NCBI RefSeq assembly: GCF_003352165.1
Contig: NZ_CP029176.1
Span: 806,001-870,000, forward strand
Reading direction: 5' to 3'
DNA from: Acidibrevibacterium fodinaquatile
GTDB lineage: Bacteria > Pseudomonadota > Alphaproteobacteria > Acetobacterales > Acetobacteraceae
DNA: 64,000 nt
The stretch's first letter is position 1. Every line of letters starts with the position of its first letter. Shown here one piece after another: positions 1-64,000 of the stretch. Under the pieces are notes generated by a model. The model ran no database searches. It had not been told where the DNA came from and saw only the letters and a program-made list of their open reading frames with translations. The translations under genes were made by a program, and so were the position numbers.

Positions 1-573
1 CGGCAAGCTGAGGCCGGCGCGGGTGAGCAAGAAGGCGCCGCTCGGCCGGTGCAGCGTGAAGATGTCGGTGCCGCTGCCAAGGCTCAGCACCAGTGCAGTC
101 TCGGGCCCGTAGATCAGAAATCCGGCGGCGAGTTGCGCGCTCCCGGGGCGCAGCCATTGCTGCGCTGGCGGGAGGGCGGGATCGATTGGCAGGATCGAGA
201 AAATGCTGCCGAGCGGGGCATTGACGGCGATGTTGGAAGACCCGTCGAGCGGGTCTATGGCGACGGCGAGATGCCCGTCGGCGCGTAGCACAAGCGGCGC
301 CTCGGCCTCTTCTGAGCCGAGCACCGCAACCGGGGCGTGGCGAAGGGCGGCGACGAACAGATCATGAGCGCGGCGGTCGAGTTCCTTTTGCGCATCGCCG
401 CTCGGGCTTGCGTCAAGGCCGGCGGCGAGATCGCCGGCGAGGGGGCCGAGGGCGCAAAGCTCGGCGAGTTTCCGCCCGGCTTGCGCACAAGCGAGGACCG
501 TCGTGGCGATGGCCTCGCGCGCCGGGTCATGCGCTGCCCAGTGGCTGAGATGGTCTTCCAGGGTCTGTTTCAT
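1..573 (-). CDS. fbp: Class I fructose-1,6-bisphosphatase (3' end missing)
   Basis: Hydrolyses fructose 1,6-bisphosphate to fructose 6-phosphate in gluconeogenesis or the Calvin cycle (cytoplasm). Translating the minus strand from ATG 573-571 gives 191 codons that remain open to the window edge. The metal and substrate loop DPLDGSSN lies near residues 106-113, and a following stretch reads PLGSIFSI, both class I FBPase hallmarks. A strong GGAGGAGG ribosome-binding site precedes the ATG. The C-terminal half (about 150 residues in the family) lies outside the window. The divergent CbbR-like regulator 130 bp away suggests the Calvin-cycle version (cbbF), but the following genes cannot be seen, so this is inference. 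Confidence 0.88.
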   Translation of the reverse strand, partial: MKQTLEDHLSHWAAHDPAREAIATTVLACAQAGRKLAELCALGPLAGDLAAGLDASPSGDAQKELDRRAHDLFVAALRHAPVAVLGSEEAEAPLVLRADGHLAVAIDPLDGSSNIAVNAPLGSIFSILPIDPALPPAQQWLRPGSAQLAAGFLIYGPETALVLSLGSGTDIFTLHRPSGAFLLTRAGLSLP

Positions 574-704
574 CGCTTCCTCCTCCAAGGGATCAAAATT
601 TCCGTGATCCGGGCGGCGGCGCAATGATCGTTCGCGCTCATTCTCTTGGAAGACATGAATAGTCGCTCTTGTCGATGAAAGCGATTTTAATTAACTTTGT
701 CGCA
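574..704. promoter_or_regulatory. Divergent promoter region between FBPase and the LysR gene
   Basis: This 131-bp gap holds both 5' ends and would carry the LysR-type operator. It is AT-richer toward the LysR gene (a TTAATTAA core near 689-696), but I could not assign a specific T-N11-A operator or promoter boxes with confidence. Confidence 0.4.
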
Positions 705-1664
705 ATGAAAAATTTATTGAATAGGGCGCGCCGACGCCTCACCCTGAAGCAGATGCGCGGCTTTGCCGCCATCGTCGAGCACGGCACCATCACCGGCGCC
801 GCCGCCGCCATCGGGGTGAGCCCGCCGGCGATTTTGCATCAACTCCGCGAGATCGAGGACAGTCTTGGCCTGCCGCTTTTGGAGCGCAGCAACGGCAAAG
901 CGATCCCGACCGAGGCCGGGCGCGAACTCCTCGCCACCACCGCGCGCATCGAAAGCGAAATCGCCGATTGTCTCGAAGCCATCGCCGCCCTCGCCGGCAT
1001 GCAGCGCGGCCACGTTGCGATCGGGTTGATCAGCACCGCGAAATATTTCGCGCCGAGCGCGCTCGCCGCTTTCAAACGCGTCCATCCCGAGATCGATCTT
1101 CGCCTTCTGGTCGGCAATCGCGGCGAGACGGTGGCGGCGCTCGAGCGTTTCGAAATCGATCTCGCCATCATGGGCCGCCCGCCGGAGCATTTCGAGGTTA
1201 CCGAAATCGCCATCGGCGCCCATCCCCACGTCATCATCGCCGCCCCCGATCATCCGCTCGCCGGACGCGTGGCGATTCCGCCCGCAGCCCTTCTCGATCA
1301 GCCCTTCGTGCTGCGTGAGCCGGGCTCGGGCACGCGCGCTCTCGTGCAGCGCTTCTTTGAGAGCGCCGGTCTCGCCCCCGCCGGCGGGATGGAGTTCGGC
1401 AGCAATGAGACGATCAAGCAAGCGGTGATCGCCGGCATGGGCATCGCGCTGATTTCCGCCCACACCATCGCCGCCGAATGGGCCGACCGGCGAATTGCCA
1501 TTCTCGACGTTGTCGGCTTGCCGATTTTGCGACAATGGTATCTCGTGCGGCGGCGGGAAAAGCGGCTTTTGCCGGCCGCGCGCGCCTTGTGGGAGCATCT
1601 CGTGCGGGAAGGGAGCGCGTTCCTGCCGAGGCTCGATCTCCCCGGCGAGAGCCGTGACGCCTAG
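705..1664 (+). CDS. cbbR: LysR-family transcriptional regulator, CbbR-like
   Basis: Predicted DNA-binding activator. The N-terminal winged helix-turn-helix (about residues 8-67, LTLKQMRGFAAIVEHGTITG followed by the AIGVSPPAI recognition segment) is followed by a LysR substrate-binding domain (about 95-300). Length of about 319 aa fits the family. It is transcribed away from a class I fructose-bisphosphatase, the classical arrangement of cbbR with a cbb operon, where CbbR senses metabolites such as NADPH or RuBP. The start is uncertain: in-frame TTG 669 and ATG 675 lie upstream and none of the candidates has a clear Shine-Dalgarno; ATG 705 best matches the usual distance to the HTH. The cbbR name rests on context and overall resemblance. 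Confidence 0.8.
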   Translation: MKNLLNRARRRLTLKQMRGFAAIVEHGTITGAAAAIGVSPPAILHQLREIEDSLGLPLLERSNGKAIPTEAGRELLATTARIESEIADCLEAIAALAGMQRGHVAIGLISTAKYFAPSALAAFKRVHPEIDLRLLVGNRGETVAALERFEIDLAIMGRPPEHFEVTEIAIGAHPHVIIAAPDHPLAGRVAIPPAALLDQPFVLREPGSGTRALVQRFFESAGLAPAGGMEFGSNETIKQAVIAGMGIALISAHTIAAEWADRRIAILDVVGLPILRQWYLVRRREKRLLPAARALWEHLVREGSAFLPRLDLPGESRDA

Positions 1665-1695
1665 AGCGCGATCGGTTTAAGTCGATCACGCTCTA
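1662..1695. repeat. REP-like imperfect palindrome directly at the LysR stop codon
   Basis: TAGAGCGCGATCG and CGATCACGCTCTA form 13-bp arms with one mismatch around an 8-nt loop. The left arm begins with the stop codon of the LysR gene. Palindromes starting TAGAGC and ending GCTCTA are typical dispersed extragenic repeats of alphaproteobacteria; it may also work as a terminator, although there is no T-tract. Confidence 0.6.
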
Positions 1696-1709
1696 CCCCT
1701 ATTTTGGCG

Positions 1710-1765
1710 AGCAAGTTGGCCGGTTTTGATTGAACAGGATGGTTCAATCAAAACCTACCTTGCTC
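1710..1765. repeat. Nested inverted repeat, REP/RIME-like
   Basis: A perfect 14-bp inverted repeat (GGTTTTGATTGAAC at 1722-1735, complement at 1742-1755, 6-nt loop) sits inside an outer pair GAGCAAG (1710-1716) and CTTGCTC (1759-1765). It lies between two convergent genes, so it could act as a bidirectional terminator. The right end TTGCTCTA resembles the end of the preceding palindrome, suggesting one compound repeat family. Confidence 0.6.
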
Positions 1766-1786
1766 TAAGGGCGGCGCGCCCGGCGA

Positions 1787-2743
1787 TCAGTGCGAGATCG
1801 TAAAATTGAGCGGCACCTCGGCGGTTGCCGGCACCGGGGTTCCGCCACGCGTCGCCGGGACGAAGCGCCATTGCTGCACCGCGTCGATGGCGGCGCGGTC
1901 GAGGGCCGAAAATCCGCTGCTCGTTGCCACCTGCACGGTGTCGGCGCGGCCATCGGCGGTGACATTGACCAACAGCACGACCCGCCCTTGCTCGCGCCGC
2001 CTGAGGGACAAGACCGGATAAATCGGCGCGTGGTTACCCTCGGCCGCGGCGAGCGGGTGGGGCGGCACCAGCGCCGCCGTGGCAAGCGTGGGGCCGGAAG
2101 GCGCGGGCGGGGCGGCGGATGACGGGGACGCCGCCGATGCGGAAGCCTGCTCGCGTTCCGCCGTTTTTGCCATCTGTGTCGGGGGGGCATGCGCTTGGTG
2201 CGGGCGCGGCGCCGGTTTCGCTGGTGCCTCTGGCGGCGCCATCGCCTGCACGCGCTCGGGGGTTGGCGCTGGCCGGGCCGGCGGCGGCTCTTGGGTGGTG
2301 GCGATCGCGGGTTCGGGGGGCGGCATCGGCGGCGCGAGGGCTGCCGTTTCCGTCTGGGTATTCGCCGCGTCGGGTGGCGGCGCGGCAACCGGCATCGGCG
2401 CCGCCGCAGGCGGCGTCGGGACCGCCGGGGGTAGGGCGGAGTGCGGCGCCGCCGGCTCGTTCGGCGCGAAGACCATGGCGACCGCGCCGCCGATGGCGAT
2501 CGGCTCGGGGGGCACGAGATATTCGGCCCAGAGCAGGACCGCCGCCAGCGCCAGCGCGTGGAAAACCGTCGAAATCCCGCCGCAGCGGCCGATCCGCGCC
2601 GCTGCCGGCGACAAGGCAGCCCAGCGCTCACGCTCCCCTGGGGCCGGCGCCGGCTGCCACCCGAGCACCGGCTCCGGCCGCGCCGGCTCGGACGTGGCGG
2701 CCTCGCGCGAGAGAAAAAACGGCGGATACGGCTCAGGCGGCAT
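1787..2743 (-). CDS. TonB-like energy transducer protein
   Basis: Predicted inner-membrane-anchored periplasmic protein that passes proton-motive force to an outer-membrane receptor. One membrane helix (around STVFHALALAAVLLWAEYLV) is followed by a long Pro/Ala-rich, periplasm-spanning linker and a C-terminal TonB domain (YPVLSLRRREQGRVVLLVNV and a terminal QQWRFVPA segment). The start is uncertain: the frame stays open to ATG 2827 and has another ATG at 2773; ATG 2743 gives the most typical N-terminus, but the purine-rich stretch upstream of it is about 16 nt away. No exbB/exbD or receptor gene is adjacent, so its partner is unknown. It follows the aromatic operon on the same strand after a gap of more than 100 bp. 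Confidence 0.8.
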   Translation of the reverse strand: MPPEPYPPFFLSREAATSEPARPEPVLGWQPAPAPGERERWAALSPAAARIGRCGGISTVFHALALAAVLLWAEYLVPPEPIAIGGAVAMVFAPNEPAAPHSALPPAVPTPPAAAPMPVAAPPPDAANTQTETAALAPPMPPPEPAIATTQEPPPARPAPTPERVQAMAPPEAPAKPAPRPHQAHAPPTQMAKTAEREQASASAASPSSAAPPAPSGPTLATAALVPPHPLAAAEGNHAPIYPVLSLRRREQGRVVLLVNVTADGRADTVQVATSSGFSALDRAAIDAVQQWRFVPATRGGTPVPATAEVPLNFTISH

Positions 2744-2852
2744 CGCGGCGAAAATCTTTCCCTCCCCTCTCATCCGGTCTCGCCGAAGGCTTCGCGATAG
2801 GGTTCCGCAAAGCCGCCGCCAAGGCAAGCCCCGATCGTCATCGCCGCAAAGA

Positions 2853-3962
2853 TCACGCCATCAACAGCACCGGCTTGATCGCGTCGCCGCGTTCGCTCGC
2901 CGCCAGCGCCGCGTTGATCTCGGCGAAGGGATAATGCCGGATCATGCGCGCGAAGAGGAAGCGGCCCTCGCGATGGAGCGCGATCAGACGCGGCAGGAAA
3001 TCGTCCGGGCGGCTTTCGCCCTCGATCACGCCGCGCACCGTGAGCCCTTCCGTCATCACCTTGATGGCATCGAAGCGATATTCCGCGCCCGCCGGCATCG
3101 CACCGACCAGGGCGGCGGTGCCGCGCGGGGCGAGGCTATGGACGGCCGCCGTCGCGACCGCCGGGATCCCGGTGCATTCGATGCTGTAATCGGCGCCAGC
3201 AGCGCCGAGGGCATCGCGCAGGGCGGCGGGAACATCCGCGACCGCACGGGGATCGATGGTGTCGGTCGCGCCGAATTCCCGCGCCAATTCCCGCCGCGCC
3301 GGATTGGGCTCGATCGCGATGATACGCCCGCAACCGGCGATGTTCGCGCCCAGCACGGCGGCGAGCCCGACTGTCCCGGCGCCGAAAATCGCGATCGTCG
3401 CCCCGGCTTCGGGGCGCAGCGCATTCAAGACCGTGCCGGCGCCGGTCTGGATGCCGCAGCCGAGCGGCGCCAGGAGTTCGAGTGGCGCCTCCGCCGCGAC
3501 CCTGACCAGATTGCGCTCACGCGCGAGGCAATGGCTCGCGAAGGCCGACTGGCCGAAAAACCGCCCGCCGACGACGGCGCCGCCCTCGGCGCTGAGCGCG
3601 GCCGAGCCATCGGGGCGGCGGGCCGAGAAATTATAAGCGCCGAACTGATGACAATAAAACGGCTTTGCCGCGCGGCAGCTTGGGCATGTCGCGCAACTGT
3701 CATAGCTCAGCAGCACATGATCGCCGGGCGCAACCTTGCGCACCATTGCCCCGACCCGCTCGACGATACCCGCCCCCTCATGGCCGAGCACCGCCGGCAA
3801 CGGCACCGGCAACGCCTGGTCGCGGCACGCGATATCGGTATGGCAGACGCCGCAGGCGAGCACGCGGACCAGCACCTCGTCGTCGCGCGGGTCATCGATC
3901 TCGAGTTCGGTGAGGGTGAGCGGCGCGTGCGGCGCGGTGGCCATGGCGGCGGTGATACGCAT
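2853..3962 (-). CDS. Zinc-dependent aryl-alcohol dehydrogenase (MDR superfamily)
   Basis: Predicted NAD-dependent oxidation of an aromatic alcohol to its aldehyde. Catalytic-zinc residues are C40 and H61-E62 (GHEGAG motif), with a third ligand in PLGCGIQTG. Structural-zinc cysteines C90, C93, C96 and C104 are all present. The Rossmann motif FGAGTVGLAA is followed by IAIEPN, whose acidic residue favours NAD. At 369 aa it has the usual length, and the GCGIQTGAG segment resembles benzyl-alcohol dehydrogenases (XylB type). It is the last gene of the aromatic operon, about 20 bp after pobA, which supports an aromatic substrate. The exact substrate is not determined by the sequence. Confidence 0.82.
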   Translation of the reverse strand: MRITAAMATAPHAPLTLTELEIDDPRDDEVLVRVLACGVCHTDIACRDQALPVPLPAVLGHEGAGIVERVGAMVRKVAPGDHVLLSYDSCATCPSCRAAKPFYCHQFGAYNFSARRPDGSAALSAEGGAVVGGRFFGQSAFASHCLARERNLVRVAAEAPLELLAPLGCGIQTGAGTVLNALRPEAGATIAIFGAGTVGLAAVLGANIAGCGRIIAIEPNPARRELAREFGATDTIDPRAVADVPAALRDALGAAGADYSIECTGIPAVATAAVHSLAPRGTAALVGAMPAGAEYRFDAIKVMTEGLTVRGVIEGESRPDDFLPRLIALHREGRFLFARMIRHYPFAEINAALAASERGDAIKPVLLMA

Positions 3963-3983
3963 GGTTGTCTCCCCCGGTTGCGG

Positions 3984-7112
<3,129 letters not shown>

Positions 7113-7116
<4 letters not shown>

Positions 7117-7838
7117 CGCCCGCCTGCCATGCCGAAATAGGCCTCCATCACCTGCTCGCGCGTGGTTGTTTGCGCCGCGCCCTCATAAGTCACCCGCCCC
7201 TCGAGAAGGCAGACGACGCGGCTTGCGACCCGCAGCGCGCGGCCGAGATCCTGCTCGACGAGAATGACCGTCGCCCCCCCCGCGAGTAGCGCCTGGAGCG
7301 AGACATAGAGCTGATCGACGGCGACCGGCGAGAGCCCGAGCGAGACCTCGTCGAGCAGCAGGAGACGCGGATTGCTCATCAAGGCGCGCGCGATCGCCGC
7401 CGCCTGCTGCTGGCCGCCGGAGAGATCGCCGGCGCGGGCTTTGAGTTTGGGGCGAAGCTGCGGAAACGCCTCCAGCACCGTCGCCAGCGTCCATCGCCCG
7501 GTGCGCCCGCGCCCCTCGGCGACGCGCAGATTTTCCTCGACCGTCATGCCCGTGAAAAGCTGCCGCCCTTCCGGCACCAGCGCGATGCCGCGCTGCAAGC
7601 GCCGATGCGCGGGCAGCGTGGTGATCTCGGCGCCATCGAGACAAATGCGCCCGGCGGCGGCGCGATGGGCGCCGGCGATGGTGCGGAGCAGCGTCGTCTT
7701 GCCGGCGCCATTGGCCCCGACCAGCGCCAATGTCTCGCCCTCGCCGAGCGCGAGATCGACGCCGCGCACGGCGCGCAAAAGCCCATGCCGCGCCTCGAGA
7801 CCTTCAACCGTGAGCAGGGACATGCGCCGCCGCTCCAA
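7113..7838 (-). CDS. livF: HAAT ABC transporter ATP-binding protein, LivF family
   Basis: Cytoplasmic ATPase subunit. Walker A GANGAGKTTLL, a canonical signature LSGGQQQ, Walker B LLLLDEVSLGL and a switch His/Gln region (ILVEQDLG) are all present. ATG 7838 starts inside livG; the internal ATG 7823 (MSLLTVEGL) is equally likely and would give 236 aa, close to the typical LivF size. It pairs with livG as a heterodimer driving the LivH/LivM channel. Confidence 0.92.
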
Positions 7839-8553
7839 GATAGGCGTCGATCACCGCGGCATCGCGCAGCACCGAAGCGGGCTCGCCGTCAGCGATCACC
7901 CGCCCGGCATCCATGCAAACCAACCGCCCGACCACCTGCACCAGAACATGCACGATATGTTCGATCCAGACGATGGCGATGCCGCGCGCATGGATTGCGC
8001 GGATGATTTCGACCAGCCCCTGCGCTTCGCCATCGGTGAGCCCGGCGCCGATTTCATCGAGCAAAAGCAGCGCCGGGTTCGTTGCCAGGGCGCGCGCGAG
8101 TTCGAGGCGCTTGCGATCGAGCAGGCCGAGGGCTTCGCCGCGGCGATTGGCGAGCGCCATCATGCCGCAGAGCGAGAGCGTCTCGAGCCCGCGCCACTCG
8201 GCCGCGCGCCCGCGCAAGCCGGCGCCGGCTTCTGCCGCCACCAGCAGACTCTCAAACACCGTCATGCCGCCAAAAGGGCGCGGGATCTGATGCGAGCGGG
8301 CAAGGCCGCGCCGGCAGCGGGAAGCGACGTCGAGCGCGGTCACATCCTCGCCGCGAAAGGTGATCCGCCCCGCTTCCGGCGCATAGCGGCCGGAGAGAAC
8401 GTTGAGCAGCGTCGTTTTGCCCGCCCCATTGGGGCCGACGATGCCGACCGCCTCCCCGGCCGCGACGGTGAAATCGACGGCATCGAGCACCACCAGCGCG
8501 CCAAACCGCTTGCCGAGACCAGCCGCCGCGAGAAGAGGTCCCGGTTGCGTCAT
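7804..8553 (-). CDS. livG: HAAT ABC transporter ATP-binding protein, LivG family
   Basis: Cytoplasmic ATPase subunit, 249 aa. Walker A GPNGAGKTTLLN and Walker B LLLLDEIGAGL are intact. The ABC signature is degenerate (GLLDRKRLELARALA in place of LSGGQ), a change seen in parts of the LivG family, where the partner LivF supplies the canonical motif. It overlaps livF and begins 7 bp after the binding-protein stop, so it belongs to the same transcript. Confidence 0.91.
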   Translation of the reverse strand: MTQPGPLLAAAGLGKRFGALVVLDAVDFTVAAGEAVGIVGPNGAGKTTLLNVLSGRYAPEAGRITFRGEDVTALDVASRCRRGLARSHQIPRPFGGMTVFESLLVAAEAGAGLRGRAAEWRGLETLSLCGMMALANRRGEALGLLDRKRLELARALATNPALLLLDEIGAGLTDGEAQGLVEIIRAIHARGIAIVWIEHIVHVLVQVVGRLVCMDAGRVIADGEPASVLRDAAVIDAYLGAAAHVPAHG

Positions 8554-8560
8554 CCCCGGC

Positions 8561-9919
8561 TCAGGAATAGGGGATGAGCTTCGCCGTGACCGGCACGTTG
8601 TGGTCGGTCGCGTTCTCGGTGATGACGTAATCGAGCTTGAAGCGGCTGCCGGGCTTGGCCTTCACCCATTGCGCGCCGATGATCGGGGTTGCGAAAACAT
8701 TGGGCACCGGGCCGCGGGTGAAATCGACCTCGCCGACCATGGTTTTGGTTTTGAGCCGGCTGAGCGCGGCGGCAACGGCCTTCTTGTCCTTGGGATCGCC
8801 GCTTGCCGCAAGCGCCGCGAAGCCGGCATCGAGCAGCGACATCGAGGCGCCGAGTTCCTGCGTCCATTGCTTGCCGGACGCCTGCTCATAGCCGTCGGCG
8901 AGCGCTGTGCCGCTGACCCCGGTGAGCGGCGACGAATACGGGAAATCGCGGTGCCAGTAGGTGGCGCTGGCGATGTTGTAGCCGAGCGTCCCGAGCGCCT
9001 CGATCGAGGAGGGAAAAAGCCCAGTTTTCGCGGTTTGGACGATCTTCACCATGCGGGCATAGCCCTGCTGTGCCGCCTGGCGCCAGAAGGTCGCGAAATC
9101 GGGCGGGATCGGGAAGGTGTTGAAGATCTCGCAGCGGTTTTTCTTGAACACCGCGATCTGGGCGGAATAATCGGTGGTGCCGTCCTCATAGGGGCCGGGA
9201 TCGACGATGGTGAACCCGGCCTTGGCGAGCTTGGGCGCGAGATGGGCGCGGATGGCGTTGCCGTCGGCATCGTTGGGATAGAGCACGCCGACCTTCTTGT
9301 TGGTCTGCACACTGCTGTTCCATTGCGAGATGTAGCACTCGGCGAACTGATCGACGCCGAAGGAAAAGAGATAGGTCCAGCGGAACGGCGAGGGCTGGCC
9401 GGGCTTGGCGCCGCGGCCGAAATACCACGCCTCCCACGGCATCACCGTCGCAAGGCAGGGCATGCCGGCGGCTTCGCAGGCGTCCGAGACCGGGTTGACC
9501 ACTTCCGGCGTCGAGGTGGTGAGCATCATATCGATGCCGGTATCGTTGATCAGGCTACGGGCGAGCTGGCCGGCGCGCGCCGGGTCCGATTGCGTGTCGC
9601 GATCGATGATTTCGACGGGATAGGTTTTGCCGTTGACGGTGAGACCGCCGGCGAGCGCCTTGCGGGCGAGCGTGAGCACGTAGCCATCGGTTTCGCCGAA
9701 ACTCGCGAGCGCGCCCGAGCGCGGGCTGATGAAGCCGATTTTCAGGCCGCCGCCGGCCTGCGCGAAGCCCTGCGAAGAGGCCGCCATGACGGCGCCGGCC
9801 CCGGCCCCGGCGAGCAGGGTGCGGCGGGTCAGTGCCGGCGTGACCGCATCCTTATGGCCATGGCGCGCGGGGCGCGAAACGGACGCAATGGCGGACCAAT
9901 CCTGACTGTCTTGAGGCAT
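8561..9919 (-). CDS. ABC transporter substrate-binding protein (HAAT, aromatic operon)
   Basis: Periplasmic type I binding protein, first gene of the aromatic uptake operon. The N-terminus carries a Tat-type signal (TRRTLLAGAGAGAVMAASS) after an unusually long n-region of about 30 residues; the mature part begins near GGGLKIGFISPRSGALASFG. The start chosen is ATG 9919, preceded by GGGAGGG; the frame is open upstream to 10051 but without start support. Total length is 452 aa. Conserved features of the family (GPYEDGTTDYSAQIA, VGVLYPNDADGN) are present. Its likely ligand is an aromatic acid, judged from downstream pobA and the aryl-alcohol dehydrogenase. Confidence 0.9.
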   Translation of the reverse strand: MPQDSQDWSAIASVSRPARHGHKDAVTPALTRRTLLAGAGAGAVMAASSQGFAQAGGGLKIGFISPRSGALASFGETDGYVLTLARKALAGGLTVNGKTYPVEIIDRDTQSDPARAGQLARSLINDTGIDMMLTTSTPEVVNPVSDACEAAGMPCLATVMPWEAWYFGRGAKPGQPSPFRWTYLFSFGVDQFAECYISQWNSSVQTNKKVGVLYPNDADGNAIRAHLAPKLAKAGFTIVDPGPYEDGTTDYSAQIAVFKKNRCEIFNTFPIPPDFATFWRQAAQQGYARMVKIVQTAKTGLFPSSIEALGTLGYNIASATYWHRDFPYSSPLTGVSGTALADGYEQASGKQWTQELGASMSLLDAGFAALAASGDPKDKKAVAAALSRLKTKTMVGEVDFTRGPVPNVFATPIIGAQWVKAKPGSRFKLDYVITENATDHNVPVTAKLIPYS

Positions 9920-10084
9920 CGCAAAACCCTCCCAAAACGTTGTTTTTGTTGACCGAAACCAACCCACGCCGCGATCGGCCGCGATGGCGGCGACGCGCGG
10001 CGATATGGTTATGGGCAAGCATCTTTTGCCCGATCCATGGCGGCTTGGCAACCGCTTCGCCGTTGAAGTATCGCGCCCTGTTCT

Positions 10085-10867
10085 CTACTCCTCGCTCAGA
10101 GCCGGCGCCGGCGGGCCCCAGTGCAAATGCTGGCCGCCATCGAGCGCCAGCATCTGGCCGGTGAAAGCGGGAAGGGCGAGGATCGCGAGGGCGGCGCGGG
10201 CGATTTCCGCCGGCGCGGCGGCGCGGCCGAGCGGGGTTGCGGCGGCTTGGCGGGCGAATTGCGCCGCGCTCTGGCGCGCGCTCGGCAGCGTCGGGCCGGG
10301 GCCGATCGCGGCAACACGGATGCGCGGCGCGAGCGCCAGCGCCATGCTTCGCGTCAGCGCCCAGAGCCCGGCCTTGGAGACCGTATAAGAAACGAAATGC
10401 GGGGTCAGCGACAGCACCCGTTGATCGAGGAGATTGATCACCACCCCCTCCGCCGCCGCCGGCAAATCGCGCGCGAAATGCTGCATGAGCACGAAGGGCG
10501 CGCGGAGATTGGGCTCGAGATGGGCATCCCAGCTCGCCCGCGTCGCCGTATCCCACTCATCGCGCTCGAAAACGCTGGCGTTGTTGAGCAGAACCCCGAC
10601 TGGGCCGAGCGCGTCTCGCGCCCGACCGACGAGGGCCGCGACCGCGTCCTCGTTTGCGAGATCGGCGGGCAGGATCGCCGCTTCGACGCCGCGCGCACGG
10701 ATTTCGGCCGCGGTTTTTGCTGCCGTCTCCTGGCTCCGGTGGCAATGGAGCGCGATCCGAAAGCCGGCGCCGGCGAGGGCGAGGGCGATTTCGCGCCCAA
10801 GACGCCGCGCCCCGCCGGTGATGAGGGCGACGCGGGGGATGCTGGCGGCGATCGGCCAAGTATTCAT
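10085..10867 (-). CDS. SDR oxidoreductase of the pteridine reductase (PTR1/FolM) type
   Basis: Predicted NADPH-dependent reductase of a pterin (dihydrofolate or dihydromonapterin-like). The cofactor motif is TGGARRLG (residues 17-24), the TGxxxRxG form of pteridine reductases. NNAS (95-98) is the SDR helix-4 motif. The usual catalytic Ser is replaced by Asp148, with Tyr161 and Lys165; the Asp-to-Tyr distance of 13 equals D181-Y194 of Leishmania PTR1. The 260-aa length fits. It overlaps the uvrB stop by 4 bp and is thus the second gene of a uvrB operon. It could alternatively act on another carbonyl substrate; the pterin role rests on the motifs. Confidence 0.8.
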
Positions 10868-13053
10868 CGTTTGGGGCCTCCTCGCCGGCCTGGGCGCCCG
10901 CCCCGCTTTTCCGGCTCATAGCCGCCGCCGCCGGGCCCGAGCGGCTTTGGCGCGCCACTTTGGCGCGCCGGCGGGCGCACGGGTGCCGGGGGTGCGAGGC
11001 CGAGCTGCTCCGCCTCCAAGCGACGGATTTCATCGCGGAGCCTTGCCGCCACCTCGAATTCGAGGTCGGCGGCGGCGGCGCGCATCTGCTTTTCGAGGCT
11101 CGCGATCGCCGCCTCGAGATCCTTCCCAACGAAGTCGCCGACGCTCTCGCCAGCGAGCGGGGCGACCGTCACGTAATCCTGCTCGAACACGCTTTCCAAG
11201 GCCTTGCCGATCTCGCGGCGCACGGTTTGCGGCGTGATCCCGTGCGCTTGGTTCCAGGCTTCTTGCTTGGCGCGGCGGCGGCTGGTTTCATCGAGGGCGG
11301 CGCGGAGACTTTCGGTGATGGTGTCGGCGTACAAGATCACCCGGCCGTCGATATTGCGGGCAGCCCGCCCGATGGTCTGGATCAGTGCCGTCCGCGAGCG
11401 CAAAAACCCCTCCTTGTCGGCGTCCAGAATGGCGACCAGCGCGCATTCGGGAATGTCCAAACCCTCGCGCAGCAGATTGATGCCGATCAGCACATCGCAG
11501 ACGCCAAGCCGAAGATCGCGGATGATCTCAACCCGCTCGAGCGTGTCGATATCGGAGTGGAGATAGCGCACCTTGACGCCGTGCTCGCCGAGATAGTCGG
11601 TCAGATCCTCGGCCATGCGCTTGGTCAGCGTCGTCACCAGAACCCGCCCGCCGCGCGCCGCCACCGCCTTGCATTCGCCGAGCAGGTCATCGACCTGATG
11701 TTCGACCGGGCGGATTTCGGTGATGGGATCGATGAGCCCGGTCGGGCGGATCACCTGTTCGGCGAAGACACCGCCGGTCCGCGCCATTTCCCACGGGCCC
11801 GGCGTTGCCGAGACGAAAATCGTTTGCGGACGATAGGCTTCCCACTCCTCGAATTTCAGCGGCCGGTTATCGACGCACGAGGGCAGACGAAACCCGTATT
11901 CGGCGAGCACCGATTTGCGGTTGAAATCGCCCCTCGCCATGCCGCCGATCTGCGGCACCGTGACATGGCTTTCATCGACGATGAGGAGCGCGTTCTCGGG
12001 CAGATATTCGAACAAAGTCGGCGGCGGCTCGCCGGGATTGCGGCCGGTGAGATAGCGGGAATAATTCTCGATCCCTTTGCAGGCGCCGGTGGTTTCCATC
12101 ATCTCGATATCGAAGGTCGTGCGCTGCTGCAGCCGCTCGGCCTCCAAGGGTTTGCCCGCGGCGACGAAATGGTCGAGCCTTTCCTGCAATTCGCGCTTGA
12201 TGTCGCGGATCGCCTGGGTCAGCGTCGGGCGTGGCGTTACGTAATGGCTGTTGGCATAGACGGTGACGGCGGCGAGATCGGCGGTTTTTTCCCCCGTGAG
12301 CGGATCAAACTCGGCGATCGCCTCGATCTCGTCGCCGAACAGCGTGACGCGCCAGGCGCGATCTTCGTAATGAGAGGGGAAGATGTCGACGGTATCGCCG
12401 CGCAGGCGAAAGCTGCCGCGCTGAAACGCGACATCGTTGCGGCGATATTGCAGCTCAACCAAAGCGCGCGCCAGCGTGTCGCGCGCGATCGCGCCGCCGA
12501 CCTCGAGCCGCACCACCATGCGCGCATAGGTCTCGACCGAGCCGATACCATAAATGCAGGAGACCGAAGCGACGATGACGACATCGTTGCGTTCGAGCAA
12601 AGCCTGGGTCGCGGCGTGGCGGAGGCGGTCGATGGTCTCGTTGATCTGCGCGTCTTTCTCGATATAGGTGTCGGTGCGTGGGACATAGGCTTCGGGTTGG
12701 TAATAATCATAGTAGCTGACGAAATATTCGACCGCGTTGTCGGGGAAAAACGCCTTCATCTCGCTATAGAGCTGCGCCGCCAGCGTCTTGTTGGGGGCGA
12801 GGATCAGGGTCGGGCGCTGCACCGCCTCGATGATCTTGGCCATGGTGAAGGTCTTGCCCGAGCCGGTGACGCCGAGCAGCACCTGATCGCGCGCCTCGGC
12901 CGCCAGCCCCTCGACCAGCGTCGCGATCGCCGCCGGCTGATCGCCGGCCGGCTCGTAGGGCGAAACCACCCGGAGCTTCTTGCCGGCTGGACGCCGTGGC
13001 TGTTTTTCCGGGATAAAGAGCAGCGGCGCGGGCGGGGCGAGGGTCACGGACAT
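10864..13053 (-). CDS. uvrB: UvrABC excinuclease subunit B
   Basis: DNA damage-recognition helicase of nucleotide excision repair. Walker A GVTGSGKT is at residues 61-68, the beta-hairpin is in [20 protein letters not shown], helicase motifs include DESHVT and the QTIGRAARN box, and a C-terminal UVR domain ([20 protein letters not shown]) binds UvrC. At 729 aa it is longer than E. coli UvrB (673) owing to an N-terminal extension and a Gly/Pro/Arg-rich basic tail of about 45 residues after the UVR domain. The SDR gene follows with a 4-bp overlap. Confidence 0.97.
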
Positions 13054-13164
13054 CGATCATCGGCCTCACATTCAGGGCACGGGCGCCGGCGGCGCGGCGG
13101 GGCTTTGTCGAGCGGCGCGGCTTTCGCTATGTAGGGCGTCAAGGCAATCGAGGGGAGAGGCACG

Positions 13165-13875
13165 ATGGCGGTCAATAAGGTCTATCCGGATGCGAAGGCG
13201 GCGCTCGCCGGGCTTTTGCATGACGACATGACGATCATGGCCGGCGGTTTCGGCCTTTGCGGCATTCCCGCCGCCCTGATCGAGGCGATCCGGGAGTCCG
13301 GCGTCAAAGGCCTCACGGTGATTTCCAACAATGCCGGCATCGATGGCGCAGGCCTCGGCATTCTTCTCGAAACCCGCCAGATCCGCAAGATGATCAGCTC
13401 CTATGTCGGCGAAAACGCGACCTTCGCCCGCCAATATCTCGCCGGCGAATTGGAGATCGAGTTCAACCCCCAAGGCACGCTCGCCGAGCGTATCCGCGCC
13501 GGCGGCGCCGGCATTCCCGCCTTCTTCACCCCGACCGGCGTCGGCACCGAGATCGCCAAGGGCAAGGAAGTGCGCGAATTCGACGGCAAGACCTATCTCA
13601 TGGAGCGCGGTCTCTTCGCCGATCTCGCCATCATTCATGCCTGGAAGGGCGATAGCGAAGGCAATCTCGTCTATCGCCTGACGGCGCGCAATTTCAACCC
13701 GGTGATGGCGACGGCGGCGCGTGTGACGGTCGCCGAGGTCGAGCATCTGGTGGCGCCGGGCGAAATCGCGGCGGACGCCATCGTGACGCCGGGGATTTTC
13801 GTCAAACGCATGATCAAGCTCGACAAAGTGCACAAACACATCGAGCAACGCACCACCCGCAAGCGCGCCGCCTGA
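13165..13875 (+). CDS. scoA: 3-oxoacid CoA-transferase subunit A
   Basis: Alpha subunit of a family I CoA transferase that moves CoA from succinyl-CoA to acetoacetate or another 3-oxoacid. The signature GGFGLCGIP is at residues 27-35. Length 236 aa matches ScoA/AtoD-type subunits. A GGGGAGA ribosome-binding site precedes the ATG. The B subunit starts 21 bp after its stop and an acyl-CoA ligase follows, suggesting a ketone-body or fatty-acid utilisation operon. A 3-oxoadipate CoA transferase (PcaI) is a possible alternative, given pobA in the window. Confidence 0.92.
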   Translation: MAVNKVYPDAKAALAGLLHDDMTIMAGGFGLCGIPAALIEAIRESGVKGLTVISNNAGIDGAGLGILLETRQIRKMISSYVGENATFARQYLAGELEIEFNPQGTLAERIRAGGAGIPAFFTPTGVGTEIAKGKEVREFDGKTYLMERGLFADLAIIHAWKGDSEGNLVYRLTARNFNPVMATAARVTVAEVEHLVAPGEIAADAIVTPGIFVKRMIKLDKVHKHIEQRTTRKRAA

Positions 13876-13896
13876 CCCCATTCGAGGAGACGACCC

Positions 13897-14553
13897 ATGC
13901 CCTGGACCCGTGACGACATGGCGGCCCGCGCCGCCCGCGAACTCGAGGACGGATTTTACGTCAATCTCGGCATCGGCATCCCGACCCTGGTTGCGAACCA
14001 CATCCCGGAAGGGCTTTCGATCCATCTCCACAGCGAAAACGGGCTTTTCGGCATCGGGCCGTTCCCCTACGAGGGCGAGGAGGACGCCGATCTCATCAAC
14101 GCCGGCAAGCAGACCGTGACCCTGCTCCCGACCTCGAGCATTTTCGATAGCGCGACCTCGTTCGCCATGGTGCGCGGCGGCCATATCGACATCTCCATCC
14201 TCGGCGCGCTGCAAGTCGCCGAAAATGGCGATCTCGCCAACTGGATGATCCCGGGCAAGATGGTCAAGGGCATGGGGGGTGCCATGGATCTCGTCGCTGG
14301 GGTGCCGCGCGTCGTCATTCTGATGGAGCATACCGCCCGCGGCGAGCCGAAAATCTTGCGGGAATGCACGCTGCCGCTCACCGGCAAGGGCGTCGTCGAT
14401 ACCATCATCACCGAACTCGGCGCGTTCAAGGTCGATCGCGAAGCCGGCGGCGGCCTGATCCTCACCGATCTCGCCCCCGGCGTCAGCATGGACGAAATCC
14501 GCGCCCAGACCGCCGCCGCTTTCCGGCCAGCGCCCAGCGTGAAAACCTGGTAG
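13897..14553 (+). CDS. scoB: 3-oxoacid CoA-transferase subunit B
   Basis: Beta subunit carrying the catalytic glutamate: the SENG motif places it at Glu47. [14 protein letters not shown] and [10 protein letters not shown] are conserved family segments. Length 218 aa is standard. GAGGAGA precedes the ATG. It is coupled to subunit A and precedes an AMP-forming acyl-CoA synthetase by 44 bp. Confidence 0.93.
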
Positions 14554-14597
14554 CGGCGTGCCCAGACGCGCGGCGTGGTAAAAAACGGGGAGGAAAA

Positions 14598-16199
14598 ATG
14601 TCGGCCTATGCCTATCCGCTGCTGATCAAGCAGCTTCTCACCACACCGATCCAGCAGGCGAGCGGCGCCGAGATCGTCTATCGCGATCTTCGCCGGCATT
14701 CCTACCCGGAATTCATTACCCGTATCGCCCGGCTCGGCAGCGCGCTCACGCGGCTCGGCGCGCGCCCTGGGATGCGGATCGCGGTGCTCGATTGGGACAG
14801 CCACCGCTATCTCGAGTGCTATTTCGCGGTGCCGATGCTGGGCGCCGTCTTGATGACCGCCAATCCTCGCCTCGCGCCCGAGCAGCTCGCCTATACGCTC
14901 GATCACAGCGGCGCTGAGATCCTGCTCGTCCATTCCGATTTCGTCCCGCTGGTCGCGCAAATCCGTGACCGCCTGCCGAAACTGCGGACGCTGATCGCGC
15001 TCCCCGATGACGGGGGGATGCCGGCGGGGCTTTCGTTCGCCGGCGAATACGAGGCGCTGCTCGCCGACGCTGATCCCGGCTTCGACTTTCCCGAGTTCGA
15101 CGAAAACACCACCGCGACCCAGTTTTACACCACCGGCACCACCGGGCTTCCCAAAGGGGTCTCGTTCACGCATCGCCAGATCGTGCTGCACACGCTTTCG
15201 CTGATGGCGACCATCATGCTCGCGAGCCAGCAGGGGCGGCTTTCGCGCGAGACCGTCTATCTGCCGCTCACGCCGATGTTTCATGTCCATGCCTGGGGCA
15301 TTCCCTATCTCGCGACGCTCGCCGGGATGAAGCAGGTCTATCCTGGCCGCTATGCGCCGGCGAGCATCGCCGCCCTTTATCAACGGGAAGGCGTGACATT
15401 TTCCCATTGCGTGCCGACCATTCTCAACATGCTGCTGGCGGCGCCGGAATTTCGCGACCTCGATCTTGCGCGCTGGCAGGTCATCATCGGCGGCTCGGCG
15501 CTGCCGCGTGGTCTCGCCGAGCAGGCGCTCGCGCGCGGCATCGACGTCTATGCCGGCTATGGGATGTCCGAGACCTGCCCGGTGCTCTCTATTGCCCAGG
15601 TCAAGCCCGGCCTTGCCGGCGAGGAGGCGGTGCGGGCCCGCACCAGCGCCGGCATGCCGAGCGTGCTGGTCGAATTGCGCATCGTCGACGAAGAAATGAA
15701 CGATCTCCCGCATGATGGCGCCCACCAAGGCGAGGTGGTGGCGCGGGCGCCGCATCTGACCGCGGGCTATGTCGGCAATGCGGCGGCGAGCGAGACGCTC
15801 TGGGCCGGCGGTTGGCTTCATACCGGCGATATCGGGGTGATCGGCGCGGACGGGTATCTGCGCATCACCGATCGCGCCAAGGACGTGATCAAAACCGGCG
15901 GCGAATGGGTCTCCTCGCTCGATCTCGAGGATCTGATTTCGCGCCATCCGGATGTCGGCGAGGTCGCGGTGATCGGTGTCGTCGATGCGAAATGGGGCGA
16001 GCGGCCGGTTGCGCTCATCGTTCCCAAGGCCGGGCGGACGCTTGACCCCGAGAGTGTGCGCGCGCATCTGTTCGATGCCGCCGGGCGCGGCGAAATTTCG
16101 CGCTTTGCGGTGCCCGAGCGTATCGAAATCGTCGAGGCGCTCGATAAAACCAGTGTCGGCAAGCTCGACAAAAAGCGTCTTCGCGCGCGCTTCGGGTGA
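14598..16199 (+). CDS. AMP-forming acyl-CoA synthetase (fatty-acid--CoA ligase)
   Basis: Activates a carboxylic acid to its CoA thioester through an acyl-AMP intermediate. The ATP-binding P-loop is FYTTGTTGLPKG, followed by YGMSETCP, the TGDIGVIGADGYLRITDR core and the C-terminal catalytic Lys in KTSVGKLDKK. At 533 aa it resembles medium/long-chain ligases of the AlkK type. The start ATG 14598 is preceded by GGGGAGGA; the frame is open upstream over the end of scoB but that is shadow. Being in the scoAB operon, it probably feeds acyl groups to beta-oxidation or uses ketoacids. Confidence 0.91.
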   Translation: MSAYAYPLLIKQLLTTPIQQASGAEIVYRDLRRHSYPEFITRIARLGSALTRLGARPGMRIAVLDWDSHRYLECYFAVPMLGAVLMTANPRLAPEQLAYTLDHSGAEILLVHSDFVPLVAQIRDRLPKLRTLIALPDDGGMPAGLSFAGEYEALLADADPGFDFPEFDENTTATQFYTTGTTGLPKGVSFTHRQIVLHTLSLMATIMLASQQGRLSRETVYLPLTPMFHVHAWGIPYLATLAGMKQVYPGRYAPASIAALYQREGVTFSHCVPTILNMLLAAPEFRDLDLARWQVIIGGSALPRGLAEQALARGIDVYAGYGMSETCPVLSIAQVKPGLAGEEAVRARTSAGMPSVLVELRIVDEEMNDLPHDGAHQGEVVARAPHLTAGYVGNAAASETLWAGGWLHTGDIGVIGADGYLRITDRAKDVIKTGGEWVSSLDLEDLISRHPDVGEVAVIGVVDAKWGERPVALIVPKAGRTLDPESVRAHLFDAAGRGEISRFAVPERIEIVEALDKTSVGKLDKKRLRARFG

Positions 16200-16219
16200 A
16201 TGCCCGGCGCGCCGCCGGT

Positions 16220-17461
16220 TTACGCCTGCTGCTTGGTTTCGCTCGCCACTCTGCGCTCGTTGTCGACCATGTAATCGCGCGCGATCGGCAAGGCGTAGGG
16301 CGAGCGGGTCATTTGGATCTGAAAATTCATGTGATCCTGGCGGCGGAAAGCGAGTTCTGAGCCGGCGAGATAGAATTCGAACATGCGGCAGAAACGCTCG
16401 TCATAGAGCGAGGCGATGGCATCGCGATTGGCGGCGAAACGGCGGCGCCAATGGCGCAGCGTCTCGGCATAATGCAGGCGCAGGATTTCGATATCGGTGA
16501 TCCAGAGCCCGGTGCGTTCGATGTGCGGCACGACTTCGCTCAAAGCCGGCGAATAACCGCCCGGGAAAATATATTTGGCGAGCCAGGGATTGGTGCTGCC
16601 CGGGCCCGCCGCGCGGCCGATCGCGTGCAGGAGCGCAACCCCATCCGGCGCCAGACAACGTTTCACCGTCGCAAAAAACTGCCGATAATGATCGACGCCG
16701 ACATGTTCGAACATGCCGACCGAGACGATGCGGTCGAACGGTTCAGAGAGCGCGCGATAATCCTGCAATTCGAACCGCACCCGATCCGAAAGCCCCTCGG
16801 CTTCGGCGCGGGCGCGCGATTCGTGCAATTGTTCGGAAGAGAGCGTGATGCCGGTGACGCGGGCGCCATAGTCGCGCGCCAGCGTGAGCGCGAGCCCGCC
16901 CCAGCCGCTGCCGATATCGAGCACCGAAAGCCCCTCGCGATCGAGCTTGAGCTTCGCCGCGATATGGCGCTTCTTCAAGGTCTGCGCCTCTTCCAGGGTT
17001 TCGCCGCCGGTTGGAAAATAGGCACAGGAATATTGCCGGTCGCGATCGAGAAAGAGGCTGTAGAGCCGGCCATTGAGGTCGTAATGATGGGCGACGTTGC
17101 GCCGGGCGCGCGACGCCGGATTGAACTGGCGCCAACGCCGCATCAGCCAGCCGCCCACGGTATGAAGATGCATCATGGGATGGGCGGAAAGATTGGTCTC
17201 GGAATTGCGCACCAGCACGTCGAGCATGGTGAAAAGCGAGCAATCGAGTGGTTCGACCTGTCGCTCCATATAGGCTTCGCCGAGCGCGAGCGAGGGATTG
17301 AGAACCAGGCGCCGGACCGCCGCCGGATGGTTGATCGCAAGACCCGCGGCCGGGCCGTCATGCTTGCCTTGATAGCGGCTCCGGGAGCCATCGGGCCAGC
17401 GCACCGTAAGCTGCCCCGCCGTGATCATTCGCCGTAAAAAACCATCCATAACAGCGCGCAT
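16220..17461 (-). CDS. cfa: Cyclopropane-fatty-acyl-phospholipid synthase
   Basis: SAM-dependent transferase adding a methylene bridge to double bonds of membrane lipids. The SAM-binding motif is VLDIGSGWGGLALTLA, followed by GITLSSEQL and the conserved FDRIVSVGMFEHVG segment; a partner motif YSCAYFPTG lies upstream. Length of about 413 aa from ATG 17461 fits; the frame extends to 17548, and an ATG at 17449 is another option. Gene stands alone, convergent with the acyl-CoA synthetase and divergent from the NMT1 transporter. Confidence 0.93.
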   Translation of the reverse strand: MRAVMDGFLRRMITAGQLTVRWPDGSRSRYQGKHDGPAAGLAINHPAAVRRLVLNPSLALGEAYMERQVEPLDCSLFTMLDVLVRNSETNLSAHPMMHLHTVGGWLMRRWRQFNPASRARRNVAHHYDLNGRLYSLFLDRDRQYSCAYFPTGGETLEEAQTLKKRHIAAKLKLDREGLSVLDIGSGWGGLALTLARDYGARVTGITLSSEQLHESRARAEAEGLSDRVRFELQDYRALSEPFDRIVSVGMFEHVGVDHYRQFFATVKRCLAPDGVALLHAIGRAAGPGSTNPWLAKYIFPGGYSPALSEVVPHIERTGLWITDIEILRLHYAETLRHWRRRFAANRDAIASLYDERFCRMFEFYLAGSELAFRRQDHMNFQIQMTRSPYALPIARDYMVDNERRVASETKQQA

Positions 17462-17629
17462 GCCATTACCCGTGCTTCTTCGGTCGGTCGCTCTTCCCCA
17501 CGCCCGCCAGCATGGCGCAGAAATGGGGGGCACGTCAAAATTTTTCACTAACGCGCGAGTAGCCCCGCCTTGATTTCTTCCCGCCAGGCAGGAACAGTGG
17601 CGGCGGGCACTTCAGGGAGAGACATCGCG

Positions 17630-18646
17630 ATGGCTAGCATCAGACGCTTCGCGCTGGCGGGGTTGGCGATCGCCGTGGCGCTGCTCGCGCCAGGGCTTGC
17701 GCGAGCCGAGGATCACGTCACCTTCGGCCTCGATTGGAAGGCGGAAGCCGAATATGGCGGCTATTACCAGGCGCTGGCGAGCGGGATCTATCGCCGCCAC
17801 GGGCTCGACGTCACCATCCGCCAAGGCGGGCCGCAGGTGAACCAGACCCAGCTCCTGCTCGCCGGGCGGCTCGATTTCACCATCTCCTCGAACAGCTTCC
17901 TCGCCCTCAATTTCGTCCAGCAGAAGCTGCCTTTCGTCGCCGTCGCCGCGATGTTCCAGAAAGATCCCTCGGTGCTCATCGCCCATCGCGGTCAGGGCCA
18001 TGACAGTTTCGCAGCACTCCGCGGCCAGCCGATCATGATCGGCGCCGATACCCGCGCGGGCTGGTGGAATTTCCTGCGCGCCAAATTCGGCTATAGCGAC
18101 AGCCAGATCCGCCCCTACACCTTCAATCTCGCGCCCTTCCTGCATGATAAAGCGGCCGTCCAGGAGGGCTATCTCGGCTCTGAGCCGTTTTCGATCGAGG
18201 AAGCGACGGGGGAAAAGCCGGTGGTGCTTTTGGTCGCCGATGCCGGGTTCGCGGGCTACGCCAGCCTGATCGCGACCAGCCGCAAGCTTACCGAGGACAA
18301 GCCCGAACTCGTCCAGCGCTTCCTCGATGCCTCGATCGAGGGCTGGTATGCCTATCTCTACAATGACCCGACGCCGGGCAATGCCTTGATGAAGAAGGAA
18401 AACCCGGAAATGACCCAGCCCCTGCTCGACTATGGGCGGAGGGTGCTGAAACAACATGGCATCGTCGATTCGGGCGATACCGAAAAACTCGGGATCGGCG
18501 CCATGACCGCCGCACGCTGGCTCGAATTCTTCCAAAGCATGCAGCAGGCCGGGCTCTATCCGCAGGACATGGACTGGCGCAGCGCCTATACGCTGCGCTT
18601 CGTCGACAAGGGGGTTGGCCTGCAGATGCGACCGAAAACGCCCTGA
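17630..18646 (+). CDS. ABC transporter substrate-binding protein, NMT1/THI5-like
   Basis: Periplasmic binding protein with a Sec signal (RRFALAGLAIAVALLAPGLARA, ending in an AxA site). The mature part has the NMT1 fold signatures GLDWKAEAEYGGYYQALASG and GGPQVNQTQLLLAGRLDF. Family members bind thiamine pyrimidines, riboflavin or sulfonates; the DWKAEAEYGG region resembles vitamin/pyrimidine-type binders rather than SsuA, but no riboswitch was found upstream, so the ligand is open. Start ATG 17630 follows AGGGAGA; the frame is open back to 17570. ATPase and permease genes follow directly. Confidence 0.88.
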   Translation: MASIRRFALAGLAIAVALLAPGLARAEDHVTFGLDWKAEAEYGGYYQALASGIYRRHGLDVTIRQGGPQVNQTQLLLAGRLDFTISSNSFLALNFVQQKLPFVAVAAMFQKDPSVLIAHRGQGHDSFAALRGQPIMIGADTRAGWWNFLRAKFGYSDSQIRPYTFNLAPFLHDKAAVQEGYLGSEPFSIEEATGEKPVVLLVADAGFAGYASLIATSRKLTEDKPELVQRFLDASIEGWYAYLYNDPTPGNALMKKENPEMTQPLLDYGRRVLKQHGIVDSGDTEKLGIGAMTAARWLEFFQSMQQAGLYPQDMDWRSAYTLRFVDKGVGLQMRPKTP

Positions 18647-18660
18647 GCGTCTCGCCGGCC

Positions 18661-21571
<2,911 letters not shown>

Positions 21572-21576
21572 GAAAA

Positions 21577-21593
21577 TCGCCGGGCGGCGGCGA
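21577..21593 (+). terminator. Possible weak hairpin terminator after enolase
   Basis: TCGCCG and CGGCGA can pair around a 5-nt loop six bases past the eno stop. There is no T-tract, so Rho-independent termination is doubtful. Confidence 0.3.
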
Positions 21594-21680
21594 AATGACC
21601 AATTTGACATGCGATGGAGACGATTTGGTTACTCTTTCTGGTCTTCAATGCGCGGGATCGACGCGCACCGGAGGATCGGA

Positions 21681-21851
21681 ATGCTCTCTGTCCATTTTCG
21701 TCGCATCGCCCTCGCCCAGGGGCTGCTTGCCACCAGCGCGGAAAAATCACCGTCTGCCGACGCCAAACACGCGCCACCGCACCGCGAGCACGAGGATGCC
21801 GCGGGCGAGGCAGCAGCGCTCCCTCACCCCGAATCCCGCGAAACCTCCTGA
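21681..21851 (+). CDS. Small hypothetical protein (56 aa)
   Basis: A short frame with ATG 21681 behind a good ribosome-binding site (GGAGGATCGGA). The product begins with an amphipathic helix-like MLSVHFRRIALAQGLL and continues with a charged, Glu/His/Pro-rich, probably disordered tail. A TTGACA box lies at 21604-21609 with only a poor -10 partner. I do not recognise a family. It occupies most of the 350-bp gap between eno and the cupin gene; nothing else was seen there. It could be a chance frame. Confidence 0.4.
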   Translation: MLSVHFRRIALAQGLLATSAEKSPSADAKHAPPHREHEDAAGEAAALPHPESRETS

Positions 21852-21923
21852 TCGCTTGCCCAGCGTGATGACGCGGGCGTGACCGGCCCGGCATCGTCGC
21901 GCGTCACGCAAATGCCCGTTCGC

Positions 21924-22289
21924 TCAGGGTTCGTCGACGACCGGGGCGGTGACGACGAGGAAAACGAGGTTGCCGGTGCCGGTATTTTCCAACCCATGCG
22001 GCACGCCGGGAGGGAGAAAAATCACGTCGTGACGGCGCACCACGCGGCGCTCGCCGGCGATTTCCATCAGCCCCTCGCCCTCCAGCACGTGATAGACCTG
22101 CTCCTGAACCTTATGGGCATGCACCGCAACGCGCGCCATCGGCGCGTAGCACGAGATGCGGTGATCGATCTGGCGCGCGCCCGTGGTCTCGGGGTGGACA
22201 AGCAGCTTCGAGAGCGCGCCGCCATGATGGCCGGGCAGTTCCCGCCAGGGCGTCTCGGCGATGTTGCGGATGCTGGCGTGACGTTCCAT
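21924..22289 (-). CDS. Cupin-domain protein
   Basis: Single-domain cupin of 121 aa. Metal-binding motif 1 is VAVHAHKVQEQVYHVLEGEG (His, His, Glu region) and motif 2 is FLPPGVPHGLENTG. Small cupins act as isomerases, dioxygenases or sugar/ligand sensors; the substrate cannot be told. It follows the epimerase gene by 30 bp on the same strand, so it may modify or sense a sugar derivative. Confidence 0.85.
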   Translation of the reverse strand: MERHASIRNIAETPWRELPGHHGGALSKLLVHPETTGARQIDHRISCYAPMARVAVHAHKVQEQVYHVLEGEGLMEIAGERRVVRRHDVIFLPPGVPHGLENTGTGNLVFLVVTAPVVDEP

Positions 22290-22319
22290 GGTCTTTTCCC
22301 CTCTGGTTTTTCGAAAACA

Positions 22320-23267
22320 TCAATCCTCGCCGGCGTGCCGCGCGGCGATCCAGGCGGCCAAGCCGGCGCGCATGTCAAAGCGCGGCGCATAGCCGAGATC
22401 GTCACGGGCGCGACCGATCGCGAGCGCGCCCTTTTGCACCACTGAGACGCCGGGGGCGAAGTCATAATCCCCGGGGGCGGCCGAGATCTCGGCGCCGGGG
22501 ACGAGATCGCGGACGATGGCGACGATCTCGCCGAGCGTCGGCGCGGCGCCGCTTGCGATGTGATAGGCATCGAAGCGCGGCCGCGGCGCATCGAGGGCGC
22601 AAAGAAGGCCGGCGACGAGATCATCGATATAGACGTGATCGACCCGGAAATCGGCGCCTTTGGCGAGATGCAGGGGACGGCCGGCGAGTGCTGCGTCAAG
22701 CAGGGTTTTGGGGACGCGCGGGCGCGGCAGGCCGGGGCCATAGACCCAGCAGGTGCGGAGATGGAGGATCGGCAGACCGTGCCGGCGTACGTCATCGCGG
22801 GCCAATTGCTCGACCGCGAATTTCGAAATCCCGTAGGCGCCGACCGGAGCGCAAGGGTGCGTCTCGTCGATTTCCGGCGCCTGGAAGGGGCCGTAGATTT
22901 CCTCGGTCGAGAGATTGATCACCCGGCGCGCGCCAAACAGGCGGCTCGCGGCAAAAACCGAGAGTGCGCCTTCGACATTGACCCGAAACGTCGCCGCCGG
23001 GCTCGCCTGCGCGGCGACGACACCAACGATCGCCGCGCAATGCACCACCGCTTCTGGACGATGGCCGAGGAACGCGGCAACGAGATGCGGCCATTCGGTG
23101 ATTTCGCCGGGGAGGAAAGTGATCTCTGGGAAGCACGCGCGATTGCGGGCAAGCGCCGGACTGTCGCTCCGGTCGAAGGCGATGACCTGATCGCCGCGGG
23201 CGGCCAGCGCGGCAGAGAGGGCGGCGCCGATGAACCCGGCGCCGCCGGTGACCAGAATGCGTGCCAT
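22320..23267 (-). CDS. NAD-dependent epimerase/dehydratase (extended SDR)
   Basis: Predicted nucleotide-sugar or related epimerase/dehydratase, 315 aa. TGGAGFIG (residues 7-14) binds NAD; the catalytic set is STEEIYG plus YGISK (Tyr-x3-Lys). Start ATG 23267 is set by the perfect GGAGGAGG 7 nt upstream; the frame continues to 23312 without support. Gene is divergent from the TcuA-like dehydrogenase across a 100-bp region with a palindromic candidate operator. The substrate is unknown. Confidence 0.88.
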   Translation of the reverse strand: MARILVTGGAGFIGAALSAALAARGDQVIAFDRSDSPALARNRACFPEITFLPGEITEWPHLVAAFLGHRPEAVVHCAAIVGVVAAQASPAATFRVNVEGALSVFAASRLFGARRVINLSTEEIYGPFQAPEIDETHPCAPVGAYGISKFAVEQLARDDVRRHGLPILHLRTCWVYGPGLPRPRVPKTLLDAALAGRPLHLAKGADFRVDHVYIDDLVAGLLCALDAPRPRFDAYHIASGAAPTLGEIVAIVRDLVPGAEISAAPGDYDFAPGVSVVQKGALAIGRARDDLGYAPRFDMRAGLAAWIAARHAGED

Positions 23268-23305
23268 GATCGCGCCTCCTCCGTTGGGCGAGAAAACCTG
23301 CGGCA

Positions 23306-23319
23306 TTGACAAATGTCAA
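23306..23319. promoter_or_regulatory. Perfect 14-bp palindrome, candidate operator
   Basis: TTGACA-AA-TGTCAA lies between the divergent epimerase and TcuA-like genes. Each half is also a consensus -35 hexamer, so a repressor here could control both directions. No convincing -10 was found at 17 bp on either side. Confidence 0.45.
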
Positions 23320-23367
23320 CCGATATTACGAGATACGGGCTGAGAGAGCAGCAGGGATGGAGGGCGC

Positions 23368-24906
23368 GTGAGCGAGGAACGGGTCGATGTGGTCGTTGTC
23401 GGGGGCGGCAATGCGGCACTCTGCGCGGCGTTAGCGGCGGCGGAGAGCGGCGCCCGGGTTGTGGTGCTGGAGCGCGCGCCAGCGGCCGAGGCCGGCGGCA
23501 ACAGCGCCTTCACCGCCGGTGCCATTCGCTTTGCCTATCGCGGCATCGAGGATCTCCGCGCCGTCATGCCCGATCTCACCGAGGAGGAGATCGCCCGCAC
23601 CGATTTCGGCACCTATACCGAGGATCAATTCTTCGACGACATGTTCCGCGTGACGCAAAACCGCACCGACCCCGCGCTTTGTGAGACGCTGGTGCGGTCG
23701 AGCTTTCCGACGCTCCGCTGGATGCGCGACAAAGGCGTGCGGTTTCAGCCGATCTATGGCCGCCAGGCGTTCAAGGTGGATGGAAAATTCAAATTCTGGG
23801 GTGGCCTCACGGTGGAGGCCTGGGGCGGTGGGCCGGGGTTGGTCGCGGCGCTGACCAAAGCGTGTCAGGCCCAGGGGATCGATATCCGCTATGAGAGCCG
23901 CGCCGTCCGGCTGCTCTCGGACGGCCGCGCGGTGCGCGGCGTCGAGGTCAAGACGCCGGAGCGGCGCTACCCGCTCGGCGGCACGACCGTCATCCTCGCC
24001 AGCGGCGGCTTCGAGGCCGATCCCGAGATGCGCACGCGCTATCTCGGCCCGGGCTGGGAATTGGCCAAGGTGCGTGGCTCGCGCTTCAACAGCGGCGACG
24101 GCATCAAAATGGCGCTCGCGATCGGCGCGTCGCCAGCCGGCAACTGGTCGGGCTGCCACGCCGTGGGCTGGGATTTCAACGCCCCGGAATTCGGCGATCT
24201 CGCGGTCGGGGACGGGTTTCAGAAACACTCCTACCCGTTCGGGGTGATGGTGAATGCCGACGGCAAGCGCTTCGTCGATGAGGGCGCCGATTTCCGCAAC
24301 TACACCTATGCCAAATATGGCCGCGTCATTCTCGCCCAACCGGGCAATTTCGCCTGGCAGATTTTTGACTCCAAGGTTTTGCACCTGTTGCGCGACGAAT
24401 ACCGCATCCGCCAAGTGACGAAGCGCCGCGCCGAGACGCTGGAGGCGCTCGCCCGCCAGCTCGATGGCGTCGATGAGGCGGCGTTTCTGGCCGAAATCCG
24501 CGCCTATAACGCCGCCGTGCGCCGCGATATTCCGTTCAATCCCAACGTCAAGGACGGGCGCCGCACCGAGGGATTGGCGGTGCCCAAGAGCAACTGGGCC
24601 AATCCGCTCGAAGACCCGCCGTTCGAGGCCTATCAGGTCGGCTGCGGCATTACCTTCACCTTCGGCGGCCTGCGCATCGATGCCGGGGCGCGTGTGCTCG
24701 ATCAGGATCTGCGGCCGATTCCGGGGCTTTATGCGGCGGGCGAGCTGGTCGGCGGTCTCTTTTATTTCAATTATCCGGGCGGCACTGGGCTCATGAGCGG
24801 CGCCGTGTTCGGCAAGCTCGCCGGCAGCACTGCGGGCGCCGATCTGCCCACACTCCGCCACAACGAACCGGCCGCCGCCTGGCTCCCGACGCCCAGCCTC
24901 GCCTGA
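23368..24906 (+). CDS. tcuA: FAD-dependent tricarballylate dehydrogenase-like flavoprotein
   Basis: Fumarate-reductase/succinate-dehydrogenase flavoprotein family, 512 aa. The FAD motif VVVGGGNAALCAALAAAE is at the N-terminus and EAGGNSAFTAG follows; the C-terminal GLYAAGELVGGLFYFNYPGG with GTGLMSGAVFG closes the FAD domain. TcuA oxidises tricarballylate to cis-aconitate; the exact acid here is inferred from similarity. GTG 23368 is the start, behind GGAGGG. No tcuB or tcuC lies nearby. The next flavoprotein starts on the last base of its stop codon (TGATG). Confidence 0.8.
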   Translation: MSEERVDVVVVGGGNAALCAALAAAESGARVVVLERAPAAEAGGNSAFTAGAIRFAYRGIEDLRAVMPDLTEEEIARTDFGTYTEDQFFDDMFRVTQNRTDPALCETLVRSSFPTLRWMRDKGVRFQPIYGRQAFKVDGKFKFWGGLTVEAWGGGPGLVAALTKACQAQGIDIRYESRAVRLLSDGRAVRGVEVKTPERRYPLGGTTVILASGGFEADPEMRTRYLGPGWELAKVRGSRFNSGDGIKMALAIGASPAGNWSGCHAVGWDFNAPEFGDLAVGDGFQKHSYPFGVMVNADGKRFVDEGADFRNYTYAKYGRVILAQPGNFAWQIFDSKVLHLLRDEYRIRQVTKRRAETLEALARQLDGVDEAAFLAEIRAYNAAVRRDIPFNPNVKDGRRTEGLAVPKSNWANPLEDPPFEAYQVGCGITFTFGGLRIDAGARVLDQDLRPIPGLYAAGELVGGLFYFNYPGGTGLMSGAVFGKLAGSTAGADLPTLRHNEPAAAWLPTPSLA

Positions 24907-26555
24907 TGCCGGGGGGCGCCCCCGATCGCGTTGACGTCGCGGTGATCGGCGCCGGCGCCGCCGGCATGGCGACGGCCGCCTTGTGCGCGGCCGAAGGACT
25001 TTCCGTGGTCCTGCTCGAAAAGACGGAAGCGGTCGGCGGCACCACCGCGACCTCGGGTGGCATGGTCTGGGCGCCGGAGGATATCGCCGCTGCCCGGACC
25101 TATCTCGATCACGTCATCGGCGCCGAGGAGACGGACGCGCGGCGCGAAAGCTTCCTCGCCCACGCCGCCGCCGCCATCGCCGCGTTTGCGGCGCGCACCG
25201 AGCTTCGTTTTCAGCCGGTCGCACGCTATCCCGATTACTATCCCGATCTCCCGGGGGCGACGCTGGGCGGGCGGGTGTTCGAGCCGGTGCCCTTCGATGG
25301 CCGGGCGTTGGGGCGGCATTTCGCGCGGCTCCGCCCGCCCATTCCCGAGTTCACGCCGTTCGGCGGCATGATGATCGGGCGCGGCGATCTCGTGCATTTC
25401 CGCGGCATTACCCGCTCGCCGCGCTCGGCGCTGGTGGTCGCGCGTCGGCTCGCGGCCTATGCCGGGCAGCGTCTGGTCTGGCCGCGCGGCACCATGCTCG
25501 TGCTCGGCAACGCGCTCGCCGGGCGGCTGCTTTTGTCTCTGCTCCGCCTTGGCGTCGATCTCCGCCTCGATACTTCGGCAACAAAGCTGATTTTCGCCGA
25601 AGGACGGGTGCAAGGCGTGGTTGCCGGCGGGAAGACGCTTTCTGTCCGGCGCGGTGTGGTGCTCGCGAGCGGCGGGTTTTCGCATGATCCGGCGCTGCGG
25701 GCGGCGTTCCTGCCGGCGCCAGCGCAGCATTTTTCCGCGGCTTTCGCCGGTGATAGCGGCGATGGCATTCGTCTGGCGCGCGCGGTCGGCGCGGCGTTGG
25801 CGCGGCGTGGCGCCGATGCGGCGTTCTGGACCCCGGTTTCGACCTTTACCCGCGATGACGCCAGCACCGCGATTTTCCCCCACACCGTCACCGATCGCGG
25901 CAAGCCCGGCAGCCTCGTCGTCGATGAGCACGGCCGGCGTTTCGTCAACGAAGCACTTTCTTATCACGAATTCGTCCGCGCCATGCTGCGCGCCGGCCTC
26001 GCGCGGGCGTTCCTGATTTGCGATCACGCGTTTCTCCGCCGCTACGGGCTCGGCCCGATCGCGCCGGTGTTTCCCCGCCCGCGGCGCTGGATCCGGCGCG
26101 GCTATCTCACCGCGTCACCTGATATCGCCGGGCTCGCGCGGGCGCTCGGCCTCGCTCCGGCGGCGCTTGCGGCGACCCTCGCCCGCTTCAACGCAGACGC
26201 GGCGCGCGGCGAGGATGGAGATTTCGGGCGCGGCAATGACGCCTATCAGCGCCATCTCGGCGACCCCGACCGGCGCCCCAACCCCTGCCTCGCGCCGCTC
26301 GCGACCCCGCCATTCTACGCGATCACCCTCTACCCCGCTGATCTCGGCACCAGCGCCGGGCTCGCGACCGACGCCGCGGCGCGGGTGCTCGATGACGCCG
26401 GCAAACCGATCGCTGGGCTCTATGCCTGCGGCAACGACATGGCCTCGGTGATGGACGGCGCCTATCCCGGCCCCGGCATCACCCTCGGCCCAGCGCTCAC
26501 CTTCGCCTATCTCGTCGCGCGGGCGCTTTGCGAGAGCGAGGTCAGAAAAGAGTAA
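24906..26555 (+). CDS. FAD-dependent oxidoreductase, 3-ketosteroid-dehydrogenase-like
   Basis: Second flavoprotein of the pair, 549 aa, same large family. FAD site AVIGAGAAGMATAALCAAEG, then GGTTATSGGMVWAP; the C-terminal GLYACGNDMASVMDGAYPGPGITLGPALTFAY is typical of the KstD/flavocytochrome c group. Substrate could be a steroid-like ketone or another alicyclic compound. The one-base stop/start overlap shows translational coupling with the TcuA-like gene. A repeat element follows the stop directly. Confidence 0.82.
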   Translation: MPGGAPDRVDVAVIGAGAAGMATAALCAAEGLSVVLLEKTEAVGGTTATSGGMVWAPEDIAAARTYLDHVIGAEETDARRESFLAHAAAAIAAFAARTELRFQPVARYPDYYPDLPGATLGGRVFEPVPFDGRALGRHFARLRPPIPEFTPFGGMMIGRGDLVHFRGITRSPRSALVVARRLAAYAGQRLVWPRGTMLVLGNALAGRLLLSLLRLGVDLRLDTSATKLIFAEGRVQGVVAGGKTLSVRRGVVLASGGFSHDPALRAAFLPAPAQHFSAAFAGDSGDGIRLARAVGAALARRGADAAFWTPVSTFTRDDASTAIFPHTVTDRGKPGSLVVDEHGRRFVNEALSYHEFVRAMLRAGLARAFLICDHAFLRRYGLGPIAPVFPRPRRWIRRGYLTASPDIAGLARALGLAPAALAATLARFNADAARGEDGDFGRGNDAYQRHLGDPDRRPNPCLAPLATPPFYAITLYPADLGTSAGLATDAAARVLDDAGKPIAGLYACGNDMASVMDGAYPGPGITLGPALTFAYLVARALCESEVRKE

Positions 26556-26561
26556 AACACT

Positions 26562-26584
26562 TCTTTTGACTTTCGAAAAAGAAG
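26562..26584. repeat. Copy 2 of short T-rich repeat (unit B)
   Basis: Starts 7 bp after the flavoprotein stop. It matches the reverse complement of 20164-20185 with one mismatch in 22 bases. Confidence 0.5.
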
Positions 26585-26592
26585 CAAAAAGA

Positions 26593-26650
26593 CTTTTGTC
26601 CCGTTATCTCGGCGCGGGGAGTGCCGCAGGCACTGCCCAACGGACAAAAG
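26593..26650. repeat. 9-bp inverted repeat bracketing the intergenic element
   Basis: CTTTTGTCC (26593-26601) and GGACAAAAG (26642-26650) are perfect complements, about 40 bp apart, with a GC-rich interior. With the flanking hairpins they make a compound structured element between two convergent genes. Confidence 0.5.
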
Positions 26651-26679
26651 TTTTTTGGTTCTTTTTTTCAAAAAAGAAC
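26631..26679. repeat. Dispersed T-rich hairpin repeat, copy 1 (unit A)
   Basis: Runs from CACTGCCCAACGGACAAAAG to a hairpin with arms GTTCTTTTTT and AAAAAAGAAC. Nearly identical to 52729-52778 and, over 36 bases, to the reverse complement of 58711-58746. Located between convergent genes, where it could terminate transcription from both sides. Confidence 0.75.
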
Positions 26680-26687
26680 GATTTTTC

Positions 26688-27488
26688 TCACTTCGACGCC
26701 CCGATGGCGTGCGCGAGGCTGGCGGCGGCTTCTTTGACCGCCTGGCTGTGGCGCTGGAGCACCGGCAGCGAAAGCCGCCAGAGCGGGCCGGAGACGCCGA
26801 TGGCGCCGATCACGCTGCCGGTGAAATCATGCACCGCGGCGGCGAGGCAGCGGATTTCGGCATCTAATTCGCCATCGTCGAAGGCTATTCCGTCTTCGCG
26901 GATGCGCTCGATTTCGCGCCGTAGCCATTCCGGGTCGGTGATCGTTTTGGGTGAGAGCGCGGTGAGCTTGGCCTGGGCGAGATAGCGCTCGAACCGCGCC
27001 GGCGGCAGGGCCGCGAGCAGGGCCTTGCCGAGCGCTGTCGCATGCGCCGGGCGCACCACGCCGACCCGGTCGGTGAGTTGGAAGGCGCCGGCGCCCGGCG
27101 TTTTGGCGACGACGACGATTTCGCCGCCGCCGGAGCGGACGGCGAAATGCGCGGTTTCGCCGGTGGCGGCCGAAAGCGCTTCGAGCACTGGCGTTGCGAG
27201 GGTGGTGAGTTCGATATCATCGAGACAGGCGCTGGCGAGGGCGAAAATCGGCCGACCGATGCGATAGCGCCGGCTGTCTGGCATTTGGCGCACATAGCCG
27301 AGCCCGACCATGGTCTGGACGAGATGAAACGCGGTGGAGCTGTGAAGGCCGAGCCGCTTGCTCAATTCGGCGAGGCTGACGCCGGCGCGGTTGCGGGCGA
27401 TTTCCTCGAGGATTGCGAAAGCGCGCTCGATCGACTGAATGCCGTTGCGCTCGGCTTTCTCTTCGGCGGGCGGGGCGGGATCGGCCAT
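26688..27488 (-). CDS. IclR-family transcriptional regulator
   Basis: N-terminal winged HTH (about residues 20-80: SIERAFAILEEIARNRAGVS, LSKRLGLHSSTAFHLVQTM) and C-terminal IclR effector domain (about 95-260, with TGETAHFAVRSGG and GKALLA). Length 266 aa from ATG 27488, which has GAGGACAGA upstream; an ATG at 27521 is also in frame. It is divergent from the ThDP-enzyme/transporter operon and probably controls it in response to the imported compound. The TcuA/KstD-like pair on its other side could be a second target. Confidence 0.92.
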   Translation of the reverse strand: MADPAPPAEEKAERNGIQSIERAFAILEEIARNRAGVSLAELSKRLGLHSSTAFHLVQTMVGLGYVRQMPDSRRYRIGRPIFALASACLDDIELTTLATPVLEALSAATGETAHFAVRSGGGEIVVVAKTPGAGAFQLTDRVGVVRPAHATALGKALLAALPPARFERYLAQAKLTALSPKTITDPEWLRREIERIREDGIAFDDGELDAEIRCLAAAVHDFTGSVIGAIGVSGPLWRLSLPVLQRHSQAVKEAAASLAHAIGASK

Positions 27489-27529
27489 TCTGTCCTCACG
27501 GGGTCGGCGGAGTTTAATCACATCTCACC

Positions 27530-27542
27530 ATCTTGCAAAGAT
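27530..27542. promoter_or_regulatory. Candidate operator between IclR gene and ThDP operon
   Basis: ATCTT-GCA-AAGAT is a 13-bp interrupted palindrome in the 112-bp divergent intergenic region. Its size and position would suit an IclR-type site, but the family consensus is loose, so this is a weak call. Confidence 0.3.
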
Positions 27543-27600
27543 TCCAATAATGCCGGATGATCCGCCGCGCCGCTAACCGCAGCCGAGGGGAGGGACAGCC

Positions 27601-29403
27601 GTGCCACGCAGGAAGGGCGGTGATCTGATCGCCGAATTTCTCGTTCGCGAGAAGATCGAACATGTTTTCGGGATTTGCGGGCATGGCAATGTCGGCATGC
27701 TCGATGCGCTGCACGGCGTGCGCGACAAGGTGGCGCTGATCTCGCCGCGCCATGAGCAAACCGCCGGCCACATGGCGGACGCCTATTTCCGCGTCAAACA
27801 CCACCCGGCCGCGACGCTCACCTCCTGCGGCCCCGGTTCGGCCAATCTGGTCATGGCGCTCGCCAATGCCTTCGCCGATTCTTCGGCCTTTCTCGCGATC
27901 ACCGGCGACGTCCCGACCCAGCAATTCAACCGCGGCCCGTTCCAGGAACTCTATCGCCATAAGGAAGCCGATTTCCCCTCGGTCTGCCGGCCGGTGGTCA
28001 AGCGCAGCTTCCAGCCGACGCGGGTCGATATGCTGCCGCACACGCTCCGCCTCGCCATGGATACCATGCTCGGCGGCAGGCCGGGGCCGGTGCAGGTCGA
28101 TGTGCCGTTCAACGTCTTTCAGGAAGAGGCCGACATCACGCCCGAGCCGGACCCGGCGCCGCGCGCACGCCGCGCCGGCGCCGATCCCGAGGATGTCGCG
28201 CGGGCTGTCGCGATGCTGGCTCAGGCGCGGCGGCCGGCGCTGTTCATCGGCCATGGCGTGACGCTTGCCGAGGCGTCCGGCGAACTCACGGCGCTCGCCG
28301 AGCGTCTTGCCATTCCGGTGATCGCCTCCCCCAACGGCATGGGCTGTCTTGCGATGGGCCATCCGCTTTCGCTCGGCTTCATCGGCCGCAACGGCGCCTA
28401 TCCCGCCAATCAGGCCGGCCGCCACGCCGATCTCGTGCTCGCGGTCGGCGCCCGCTTCGATGATCGCTCGGCATCGTCGTGGATGGAAGGATATTCGTGG
28501 AATTTCCCGGCGACCAAGCTCATCCATGTCGATGTCGATGTCAGCGAGATCGGCCGCAACTATCCCGCCGATCTCGGCATCATCGCCGATGCCAAGGTGT
28601 TTCTTCGCCAGATGCTGGCCGAGTGCGAGCGGCGCGGCGAGGCGCGGCCCGAGCGGCGCGAATGGCTCGCCGAGATCGACCATTGGCGGGCGGAATGGGA
28701 GGCCTTCACCCGCCCCAATTTCGCGCTCGACACGACGCCGCTCCGCCCCGAGCCGGTGGTCGCCGCGATCCGCGCGGTGTTGCCCGATGACGCCATCATT
28801 TCGCTCGACTCGGGGGTTCATCACAATTGGTTCATGCAGTTCTGGGAAGCCCGCCAGCCGCAGACGATGCTCAATGCCTGGGGATTTTCCGGGATGGGGT
28901 TTGGCGTCTCCGGCATTCTCGGCGCGAAACTCGCGGCTCCCGAGCGGGTCTGCGTCTCAGTGTGCGGCGATGGCGGCTTCACCATGACGCCGCATGTGCT
29001 CTGCACCGCGGTCGAATATGATATTCCCTGCATCTGGGTGATCTGGAACAATTTCGCCTGGGGCGCTATCCGCGACATCCAATACGGCCTGTTTGGCGGG
29101 CGCGAAATCGGCACCGCGTTTTATGCCGGCGAGAACCGCGCCCCCTACAACCCCGATTTCGCAGCCCTCGCCCGCGCCCATGGCGTCGCCGGTGTCACCA
29201 TCACCAAGATCGGCGATCTCGCGCCGGCGCTGGCGGCGGCGATCGCGTCCGGAAAGCCCGCAGTGCTCGATGTTCATGTCGATGCCGAGGTGCGCCCGCC
29301 GGCGACCGGCGCCTGGGCGCTGCCGCCGATCCCGCACAAGGAGCCGGCGTTCGGCCGGCGCCAACGCGGGGCGGAGATTGTCTCGACCGCCGGCGGCGCG
29401 TGA
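27601..29403 (+). CDS. Thiamine-diphosphate-dependent enzyme, acetolactate-synthase-like
   Basis: ThDP enzyme of the IlvB/IolD superfamily, 600 aa: N-terminal pyrimidine domain with the catalytic Glu52 (SPRHEQTAGHMADAY), central domain, and C-terminal ThDP-Mg domain with GDGGF...NN (about residues 457-488). Reactions of the family include carboligation, decarboxylation and diketone hydrolysis; the product cannot be named from the sequence. GTG start behind GAGGGGAGG. First gene of a nine-gene operon with an importer, hydrolase and dehydrogenase, so a catabolic C-C bond cleavage is more likely than valine synthesis. Confidence 0.85.
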   Translation: MPRRKGGDLIAEFLVREKIEHVFGICGHGNVGMLDALHGVRDKVALISPRHEQTAGHMADAYFRVKHHPAATLTSCGPGSANLVMALANAFADSSAFLAITGDVPTQQFNRGPFQELYRHKEADFPSVCRPVVKRSFQPTRVDMLPHTLRLAMDTMLGGRPGPVQVDVPFNVFQEEADITPEPDPAPRARRAGADPEDVARAVAMLAQARRPALFIGHGVTLAEASGELTALAERLAIPVIASPNGMGCLAMGHPLSLGFIGRNGAYPANQAGRHADLVLAVGARFDDRSASSWMEGYSWNFPATKLIHVDVDVSEIGRNYPADLGIIADAKVFLRQMLAECERRGEARPERREWLAEIDHWRAEWEAFTRPNFALDTTPLRPEPVVAAIRAVLPDDAIISLDSGVHHNWFMQFWEARQPQTMLNAWGFSGMGFGVSGILGAKLAAPERVCVSVCGDGGFTMTPHVLCTAVEYDIPCIWVIWNNFAWGAIRDIQYGLFGGREIGTAFYAGENRAPYNPDFAALARAHGVAGVTITKIGDLAPALAAAIASGKPAVLDVHVDAEVRPPATGAWALPPIPHKEPAFGRRQRGAEIVSTAGGA

Positions 29404-29464
29404 GCGATGCCGCCATCATCATGATCGCCGGACGAAACCGGCGCGAACCAAGGGAGGGTTGAAA

Positions 29465-30643
29465 ATGACGAGGCAAGGACGCGTTCGAACGGGCGCCGCT
29501 TTTCTCGCCGCCGCGTGTCTCGCGCTCGCAGCCCCGGCGGCGCGGGCAGAAGACGGGCCGATCCGGGTCGGCTGCTCGATCACCGAGACCGGCCCCTATT
29601 CCCCGCCCGCGGTTTTCGAATTGCAAGGCTACCGGCTCGCCGCCGAGGAGATCAACAAAGCTGGCGGCCTGCTCGGGCGCAAGGTCGAGATCGTGAATTA
29701 TGACGATCAGGGCAATCCCTCGACCGCGGTGCAGCTCTACCAGAAACTGATCTCTTCCGACCGCGTCGATCTGCTGCTCAGCCCGTACGAGACCGATCTG
29801 ATGTCGGCGGTGGCGCCCCTGGTGACACGGGCGAAGAAAGTGATGCCGTCGCTCGGCGCCAATGTCGATGCGTTTCAGGGGCAATTCCCCTATCTCGTGC
29901 AGGCGATCACGCAGACCCCGCGCTATATGGGCCCGGCGATCGATCTCGCCGCGAGCCGTGGCTACAAGACCATCGCGCTTCTCATCCAGAACACGCAATT
30001 TCCGCAACAGCTCGCCCGCGGCATCGAGCAAGAGGCGGCGGCGAAGGGTATGCGCGTCGTCTTCAAGGAAAGCTTCCCGCCAACCACTACCGATTTCAGC
30101 GCCCTCGTTCTCAAAGCCGCCGAGACCCATCCCGACGTGATCGTCGGCGCGACCTATCTTGCGGATTCCGAAGGCATCGTGCGCGCGGCCAAGGCGCAAA
30201 ACATCAACGCCAAGATGTTTGCCTTCAGCATCGGCCCGGTCGAGCCGGAATTCGGCCGCGGTCTCGGGAACGCGGCGAACGGCGTGTTTGGCACGACCCT
30301 CTATTTCCCGAGCCTGCACACCGCCGGCAATGCCGAATTCGTCGCCGGTTTTCAGGAGAAATTCGGCCGCGCGCCGGATTATCACGCTGCCGTCGCCTAT
30401 GCGAGCCTCAAGGTGCTGGCGGACGCGGTGCGCAAGGTCGGCAGTCTCGATCAGGATAAAATCCGCGAGGCCCTGCTCGCGACCTCGACCGATACCGTCG
30501 CCGGGCATTTTCAGTTGAGCCCGACCGGTCTTCAAATCGGCTATACCAGCTACGTCCTGCAATGGCAGAACGGCCAGCAGGCGCTGGTCTGGCCCGCCGA
30601 TCAGGCCACCGCCGCGCCGGAATTGCCGCATGGCGCCTGGTAG
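29465..30643 (+). CDS. ABC transporter substrate-binding protein (HAAT), first of two
   Basis: Periplasmic type I binding protein of 392 aa. Sec signal MTRQGRVRTGAAFLAAACLA ending in PAARAED. The mature start IRVGCSITETGPYSPPAV and KVEIVNYDDQGNPSTAV are family hallmarks. Start ATG 29465 is behind GGGAGGG. The permease gene follows after 9 bp. The ligand is unknown; a second binding protein sits at the other end of the operon. Confidence 0.91.
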   Translation: MTRQGRVRTGAAFLAAACLALAAPAARAEDGPIRVGCSITETGPYSPPAVFELQGYRLAAEEINKAGGLLGRKVEIVNYDDQGNPSTAVQLYQKLISSDRVDLLLSPYETDLMSAVAPLVTRAKKVMPSLGANVDAFQGQFPYLVQAITQTPRYMGPAIDLAASRGYKTIALLIQNTQFPQQLARGIEQEAAAKGMRVVFKESFPPTTTDFSALVLKAAETHPDVIVGATYLADSEGIVRAAKAQNINAKMFAFSIGPVEPEFGRGLGNAANGVFGTTLYFPSLHTAGNAEFVAGFQEKFGRAPDYHAAVAYASLKVLADAVRKVGSLDQDKIREALLATSTDTVAGHFQLSPTGLQIGYTSYVLQWQNGQQALVWPADQATAAPELPHGAW

Positions 30644-30652
30644 CGGCGCGCC

Positions 30653-31525
30653 GTGGCCAGCATCACAGCACTCGTCATTCTTGGCCTGCTCTGGGGCGGC
30701 GTCTATCTGCTGATGGCGGAAGGGCTGAACCTGATCTATGGCGTGATGAAAGTGGTCAATCTCGCGCATGGCGATCTGATCGTGTTCGGCGGCCTGCTCG
30801 CTTACACGCTGTTCGCCCATGCCGGGCTGACACCGATCACCGCCCTGCTGCCGGTCGCCCTTGCCCTGTTCGCGCTGGGCGCCGTGATCCAGTGGGGCGT
30901 TCTCGAGCGCATTCCGCTTGGCGGCGCCGCGGGTGAATTGCGCACCCTGCTTGCGACCTTCGGGCTTTCCTACGTGGTTTCGAACACGAGTTTCCTGCTC
31001 TGGGGCGGGCAGTTTCAATCGATCCCGTTTTTGCAGGGAGCGCTCCGCCTCGGCCCGCTCGCGATCCCGGAGGGGCTGCTCGCCTGCTCGCTCGCGGCTT
31101 TCGTTGCGGCCCTTCTCGTTCATTTCTGGCTGCATCGGACGATGGCCGGCAAGGCGCTCCGCGCGACCGCGGAATCGCCCCTCGGGGCCGCGAGTTGCGG
31201 GCTCGAGATCGGGCGCATCCGCATCATTGCTTTCGCCCTCGGGGCGGCGATGGCGGGCGCGGCCGGGGCGTTGGTGATTGCGCTGGTGCCGTTTCAGATT
31301 GCGAGCGGCGGCGATCTCACCGTGCAATCCTTCACGCTGATCGCGCTCGGCGGCCTCGGCAATTATCTTGGCGCCTGGATCGCGGCCGAGATTCTCGGTC
31401 TCACCGAAGTCATGTCGCAATATTATCTCGGCCCCGACATCGCGAGCGCGGTGATTTATCTCTTGTTCATCGCCGTTCTGCTGTTTCGCCCGCAAGGCCT
31501 GCTCGGCCGCGTCGGGCGGATATGA
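30653..31525 (+). CDS. livH: HAAT ABC transporter permease, LivH family
   Basis: Membrane subunit of 290 aa with GTG start. It shows the LivH N-terminal signature LLMAEGLNLIYGVMKVVNLAHGDLIVFGG and the C-terminal ALGGLGNYLGAWIAAEILG. Followed after 7 bp by a fused permease-ATPase. This is a second, distinct LivH in the window, so it is a paralogue of 6214-7116. Confidence 0.92.
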   Translation: MASITALVILGLLWGGVYLLMAEGLNLIYGVMKVVNLAHGDLIVFGGLLAYTLFAHAGLTPITALLPVALALFALGAVIQWGVLERIPLGGAAGELRTLLATFGLSYVVSNTSFLLWGGQFQSIPFLQGALRLGPLAIPEGLLACSLAAFVAALLVHFWLHRTMAGKALRATAESPLGAASCGLEIGRIRIIAFALGAAMAGAAGALVIALVPFQIASGGDLTVQSFTLIALGGLGNYLGAWIAAEILGLTEVMSQYYLGPDIASAVIYLLFIAVLLFRPQGLLGRVGRI

Positions 31526-31532
31526 GCGCGCC

Positions 31533-33242
31533 ATGACACGGTTGCTGATCGAGAGCGCGGCCCTTGCCGGGCTTGCGCTCGCCGGCTTCCTGATTGCCGC
31601 CGGTGCCAATGCCTATATCGTGCAGGTGCTGTTCTCGACCGCGCTCGCGGTGACGCTGGCGGTGGGCTGGAACCTGATCGGCGGCATGGCGGGCTATGTC
31701 TCGTTCGGGCAGGTCGCGTTCTTTGGGCTCGGCGCCTATACCGCCGCGCTCGCGATGTTGAACTGGGCGCTGCCTTGGCCGCTCGCCATTCTCTTCGCGG
31801 CCCTGATTGCCGCCCTCCTCGCCTGGCCGCTTGGGCGGATCATGCTGCGGCTCTCGGGCATCTTCTTCGCGCTCGGCATGTTCGGCCTGGCGCGCGTTCT
31901 ACAGATCATCGTCAACGCGCTCGCGATCACCGGCGGGCCGATGGGCACCGCGATCCCGGCCGCGGAGGGGCCGGCGGCGACGGCGATGGCGATGGTGGCG
32001 CTGGCGGCCGGCGCCATCGCGCTGACGATGGCGATCAGCCGCGCGCGTTTCGGGCTGCGGCTTGCGGCTCTCCGCGACGACGCGATCGCCGCCGCCGCCG
32101 CCGGGGTCGATACCGGACGGGTCAAGGTCGCGGCGTTTTGTCTCAGCGCCGGCCTCGCCGCCGCCGCTGGCGCGCTTTATGCCCGCAATGTCGGCTATAT
32201 CGATCCCGCCAGCGGGTTTGCCGGCACGATCGAATTGCAGACCGTGCTGATGGTGCTCGCCGGCGGCATCGGCACGGTGTGGGGGCCGGTTTTGGGTGGG
32301 GTCGTGATCTCGCTGCTCAGCACCGCGCTCTGGGCAAGATTTCCGACCGAGCAGCAGATCATCCTCGGTGCGCTCACCCTTTTGCTTGCGGTCGCGATGC
32401 CGGGTGGCCTCGCTTCTCTCCCGCCGCTCAGTTGCTGGCTCCGCCGGCCGAGGCTCGGCGCGTTCGCGCCGGTGGCCGCGCCGCCGGCGCCCGTCGCCGC
32501 GGCCAGCGACGGCGCCGGCGCGGTTCTCGCTTGCCGCGCGCTCGGCAAGCGCTTCGGCGGCGTCGTCGCCGTCACTGGCGTCGATCTCGCGGTCGCGCCG
32601 GGGGAGATCCTCGCCGTGATCGGCCCGAACGGCGCCGGCAAAAGCACGCTCTTTGACATGATCTCGGCATTTTCCGCGCCGAGCAGTGGCGAGATCCGCT
32701 TTCGCGGCGAGCTTTGCGCGATGCCGCCGCATCTCCTGGCGCGCGCCGGCCTTGCGCGGACATTTCAGACCAGCCGGCTCTTTCCCCATCTCACCGTGTT
32801 CGAGACGGTTCTGCTCGCCGCCTGCTCGCGCCATCGCCGCTGGCGGGACGCCGTGTCCGCGGCGAGCGCGCTGCTGGTTGCGATCGGCCTCGCGGAGGAT
32901 GCCGAGCAGTTTCCCGATGCGTTGCCGCCGGGGCGCCAGCGTTTGCTCGAGATCGCGCGGGCGCTGGCTCTCGCGCCGGCGGTCTTGCTGCTCGATGAGG
33001 CGATGGCGGGGATGACGGCGGCGGAAATCGCGCGGGTGCAGGCGGTGTTGCGCGCGGCGGCGCAGCGCGGCACCGCGATCGTTGCGATCGAGCACGTGCT
33101 GCCGGCGATCGCGACGCTGGCTTCGCGGGCGCAGGTGCTCGACAATGGCGAGACTATCGCCGAAGGTCTGCCGGCCGCGGTGCTCAGCGACCCGGTGGTC
33201 ATCGCCGCCTATCTCGGCAGCGACGACATGGCGGTTGCGTGA
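31533..33242 (+). CDS. Fused LivM-LivG: HAAT permease and ATP-binding protein in one chain
   Basis: 569 aa. Residues 1 to about 300 are a LivM permease ([26 protein letters not shown]); about 301-325 form an Ala/Pro-rich linker (GAFAPVAAPPAPVAAASDGAG); about 326-569 are a LivG ATPase with Walker A GPNGAGKSTLFDM and Walker B VLLLDEAMAGM. The signature is degenerate (LPPGRQRLLEIARALA). No stop or frameshift separates the halves. Livg-type subunits are normally free, so fusion fixes permease:ATPase stoichiometry. LivF starts on the last base of its stop codon (TGATG). Confidence 0.93.
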   Translation: MTRLLIESAALAGLALAGFLIAAGANAYIVQVLFSTALAVTLAVGWNLIGGMAGYVSFGQVAFFGLGAYTAALAMLNWALPWPLAILFAALIAALLAWPLGRIMLRLSGIFFALGMFGLARVLQIIVNALAITGGPMGTAIPAAEGPAATAMAMVALAAGAIALTMAISRARFGLRLAALRDDAIAAAAAGVDTGRVKVAAFCLSAGLAAAAGALYARNVGYIDPASGFAGTIELQTVLMVLAGGIGTVWGPVLGGVVISLLSTALWARFPTEQQIILGALTLLLAVAMPGGLASLPPLSCWLRRPRLGAFAPVAAPPAPVAAASDGAGAVLACRALGKRFGGVVAVTGVDLAVAPGEILAVIGPNGAGKSTLFDMISAFSAPSSGEIRFRGELCAMPPHLLARAGLARTFQTSRLFPHLTVFETVLLAACSRHRRWRDAVSAASALLVAIGLAEDAEQFPDALPPGRQRLLEIARALALAPAVLLLDEAMAGMTAAEIARVQAVLRAAAQRGTAIVAIEHVLPAIATLASRAQVLDNGETIAEGLPAAVLSDPVVIAAYLGSDDMAVA

Positions 33243-33970
33243 TGAACGCGGGCGCGCTGCTCGAGGTCGCGGCGATTTCGGCGGGATATCGTCGGGTCAC
33301 GATCCTACATGCGATCAGCTTCGCGCTCGCGCCCGGTGAGCGTCTTGCCGTGGTCGGGGCCAATGGCGCCGGCAAAACCACGTTGCTGCGCGCCATCATG
33401 GGCCAGATTCCGCTGAGCGCGGGGCGGATCCGCTTTGCCGGCGCGGCGCTCGACGGCACCTCGATCGCCGCGCGCGCGCGTGCCGGTCTCGGCTATTGCC
33501 CGGAGGGACGCCAGCTCTTTCCGCTGATGAGTGTTGCGGAAAATCTCGAACTCGGGGCGGCGCGCGTCGCGGCGGCGGAGCGGCGGCGGCGGCGTGAGGA
33601 GGTGCTGGCGATTTTTCCGCGTCTTGGCAATCTGCTCGGCCGCGATGCCGGGCTTCTTTCGGGGGGCGAGCAGCAGATGGTTGCGATCGGCCGCGCCCTG
33701 ATGGGCAGGCCACGGCTGTTGCTGCTCGATGAGCCCTCGACCGGGCTTGCGCCACGGATCGTCCATGAACTCTATGCGGCGCTGGCCGGTCTGGCTGCGG
33801 TCGGCGTCTTGGTCGTCGAACAGAATGCGCGCGCTGCCTTGCGCTTTGCCGATCGCGCCATCGTGCTCGCGGACGGCGCGATCGTCGCCGCGGCGCCGGC
33901 GGCGGAATTGCGCGACGATCCGCGCGTGGTCGCGGCCTATGTCGGCGCCGGGCGCGTGGCCGCGGCTTGA
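33242..33970 (+). CDS. livF: HAAT ABC transporter ATP-binding protein, LivF family
   Basis: ATPase of 242 aa: Walker A GANGAGKTTLLRA, signature LLSGGEQQMVAIGRAL, Walker B LLLLDEPSTGL. ATG 33242 shares a base with the previous stop; a GTG one codon upstream is possible. It supplies the canonical signature lacking in the fused LivG half. Confidence 0.93.
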   Translation: MNAGALLEVAAISAGYRRVTILHAISFALAPGERLAVVGANGAGKTTLLRAIMGQIPLSAGRIRFAGAALDGTSIAARARAGLGYCPEGRQLFPLMSVAENLELGAARVAAAERRRRREEVLAIFPRLGNLLGRDAGLLSGGEQQMVAIGRALMGRPRLLLLDEPSTGLAPRIVHELYAALAGLAAVGVLVVEQNARAALRFADRAIVLADGAIVAAAPAAELRDDPRVVAAYVGAGRVAAA

Positions 33971-34022
33971 CGGAAAAGGGCGCGAAAACCTACGCTCATG
34001 ACGAGAAGAAAAGGGAGGGGCG

Positions 34023-34430
34023 ATGATGCAGGCGGGGGACGCGGATGCGGAAGCCTTGGCGCGGCGCTTTGCGGCATTGCCCGCATTGCTCACGGAAGAC
34101 GATGATCTTCGCCGGCGGGGCGCGGAATTTTGCACGACCTGCCTGATCGGCATCGCCGCGATCCCGTTTCTCCTGACCGTCGCGCCGGGGATGACAGTGC
34201 ATCTCGCCCGTGGGCCGCATCTGATGCGTTCGTTCGATTTTTCAGTGCGCGGTACAGCGGCGGCGTGGACGCGATTTTGGCAGGCGGTGCCGCCGCCGGG
34301 CTGGCACGATCTTTTTGCCCTCACCAAACGCGGCGAGATGACCATCGAGGGCGATTTGCATCCGTTCATGGCGCATCTGCAGGTGATGAAGGATCTTCTC
34401 GCCCTGCCGCGCCGGCGCGCGGGAGCCTGA
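34023..34430 (+). CDS. Small SCP2-like/hypothetical protein
   Basis: A 135-aa protein with a strong GGGAGGGG ribosome-binding site. The middle is a hydrophobic strand-rich region (LIGIAAIPFLLTVAPGMTVHLA) and the end (GEMTIEGDLHPFMAHLQVMKDLLALP) resembles sterol-carrier-protein-2-like lipid-binding domains, in which a small ligand pocket is formed. No catalytic motif. It precedes an alpha/beta hydrolase by 1 bp, so it may help present a hydrophobic substrate. The family call is tentative; I am confident only that it is a gene. Confidence 0.75.
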   Translation: MMQAGDADAEALARRFAALPALLTEDDDLRRRGAEFCTTCLIGIAAIPFLLTVAPGMTVHLARGPHLMRSFDFSVRGTAAAWTRFWQAVPPPGWHDLFALTKRGEMTIEGDLHPFMAHLQVMKDLLALPRRRAGA

Positions 34431-34431
34431 C

Positions 34432-35301
34432 ATGGCGGAGAGCGCGACGATCGAGCCGATCATCGGCCGCTATCTCAACCTCAGCATCGCCGGGCGCCGG
34501 CAGCGGCTTTATTTCGAGGAGGCGGGCAGCGGCATTCCCCTGCTCTGCCTGCACACCGCCGGCGCAGATGGCCGGCAATGGCGCCATCTCATGGCCGATG
34601 AGGCGATATCCCGGCATTTCCGTGTCCTTGCCTTTGATCTTCCCTGGCACGGCAAATCGAACCCGCCGGAGGGCTATGAGCGCGAGACCTACCGCCTGAC
34701 CACGGCGGATTATGTTGCGACCATTCGGGCATTTTGCGCCGCCCTCGCCCTCGATCGCCCGGTTGTGATGGGATGCTCGATCGGCGGGCGCATCGTGCTC
34801 GAACTCGCGATCGCGCATGCGCGCGAATTCCGCGCTCTTATCGGCCTCGAAGCGGCGGATTTTCAGACGGCGTGGTACGATACCGCGTGGCTCAACCGGC
34901 CGGATGTGCATGGCGGCGCGGTGTGCGCGGCATTGGTGTCCGGCCTGATCGCGCCGACCAGCCCGGAGGCCGCGCGCCACGAGACACTCTGGCATTATCT
35001 CCAGAGCGGGCCGGGGATTTTTCAGGGCGATCTCTATTTCTACCGTGTCGATGGCGATCTGCGCGGCCGGGTTGCCGGCATCGATACCCGAACATGCCCG
35101 CTCTATCTCCTCACCGGCGACTATGATTTTTCCTGCACGCCCGAAGATACCAAGCGCACCGCGGCGCAAATTCCCGGCGCCGAGATCACCATCATGAGCG
35201 AACTGGGGCATTTCCCGATGAGCGAGAACCCGGCGCAGTTCCGCCGCTATATCCTCCCCGTGCTCGAGCGCATCCGCGCCCAGCCGGAGGCCGGGCAATG
35301 A
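34432..35301 (+). CDS. Alpha/beta hydrolase
   Basis: 289-aa alpha/beta-hydrolase fold enzyme. Nucleophile elbow GCSIGG gives Ser116; the acid is probably Asp232 (LTGDYDF) and the base His260 (ELGHFPM). An HTAGADGRQW segment forms the oxyanion region. Such enzymes in catabolic operons cleave esters, lactones or C-C bonds of ring-fission products. It overlaps the second binding protein by 4 bp. Confidence 0.9.
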   Translation: MAESATIEPIIGRYLNLSIAGRRQRLYFEEAGSGIPLLCLHTAGADGRQWRHLMADEAISRHFRVLAFDLPWHGKSNPPEGYERETYRLTTADYVATIRAFCAALALDRPVVMGCSIGGRIVLELAIAHAREFRALIGLEAADFQTAWYDTAWLNRPDVHGGAVCAALVSGLIAPTSPEAARHETLWHYLQSGPGIFQGDLYFYRVDGDLRGRVAGIDTRTCPLYLLTGDYDFSCTPEDTKRTAAQIPGAEITIMSELGHFPMSENPAQFRRYILPVLERIRAQPEAGQ

Positions 35302-36521
35302 GCGCTTTCGGACGGCGCACATTGCTTGCTGGCGCCGCGATGATGGCCGCGCCGCGTGTCGCGCGCGCGGCCGAAGAACGCCCGATCAGGATCGGCGTTT
35401 TGAACGATCCCAATGGTGTTTATGCCGATAATGGCGGTCTTGGTTCGGTGATCGCAGCACAATTGGCGGCGGAGGATTTCGGCGGCGCCGTGCTCGGGCG
35501 GAAAATCGAGGTGATTTCTGGCGATCATCAGAACAAGCCCGATCTCGCCGCCGGCATCGCCCGCGAATGGATCGATCGCCAGGGCGTTGATGTCATCGCC
35601 GATGGCGCGTCATCGGCCGCCGGGCTCGCGATCCAGCAGGTCACCCGCGAAAAGCAACGCATCTTCATCATCACCGGCCCCGCGACATCCGATCTCACGG
35701 GGAAAGCCTGCTCGCCGTTCGGCTTTCATTTCAGCTATGACACCTACGCCCAGGCCAAGGGCACCGCGACGGCGTTGACGCAGAATGGCGGCGAGAGCTG
35801 GTTCTTCATCACCGCCGATTACGCGTTCGGCGCCGCGATGGAACGCGATGCGCGGCGCTTCGTCGAGCAAAGCGGCGGCAAGGTGCTCGGCAGTATTCGC
35901 CACCCGCTCGGCGCCACCGATTTTTCCTCCTATCTGCTCGCCGCCCAAAGCTCGGGCGCCAAAGTCATCGGCCTTTGCAATGCCGGCACCGATACGCAAA
36001 ACACCGTGAAGCAGGCATCGGAATTCGGCATCGTCCGCGGCGGCCAGCGCCTCGCGGCGCTGGTGATGTTCATCACCGACGTGATTGCGATCGGTCTGCC
36101 GACGGCGCAAGGCCTGGTGTTGACGACGGCGTTCTATTGGGACCGCACGCCCGCGACACGGGCCTGGTCACAGCGCTTCATGGCCCATAAGCCGAAACCG
36201 CCGAGCATGCTGCAAGCCGGCGTCTATAGCGGCGTTCGCCATTATCTGCAGGCGGTCAAGGATGGCGGCACCAGCGATCCGGTTGCCGTCGCCGCGCGCA
36301 TGCACCAGACCCCGGTCAATGACATGAACAATACCAACGTCACCATTCGCGCCGATGGCCGGCTGATGTGCGCGATGTATTTGATGCAGGTGAAATCGCC
36401 CGCCGAGTCGAAGGCGCCGTTCGATGTCTATCGTGAGATCGCGGCGATGGCGGATGGCGCCGCGTTTCGCCCCGCGAGCGAGGGCGGTTGCCCCCTGGTT
36501 GCATCGCGGGGCACGCCATGA
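35298..36521 (+). CDS. ABC transporter substrate-binding protein (HAAT), second of two
   Basis: 407-aa periplasmic binding protein. N-terminal Tat-type signal GRRTLLAGAAMMAAPRVARA. The mature part starts RPIRIGVLNDPNGVYADNGG and contains GREIEV-like strand and the GLAIQQVTREKQRIFIITGP segment. It diverges from the first binding protein of the operon and resembles binding proteins of small polar metabolites. A second binding protein lets one permease serve two ligands. Start overlaps the hydrolase stop (ATGA). Confidence 0.9.
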   Translation: MSAFGRRTLLAGAAMMAAPRVARAAEERPIRIGVLNDPNGVYADNGGLGSVIAAQLAAEDFGGAVLGRKIEVISGDHQNKPDLAAGIAREWIDRQGVDVIADGASSAAGLAIQQVTREKQRIFIITGPATSDLTGKACSPFGFHFSYDTYAQAKGTATALTQNGGESWFFITADYAFGAAMERDARRFVEQSGGKVLGSIRHPLGATDFSSYLLAAQSSGAKVIGLCNAGTDTQNTVKQASEFGIVRGGQRLAALVMFITDVIAIGLPTAQGLVLTTAFYWDRTPATRAWSQRFMAHKPKPPSMLQAGVYSGVRHYLQAVKDGGTSDPVAVAARMHQTPVNDMNNTNVTIRADGRLMCAMYLMQVKSPAESKAPFDVYREIAAMADGAAFRPASEGGCPLVASRGTP

Positions 36522-37405
36522 GCGCCGCCGGGATGATCGGCTGCATTGGGCTTGGCGTCATGGGCGAGCCGATTTGCCGCAATCTCGTGCAGAAATCCGG
36601 GCGGAGGGTAATCGGCTTCGATACCCGGGAGGCGCCGCTCGCGCGTCTTGCCGCCCAGGGTGTGTGCGCCGCCGCCGGGGTTGCCGAGGTGATGCGCGAG
36701 GCCGATTTCGTGTTTCTCTCGCTTCCCAGCGGGCGCGAGGTCGCGGCGCTGTGCGCGGGCGCCGAGGGATTGCCGGCGCAGGCCCGGCGCGGGCAGATCA
36801 TCGTCGATCTCGGCACCTCGCCGCCGGCGCTGGCGCGCGATCTCACCGAGCGGTTCGCAGCGCGCGGCGCCGGGTTCGCCGATGCCCCGGTCGCGCGCAC
36901 CCGGGCCGCCGCCGAGCGGGGTGAGCTCAGCGTCATGGTCGGCGCGGCGCCGGAGATTTTCGCGGCCTTGCGACCGCTCCTCGAAAATTTCGCGACCGAC
37001 ATCACCCATTGCGGCCCGCCCGGCGCCGGCCAGGTGGTGAAGATCCTCAACAACATGGTGCTCGCCGAAACCGTCGTCGCGCTTTCGGAGGCGCTCGCCA
37101 TCGCGCGCGGCGAGGGTGTCGATGGCGCGTTGCTGTTTGAGGCTCTGGCGCGGGGTTCGGCGGATAGTTTCGCGCTCCGCAATCACGGGATGAAGGCGCT
37201 GCTGCCGGGCGAGTTTCCTGAACGCGCGTTTTCGGCGGTCTATGCGCGCAAGGATCTCGGCTACGCGCTCGATCTCGCGCGAGCGCAGGGTCTCCCCGTC
37301 GCCGGCGCGGAAAACGCGGCGCAGCTTCTCGAGCGCGCCATCGCGGCGGGGGACGGCGAACGCTACTGGCCGGTTTTGAGCCGCGCTTTCACGCGCAGCC
37401 GATGA
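36518..37405 (+). CDS. NAD(P)-dependent beta-hydroxyacid dehydrogenase (HIBADH family)
   Basis: 295-aa enzyme of the 3-hydroxyisobutyrate/tartronate-semialdehyde reductase family. N-terminal Rossmann motif GCIGLGVMGEPI; substrate loop DAPVARTRAAAERGELSVMVG (normally DAPVSGG-like, here with RTRAA); catalytic Lys in GAGQVVKILNN. ATG 36518 overlaps the previous stop by 4 bp. Last gene of the operon. The altered substrate loop suggests an unusual substrate. Confidence 0.9.
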   Translation: MSAAGMIGCIGLGVMGEPICRNLVQKSGRRVIGFDTREAPLARLAAQGVCAAAGVAEVMREADFVFLSLPSGREVAALCAGAEGLPAQARRGQIIVDLGTSPPALARDLTERFAARGAGFADAPVARTRAAAERGELSVMVGAAPEIFAALRPLLENFATDITHCGPPGAGQVVKILNNMVLAETVVALSEALAIARGEGVDGALLFEALARGSADSFALRNHGMKALLPGEFPERAFSAVYARKDLGYALDLARAQGLPVAGAENAAQLLERAIAAGDGERYWPVLSRAFTRSR

Positions 37406-37451
37406 TGGCCCGCGCCGTGATATTGCCCACGCGGCCTGATAAATTCCCCGA

Positions 37452-38657
37452 TCAGCGCGGCAGCAGCAGATATTCCGCCCCGCGCGCGTTCATCCGCCCG
37501 GCGCGATCGGCGGCGTCTTTGTCCCAGCCGAAAAAGATATCGGCGCGCAGCGGCCCGGTGATGGCGCCGCCGAGATCCTGTGCGACCATCAGCCGCGCGA
37601 GTGGCGCCTGTTTCAGCGGGTCGGTGGTCGCGATGAAGACGGGCGCGCCGAGCGGGATAAATTCGCGGTCGATGGCGAGCGAGCGCCCCGGCGTCAGCGG
37701 TGCGCCGAGCGTGCCGGGCGGGCCGAGATCGGCGGGATAATCGCGCAATTCACGAAAAAAGACGTAGTTCGGGTTCTCCTCCATCACCGCTTGCGCCGCT
37801 TTGGGGTGCGCGGTCAGCCAGGCGCGGATGGTCTGCTCGGAGATCTGATCGGCGCTGATCTCACCGCGCGCAGCAAGCAGGCGGCCGATCGGCACGTAGG
37901 GCCGGCCATTCTGTCCGGCATAGGCCACCCGCACCAGCGTGCCATCCGGCAGAGCGATGCGGCCGGCGCCTTGGATTTGCAGGAAAAACGCATCGATCGG
38001 GCTATTGACCCAAAGGAGCGCGAGGCGCTGGCTGACAAGCGCCCCGGCATCGATTTCGGCGCGCGTCGGGTAGGGGGCGAGGCGACCATTGACGACCCGC
38101 CCGACGATATGGTGGCCCTTGAGATCAGCGGCGAACTCGCCGAGATCGGCGGTGACGAGATCGAGCGGACGGCCGAGCAACGGCGTCTGGAACGCGCCGC
38201 CCGGGCTGCGCGCGCCGTGCAAGGTCGGCTCATAATAGCCGGTATAGAGGGCATCACCCTGGCTTGCGTCACCAATTTGGTAAGGCTGAAACCCGGTTTC
38301 GAAGAAATGCCGGGCCGCGTTCTGATCCCCCGCGGGGACGTGGCGGGCTTGTTCGCAGAGCCCGCGCCACGCTTCTGCCCGACCGCCGCGCGTCGCCGCG
38401 AGCCCTTCGCCGCCGAGCCGCTGATCCGCCGGCATCACCGCCAGCCGCGCGCAGCTCCGCATGAAGGTGCTCAGGGCGGCGGCGCTGTCATCCTGCGCCC
38501 AGCCCGGGAGATCGGTGAAGGCGACTGGCGCCAGCGTCATAGACGGCGATGATGACGACGGCGCGGGCGGCGCGACGCAAGCAGCCAGCATGAGCGACAG
38601 GGTCAGCCCCGCCGCCAGCAGCCAGGATCGGCGCCGCAAGATCTCGCCTTCACGCAT
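37452..38657 (-). CDS. mltA: Membrane-bound lytic murein transglycosylase A
   Basis: Periplasmic enzyme that cleaves peptidoglycan with 1,6-anhydro product. Lipoprotein signal ending LMLAAC (Cys about residue 27). The MltA and 3D domains follow; the catalytic Asp is in the conserved QDLGGAITGPLRADIFFG segment. Length 401 aa is standard. It follows the Tim44-domain gene by 16 bp on the same strand. Confidence 0.93.
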   Translation of the reverse strand: MREGEILRRRSWLLAAGLTLSLMLAACVAPPAPSSSSPSMTLAPVAFTDLPGWAQDDSAAALSTFMRSCARLAVMPADQRLGGEGLAATRGGRAEAWRGLCEQARHVPAGDQNAARHFFETGFQPYQIGDASQGDALYTGYYEPTLHGARSPGGAFQTPLLGRPLDLVTADLGEFAADLKGHHIVGRVVNGRLAPYPTRAEIDAGALVSQRLALLWVNSPIDAFFLQIQGAGRIALPDGTLVRVAYAGQNGRPYVPIGRLLAARGEISADQISEQTIRAWLTAHPKAAQAVMEENPNYVFFRELRDYPADLGPPGTLGAPLTPGRSLAIDREFIPLGAPVFIATTDPLKQAPLARLMVAQDLGGAITGPLRADIFFGWDKDAADRAGRMNARGAEYLLLPR

Positions 38658-38673
38658 CGAAATTCCTCGGGAC

Positions 38674-39336
38674 TCAGTGGCTTTGCGCCGCCGCCAGCCG
38701 CCAGGTCGGATCGGCGCTGGTGAGGTCGCGCTCGAAAACCCAGAGATCGGTGATCTCGGTCACCGCCTCGTTGCCGTGGACGATTTCGCCGTTTGGTCCG
38801 CGGGTCAGGCTCACCTGATCCGAGACGAAGCGGACAGTGATGCTGGCGCGCGTGCCGGCGAGGGCGGCATCGGTGATGGTTGCGGCGAGCAGCGCCTTGA
38901 TCTCGGTCTCGAGGGTTTCGCCGGCGGCTTCGCGGGCGCTGATCGCGGCCTCGAAAACCTGCCGAGTTTCCGGGCCGAGCAGCGGCGCCAGCGTGGCGCG
39001 ATCGCCTTTCGCATAGGCGGTGACGATGAGGCGAAAGGCGCCCTCGGCGCCGATCAGGAACGCCATCGGGTCGAAGCCGCGATCGATGCCGCGCATCTGC
39101 GCGAGCGTTTGCGCGGCCGGGCTGTCGGGCGGGGGAAAGCCGCGGGTCGGCGCCGGCGGCGCGGTGACGGGTTCGGCATGGCCCTCGATCACGGTGCCGC
39201 CCTCGGCGAGGCTCGGCGGCGAGGCCGGGCGCTCGAAGCCGGTGCGCCGGCCAAGCACGCTGCGCAGCCGGAGCACCAGAAACAACGCGATCATCCCGAA
39301 TAGGATCAGATCAATCGGAAATCCGCTCGCGCCCAT
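38674..39336 (-). CDS. timA: Tim44-domain protein (TimA)
   Basis: 220-aa membrane-anchored protein. One N-terminal transmembrane helix (IDLILFGMIALFLVLRLRSVLG), a Pro-rich linker, then a Tim44-like domain (about residues 85-215: FLIGAEGAFRLIVTAYAKGD ... ITDLWVFERDL). Alphaproteobacterial relatives of mitochondrial Tim44 sit beside mltA, as here. The role is in the envelope; precise function is not settled. Confidence 0.9.
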   Translation of the reverse strand: MGASGFPIDLILFGMIALFLVLRLRSVLGRRTGFERPASPPSLAEGGTVIEGHAEPVTAPPAPTRGFPPPDSPAAQTLAQMRGIDRGFDPMAFLIGAEGAFRLIVTAYAKGDRATLAPLLGPETRQVFEAAISAREAAGETLETEIKALLAATITDAALAGTRASITVRFVSDQVSLTRGPNGEIVHGNEAVTEITDLWVFERDLTSADPTWRLAAAQSH

Positions 39337-39389
39337 ACCGCATCCTTTCCCGCCATCTGTCTCGCCGCCGCCAATGACCTTCGTCCATC

Positions 39390-39417
39390 GTCTAGTGGCT
39401 GGCGTCTAGTGGCTGGC
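39390..39417. repeat. Two tandem copies of a 14-bp unit across a stop codon
   Basis: GTCTAGTGGCTGGC occurs twice head to tail. The first-read copy holds the stop codon of the PfkB kinase (minus strand), so the duplication sits exactly at the gene end. Confidence 0.85.
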
Positions 39418-40413
39418 CTGCGCGAGGCCGGCGAGGTCGATCCGCGGGCGGGCGCCGTAATGGCCGATCACCGCCGCCGCGGCGCGGCTGCCGAGCCAGC
39501 CGCTGGCGGCAAGGCCGCGCCCTTGGCTCAGGCCGGTCAGAAAGCCCGCCGCATAGGCGTCGCCAGCGCCGGTGGTATCGACGACCTTCGCCGGCGCCGC
39601 CGGCACCATCGCCTGCTCCGCGCCCTGGACGATCAGGCTGCCGCGTTCGCTGCGTGTCAGGACCGCGAGCGGCACCGCCTGCCGTGCTGCCGCCGCGGCG
39701 CGGTCGAAATCATCGGTCTCGAACAGGCTGGTGATCTCCGCCTCATTGGCAAAAAGGATATCGATCGTCGGCAGCAGCGCCCGGAAGGCGTCGCGATGGC
39801 GGGCGACGCAAAACGGATCGGAGAGCGAGAGCGCGACCTGATTGCCGGCCGCGCGCGCAAGGCTGGCGGCGGCGCGGAAGGCGGCCTGGGCCGGCGCCGG
39901 GTCGAACAAAAACCCCTCAAGATAGAGAGTTTTCGCCGCCTTGATCAGAGCATGGTCGAGATCAGACTCGCTGAACGTCACCGAGGCGCCGAGAAAGGTG
40001 TTCATCGTCCGCTGCCCGTCTGGGGTCACGAGGATGAGGCAACGCGCCGTCGGCGCGCCGTCGGCGAGCGGCGGCGTCGGATAGTGCACGCCGGCGGCGA
40101 CGATATCGTGGCGGAACACCGCGCCGAGCTGATCGGCGGCGACCTTGCCGAGAAACCCGACGCGCGCCCCAAGCCCGGCCGCGACCGCCGCGGTATTGGC
40201 GGCCGAGCCACCGCTGCTTTCGATCCCCGGCGGCATCGCGCCGTAGAGAGTTTCGGCGGCGGTGGCGTCGATCAACTGCATGACGCCTTTGGTCATGCCG
40301 TGCTGGCCGAGAAAATCTTCCGCGACGGGGGCCACGACATCGACGATGGCGTTACCGATGCACAGGAGATCAAGAGACGGGGAGGGGGCGGCGACAGGCG
40401 TCGCGGAAGACAT
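39406..40413 (-). CDS. PfkB-family carbohydrate/nucleoside kinase
   Basis: 335-aa ribokinase-superfamily kinase, adenosine-kinase-like. Domain order: SGGSAANTAAVAAGLGARVGF (substrate lid/GG switch), middle FLEGF strand, C-terminal PfkB signature DTTGAGDAYAAGFL with the catalytic Asp. ATG 40413 chosen because the upstream frame lacks a family-like N-terminus. Substrate could be adenosine, ribose or another sugar. Stands alone between timA and the divergent bactofilin gene. Confidence 0.9.
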   Translation of the reverse strand: MSSATPVAAPSPSLDLLCIGNAIVDVVAPVAEDFLGQHGMTKGVMQLIDATAAETLYGAMPPGIESSGGSAANTAAVAAGLGARVGFLGKVAADQLGAVFRHDIVAAGVHYPTPPLADGAPTARCLILVTPDGQRTMNTFLGASVTFSESDLDHALIKAAKTLYLEGFLFDPAPAQAAFRAAASLARAAGNQVALSLSDPFCVARHRDAFRALLPTIDILFANEAEITSLFETDDFDRAAAAARQAVPLAVLTRSERGSLIVQGAEQAMVPAAPAKVVDTTGAGDAYAAGFLTGLSQGRGLAASGWLGSRAAAAVIGHYGARPRIDLAGLAQASH

Positions 40414-40585
40414 GGCAGGCTCCGATCGAGAGGACGGGCCGGCACGAAAGCCGGCGAAGTTCGGCGGTAGCATCGCCTCGGCGAGGGCACAACCCGGGTT
40501 GCCGTGCGCGACGGGTCCATGATAGCCATGAGATCTCGCATGGCCAACCAGAGGGGCTCAATAGGAGCCCCAGGGGGGAGCTACC

Positions 40586-41380
40586 GTGTTCAAACGCCGC
40601 AAGCCCGAGGATGTGCCGACGGCCACTGTCGCCAAGCGCGATTCCCGTCAAACGGAGTCCCATGCCGCGACCCAAGCCGGCTCTCTTCTGCCAGGGCAGA
40701 CCCCTGGGCAAACCGCGCCGCCTGCCGGCCGGGCTGAGCCGGGCTCCGGCCCGCTCGCTGCCCTCACCGGCCAGCCATCCGACCCCGGCATCGGTGTGCC
40801 GCCATTCCGCCCCGCCCCCTCGAAGGAGACGCCCATGAGCCGTACCCCCCTCACGCCACCGCCAACGACCATGCCTCCGGCGGGAGGCCAGGGTGCGCTT
40901 GCTGGCGGGCTTGCCGCTGGCGCGATGACGCGGCCGGCCGGTCGGCTCGGCCGCGACGATAGCGGTGAACGCCGCACGCTCGTCGTCGGCCGTGGGATCA
41001 GCGTCCAGGGCACGGTGCAGGACGCCGAGCGCCTGGTGGTCGAGGGCACGGTGGAAGCGAGCATGATCCACGCGACCGAGCTCGCGATCGCGCCCGGCGG
41101 CGTGTTCAAGGGCGAGGTTGAGGTCGAGGAAGCGGAAATCGCGGGCACCATCGACGGCACTCTGACCGCGCGCGGCAGCCTGATCATTCGCGCCTCCGGG
41201 CGGGTGCTCGGTACCGCTCGCTGCCGGCGCTTGCAGGTCGAAGATGGCGGACAGATCACCGGCCGGATCGAGATGCTCGGCGATACCGTCCGTCCGGAGA
41301 TTCCGAGAGGCGAGATCCCGCGAGGTGAACTCGCCCGCGGCGAAGGACCACGCCCGAGCGCACCCGAATCGGCGGCCTGA
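40586..41380 (+). CDS. Bactofilin (polymer-forming cytoskeletal protein)
   Basis: 264 aa. A long Pro/Gln/Thr-rich N-terminal tail (residues 1 to about 125) precedes a compact bactofilin beta-helix domain (about 128-235: [28 protein letters not shown], then repeated [21 protein letters not shown] strands). The C-terminus has short repeats [17 protein letters not shown]. Bactofilins polymerise without nucleotide and place envelope enzymes. GTG start follows GGGGGGAG. The long N-terminal extension is unusual and may set localisation. Confidence 0.93.
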
Positions 41381-41418
41381 GATCAGGATCTGGCGGCTTC
41401 TCTGAGGTCGCGCGCGGC

Positions 41419-41486
41419 GCACCGAGCCCCTGCCGCGTCGCACCGGAAAGGCCTCTTCGCCGGCAAATCCGCAGGCGGCTCGGTGC
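41419..41486 (+). terminator. Long imperfect stem-loop downstream of the bactofilin gene
   Basis: GCACCGAGCC (41419-41428) pairs perfectly with GGCTCGGTGC (41477-41486); pairing extends inward through CCTGC/GCAGG with one bulged base, giving a stem of about 15 bp and a structured inner loop with CCGG/CCGG. A short CTTTGTT follows. It may be the bactofilin terminator or a small structured RNA. Confidence 0.4.
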
Positions 41487-41522
41487 CGCCGCTTTGTTCG
41501 GGAATCTCGGGCGTGGCCGGCC

Positions 41523-41551
41523 TTGACTTCGCTGGGGTGGGTCGGCATTGT
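41523..41551 (+). promoter_or_regulatory. RpoD-type promoter of tRNA-Ala
   Basis: TTGACT (41523-41528), a 17-bp spacer, then CATTGT (41546-41551). The -10 lies 20 bp before the tRNA start, and the CTTGACTTCG context is typical of strong alphaproteobacterial tRNA and rRNA promoters. Confidence 0.6.
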
Positions 41552-41570
41552 CCGGCCGCCGTCGCGGCGT

Positions 41571-41646
41571 GGGGCTGTAGCTCAGCTGGGAGAGCGCCTC
41601 GTTCGCAATGAGGAGGTCAGGGGTTCGATCCCCCTCAGCTCCACCA
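41571..41646 (+). tRNA. tRNA-Ala, anticodon CGC
   Basis: 76 nt. Acceptor stem GGGGCTG pairs with CAGCTCC; D-arm TAGCTCAGCTGGGAGA; anticodon stem CCTCG/TGAGG with loop TTCGCAA, anticodon CGC (reads GCG); T-loop GGTTCGATCC; encoded CCA end at 41644-41646. It is a complete canonical gene. No copy of its 3' end was found elsewhere in the window, so there is no direct evidence of an integration site. Confidence 0.97.
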
Positions 41647-41772
41647 CCCGCCACGAAACCGCCGATCCCGGGGTCATACCCCGGGCCGGTGCACGCGACG
41701 GATTTTAGGAAACCTTTGGGAAATCTTGAGGAAATCGCCGGGCGCTCGGCCATTTCGCGCGGGCGTGTGCGC

Positions 41773-41808
41773 CCGAGAGCGGCCCCGAGAGCGGTCCCGA
41801 GAGCGGCC
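41773..41808. repeat. Three tandem copies of a 12-bp unit
   Basis: CCGAGAGCGGCC, CCGAGAGCGGTC and CCGAGAGCGGCC follow one another without spacing, downstream of the tRNA. One mismatch in three units. Nothing else was recognised between the tRNA and 41888. Confidence 0.8.
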
Positions 41809-41888
41809 ATGTCAGCCGCCGATCACAAATTCGTGATCATAGGAGAATCTTATTTTAAGACGGTGTGTCGTTAACTAGATAGTAACTC

Positions 41889-42155
41889 ATGTACAGCACC
41901 ATCTTTTCCATGTTGAATAACGCTTCCCTCTCAGCTTTCTCGATCACCCCCGGGGCCCCGCAGAACCTGCGCCCCGGTGCTATCCTGCCGGTGCGTGATC
42001 TCACCAACAGCATGGTGAATGGCCAGCCCAACACCAGCCAGCAGGCGAGCCCGCAAGCCCAGCCGAGCAGCCAGCCAGGCCAGCCTTTCTCGCTCCCCCC
42101 CCTGCCGCCAGGGCAGGTTCTGCCACGTGGCTCGCTGCTCAATCTTTCGGTCTGA
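41889..42155 (+). CDS. Small Pro/Gln-rich hypothetical protein (88 aa)
   Basis: Starts MYSTIFSMLNNASLSAFSIT, continues with a Gln/Ser/Pro-rich low-complexity middle and ends LPPGQVLPRGSLLNLSV. No signal peptide, no Cys. There is no clear ribosome-binding site. The C-terminus has a regular pattern that might be a conserved tail. I do not recognise a family. The opposite strand has an overlapping frame (41855-42142) that looks less protein-like. Confidence 0.5.
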   Translation: MYSTIFSMLNNASLSAFSITPGAPQNLRPGAILPVRDLTNSMVNGQPNTSQQASPQAQPSSQPGQPFSLPPLPPGQVLPRGSLLNLSV

Positions 42156-42270
42156 CGCCGGCGGTGTGATCAGGATAGCCTGACGGTCTCAGCGTTCGCG
42201 CCGCACTCGCTTGCGCCGGGCGAGCGCGGGCAGACGGCGCCGCTCTTCCGATCTCAGTCTCCCAACTCTC

Positions 42271-43152
42271 TCAGGCGGCCTTCTCCGCCATCGCGGCGTG
42301 ATCGGACGTGGTGACGCGGCGGAGATCGCGGCGTTCCTCGGCGGGAAACGGCCGGCCGCGATGCAGCGTGCAGCGATTGTCCCAGATCACCAGATCGCCC
42401 GCTTGCCAGCGATGGACGAAGACGAACTCGCGGCGGGTCGCGAACTCGATGAGATCGCGGAGCAGCAGCCGACCCTCTGGCACCGGCCAGCCGATGATGT
42501 GCGAGGCGTGGGAGGCGAGATAAAGCGTCTTTCGCCCAGACCCCTGATGAACCCGCACCACCCGCTGCATGACCGGCGGTAACGCGGCCTTTTCGCTCTC
42601 GGAAAATTCGCTGAAGCCAAGGCTTGCGCGCGAGTGCATGATCGAATGCTCGGCGCGGAGATCCGCGATCACCGCCTTGGTCTCGTCATCGAGCGCGTCA
42701 TACGCGGCGCGAAGGTCGGCGAATTCGGTCTCACCACCGCGCGAGGGCACCGCATGGGCATAAAGCAATGACAACCCGCCCGGCGGGTCGCGGAAGGAGC
42801 TGTCGGTGTGCCAGAGCATATTGCCGAGATTGAACATCCGCCGCGCATCATCGCGGCGGTGGACCTCGTTCTGGGGGTTGATGTTCGAGACATCCGCCAT
42901 TTCCGGCCGCGCGAGGCGGCGCTGGTTGGCGGCGCGATGGACGCCGATATTGATCTCGGGTGGCCCGAACAGGCTCGCGAAGGCGATTTGTTGCTCATCC
43001 GTCAGCGTCTGCCGGCGTAACACCAAAACGGCGTAGCGGCCGATCGCCTCGGTCAGTTCGGCAACCAGCGGTGCTGCGAGCGGCGCCGAGGCATCGACGC
43101 CGCTCACCTCGGCGGCGAAAAGCGGGTGCAGCGGCGTGATCGTGAGAGCCAT
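42271..43152 (-). CDS. TauD/TfdA-family alpha-ketoglutarate-dependent dioxygenase
   Basis: Non-haem iron oxygenase of 293 aa. The facial triad is His115, Asp117 (WHTDSSF) and His264 (TLHRGRPF); an Arg in RRDLRRVT binds 2-oxoglutarate. It resembles the TfdA branch (2,4-D dioxygenase), but the substrate may be a sulfonate or another aryl-acid. ATG 43152 fits the family N-terminus; the frame is open to 43194. Stands alone. Confidence 0.9.
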   Translation of the reverse strand: MALTITPLHPLFAAEVSGVDASAPLAAPLVAELTEAIGRYAVLVLRRQTLTDEQQIAFASLFGPPEINIGVHRAANQRRLARPEMADVSNINPQNEVHRRDDARRMFNLGNMLWHTDSSFRDPPGGLSLLYAHAVPSRGGETEFADLRAAYDALDDETKAVIADLRAEHSIMHSRASLGFSEFSESEKAALPPVMQRVVRVHQGSGRKTLYLASHASHIIGWPVPEGRLLLRDLIEFATRREFVFVHRWQAGDLVIWDNRCTLHRGRPFPAEERRDLRRVTTSDHAAMAEKAA

Positions 43153-43239
43153 GGCTGTTTCCTCCGCGACGACGTCGTTCGTTTTGTGGGCCAAGCCAAG
43201 CGCGGCCGGGCGTGATATGTCAAGCCGCCGCGCCTTGCC

Positions 43240-43695
43240 CTATTCGACATAGATGCGGATTTCGCGCGCGGTGACGCCTTTCTCGGTGCGTGCCGAGGTG
43301 CTGATGTCATCGCCGGGGATGCCGTCATTGGTCATCGCGTCCTCGAGCCGGCGGACGTCATAGCGGCCGTTTTCGATCGCACGGCTGTCTTTCTCGGGAT
43401 CGCCGGAGGCGGGCACCACCGTGACGACGTGGTATTTCGCGTCCGGGCGGCGGGTTTGCGCCAGCTCCAGCACCGATTTGAGCTGCGTGTCATAGTTGAA
43501 CGGGGTGCCGTCGAAACGCACCGTCATCAGCGGCAGCTTGCTTCCGGGTTTCAGCGCCTCGGCGACGAAATCCGGCGCCGGCGCCACTGGCTTCGCGCCA
43601 AACGTGGTCTGGTCGATGATCTTGCAGCCACCGAGCATGATGAGCGCGGCAACGGCAACGGCAACGGGGCAAGCGCGGCGCGTGGTGGGCAGCAT
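43240..43695 (-). CDS. Small putative lipoprotein
   Basis: 151 aa. Signal peptide with lipobox LGGC (Cys about residue 24), then a mature domain containing FNYDTQLKSVLELAQ, YHVVTVVPASGDPEKD and a final TSARTEKGVTAREIRIYVE. I do not recognise a named family; the charged terminal domain and the lipid anchor suggest an inner- or outer-membrane periplasmic role. The last normal-GC gene before the AT-richer region. Confidence 0.75.
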   Translation of the reverse strand: MLPTTRRACPVAVAVAALIMLGGCKIIDQTTFGAKPVAPAPDFVAEALKPGSKLPLMTVRFDGTPFNYDTQLKSVLELAQTRRPDAKYHVVTVVPASGDPEKDSRAIENGRYDVRRLEDAMTNDGIPGDDISTSARTEKGVTAREIRIYVE

Positions 43696-43761
43696 CGGCG
43701 GCTATGATTTCTGGGCGCGGGGAGAAGTTGCGGAAAACGGGTGACAAGCGCTACCGTCGTG

Positions 43762-43827
43762 GGTCTCTATACCCTATATAAAGGTTGCCTTTTGCCAACG
43801 TCAACGACACAGCTTAGGGTAGAGACC
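43762..43827. promoter_or_regulatory. Long interrupted dyad upstream of the PEP-CTERM gene
   Basis: GGTCTCTATACCCTA near 43762-43776 and TAGGGTAGAGACC (43815-43827) are inverted copies differing by a 2-base insertion, 39 bp apart. It lies between two divergent genes at the edge of the AT-rich island. It may be an operator pair, a recombination footprint or a terminator; the sequence alone does not tell. Confidence 0.45.
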
Positions 43828-43922
43828 ATTTAGTTAATTTATCGTCAAAGTTTTATTGCGTTTCTGATGAATTTAGCGTAATCTTAGACTGAGTTAGGGT
43901 TTTTATGGAAAAGGAGGGTGGA

Positions 43923-44735
43923 ATGGGTTATACAAGGCCGATTTTTGGAGGGCTAATTGCGGCGGCTCTCGCATGCGGGACGGCGCTTGCCGCGCCAATC
44001 ACGGTAACGTGGGATCCTGCAGCTTCTGGTCTCAACGCGACTGTTTCGTCGATCACACAAAACAACCAAGTGGTCAGTGATTTTTCGACCACCGTCATCA
44101 ATGCGACTACGGGGGCGTTCACTGACACTGGTTACCTTCCGATCACGCAATTTCAGCTCAACGGCGCAGGTGTTTCAAACGGCGGGCTGACGAGTTCGTA
44201 CTCCCTCTATTATGAATTTACCGCCACCGGAACGTTTTCATATAACGGATCGCCTGGGTTTAACCCCGGTGGAACAGACAATGCTACGTTCACTGGTCTC
44301 ACTTACTCGCTCATCGGGGCCAATGGTGGTGCATCCTTTACTTTTGCCAACCCCACGGCGAATCCGACGATATCCGGGACGACGGGGGCGGTGACTCTGG
44401 CGGGTGGTAGCTTGAGCCCTTCCGGAGGGTCATCGGGAAGTGTTACAGGTGGATTACCGTCAGCGCAGGTTTTTGCCACATTTGTTCCAAACAGCTCAGA
44501 GAGTGGCTTCTTCATCGCGCCGCCAATCACCGGTTATGTGGGGCTTAATCTCGATTCGGCATTTACGAATACGACTTCTGTCGTCTCCCTGTCATCTTCT
44601 GGAGGCGATTACTACCTTCAGGTTAACGGCGGCGGCGGTGATGCCAATTTCGCAGTCCCAGAGCCGAGTTCCCTGGCCCTCCTTGGCTTCGGCCTTTTGG
44701 GTCTTGGTTTGATGTTCCGGCCAAAAACGGCCTGA
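43923..44735 (+). CDS. PEP-CTERM sorting domain protein
   Basis: 270-aa exported protein. Sec signal (GGLIAAALACGTALA, cut near AAP) and a C-terminal sorting signal: VPEPSSLALLGFGLLGLGLM with a hydrophobic helix and the short basic tail FRPKTA. The middle is Ser/Thr/Gly/Asn-rich, with few charges, typical of exosortase substrates that are glycosylated and exported. ATG 43923 is set by AAGGAGGGTGGA; an upstream ATG at 43905 overlaps that site. No exosortase gene is in the window. AT-rich relative to neighbours. Confidence 0.92.
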   Translation: MGYTRPIFGGLIAAALACGTALAAPITVTWDPAASGLNATVSSITQNNQVVSDFSTTVINATTGAFTDTGYLPITQFQLNGAGVSNGGLTSSYSLYYEFTATGTFSYNGSPGFNPGGTDNATFTGLTYSLIGANGGASFTFANPTANPTISGTTGAVTLAGGSLSPSGGSSGSVTGGLPSAQVFATFVPNSSESGFFIAPPITGYVGLNLDSAFTNTTSVVSLSSSGGDYYLQVNGGGGDANFAVPEPSSLALLGFGLLGLGLMFRPKTA

Positions 44736-44744
44736 CGGCGGCTA

Positions 44745-44774
44745 AGCGGCATTGACGACCTCGTCAATGCCGCT
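44745..44774 (+). terminator. Strong hairpin terminator after the PEP-CTERM gene
   Basis: AGCGGCATTGAC and GTCAATGCCGCT are perfect 12-bp arms around a 6-nt loop, 10 bp after the stop. A clear T-tract is missing, so it may be bidirectional or Rho-assisted. Confidence 0.55.
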
Positions 44775-44806
44775 CAACTATTGCCGACACTTCGAATGTG
44801 GCTTTT

Positions 44807-45526
44807 TCATGACAATGCTTCGGCGAAAGGCGGTATGGTTTCTGCTCTGCTGAGATGGGTTGCAACGGGTTCAGTATGACGCTCGCCATCGGTCATTACT
44901 TCCCAAATCTGTGGATGTGTCGAGCGCACTTCCGCCAGCATCGTAGCCGTTTCGATGAAAGCCGGTTGGCGACAACCGTGATATTCGACCGTGGGACCAA
45001 GCTTATGAAAGTTGATCCCATTCATTCGAAATAGGCGGAGCAGACGAGGATCAAGAATGGCGAGAATGTGGGTATGGCCTGCTTTCAAGCTCATGCGCAC
45101 CACTCCTTGAATTAGCCAGAGCCGAAGAACATGCGGGATTGATCGCATGAAGCTGAGGCGGTGGCGCGAGATCGCAAAACGTGACCCCTCACCGCAACGC
45201 GCGAGGTGGAGTTCTTTTGATAGAGAAATGTTATAAAATCGTAATATAGGGAAGCTTTCTTCTGATCTATCTGCCTTAGGCAAAACTAGCCGCACGGTGC
45301 CAACGATTGTGCCACTCTGACGATGGCAAAGTATCATGTGTTGGGCATGAGCGTCGTATTCATCCATTTCTAGACCGTTTATGCCGCTAAGAAAGTTGTT
45401 CTCGACGCAATATACTTGGTAGCGGAGCCGGTAGGCTTCATGACGTAGAATGTCGTTATCGGCCGGAATGATCTCGAACTCAGACTTGGTGATCGCGATA
45501 TCATCAGCCAGGGATGTCGTAACCAT
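44807..45526 (-). CDS. PEP-CTERM/exosortase-associated LuxI-like acyltransferase
   Basis: 239-aa acyltransferase of the autoinducer-synthase/GNAT fold. N-terminal block AYRLRYQVYCVENNFL, then EMDEYDAHAQHMILCHRQ, GTVRLVLPKA and a SRFAISRHR region match the exosortase-associated acyltransferase group, a relative of N-acyl-amino acid synthase FeeM and LuxI. Predicted to link a fatty acyl group to an amine; product unknown. The gene follows the ThiF-nitroreductase fusion by 18 bp, with an AGGAGAA ribosome-binding site, and so is its partner. The PEP-CTERM gene is convergent on the other side. Confidence 0.85.
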   Translation of the reverse strand: MVTTSLADDIAITKSEFEIIPADNDILRHEAYRLRYQVYCVENNFLSGINGLEMDEYDAHAQHMILCHRQSGTIVGTVRLVLPKADRSEESFPILRFYNISLSKELHLARCGEGSRFAISRHRLSFMRSIPHVLRLWLIQGVVRMSLKAGHTHILAILDPRLLRLFRMNGINFHKLGPTVEYHGCRQPAFIETATMLAEVRSTHPQIWEVMTDGERHTEPVATHLSRAETIPPFAEALS

Positions 45527-45544
45527 GTCAGTTTTTCTCCTAGG

Positions 45545-47548
45545 TTAGTTTGCCTTTTCAATGAATGTCGTGAAAGCTGCCCGGTCATTAGTGATATCGG
45601 GAACGGTCATCTTCTTAACTTGCTTGCCTCCAAAAGCGGCGGCGCCCTGCGTTACGATTAGGGTCTCTATGCTATGTCGGGTCGCTCGTGCTGATAGCGA
45701 AGTACGGGGCGCGCCTATGCGCCCTATGAACGCCACCCCTTGCGGATCGCCAAGCCCGAGACGGAAAGCAGCCATGAAGTCTGCCCGCACAGGGTCAGTT
45801 GGATTTTTTTCCTCCCATGCAAGGCGCAACGGACGCTGCAGAGGCTGCATGGCGAGGCCGAGCTGCGCCGCGGTCAGCCAGAAACGTTGCACTGCCATGC
45901 CTCCCTTGATTATAACCTCATCGCTTTGATCTCCAGGCTTTATCGGATGGATCGCAAAGCATGCGGCGCTTGCTAGGATGGGTAGAGTTTCGAGCCGCCA
46001 AGCGATGAATCTGGCAACGCCAGGTATAGCGCCAAGAGATGGGTGCGCGCGCGCAATTCGGCTAAATTTTTGCGCAAGCCAACCAAGACCGAGTGTAGCG
46101 GATGGGATGGCGGTTGAACTGCGGGGGTTGTCCCAATCAAGCTTGGCAAGGTTTGCACGAAGACGCTCTTGGCGGCCAAGCATCTGCCGGCTTGCGCGAG
46201 TTGCAAGCGCGGAGATTTTCCTGCGCGCCGGCAGAGCTTCATGCCAGGTGAGCGTAAATTCCAATCCCAACGCAGAGGTAAGCGCGGATTTTTCTTCGAC
46301 GGAAAGTGGACGGACATCATAGGGGTGACGATCAACGCTTCGGGTCGGCAGATGGGAAAAGAGTGGGTCAAGCGAAACGCTGGCATCGCGGTGAAACTGC
46401 ACCAACAACTGATTTCCTAGTTCCGCGTCGGCTTTCCGCCATTCCATGCGGAGGCCGAAAGCAGACGCCGCAATGCGTAAGCTCTCAAGCAGCATTCCAG
46501 CCGCAAACAGCGTTTCACGACGGGCTGTGGCGTTGAAGCAGAGATCGACAACGAAATTTGTAGCGCCGGTTAAATTAAACCGCCATGGTTGGGTATTGCC
46601 CGGACTTGGTGTCCAACGGGCGTAATTGATAATTTCCTCTAGCACCGTATGCGGCGTCTCTGGCTGTGTGGAAGTGGCGTGCTTGCGTGCGGCATTGTAT
46701 ATGCGCTGAGCTAGAGCAATTTTTACTCGCTGCCAGGGACCGTCGAGCCCACGTGGGAGATGAGAGACTACCAATTTGTTGCGATAGGCGTCGTAATGAT
46801 GGTGGTATGGCGCTGCCTGGACTTCGCCACGACGAAGCAATAATTTGATAGCATTCACTGCGGTAATGCCGGCGCAAATTTGGCATGCAGCTCCTGTAGA
46901 GGGGCCTTTGTGAGCCGGCAGATCAATCGCTTTCGGCTCGACAAGGTAGGCCCGATGCAGACCACGTGGGGCGAGGCCGACTAGAAATCTTAGAAATCGG
47001 TCATTATTCGATTTATTCTTAAAACCGAAATATTGCTCAAAGCTCATTTTTCCTGGTAGAAAAGCTAGGCAGCCTGCACCCATCCCGATTGGCGCCGCAC
47101 ACAACGCTGGAATCCCAAGCTCATAGCAGCGCGCATAGACCAAATTTCTTATTTCTATTTCAAAGAAATCGAATCCATCTACAAAAACATCCACTCCATC
47201 AAGAAATTTATCAATATTTTCTGATGTCACTCCAAATTCAAATCGATTTAATTTAATTTCTGGATTTATTGAGAGCGCCATTTCAGAGAGCACGTCAATT
47301 TTTGGCCGACCTACGGTCTCGACATTGGCGCCAATTTGCCGATTAAAATTAACAATATCGAAACGATCAAAATCCGCGATATTAAAAGCGCCAATGCCAA
47401 AACGTGCCAATGTGAGCAAATGCACGCCGCCAACGCCCCCCATCCCTGCAATGGCGATACGCTTGCCACGCAAAGCCAATTGCTCCCATTCAGTAAGCCA
47501 GCCAATATTGCGGTCGAAAGCTGCGCTGTAGGAAAATTTCATGGTCAC
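45545..47548 (-). CDS. ThiF/E1-like and nitroreductase fusion protein (Rv1355c/MoeY type)
   Basis: 667 aa. Residues about 5-280: E1-like adenylating domain with nucleotide site GMGGVGGVH, acidic IADFDRFDIVNFNRQIGANV, and Arg/Lys of the catalytic set (NRQIG, VGRPK). A CxxC (CQIC) is present but the second of the usual pair is not evident. Residues about 300-650: FMN nitroreductase-like domain (EEIINYARWTPSPGNTQPWRF; MAVQRFWLTAAQLGLAMQPL). This architecture resembles mycobacterial Rv1355c/MoeY. GTG 47548 follows GGAGG with 6-nt spacing; ATG 47542 is possible. Forms an operon with the downstream acyltransferase. Function unproven: it could activate a carboxylate and reduce or oxidise the product. 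Confidence 0.85.
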   Translation of the reverse strand: MTMKFSYSAAFDRNIGWLTEWEQLALRGKRIAIAGMGGVGGVHLLTLARFGIGAFNIADFDRFDIVNFNRQIGANVETVGRPKIDVLSEMALSINPEIKLNRFEFGVTSENIDKFLDGVDVFVDGFDFFEIEIRNLVYARCYELGIPALCAAPIGMGAGCLAFLPGKMSFEQYFGFKNKSNNDRFLRFLVGLAPRGLHRAYLVEPKAIDLPAHKGPSTGAACQICAGITAVNAIKLLLRRGEVQAAPYHHHYDAYRNKLVVSHLPRGLDGPWQRVKIALAQRIYNAARKHATSTQPETPHTVLEEIINYARWTPSPGNTQPWRFNLTGATNFVVDLCFNATARRETLFAAGMLLESLRIAASAFGLRMEWRKADAELGNQLLVQFHRDASVSLDPLFSHLPTRSVDRHPYDVRPLSVEEKSALTSALGLEFTLTWHEALPARRKISALATRASRQMLGRQERLRANLAKLDWDNPRSSTAIPSATLGLGWLAQKFSRIARAHPSLGAIPGVARFIAWRLETLPILASAACFAIHPIKPGDQSDEVIIKGGMAVQRFWLTAAQLGLAMQPLQRPLRLAWEEKNPTDPVRADFMAAFRLGLGDPQGVAFIGRIGAPRTSLSARATRHSIETLIVTQGAAAFGGKQVKKMTVPDITNDRAAFTTFIEKAN

Positions 47549-48174
47549 ACATGGCCTCCAGAGTTAGTTGAAACAATTAGACGATGAGGTTTAGGCGCCT
47601 CCCTAGCATAGATAAATATCTCTCATTAGAAGATAAACAAATATTAATATATAAAATTTACTGTCTGATTTACTGAACAAAGTTTTTATACATTTATATA
47701 TTTGTTCATTGCCCATAATTTTTATAAATTACTGATCTAATTTGCATACATTTCAAATTACTTCGGGATAGAAAAAATATTATATTATGATCATAAATTT
47801 TCCGCACGCCTCACGGTTGCATATTTTTGCTAAAAATTGGTTACTGATTGCGGCGGAGTAGAAATTTATCCGACCAGCGGCTATGCCGCGCTGGGGCCTG
47901 GCCACGCATAAGTTTCGTGTTTGAACGCCCTATTGCTTCTCTGACTCTATCGCCGAGCCAAGTGACGCCAGGGGAGGAATCCTGAGCATGATCTGAGCGC
48001 ATACAAAAAATCTTGATGAGCCATCGATAATTTAATAAATTTTAGCGTGACATTTTTTAAGATTTGGATTATTTAAATTGTCTGTCTGGGCAGGTAGCAT
48101 TGCTGAGGCTTGTTTTTCGGGACTTAGGTTGTCGACATCCATCTCGGCTTAGATTCCGAAGAGGTAAGATAAAA
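47549..48174. other. AT-rich non-coding stretch upstream of the ThiF fusion
   Basis: About 625 bp with no protein frame supported. Bases 47600-47830 are strongly AT-rich, in sharp contrast to the GC-rich neighbours; a GC-richer pocket lies at 47860-47990. The 5' leader of the ThiF fusion operon and the promoter of the small downstream gene must lie here. I found no clear tRNA-like, riboswitch or insertion-sequence structure; part may be remnant coding sequence. Confidence 0.55.
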
Positions 48175-48369
48175 ATGATCGCGCCCAAAATCAGCCATTT
48201 AGCAGATATGATGATCGAGAAATTCGGAAACGAAGCTAGCGGTCACGCAATGCAGCGTGCGCTAGAAATGCATAAAAGCGGGGACGCAGACGGAGAAAGT
48301 CTTTGGCTAAAGATCTTTGAAAAGATCCGCGAAATACAAGATGATTCTAATAATATTAAAATAAACTGA
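48175..48369 (+). CDS. Small conserved protein, DUF6961-like (64 aa)
   Basis: Sequence begins MIAPKISHLADMMIEKFGNE, followed by ASGHAMQRALEMHKSGDADG and ESLWLKIFEKIREIQ. The A-mi-kFG-A, rA-GD-G and W-I-I-lq spacing recalls a small alphaproteobacterial family of about 60-70 aa. ATG 48175 is preceded by GAAGAGGTAAGATAAAA. Predicted all-helical, cytosolic. The frame runs further upstream without a good start. Function unknown. Confidence 0.65.
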   Translation: MIAPKISHLADMMIEKFGNEASGHAMQRALEMHKSGDADGESLWLKIFEKIREIQDDSNNIKIN

Positions 48370-48385
48370 AATTTAGGTGCATTAT

Positions 48386-48565
48386 TCAAGCTGGAAGTTT
48401 CTGAGTTAAATTACATAAGTTACTTGAGAAAAGCGCATGAATGCACTGCTCAACGCACGCCGCTCGCTTGCTTTCCTTCAAATCCACCAAAGCGTTTCGG
48501 CACTCCCATAGCATGAGCAAAATGAGACCAAATGTTTCCAATTCATTATCAACCTTTGATTGCAT
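48386..48565 (-). CDS. Small hypothetical protein (59 aa)
   Basis: Helical-looking product MQSKVDNELETFGLILLMLW, then ECRNALVDLKESKRAACVEQ and CIHALFSSNLCNLTQKLPA. GTTTTACGGCAGGGAGTT upstream gives GGGAG as weak ribosome-binding site; a second ATG lies at 48577. Unrecognised. The opposite strand has an overlapping frame that is less plausible. The remaining 48566-48796 shows no other gene. Confidence 0.4.
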   Translation of the reverse strand: MQSKVDNELETFGLILLMLWECRNALVDLKESKRAACVEQCIHALFSSNLCNLTQKLPA

Positions 48566-48796
48566 TATAACCCCCATCTATCAACTCCCTGCCGTAAAAC
48601 ACGACCTTGTCAGCAAATCAAGAGAAATCTGCGTAGAACGCAAAATTTTAATTCGAGGCAGGTGCTATGCCAGCCGGTCGAAAGAGGGACTCGTCAATCG
48701 AGAGCGGCCATCTGGTATTTGCTTGATTTTGCGCGCAGCCGCCATGCCAACCCGATGCGCATACCAGTCAGCGGTGCCATTGATCGGTATTACGCC

Positions 48797-50617
48797 TCAC
48801 TCGCCGGAGAGATCGCGCCGCCGCCGGTCAAGCTCCTCGCTATAGCGGCGCAGCGCGTATTGCTCGGTGAGCAGGCCGATGACACGGCGGTTTTCCAGAC
48901 TGTCGATCACCGCCAGCGCGTCGCTTTCCGCCCGCTCGAAGGCGCTGATCGCGTCTTTGACGCTCATTTGTGGCAAAAGCGCCTGGTCGGCGTGATGGAG
49001 GATGTCGGCGAGCGTGCTCGCGCCGTCCACGGCGTGGGCCTCGGCGACCGGGATGATGCCGGCATAGCGGCCCGACTGATCGACGATGATCACGCGTTGC
49101 TCCGAGCCGAGCGGAAAATCGCGGCGGAAATTGGCGAGCGGCGTGTCGATGCGGACCGTCCGCACCTCGCGGCGCATCATCCGCCCGACCGTGAGATTGC
49201 GGATCCAGCCGACATCGACGGCACTGCGGATCGCTTCCCCGCGCAGATGGAAGCGCCAGGTCGCGAAGGAGTAGCCAAAGGTGCGGCGCACGGTGAGCGC
49301 CGAGACCACGGAGGCGGCGAGCACGGCGATGGTGAGCGGCAGGCTGCCGGTGCTCTCGAGCGCGAGAAAGCCCATGGTCAGCGGCCCCCCGACGATCGCC
49401 GTCGCGAGCCCGCTCATGCCGACGACGGCGCAGACCACGCCGGGGAGCAAGGTTTTCACGGTCAGCGCCGCGAGGATTGCGGCGAACAGCTTGCCGAGCA
49501 TGGCGCCGAGAAAGAGGGAGGCGAAAAACAGGCCGCCGCGAAACCCCGAGCCGATCGAAATCGCCGAGGCGGCGGCCTTGAGCGCGACCAAAAGTGCGAG
49601 AAACGGCAGCGAATAGGGGGCGTTGATGCCGAGATGGAGCGCCGCATGGCCCGAGGAGAGCACTTGCGGCGTCACCAGCGCCATGATCCCGACCGCGAGC
49701 CCGCCGATCGCCGGGCGCGCCCAAGCCGGCACGCCGCTATGGCGGAACACTTCCTCGGTCAGGGTCACCGCGCGCATGATGGCAACGCCGAACAAGGCGC
49801 AGACCATGCCGAGCGCCAGCACCGGGATATAGTCGAACGGCGGGATGGTGCTCGGCAGGATAAGCTCGAAGCCGCCCGGGTCACCGAGCAGCCAGCGATC
49901 GACCGCGATCGCCGAAATCGAGGCGACCGCGACCGGCGCCAGCGTCATCAGCGAATAGGTGCCGATCACCAATTCGAACGCATAGAACGCCCCGGTGAGC
50001 GGGGCGTTGAAGGCCGCCCCGATCGCGCCCGCCGCGCCGCAGCCGACGAGGAGACGAAGATCGTTGCGCCGCACCCGGAAGCTGCGCCCGAGCCGCGAGC
50101 CGAGGGCGGCGCCGATCTGGCTGTAGCCGGCTTCCAACCCCACCGAGGCGCCGACGCCGTTGGAGAAAATCGTCTGCAGCACGACGATCAGGCTGTCATT
50201 GAGCGACATGCGCCCGCCATAGAGGGCATTCGCCTCGATCGGGTCCACCGCCCGGCGCGGCCAAAAACGCGCGACCGCAAGGCCGGAGAGCCCGAGCACG
50301 AGACCGCCGAGGCTCGGCACCAGCAGGAGACGGCCGCGATCGAGCTTGGCCATGCCGCTCAACCGCTCATGGCCGTAGATCAGGAACAACGCATGATGCA
50401 TCTCAAGCGTTGCGATATTCATCACGACGACACAGAGCCCGGCGCCGCAGCCGACCAGGGCTGCGAGCACCACCAGCCAGATTTCGTCGGCGCGCACCAG
50501 GGCGCGCAGCGTCTGCGGGACATGCAGGACGATTTCGCCGAGTGGCCGCCGGGGACGGAGCGGCAGCGGCCGGTCGCGCCGCGCTGCTGCCCCCGAGGGG
50601 AAGGGAAAAACGCTCAT
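48797..50617 (-). CDS. CLC-family chloride channel/transporter with CBS domains
   Basis: 606 aa. About ten membrane helices, a voltage-gated chloride channel domain (about residues 60-420) and a C-terminal CBS pair (about 445-595: LTVGRMMRREVRTVRIDTPL, LLPQMSVKDAISAFERAESD). The helix-D loop has GVGASVGLEAGYSQIG instead of canonical GREGP; Glu is kept as the gating glutamate. A second loop is GSGFRGGLF. ATG 50617 chosen; the frame is open to 50692. Likely inner-membrane Cl-/H+ exchange; CBS domains may sense nucleotides. Confidence 0.92.
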   Translation of the reverse strand: MSVFPFPSGAAARRDRPLPLRPRRPLGEIVLHVPQTLRALVRADEIWLVVLAALVGCGAGLCVVVMNIATLEMHHALFLIYGHERLSGMAKLDRGRLLLVPSLGGLVLGLSGLAVARFWPRRAVDPIEANALYGGRMSLNDSLIVVLQTIFSNGVGASVGLEAGYSQIGAALGSRLGRSFRVRRNDLRLLVGCGAAGAIGAAFNAPLTGAFYAFELVIGTYSLMTLAPVAVASISAIAVDRWLLGDPGGFELILPSTIPPFDYIPVLALGMVCALFGVAIMRAVTLTEEVFRHSGVPAWARPAIGGLAVGIMALVTPQVLSSGHAALHLGINAPYSLPFLALLVALKAAASAISIGSGFRGGLFFASLFLGAMLGKLFAAILAALTVKTLLPGVVCAVVGMSGLATAIVGGPLTMGFLALESTGSLPLTIAVLAASVVSALTVRRTFGYSFATWRFHLRGEAIRSAVDVGWIRNLTVGRMMRREVRTVRIDTPLANFRRDFPLGSEQRVIIVDQSGRYAGIIPVAEAHAVDGASTLADILHHADQALLPQMSVKDAISAFERAESDALAVIDSLENRRVIGLLTEQYALRRYSEELDRRRRDLSGE

Positions 50618-50861
50618 CCCGGCGCCGCCCGGCCGGTGCCGGCGATGTGATGGGCAGAGGGGGGGCGTGACAAAAAACTTTTCCCGTCCCAAAACCCTGA
50701 CAAAGCCGGCTGCATCTTACGGAAATCTCTGGATGGAGGTCATCGACGCCAGACAGTCTAGAGTCAATATGGTGAATCAGGCGTTTTGATGACCAGTTTT
50801 TTCACCAAATTGTGGCGAGGCGCGAGCGATCCAGAGGCGTTCCTACCCTATTCGGCGGGCG

Positions 50862-52157
50862 CTATTCGGCGGGTGCTGGCGGCGCCTCCTCCAACGCGCG
50901 GTCATGCGGCAAAAGCAGAACGATGATCAACGCGACGACGGTCGCGCCGGCGATGACGAAAAGCCCGCTGGTGAAGGTGCCGGTATAATCCCGAAGCGCC
51001 CCCATGACATAAGGGCCGGCGAAGCCGGAGAGATTGCCGATCGAATTGATCACCGCGATCCCGCTCGCCGCGGCGGTGCCGGAGAGGAAAGCGGTGGGGA
51101 AGGTCCAGAACACCGAGATCGCGGCAAAAATGCCGAAGCCGGCGACGGAAAGCAGAACCATCTTGGCGAGCGGATCGCTGAGGACGGCGGAAGCGGCGAG
51201 ACCGACGGCGGCGGCGATCAGGGCGATCGCCATATGCCCCTTGCGCTCGCCCAGGCGATCCGAACGCCGCCCCCAATAGACCATGCCGAGCGTGCCGATG
51301 ACATAAGGAATGGCAGTGACGAAGCCGGTTTGCGCGTTGTTCAGCCCGAATGCCTTGACGATCTGCGGCAGCCAGAAGGTGAAGCCGTAATTGGCCGCGA
51401 CCGCGCCGAAATAGATCAAGGCGATCGCCAGCACGCGCGGGTCGATCAGCGATTCGAGAATGGTATAGCGGCGCGCCCGCTCGCGCGCGGCTTGTTCGGC
51501 GGCCATACGCTCGGTCAACCATTGGCGTTCCTCGGGCGCGAGCCAGGCGGCGTGATCGGGGCGGTCGGTGAGATAGAACCAGCAGACGAAACCGAGCACG
51601 ATCGCCGGCACCGCCTCGAGGATGAAAAGCCATTGCCAGCCGCGCAGACCAAGCATGCCGTCGGTATAGAGAATGAGCCCGGAAACCGGCGCGCCGATCA
51701 CCGAGGAGAGCGGGATCGCGGCCATGAAATAGGCGACGACGCGGGCGCGATAGACGCCGGGAAACCAGAGCGTGAGATAGAAGATGATGCCGGGGAAGAA
51801 CCCGGCCTCGGCGGCGCCGAGCAGGGTGCGGACGACATAGAAGCTGGTCTCGCCCGAAATCAGTGCCATCGCCCCCGAGAGGATGCCCCAAGAGATCATG
51901 ATGCGGGCGATCCAGCGGCTCGCCCCGAACCGGTCGAGCGCGAGATTCGATGGCACCTCGAACACGAAATAGGCGAGAAAGAAGATGCCGGCGCCGAAAC
52001 CGAAAGCGGTCTTGGACAAATGCAGATCGGGGATCATGGTCAGCGCCGCAAACCCGACATTCACCCGGTCGAGATAGGCCGCGAAGTAACAGAGGATCAG
52101 GAACGGCACCAGGCGGCGCATGACTTTGGCCATGGTCCGGGTTTCGATCTCGTTCAC
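50862..52157 (-). CDS. MFS transporter, anion:cation symporter (phthalate permease-like) family
   Basis: 431 aa with 12 predicted helices. The N-terminal RLVPFLILCYFAAYLDRVNVGFA and GAAEAGFFPGIIFYLTLWFP are hallmarks of the anion:cation symporter family that imports organic acids such as phthalate, tartrate or 4-hydroxyphenylacetate. GTG 52157 chosen because GGGAGGA lies 7 nt upstream; ATG 52199 is upstream. The substrate is likely an organic anion. Stands alone, 24 bp after tadA on the same strand. Confidence 0.91.
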   Translation of the reverse strand: MNEIETRTMAKVMRRLVPFLILCYFAAYLDRVNVGFAALTMIPDLHLSKTAFGFGAGIFFLAYFVFEVPSNLALDRFGASRWIARIMISWGILSGAMALISGETSFYVVRTLLGAAEAGFFPGIIFYLTLWFPGVYRARVVAYFMAAIPLSSVIGAPVSGLILYTDGMLGLRGWQWLFILEAVPAIVLGFVCWFYLTDRPDHAAWLAPEERQWLTERMAAEQAARERARRYTILESLIDPRVLAIALIYFGAVAANYGFTFWLPQIVKAFGLNNAQTGFVTAIPYVIGTLGMVYWGRRSDRLGERKGHMAIALIAAAVGLAASAVLSDPLAKMVLLSVAGFGIFAAISVFWTFPTAFLSGTAAASGIAVINSIGNLSGFAGPYVMGALRDYTGTFTSGLFVIAGATVVALIIVLLLPHDRALEEAPPAPAE

Positions 52158-52223
52158 GCCGTTATCCTCCCTGGTTTCTTCGCCCCGCCACAACGCCATA
52201 ATTTTACTGCCCGAGCAAGCGGA

Positions 52224-52679
52224 TCAGGGGCGGCGGGCGGCGAAAAAGGCGCGTAACAGCGCCGCGCATTCGCCCTCGCGCACGCCCCCCACCACGTCTG
52301 GGCGATGATGGCAGGAGGTTGCCGCGAACACCCGCGCGCCATGCTCGACGCCGCCGCCCTTGGGGTCGTAGGCTCCGAAGATCAGGCGGCGGATGCGAAA
52401 GAAACTCGCTGCCTGGGCGCACATCGGGCAGGGTTCGAGCGTCACCACGAGATCGCAGTCGGGAAGCCGCGCAACACCGAGCGATGCTGCCGCCGCCCGC
52501 AGCGCCAGCATCTCGGCATGGGCGGAGGGATCGGCGCGCGCCTCGGTTTCATTGCCGGCCACCGCAAGGAGGGTGCCGTCTGCCGCGATCACGGCGGCGC
52601 CGACCGGCACCTCGCCGCGCGCCCCCGCTGCCCGCGCCGCTGCCAGCGCCGCGTCCAGCGCCGCGCCGGCGGCGCGCAT
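52224..52679 (-). CDS. tadA: tRNA adenosine(34) deaminase
   Basis: 151 aa, deaminates A34 to inosine in tRNA-Arg(ACG). HAE motif His54-Glu56 (zinc ligand and proton shuttle) and PCPMC with Cys84 and Cys87. The C-terminal YDPKGGGVEHG is typical. ATG 52679 chosen; an in-frame upstream frame exists but is antisense to the amidotransferase gene. Essential housekeeping gene. Confidence 0.94.
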   Translation of the reverse strand: MRAAGAALDAALAAARAAGARGEVPVGAAVIAADGTLLAVAGNETEARADPSAHAEMLALRAAAASLGVARLPDCDLVVTLEPCPMCAQAASFFRIRRLIFGAYDPKGGGVEHGARVFAATSCHHRPDVVGGVREGECAALLRAFFAARRP

Positions 52680-52728
52680 CACTTGCCCCGTCCGCGCCGG
52701 GCGTCTAGATCTCCGCTCCGGCGCTGGA

Positions 52729-52778
52729 CACTGCCCAACGGACAAAAGTTTTTTGGTTCTTTTTTTCCAAAAAAGAAC
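52729..52778. repeat. Dispersed T-rich hairpin repeat, copy 2 (unit A)
   Basis: Nearly identical to 26631-26679 (one extra C in the loop). Here it sits between divergent genes (tadA leftward and amidotransferase rightward), so it lies in 5' leaders rather than after a gene. Confidence 0.75.
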
Positions 52779-52820
52779 AATTCTTCTTCCCCTTTCCTCA
52801 CCTGCGTGGACCCGTTCGCC

Positions 52821-53525
52821 ATGGCCTTTCGCCGTCCCGTCATTGGTCTTACCCTCGATGCCGAGCCACCCGGCGGCTATTCGCGCTGGCCGTGGTATGC
52901 GCTGCGCGCCAACTATGCCAGCGCCATCGAAGCGGCGGGCGGCCTGCCGCTGGCGCTGCCGCATCTCGCCGCTCTCGCCGAGGAGATGCTGGCGCGGCTT
53001 GACGGGCTGATCGTCACCGGTGGCGCTTTCGATGTCGATCCGGCGATTTACGGTGAAGCCGCGGCGCATCCCAGTGTCACCCTCAAATCCGCTCGCACCG
53101 AGGCGGAAATGGCGCTGCTCGCCGGCGCGCTCGCCGCCGACAAGCCGGTGCTTGGCATTTGCGGCGGCGAGCAATTGCTCGCCGTCATGCTCGGCGGCAC
53201 CCTGGTCCAGCATATCCCGGACGAGATCCCGAACGCCCTCCCCCATGAGGGGCACGAGCCCGGCCATCCCATCAGTATCGTTGCGGACACGCGGCTCGCC
53301 CGCGCGACGGGCGCTGGCGCGATGCACGTCAATTCCTCGCACCATCAGGCGGTGCGGACGCCGGGTCGGGAGGCGATCGTCAATGCGTATGCCCCGGACG
53401 GCGTGATCGAGGGGATCGAGGCGCCGGGGCGGCGGTTTTGTCTTGGCGTGCAATGGCATCCCGAGTTTTTGACCGACCCTGGCGACGGCCGCCTGCTCGC
53501 CGCCTTCGTTGCGGCTTGCCGATGA
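52821..53525 (+). CDS. Class I glutamine amidotransferase-like hydrolase (PuuD family)
   Basis: 234 aa, predicted gamma-glutamyl hydrolase of the PuuD type. Nucleophile Cys114 in GICGGEQLL (usual GICRGxQ), His213 and Glu215 in QWHPEF; DVDPAIYGE and SSHHQAV are family segments. It could cleave gamma-glutamyl-GABA or another gamma-glutamyl amide. ATG 52821 chosen; a GTG at 52806 is possible. The pseudouridine synthase overlaps its stop by 4 bp. Confidence 0.9.
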   Translation: MAFRRPVIGLTLDAEPPGGYSRWPWYALRANYASAIEAAGGLPLALPHLAALAEEMLARLDGLIVTGGAFDVDPAIYGEAAAHPSVTLKSARTEAEMALLAGALAADKPVLGICGGEQLLAVMLGGTLVQHIPDEIPNALPHEGHEPGHPISIVADTRLARATGAGAMHVNSSHHQAVRTPGREAIVNAYAPDGVIEGIEAPGRRFCLGVQWHPEFLTDPGDGRLLAAFVAACR

Positions 53526-54277
53526 GCGAGGAGACGAGGCCGGCGAGCGAACGACCAGTGGGCGAACGTATCGCGAAATTCCTCGCCCGCGCCGGCGTCA
53601 GCAGCCGGCGCGACGCCGAGGCGATGATCGCCGCCGGCCGGGTTGCCCTCAACGGCCAGGCGGTTTCCCATCCGGCGACCTTCGTTGCCGCCGACGATAT
53701 CGTTCTGGTGGACGGCAAGCCGGTCGCGACCCCCGCGCGCACCCGGCTTTGGCGCTATCACAAGCCCTCCGGCCTCGTCACCACCCATCGCGACCCGGAA
53801 GGCCGGCCGACGGTGTTCGAGAAGCTGCCCTCGGCTCTCCCGCGGGTGATCAGCGTCGGCCGGCTCGATCTCACCAGCGAGGGGCTGCTTTTGCTCACCA
53901 ATGACGGCGCTCTCGCCCGCCTGCTCGAATTGCCGGCGACCGGCTGGATCCGCCGCTACCGGGTGCGTGTTCATGGCGCCGTCGATCCGGCGCGGCTTGC
54001 GGCGCTGGCGCGCGGGGCGACCATCGCGGGGGTGCGGTATGGCCCGATCGAGGCCGGGCTCGATTCGCGGAAAGGCGAGAATGCCTGGCTTTCGGTCGCG
54101 CTGCGCGAGGGCAGAAACCGCGAAATCCGCAAGGTGATGGCGTCCCTCGACCTGGTCGTCACGCGGCTGATCCGGATCAGCTACGGCCCGTTCCAGCTCG
54201 GCCTCTTGCCGCGCGGCGCGGTCGAGGAAATCCCCGCCCGCGTATTGCGCGAGCAATTGCCCAAACCCGCCGTGTGA
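53522..54277 (+). CDS. rluB: rRNA pseudouridine synthase, RsuA/RluB family
   Basis: 251 aa. S4 RNA-binding domain (about residues 14-60: RIAKFLARAGVSSRRDAEAM) and catalytic domain with Asp116 in GRLDLTSEGLLLLTNDG. Short relative to E. coli RluB, lacking its basic tail. Whether it modifies large- or small-subunit rRNA is not certain from sequence; RluB is the best fit. Overlaps the amidotransferase upstream (ATGA) and rsmD downstream (TGATG). Confidence 0.92.
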   Translation: MSEETRPASERPVGERIAKFLARAGVSSRRDAEAMIAAGRVALNGQAVSHPATFVAADDIVLVDGKPVATPARTRLWRYHKPSGLVTTHRDPEGRPTVFEKLPSALPRVISVGRLDLTSEGLLLLTNDGALARLLELPATGWIRRYRVRVHGAVDPARLAALARGATIAGVRYGPIEAGLDSRKGENAWLSVALREGRNREIRKVMASLDLVVTRLIRISYGPFQLGLLPRGAVEEIPARVLREQLPKPAV

Positions 54278-54822
54278 TGCGGATCATCGCCGGCAGTCTG
54301 CGCGGCCGGCGCCTGCGCGCGCCGAGCGGGGAGGCGACGCGGCCGACCGCCGATCGCGTCCGCCAGGCGCTGTTCGATATGCTCGCGCACGCGCCCTGGG
54401 CGGAAAATGTCCTTGCCGACGCGCGGGTGCTCGATGGCTTTGCCGGCAGCGGCGCACTCGGCCTCGAGGCCCTCTCGCGCGGCGCGGCGAGCGCGGTGTT
54501 CCTCGAGCAGAGCGGTGCCGCCCGCGCCGCTCTTGCGGCCAATATCGCCGCGTGCCGGATGGAAGCGCGCGCCCGCGTGCTCGCCGCCGACGCGACCCGG
54601 CCGCCGCCGGGCACGCCGCAGACGCTCATCCTGCTCGATCCGCCCTATGGTCAGGGGCTGCTCACCCCGACTCTCACCGCCCTCGAGGCCGCCGGCTGGC
54701 TCGCGCCCGGCGCCCTGATCGCCGCCGAACTCGGCCGCGCCGAGCCGTTGCCGCCGGGGCTCGGCCCGCCGCTCGCCGAACGCCGCCATGGTGCGGCGCG
54801 GCTCGCGATCTGGCGGCGCTGA
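54277..54822 (+). CDS. rsmD: 16S rRNA (guanine(966)-N2)-methyltransferase
   Basis: 181 aa. N-terminal MRIIAGSLRGRRLRAP, SAM motif DGFAGSGALGLEALSRGA and catalytic DPPY in LLDPPYGQG. It methylates G966 of 16S rRNA. Overlaps the pseudouridine synthase stop by one base, forming a ribosome-modification operon. A GTG 3 bp upstream is an alternative. Confidence 0.93.
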   Translation: MRIIAGSLRGRRLRAPSGEATRPTADRVRQALFDMLAHAPWAENVLADARVLDGFAGSGALGLEALSRGAASAVFLEQSGAARAALAANIAACRMEARARVLAADATRPPPGTPQTLILLDPPYGQGLLTPTLTALEAAGWLAPGALIAAELGRAEPLPPGLGPPLAERRHGAARLAIWRR

Positions 54823-54827
54823 CGCCC

Positions 54828-56231
54828 CTACGATCGCGCCGCGAGATGGCCGAGCAAGCGGATATGCGCGCGCAGACCATGCTCGAAACAGGCGAGTTCG
54901 AATTTCTCGCCGGGGCTGTGGATCTGGTCGTCGTCGAGGCCGAACCCCATCAGCAGGGTCTCCAACCCAAGCACGCGCTTGAGGCTTTCGACCACCGGGA
55001 TCGAGGCACCACAGCCGATCAGGACTGGTGGTTTGGCATATTCCTCGGCCAAGGCGGCGCGGGCGGCGGTGACGACGGGAAGATCGGTCGCGACCGCGAT
55101 GCCCGGCGCCGCGCCATAGAGGGCGTAGTCGAGTTTGAGATCGGGATGCACGCGCGCGGCAAGAAACTGCTTGAGCGCGGCGAAGATCGCTTCCGGATCC
55201 TGGCCGGGGACGAGGCGGAAGGAAATTTTCGCGCCGGCCTCGGCCGGGATCACGGTTTTTGCCCCCGGGCCGGCATAGCCGCCCCAGATGCCGTTGAGAT
55301 CGGCGGTCGGGCGCGCCCAAAGCCGCTCGAGCGCGCCACGCCCGGCCTCGCCCGCTGGCGTTGCGAGCCCGACATCGCCGAGAAACGCCGCCACATCGAA
55401 GCCGAGCGCCGCCCAGGCGGCTTCCTGCTCGGCTGAAAGCGGCGCGACACCGTCATAGAACCCAGGGATCTGCACCACCCCCCGGGCATCGCGGAGCGCC
55501 CCGAGCGCCTGCACCAATTCATTGATCGGATTGCAGGCGATCCCGCCGAAAAGGCCGGAATGGAGATCGCGGGAGGCGGCGCGGGCGCGGATTTCGACAT
55601 AGAGGAGACCGCGCAGGCCGGTGGTGATCGCCGGCGTCGTGAAATCCCAGAGATTGGTGTCCGAAATCACCGCCGCATCGGCCACGAGCCGCGCCCGCTC
55701 GGCCGCGAGGAACGGCTCGAGATGGGGGCTGCCGATCTCCTCCTCGCCTTCGAGCAAAACGGTGAGCCGGACCGGCATCGTGCCGGTCGCCGCATGCCAG
55801 GCGGCGAAAGCGCCGAGCCAGGCGGCGACCTGGCCCTTATCGTCAACCGCGCCGCGCGCGACCATCCGCTTGCCGCGCGGGCCATCGACGAGGGTGGGGG
55901 TGAAGGGCGGGCTCGGCCAGAGTTCGAGCGGCTCGGGCGGCTGCACATCGTAATGGCCGTAATAGAGGAGATGCGGGACATCGGCGCCGGTGCTGGGGCC
56001 GGGATGGGTTGCGAGCACCACCGGATGGCCTGCGGTCTCATGCAGGCGGGCCGCGAAGCCGAGCCCGGCGAGCCGCGCGCGCGCCCATTCCGCGGCCAGC
56101 CTGCAATCACCGGCGTGATCGGGCTGGGCGCTGATCGAGGGGATGCGCAGAAAATCGGACCAGGCGGCGATCGCCTCTGGCATCAGGGCCGCCGCTTTCG
56201 CGAGCGCTGCTTCAGTTGCCGCTCCGGTCAT
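54828..56231 (-). CDS. M20-family metallopeptidase (dipeptidase)
   Basis: 467 aa, zinc-dependent, cytosolic. Metal ligands His93-x-Asp95 (YYGHYDVQPPEP), a bridging Asp in RGAVDDKGQ and the catalytic Glu in LEGEEEIGSP. A dimerisation lid follows (ARAASRDLHSGLFGG). Members cleave dipeptides or N-acyl amino acids. Its start overlaps the end of the TetR regulator by 4 bp, so both are co-transcribed. Confidence 0.92.
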   Translation of the reverse strand: MTGAATEAALAKAAALMPEAIAAWSDFLRIPSISAQPDHAGDCRLAAEWARARLAGLGFAARLHETAGHPVVLATHPGPSTGADVPHLLYYGHYDVQPPEPLELWPSPPFTPTLVDGPRGKRMVARGAVDDKGQVAAWLGAFAAWHAATGTMPVRLTVLLEGEEEIGSPHLEPFLAAERARLVADAAVISDTNLWDFTTPAITTGLRGLLYVEIRARAASRDLHSGLFGGIACNPINELVQALGALRDARGVVQIPGFYDGVAPLSAEQEAAWAALGFDVAAFLGDVGLATPAGEAGRGALERLWARPTADLNGIWGGYAGPGAKTVIPAEAGAKISFRLVPGQDPEAIFAALKQFLAARVHPDLKLDYALYGAAPGIAVATDLPVVTAARAALAEEYAKPPVLIGCGASIPVVESLKRVLGLETLLMGFGLDDDQIHSPGEKFELACFEHGLRAHIRLLGHLAARS

Positions 56232-56866
56232 GAGTTCACTCCATAGGTGTTGAGAAACATCGCGACGGCGGCCTTGACCACGTCATCGACCCCGGTTTCG
56301 GCCGGCGCATCCTGCAGATTGAGCTTGTAGCGCAGCCAAAGGCGGGTCTGACAGAGGCAAAAGAACTGCTCGGCGGCGAATTCCGGATCAGCGACGGCGA
56401 GCGCCCCCGCCGCGGTGCGCGCCCGGAGCCAGCGCGCCATCTCGGCGATCGCCCGCGCCGGCCCCGCGTTATAGAAAGCGTTTGCGAGTTCGGGGAATTT
56501 CCGTGCCTCCGCCACCACCACGCGATAAATGGTGAGGCCGAGATCAGACAGCATCATCTCGACCATCCGCCGGCCAATCCGCTCGAGTGTCGCAACGGCA
56601 TCGGTATTCTCGTCAGAGCCGGCGAACACCTGGCAGAGATTGCGCGCGCAGGCCGCCTCGACATAGGCCGCGAAAAGCTGCGCCTTGCTCTCGAAATGGT
56701 TGTAAAGCGTGCCCTTGGAGACATTGGCGGCCGCCGCGATGCGCGACATGCTGGCGCCTTCATAGCCGTCACGCGCGAAGACGTCGGCCGCGCCCGCGAG
56801 GATGCGTGCCCGTTTTTCCGGCGACAGAGCATCGGCAACCAGCATCGAGACTTTCCTTCTTGACAT
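56228..56866 (-). CDS. TetR/AcrR-family regulator of the RND efflux operon
   Basis: 212 aa. N-terminal HTH (about residues 12-65; SMSRIAAAANVSKGTLYNHF) and a larger C-terminal ligand domain (AEFAAEQFFCLCQTRLWL). It is divergent from the RND operon, so it most likely represses efflux until a drug binds. Another ATG lies at codon 8. Coupled to the M20 peptidase gene. Confidence 0.93.
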   Translation of the reverse strand: MSRRKVSMLVADALSPEKRARILAGAADVFARDGYEGASMSRIAAAANVSKGTLYNHFESKAQLFAAYVEAACARNLCQVFAGSDENTDAVATLERIGRRMVEMMLSDLGLTIYRVVVAEARKFPELANAFYNAGPARAIAEMARWLRARTAAGALAVADPEFAAEQFFCLCQTRLWLRYKLNLQDAPAETGVDDVVKAAVAMFLNTYGVNS

Positions 56867-56920
56867 TGGCGTGAGTTTGCGGATTGACGATGCGGCGAGA
56901 TCGGTGCATTTGTCAAAAGT

Positions 56921-56940
56921 GACTGAACCGATCGGTCAGG
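56921..56940. promoter_or_regulatory. Candidate TetR operator between regulator and RND operon
   Basis: GACTGAACCGATCGGTCAGG has a perfect 10-bp palindrome ACCGATCGGT (56927-56936) with near-symmetric flanks. It is in the 137-bp divergent intergenic region, as expected for AcrR-type autoregulation. A TTGACA half (reverse, 56911-56916) lies next to it. Confidence 0.6.
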
Positions 56941-57003
56941 CGAGGGTGCGCCGCGGCGCGCAGAAGATTTCGGTTCTTCGGATCGGGTTTGGAGGATTGG
57001 ACC

Positions 57004-58650
57004 ATGCGGGGCTCGGGACGCGATCTGGCGCGGCGACGGTGGGGCCGCGTCGCGGTTCTGACCATTCCCATGCTCGGCGCCTGCACCGTCGGGCCCGATT
57101 TCACCCCTGAAAAACCCTGGTGGCAGCCCTCCTCCTGGTCGAGCACGAAACCGACGGCGCCGGTCGAGAGGGCAAGCCTGGTCGACAACAAGCCGATCGA
57201 CCCGAAATGGTGGGATCAGTTCCAGGATCCCGAGCTGTCCCGTCTGGAACAAAGGGTTGCCTCGGAAAATCTCGATATGCGGATCGCCGATATGCGCCTT
57301 GGGGAATCGCGGAGCCAGCTCGGCATCACCCAGGCCAATCAATATCCGATCCTCAATGCCGACGGCTCCTATTCGCACCAATATCTGAGCCCGAACGGCG
57401 TCATCGGGCTGTTCCCGCCGGCCGGGGCGACCAGCAGCGGCGGCGGCTTCGGCGGTATCGCGCCGGGAACGACAGGCACCAGCTTCGGCTCGCTCGGCAG
57501 CTCGGCAGGCGGCACCGCCGGCACGCTTGGCGCTATTCCCGTGCAAGGCACCACGATCCCGCCCTTCAACCTTTATCAGTATGGCTTCGATGCCGCCTGG
57601 GAGATCGATTTCTGGGGCCAGGTCCGCCGTCAGGTGGAAGCGGCCAAAGCCATGGTGCAGGCGACCGAGGATCAGCGGCGCGACGCCCTGGTCTCGATCG
57701 AGGCGGAACTCGCGCGCGATTACATCAATCTCCGCGGCACCCAGCGCACCCTCGCGATCACCGAGGAAAACCTCGCGAGCGCCAATCAGAGCCTCGACCT
57801 GACCCGCCAGCGCGCCAGCGGCGGCCTGACGACCGACCTCGACGTCGCCAACGCCGAAGCCCAGGCCGACAACATCGCCGCGCAATTGCCGCCACTCCGC
57901 CAGCAGGAAGCGGAGCTGATCAACGCCATCAGCGAATTGCTTGGGCGTGAGCCCGGCGCGCTCAAGGCAGAACTGGCCGAGGCCAAGCCGATCCCGCCGG
58001 TGCCGCCGAGCGTGCCGATGGGCCTCCCCTCCGAACTCGCGCGCCGCCGCCCCGATATTCGCGCCGCCGAAGCGAGCCTCCACGCCGCGACCGCGCAAAT
58101 CGGCGTCGCGGTCGCCGATTTCTTCCCCAATGTCTCGCTCACCGGCAGCTTCGGCATCGCGGCCCTCAATGCCTCCCAGCTCGGCAGCTTGCGCTCGGAG
58201 CAATATGGCGTCGGGCCGACCGTGAGCCTGCCGATTTTCCGCGGCGGACAGCTCGTCTCCACCTTGGCGCTGCGCAAGCAGCAGCAAAAAGAGGCGGCGC
58301 TGACCTATCAGAAAACCGTCTTGCAGGCGCTCCACGACGTCGATAACGCGCTCACCGCCTATAATACTGAGCAAAAGCGCGAGGAAGAGCTGACCAAGAC
58401 CGTCACCGCCGCGCGGCGCGCCCTCGATCTCGCGCGTCAGCGCTACGTGCAGGGGGTCGCGACCTTCCTCGACGTCTTGACCGCGCAAAGCGTGCTGCTC
58501 GGCGCCGAACTCCAGCTCGCCCAGAGCACGACCCTGGTCTCGACCAATCTCGTCCTGCTTTATAAGGCGCTCGGCGGCGGCTGGGAGCAGAGCTATCCTC
58601 TGCCGCCCGAGCAACAAACCGCCGAAAAAGCGCATCAGCCGAGCCTTTGA
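57004..58650 (+). CDS. RND efflux outer-membrane lipoprotein, NodT family
   Basis: 548 aa. Lipoprotein signal with lipobox LGAC (Cys27), two outer-membrane efflux repeats (about residues 65-280 and 300-520), typical AAWEIDFWGQVRRQVEAAKA. A Gly/Ser/Thr-rich insert of about 50 residues (PPAGATSSGGGFGGIAPGTT ...) lies in the first beta-barrel strand region, an unusual feature. ATG 57004 is behind GGAGGATT. First gene of a complete RND system. Confidence 0.93.
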   Translation: MRGSGRDLARRRWGRVAVLTIPMLGACTVGPDFTPEKPWWQPSSWSSTKPTAPVERASLVDNKPIDPKWWDQFQDPELSRLEQRVASENLDMRIADMRLGESRSQLGITQANQYPILNADGSYSHQYLSPNGVIGLFPPAGATSSGGGFGGIAPGTTGTSFGSLGSSAGGTAGTLGAIPVQGTTIPPFNLYQYGFDAAWEIDFWGQVRRQVEAAKAMVQATEDQRRDALVSIEAELARDYINLRGTQRTLAITEENLASANQSLDLTRQRASGGLTTDLDVANAEAQADNIAAQLPPLRQQEAELINAISELLGREPGALKAELAEAKPIPPVPPSVPMGLPSELARRRPDIRAAEASLHAATAQIGVAVADFFPNVSLTGSFGIAALNASQLGSLRSEQYGVGPTVSLPIFRGGQLVSTLALRKQQQKEAALTYQKTVLQALHDVDNALTAYNTEQKREEELTKTVTAARRALDLARQRYVQGVATFLDVLTAQSVLLGAELQLAQSTTLVSTNLVLLYKALGGGWEQSYPLPPEQQTAEKAHQPSL

Positions 58651-58673
58651 CCGCCTTTGACCGCCTTTGACCG
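58644..58673. repeat. Three tandem copies of a 10-bp unit at a stop codon
   Basis: CCTTTGACCG is repeated three times head to tail; the stop codon TGA of the OMF gene lies in the first copy. Each copy carries an in-frame or near-frame TGA. Confidence 0.85.
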
Positions 58674-58710
58674 GGTCTTCTGGGTTGGTTAGGCTGATTT
58701 AAGCAGGTGG

Positions 58711-58746
58711 GTTCTTTTTTGAAAAAAAGAACCAAAAAACTTTTGC
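58711..58746. repeat. Dispersed T-rich hairpin repeat, copy 3 (unit A, inverted)
   Basis: GTTCTTTTTT and AAAAAAAGAAC form a hairpin, followed by CAAAAAACTTTTGCC. The reverse complement matches 26644-26679. It lies between the OMF and MFP genes inside the RND operon, where it could terminate or attenuate. Confidence 0.7.
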
Positions 58747-58824
58747 CTTTTTGGTATGCGCTGCGTCTCCTTTCCGGGGGACGGCTGTTTTTCGATGCTT
58801 CTCTGAGAAACTAGGGATTATCTG

Positions 58825-60024
58825 ATGTCATTTCGCATCGCCGCGCCGTGGCTCGCCGCTATTCTTCTTCTCACCGGGGCACCGGCTTGGGCACAATTCG
58901 GCCCTGGCGGGCCGCCGGCGGTCGGCGTCGTGCGCGCCGAGCCGCACGCGGTGACCGAAACCTCCGAATTCGTTGGCCGCATCCAGGCGACCGACCGCGT
59001 CAATCTCGTCGCCCGTGTCACCGCCTATCTCGAACAGATGACCTTCGTCGAAGGGGCGGAAGTCAAGAAAGGCGATCTCCTCTATCGCCTGGAACAGCCG
59101 CCGTTCGAAGCCGATGTCGAGGCTAAGGCGGCGACCATCGCGCAGATGCAAGCGCAGTTGCAAAACGCCGCGATCACCCTCCACCGCGCCGAAGCCCTCC
59201 TCCATACGCCGGCCGGCCAGCAATCGACGGTGGATGATGCGCGCGCCAATCAGCTCTCCTATCAGGCGCAATTGATGCAAGCGGAGGCCAATCTGCGGAT
59301 TTCGCGGATCAATCTCGATTACACCGAAATCCGCGCGCCGATCGATGGCAAGATCGGCCGCACCGCGGTCACCATCGGCAATGTCGTGAGCCCCTCATCG
59401 GGGACGTTGGCGACGATCGTGAGCCAGGATCCGATGTATGTGGTGTTTCCGATCTCGGTGCGCGCCGCCCTCGATCTCCGCCAGCGCTATCACGACAAAG
59501 GCGGCTTGAATGCCGTCGTCATTCGCGTCCGCCTCCCCGATGGCCGGATCTATGACCAGGTCGGCAAGGTCGATTTCGTCGACAATACGATCTCCGCCAA
59601 TACAGACACGATCACGCTCCGCGGCGTGATCGCCAATCCACGCCTGCCGGGTATCGATGCCAGCGGCGCCAAAACCAACGTCGCGGCGCGCGAATTGACC
59701 GATGGCGAATTCGTCAGAGTTCTCCTCGAAGGGGTCGAGCCGATCACCGCGCTGACCGTTCCTCGCGCCGCCATTCTCTCCGACCAGTCCGGGGATTATG
59801 TCTATGTCGTTGGCGCCGGCAACAAAATCGAGCAGCGGCGCTTGCAACTCGGCCAGTCGACGCCGACCGAGGCGGTGGTGTTGAAGGGGCTCGATGCCGG
59901 CGCGATGGTGGTGGTCGACGGTGTGCAGCGCGTCCGCCCCGGCCTCGTCGTTGCGCCCGGCCCCGCCTCGCCGCCGCCGAGCGCCAAGACGGCGGCGAGC
60001 AGTTCCGACACGAAGCGGGAGTGA
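58825..60024 (+). CDS. RND efflux periplasmic adaptor (membrane fusion protein)
   Basis: 399 aa. Signal peptide ([14 protein letters not shown]) then the lipoyl/coiled-coil/beta-barrel arrangement of AcrA-type adaptors: [20 protein letters not shown], helical hairpin about residues 95-155, [20 protein letters not shown]. The C-terminal tail is Pro/Ser/Lys-rich. Connects pump and outer-membrane channel. The pump starts 4 bp after its stop. Confidence 0.94.
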
Positions 60025-60028
60025 GCCG

Positions 60029-63000
60029 ATGATCTCCGCGATTTTCGTCGATCGCCCGCGGCTTGCGGTGGTGATCGCGATCGTCACCACGCTCGCCGGC
60101 ATCCTCGCCATGCTGCGCATTCCGGTTGCGCAATTCCCCGATATCGTGCCGCCGCAGGTGACGGTGACGGCAAGCTATCCCGGCGCCTCGGCCGATGTCG
60201 TCGAAACCAACATCGCCCAGCCGATCGAAAGCCAGGTGGTCGGCGTCGATCGCATGCTCTACATGAAATCGAACAGCGGCAATGATGGCAGCTACACGCT
60301 GAACACCAGCTTCTCGCTCGACACCAACCCCGATATCGACGTCGTCAACGTCAATAACCGGGTGCAGACGGCGATGTCGCAACTCCCGGCCGAGGTGCAG
60401 CAGGAAGGCTTGGTGGTGCAAAAGAAATCCGCCGCCGTCCTGCAATTCATCATTCTCTATAGCGAGAACGGCAAGCAAGATCCGTTGTTCATCACCAATT
60501 ATGTGATCATCAACGTTCTCGACAAGATCTCCCGCACGCCCGGCGTCGGGCAGGCGTCGCTGTTTGCCAAGATGAACTACTCGATGCGGATTTGGTTCGA
60601 CGTCCAACGCCTCGTCAGCCTCAATCTTTCGCCCTCCGATGTCATTGCCGCCATCCAAGCGCAGAACATTCAGGCGCCGGTCGGGCGCGTCGGCGCGCGG
60701 CCGATCGGCCCCGATCAGCAATTCCAGCTCAACGTCCAGACCCAGGGCCAGCTCAAGACCGCGAAGCAATTCGGCGAGATCGTGCTGCGCGCCTTTCCCG
60801 ATGGCTCGGTGTTGCGGGTGCGCGATGTCGCGCGGGTCGAGATGGGGGCGCAGAACGAGGACAGCGAAAGCCGCATCGATGGTCGCCCCGGCGTTCCGAT
60901 CGGCATCTATCTCTCGCCCGGCGCCAATGCCGTTGCCACCGCCGCAGCGGTGAACCAAACTCTCGCCGATCTCAGCAAGCGCTTTCCCGACGGGCTGAAG
61001 GCGCGGGTGATGTATGACAGCACCACTTTCGTCTCGGACACGATCCACGAGGTGATCCGCACCCTCACCGAAGCGTTTCTGCTGGTTGTGCTCGTCGTCT
61101 ATCTTTTCCTCGGCAATGCGCGTGCGACCATCATTCCGACGGTCGCGGTGCCGGTGAGCCTGGTTGGCACGTTTGCCGCGCTTCTTGCGCTCGGCTATTC
61201 CGCCAATACCGTCTCGTTGCTCGCGATGGTGCTCGCGATCGGTATCGTCGTCGATGACGCGATCGTCGTCGTCGAGAATGTCGAGCGGGTGATGGAGGAG
61301 GAGCCAGAGATTTCCCCCGCCGCGGCAACCAAGAAGGCGATGCGCCAGATCACCGCGCCGATCATCGCGATCACCCTGGTCCTGCTTTCGGTGTTCGTGC
61401 CGATCGCGTTCATCCCGGGGCTTTCGGGGACGCTGTTTCGTCAGTTCGCCGTCACCATCAGTGCCGCGATGCTGATTTCGGCGATCAACGCGCTGACCCT
61501 CTCGCCCGCGCTCTGCGCCGTCTTTCTTCGCCATACCGGCAAAAGACGCGGGCCGATCGGCCAGGTGCTGCGCGGCATCGATTTCCTGCGCGACGGCTAC
61601 GCCGCGATCGTGCGCCGGCTGCTGCGCTTCTCCGTTCTCGCCGTGCTGCTGATCGCAATCTTCGGTGTTGGCATCTGGGAATTGTCGCGCCACACGCCGA
61701 CCGGGTTTTTGCCCGAGGAAGATCAGGGGGCGTTTTTCATCGCCGTGCAATTGCCCGATGGCGCCTCGGTCGCGCGCACCTCGGAGACGACGCGCCAGGT
61801 CGAGGGCATTCTCGCGAAGATGCCCGAGGTCGAACACACGCTCTCGATCATTGGTTTTTCGCTGCTCGATTACGTCTCCGAACCCAATGCCGCGTTCATG
61901 GTCGCCCGCCTCAAACCCTTCGCCGACCGCAAGGGGGCGGCGAGTTCGGCGCAAATGCTGATCAGGAAAACCTTTGGTGCCGCCCAGGGCATCCGCTCGG
62001 CGATCGTCTTCCCCTTCAACTTGCCGCCGATCATCGGGCTCTCCACCTCCGGCGGCTTTGAATACGAACTCGAGGGGCTGGAGGGGCAGGATCCGGTGAC
62101 GATGGGCAGCGTCATGAACGGATTGCTCGCGGCCGCCAACCGCGATCCGCATCTCGCCCGCGTCTTCTCCACCTTCACCGCGACCAACCCCTCGATCTAT
62201 CTCGATATCGACCGCGAAAAGGCGCAAGCGCTCGGCCTCAATATCAGCGACGTCTTCACCGCGCTGCAAGCGACGCTCGGCGGCATCTATATCAATAATT
62301 TCAGCCTCTATGGCCGCACCTGGCAGGTCAATATCGAGGGCGAGGCGGCGAACCGGCGCGATCTCTCCGATATCTGGCAGATCTATGTGCGCAACAATGT
62401 CGGGGCGATGGTGCCGCTCCGCTCGATCGCTGACCTGCGCATCATCCAGGGGCCGCAGGTGATCATCCGCTACAATAATTACCGCGCGATCTCGATCCTC
62501 GGCAGCCCCGCGCCCGGCGTTTCCTCGGGCGATGCGTTGGCGGCGATGGCCGCGGTCTCCGCCAACACGTTGCCGCCGGGCTACGCGTTCGAGTGGACCG
62601 GCACCGCCTATCAGGAGCAGCTCGCCTCCGGGCGCACTGGCTTCATTCTCGCGCTCGCGGTGTTGTTCGCCTATCTCTTCCTGGTCGGGCTTTATGAGAG
62701 CTGGGTGATCCCGATTCCGGTCCTCTTGTCGGTGACGGTCGGCGTGGTCGGCTCGTTCATCGCCCTTCTGGTCTCGGGCCTGTCGCTTGATCTCTATGCT
62801 CAGATCGGCCTCGTCGTCCTGATCGCGCTGGCGGCGAAAAACGGTATCCTGATCGTCGAGTTCGCGAAAGAGCGACGCGAGGAGGGGCTTCCCATCCACG
62901 AGGCGGCAGCCCTCGGGGCCAAGATGCGGTTTCGTGCCGTGATGATGACCTCGGTCGCCTTCATCCTCGGCCTCGTGCCGCTGGTGTGGGCGGAGGGCGC

Positions 63001-63181
63001 GGCGATGTTGAGCCGGCGTGGCATCGGCACGGCGGTGTTCGGCGGCATGATCGCGGCGAGCGCTATCGGCATTTTTCTGATCCCGATGCTCTATGTCACC
63101 TTCCAGACCCTCCGCGAGCGGGTGAAAGCGCGGTTTTCACGCAAGCGTGCGCACACCCATGCCGAAACGGTGGGAGAATAG
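60029..63181 (+). CDS. RND efflux inner-membrane transporter (HAE1 family)
   Basis: 1050 aa, AcrB/MexB type. 12 membrane helices; the proton-relay Asp pair is in [16 protein letters not shown] (about residues 403-410). Segments [21 protein letters not shown] and [12 protein letters not shown] are hallmarks. Proton-driven efflux of drugs, dyes or solvents; substrate not defined. ATG 60029 follows a ribosome-binding GGGAGTGAG. Confidence 0.95.
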
Positions 63182-63268
63182 CGGGCGGCGCGGCGGGGGG
63201 CTTGGCCTCGGGCGCCGGGCGCGCCAATCTGTCTTGAAGATGCCCATGGGACGTGGAGAGCGAGAGCA

Positions 63269-64000
63269 ATGACCAAATTCGGCTTGGCCCAACCGGTGCG
63301 GCGGGTGGAAGACCCGCGCCTTCTCAAAGGCGAAGGTCGCTATACCGACGATATCACCCCGCCCGGCACGCTGATCGGGGTGGTATTGAGGAGCCCGCAC
63401 GCCCATGCCGCCATCACCCGGATCGATGTCGCGCAAGCGCGCACGCGCCCCGGCGTGGTCGCGGTCTATACCCATGCCGACCTTGCCGAGGACGGGCTCG
63501 GGACGCTGCCTTGCGCGATCCCGCTCAGCAACCGTGATGGCAGCCCGCGTTTCGATCCGCCGCATCCCGTGCTCGCCGACGGCACCGTGCGCCATGTCGG
63601 CGACCCGGTTGCCTTCATCGTCGCCGAAACCGTCCAAGCGGCGCGCGACGGCGCCGAGGCGGTCGAGATCGAGTATGACATTCTGCCCGCGGTGACCGAT
63701 CTCGCGCACGCGACCGAAGCGGGACAGCCGCGGGTCTGGGCGGGGGCGGCGGGCAATGTCTGCTTTGACTGGGAAACCGGCGATCGCGCCAAGACCGAGG
63801 CGCTGTTCGCCAAGGCAGCGCACGTCACCCGCCTCACGGTCGTCAACAACCGCGTCGTCGTCAACAGCATGGAGGCACGCGCCGCACTCGCCGAATTCGA
63901 CTCGACAGCCGGGCGCTGGACGCTGACCACCAACACCCAGGGCGGCTGGGTGATCAAGCAGTTGCTCGCGGACGCCATCTTCAAGGTCGGCGCCGACAAA
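63269..64000 (+). CDS. Xanthine dehydrogenase/CoxL-family molybdenum hydroxylase large subunit (5' part)
   Basis: The first 244 residues of a molybdopterin-binding large subunit; the frame is open to the window end. N-terminus GLAQPVRRVEDPRLLKGEGR followed by YTDDITPPGTLIGVVLRSPH is the hallmark of the aldehyde oxidase/xanthine dehydrogenase a/b hammerhead domain; GDPVAFIVAETVQAARDGAE follows. Enzyme type (CO dehydrogenase, aldehyde or aromatic hydroxylase) cannot be decided without the active-site loop. Start ATG 63269 behind GGAGAGCGAGAG. Confidence 0.9.
   Translation, partial: MTKFGLAQPVRRVEDPRLLKGEGRYTDDITPPGTLIGVVLRSPHAHAAITRIDVAQARTRPGVVAVYTHADLAEDGLGTLPCAIPLSNRDGSPRFDPPHPVLADGTVRHVGDPVAFIVAETVQAARDGAEAVEIEYDILPAVTDLAHATEAGQPRVWAGAAGNVCFDWETGDRAKTEALFAKAAHVTRLTVVNNRVVVNSMEARAALAEFDSTAGRWTLTTNTQGGWVIKQLLADAIFKVGADK

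Follow-up and report, generated by a model that had tools for sequence, protein, structure and literature searches.

A predicted acyl-oxazolone operon with a remodelled oxidase domain, accompanied by a PEP-CTERM gene, in Acidibrevibacterium fodinaquatile

What product is made by a gene pair in which a ThiF/E1-nitroreductase fusion is followed closely by an acyltransferase, beside a gene for a PEP-CTERM protein? The pair occupies positions 44807-47548 of the window (the whole 64,000-nucleotide stretch of DNA analysed here), where both ORFs, as read from the sequence, lie on the minus strand, 18 bp apart. A sequence-only reading had described it as a two-gene operon in an AT-rich island, coding for a 667-aa fusion and a LuxI-like exosortase-associated acyltransferase beside a PEP-CTERM protein, and had proposed a compact pathway, based on carboxylate activation, FMN redox chemistry and N-acylation, that could make a lipidated signalling or membrane molecule. 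Coordinates, strands and both families are borne out here. The pair is quite probably an oxazolone-lipid operon of the OxzAB/TrzAS kind that would carry out N-acylation and cyclisation. Its features are as follows.

45545..47548, minus strand: ThiF/E1-nitroreductase (FDO) fusion, predicted oxazolone synthetase of the OxzB/TrzS type (ORF, Pfam, NCBI-type models, AlphaFold)
46775..47512, minus strand: ThiF domain, residues 11-256 counted from ATG (Pfam, invariant columns, fold)
45653..46669, minus strand: FDO (Acg-like nitroreductase) domain, about residues 292-630 (PF00881, Acg-family model, fold)
46583..46612, minus strand: altered oxidase motif TPSPGNTQPW, residues 311-320 (APSGDNxQPW in relatives)
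46181..46183, minus strand: Met454 codon (Arg in 99% of 82 other rows of the alignment and in Acg)
44807..45526, minus strand: predicted N-acyl amino acid synthase of the OxzA/TrzA type, 239 aa (TIGR03694, LuxI/FeeM fold)
43905..44735, plus strand: PepA-like PEP-CTERM surface protein, a possible third component (Pfam, NF033554)
44745..44774, no strand: perfect 14-nt inverted repeat between convergent genes, terminator-like, without a T run
47549..48796, no strand: AT-rich region upstream of the operon, 41% GC (composition)

The gene pair and its predicted pathway

The fusion starts either at a GTG at 47548, with GGAGG 6 nt upstream as read from the sequence, to give 667 aa, or at an in-frame ATG two codons on at 47542, to give 665 aa. 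The PEP-CTERM gene is convergent with the acyltransferase gene, and the inverted repeat between them is absent from the terminator-scan output. The AT-rich island is confirmed by composition: GC content is 48-56% in the halves of the pair and 41% in the gap upstream of it, and rises to 64-68% in the genes on either side. The upstream region 47549..48796 contains no convincing promoter in sigma-54 and sigma-70 scans. A sigma-54 promoter was rejected, since the 27 matches in the window are near the 22.9 expected by chance and none lies directly upstream of either gene; sigma-70 promoters and terminators were likewise rejected in the window scan, their matches being near chance level. Simple insertion between genes that are adjacent elsewhere in the genus was also rejected, as none of the five other genomes has the dioxygenase gene and the ClC-type gene that flank the operon on one contig. 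This separation may reflect contig breakage.

The fusion matches ThiF PF00899 (E 6.7e-41, residues 11-256) and Nitroreductase PF00881 (E 2.6e-10), and its AlphaFold model (mean pLDDT 89.0) matches ThiF 1zud and Acg 2ymv, the FDO half matching the latter at a Foldseek E-value of 7.5e-12; the fusion described in the sequence-only reading is thus well founded. It carries a ThiF-type adenylating domain whose nucleotide-site residues (G33-G39, D59, N65, N67, R68, Q69, K81, D125) are conserved in every or almost every relative, and, fused to it, an FDO domain of the nitroreductase superfamily. The acyltransferase matches FeeM PF21926 (E 7.5e-14), Autoind_synth (E 1.3e-11) and TIGR03694 exosort_acyl (186 bits, cut-off 112), and its AlphaFold model (mean pLDDT 90.5) matches LasI 1ro5 and FeeM 2g0b. 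All nine residues invariant in 44 rows are present. By models, fold and invariant residues it is an N-acyl amino acid synthase of the LuxI/FeeM fold, in agreement with the LuxI-like, exosortase-associated type first assigned to it, and no second TIGR03694 gene was found in the host genome. AHL quorum signalling by a LuxI-type synthase was rejected because the AHL-synthase equivalogs give 34 bits, far below their cut-offs (250 and 292).

The acyl-oxazolone pathway, represented by OxzAB, TyzACB and TrzAS, combines an N-acyl amino acid synthase with an oxazolone synthetase (PMC12856293, PMC10404671). In TrzAS (Rv1356c-Rv1355c and homologues in M. smegmatis and Rhodococcus), the acyltransferase makes N-acyl-tryptophan, which the ThiF-FDO fusion cyclises with ATP and then desaturates with FMN and O2 (PMC12856293). 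The function of Rv1355c, regarded as not established in the sequence-only reading, has since been published, as that of TrzS (PMC12856293). TyzACB follows the same logic, and OxzAB is described likewise (PMC10404671). By analogy, the window acyltransferase would use acyl-ACP or acyl-CoA as donor to attach a fatty acyl chain to the amino group of an amino acid, as its family suggests, and the ThiF half would cyclise the N-acyl amino acid to an oxazolone. The domains, confident models, linkage, a triple fusion (below), the published chemistry of homologues and the conserved ThiF and acyltransferase residues make these two steps likely. The compact pathway proposed earlier thus gains support from domains, linkage and homologues, but it is of a type already known, and the clade with the altered oxidase is a variant within the oxazolone family.

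Linkage to acyltransferase, PEP-CTERM and exosortase genes

A family-alignment scan of genome contigs gave at least 349 loci, of which the best 80, and so not a random sample, were named (58 fused, 22 split). Among these 80, an acyltransferase lies within 300 bp of the fused gene in 44/58 loci and within 1.5 kb in four more; ten have none within 1.5 kb, three of them near a contig end. At the split loci of the same 80 it lies within 300 bp in 9/22 and is absent within 1.5 kb in 13/22. The duplicates L042, L045 and L057 were retained in these distance tallies and dropped before other counts; one pair in the 44/58 tally, L056/L057, is identical. Among 17 family and plasmid loci, the acyltransferase accompanies 9/12 fused genes and 0/5 split ones, the fused genes including a triple fusion from Nitratidesulfovibrio, in which FeeM, ThiF and nitroreductase domains form a single 974-aa protein encoded in a plasmid region annotated with XrtA/PEP-CTERM genes. 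The acyltransferase mostly comes first, the fusion comes first in the window clade (the window protein and its four closest relatives), and the two genes are convergent in L033-L036, L055 and L062. With the 18-bp gap in the window and the 44/58 fused loci among the best 80 of at least 349, the linkage is operon-like, and the co-occurrence that the sequence-only reading had advised checking proves to be frequent adjacency.

The fused gene occurs in 3/6 genomes of the genus. At E 1e-30, 13/200 genomes of a family sample have a match, which in 11 spans the entire fusion or the greater part of it, and in a phylum sample 16/398 match at E 1e-40, most over the ThiF part only. No TrzS-like fusion on actinobacterial plasmids is among the matches listed.

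The PEP-CTERM neighbour, mentioned in passing earlier, proved the more interesting link. Its identity is upheld by PF07589 (27.2 bits against 20.7) and NF033554 PepA (107 bits against 80), both above cut-off. The host genome has one exosortase gene, 3.0 Mb off on the same contig, and 19 PEP-CTERM matches, one of them next door to the pair; a genomic exosortase and an adjacent PEP-CTERM gene, taken together as marking an XrtA/exosortase cluster, are thus both found.

How general this neighbourhood is was counted over 88 non-redundant complete ThiF+FDO blocks, of which 68 are flanked by 1.5 kb or more of sequence on either side; the window, L026 and loci lacking a complete ThiF+FDO block were left out. 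In 41/68 loci (27/49 fused, 14/19 split), or 40 without one doubtful ORF, a protein with a PEP-CTERM tail is encoded no more than 1.5 kb away, and 40/68 is the safer figure because L072 is counted only through a likely artefact. Sixty loci have 4.5 kb or more on either side; 38 of them have such an ORF at a distance of 0-1.5 kb, 9 have one at 1.5-3 kb and 5 have one at 3-4.5 kb. For the family scan, 4/54 ORFs flagged within 1.5 kb were dropped by eye as likely artefacts (L025:14124-14531, L032:3108-3557, L033:2077-2499 and L072:1307-4657). Of the 51 proteins scanned (50 linked ones and that of the window), 50 match the Pfam PEP-CTERM model and 48 the PepA model, the latter in a scan in which the shared tail was present. 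A profile built from the ectodomain of the window protein matches 13/50 linked proteins of other genomes and 0/17 other PEP-CTERM proteins of its own genome (17 extractable of 18), so that the idea of the linked proteins as one family is only partly true. A wider set of markers (PEP-CTERM, PrsT, PrsR or XrtA chain-length determinant) is represented within 5 kb in 55/68 loci and missing from 13, P. luteoviolacea included; the names of PrsT, PrsR and the chain-length family were checked on representatives, and the PrsT count (28), which comes from a single-sequence search, may include other TPR proteins. Blocks with no adjacent acyltransferase still have a PEP-CTERM gene in 9/20 cases.

At the level of genomes, exosortase occurs in 82/398 of the phylum sample and in 15/16 of its ThiF-positive members (Fisher p about 2e-10 by genome; by genus 11/12 against 65/213, p about 1e-5; relatedness uncorrected). 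In the family sample it occurs in 11/13 carriers against 75/200 overall, again uncorrected for relatedness. An exception is G002, of the same genus, in which the pair and a PEP-CTERM gene are present and no exosortase match was found. In L027 and L028, also of this genus, DNA similarity to the window is limited to the pair and the PEP-CTERM gene, and the trio is therefore shared by settings that otherwise differ. Across the window clade the pair keeps a PepA-like PEP-CTERM gene at its side although the genomic settings differ.

A link between oxazolone genes and PEP-CTERM, including loci where no acyltransferase adjoins, was not found in print in a search whose scope lay outside de Rond et al. 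(2021) and Craig et al. (2011), and the term PEP-CTERM is absent from the available portions of PMC12856293, PMC12479983 and PMC10404671. At the level of correlation, not of mechanism, the link to surface proteins is well supported. The product would probably be used together with the neighbouring exosortase-sorted PEP-CTERM protein in a surface matrix, as linkage and co-occurrence suggest; for Pseudomonadota, the association of oxazolone genes with PEP-CTERM, PrsT and exosortase suggests that the pathway operates in the context of surface matrix and flocculation. The physiological role of the pathway is termed a major unresolved question by the authors of PMC12856293.

The oxidase half in the window clade

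In an alignment of 87 proteins, 82 of them outside the window clade, scoring was confined to columns with 90% or higher conservation among these 82. The ThiF half of the window protein differs at 2/85 conserved columns and keeps 83/85, including R11, D59, N65, N67, R68, Q69, K81 and D125; its oxidase half differs at 14/53, and those of its four clade mates at 13-16/53, with a median of one oxidase departure in the other rows. The window clade has SPGN for SGDN (G314 is found in 94% and D315 in 99% of the 82 other rows), and the window protein has Met454 in place of the near-invariant Arg and Asn464 where 94% of the other rows have His. SPGN and the losses of Arg454 and His464 are specific to this clade. 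In Acg, a flavoprotein of known structure, an Arg aligns with the one that relatives have at position 454. Since position 454 lies 112 residues before Gln566, and Arg540 of TrzS lies 111 before Gln651, and in view of the Acg overlay described in PMC12856293, position 454 is probably the equivalent of TrzS Arg540 (TrzS numbers from PMC12856293). Other rows are also far off, namely L025 (26/57), the split rows L108, L110, L113, L114 and L117 (19-25) and L102 (12/56). In L025 and four of the five far-off split rows the Arg is kept or the position is unresolved, and some working single-domain TyzC-type oxidases may also be far from consensus. On the ThiF-domain tree the five window-clade sequences group together (SH-aLRT 100), and there are two changes of Arg454, one in this clade and one in L110; the oxidase was remodelled once, on the branch leading to the five members. 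The sequence-only reading had held that loss of both the ATP and FMN pockets would speak against the pathway, and the outcome on this point is mixed: the ATP site is intact, and the oxidase site is remodelled with its fold kept.

The oxidase half is under purifying selection, with dN/dS of about 0.17 between the window and L027 (dS near saturation) and about 0.26 between L029 and L030. Free decay was rejected because these values are well under 1 in both in-clade pairs.

In relatives, the FDO half desaturates the alpha-beta bond with FMN and O2. As the window site lacks near-invariant residues, desaturation there is expected to be weak, absent or directed to another substrate, and in the window clade it may have been lost or changed. 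With slightly less than an even chance, the fusion would still act as in canonical OxzAB, cyclising and desaturating an N-acyl aromatic amino acid, the changed residues merely retuning substrate choice. The kept fold, the retained N316, Q318, W320, R401, R405, W555, Q566, R608 and R622, the reading frames open in all five clade sequences and the low dN/dS all argue for this; moreover, Acg is an FMN protein with PSLHNTQPW in place of the SGDN motif, so the SGDN change alone need not cost FMN. Against it stand the 14/53 altered columns compared with a median of one, among them the Arg shared with Acg, and the TrzS variant R540A, which lost most of its FMN and accumulated the cyclised, non-desaturated intermediate (PMC12856293). 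The fusion may equally be a cyclase only, a reading also held at somewhat under even strength, in which the oxidase half serves as scaffold and the product would be a saturated, more reactive azlactone or, once hydrolysed, an N-acyl amino acid. The clade-specific residue losses would fit, as would oxidase identity at 80-95% ThiF identity, which averages 50.8% within the clade (9 pairs) against 67.9% elsewhere (8 pairs). Purifying selection and the retained FMN-type residues speak against a mere scaffold, however, and the oxidase/ThiF dN ratio (3.0-3.8 in four in-clade pairs, 11 in a fifth) overlaps the 1.6-7 of other pairs.

Much further from the evidence is E1-like protein conjugation or a MoeB/ThiF-type cofactor role unrelated to oxazolones. 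By sequence, the closest relatives of known structure are ThiF, MoeB and TcdA, but the best MoeB/ThiF equivalog score is 82 bits against a cut-off of 275, so that sulfur-carrier activation was rejected; the domain also shares its protein with an oxidase and its locus with an acyltransferase gene, and the host genome has another ThiF-like gene elsewhere (24-43 bits), which together render this role very improbable. Under the preferred reading of an oxazolone-lipid operon, a clade with a changed oxidase and an intact cyclase is a natural experiment on desaturation, predicting a saturated or otherwise different product. A bolder extension, which we regard as unlikely, is that acyl-oxazolones are a chemical arm of the PEP-CTERM/exosortase system, the electrophilic acyl-azlactone (saturated in the window clade) acylating the sorted protein or a matrix sugar and thereby lipidating anchored material. 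Compatible with it are the acyltransferase-less loci with a PEP-CTERM gene (9/20), the carriers with exosortase (15/16) and the published opening of oxazolone rings by alcohols and water (PMC12856293).

Comparison with known systems

The window acyltransferase is a member of the TIGR03694 exosortase-associated acyltransferases. The link from NAS to PEP-CTERM is reportedly already in print, in Craig et al. of 2011. OxzAB of Pseudoalteromonas rubra (de Rond et al., 2021, as cited in PMC10404671 and PMC12856293) likewise has an N-acyltransferase and a ThiF-nitroreductase fusion in one operon with the same domain order, whereas in the window the gene order is reversed, the oxidase residues are remodelled and a PEP-CTERM gene lies alongside. 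In P. luteoviolacea, a relative from the OxzAB genus, SGDN and the Arg are both retained, and the neighbourhood lacks exosortase markers. TrzAS also combines an acyltransferase with a ThiF-FDO fusion, and the adenylation Asp is D125 in the window by alignment to ThiF; the D217A change in TrzS abolished cyclisation (PMC12856293). It differs in having Arg540 where the window probably has Met454, and it uses Trp and short acyl chains (PMC12856293). TyzACB and the thalassotalic acid, kyonggic acid and stieleriacine clusters have the same set of NAS, ThiF and nitroreductase, but with the last two as separate genes that are fused in the window (PMC10404671, PMC12479983). In Aquincola, floc formation needs PepA and PrsT (PMC9850573). 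A PepA-family PEP-CTERM protein is also encoded beside the window operon; it differs in that no PrsT gene lies beside the operon and no sigma-54 site was found upstream of either gene, whereas PrsT genes adjoin the loci of many relatives.

Base composition and surroundings of the cassette

Both at 45545-48796 of the window and in genome G003, the cassette has an AT-rich composition, with a GC content of the fusion of about 52-55%, while the cassette reaches 70% GC in genome G002 (locus L028) of the same genus. The proteins of the window, L028 and the congeneric locus L027 group together despite this contrast. G002 carries the fusion, the acyltransferase and the PEP-CTERM gene, and no match to an exosortase was found in its 99% complete draft genome. 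In the window, the cassette is flanked by two genes, read here as follows:

42271-43194, TauD-like dioxygenase
48797-50692, ClC-type channel

These flanking genes lie on different contigs in all five other genomes of the genus, which possibly reflects a synteny breakpoint and may also be explained by contig breakage in those genomes.

Split, stand-alone and triple-domain forms

In Janthinobacterium (L060, L061, L067 and L068), ThiF and the oxidase are encoded by separate genes. Close to them lie genes for a PEP-CTERM protein and for a macrolide-family-like glycosyltransferase, and the sequence stretches examined contain no acyltransferase gene. Glycosyltransferase homologues occur near 19 of the 68 ThiF+FDO blocks, and a glycosylated product might exist. 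Three loci of genus g83 (L037, L038 and L039) have a separate, stand-alone ThiF homologue with approximately 55% identity to the ThiF half of the window fusion, near which no acyltransferase was found; two of these three genomes (G087 and G150) also possess the fusion. On a Nitratidesulfovibrio plasmid, a single gene product (L025:11062-13986) combines FeeM, ThiF and nitroreductase domains, and XrtA/PEP-CTERM genes are annotated in the surrounding region.

Structural relative of the ThiF half

AclA from Tenacibaculum discolor (PDB 9egb), which has been solved with substrate, is one of the structures most similar in fold to the ThiF half of the modelled window fusion.
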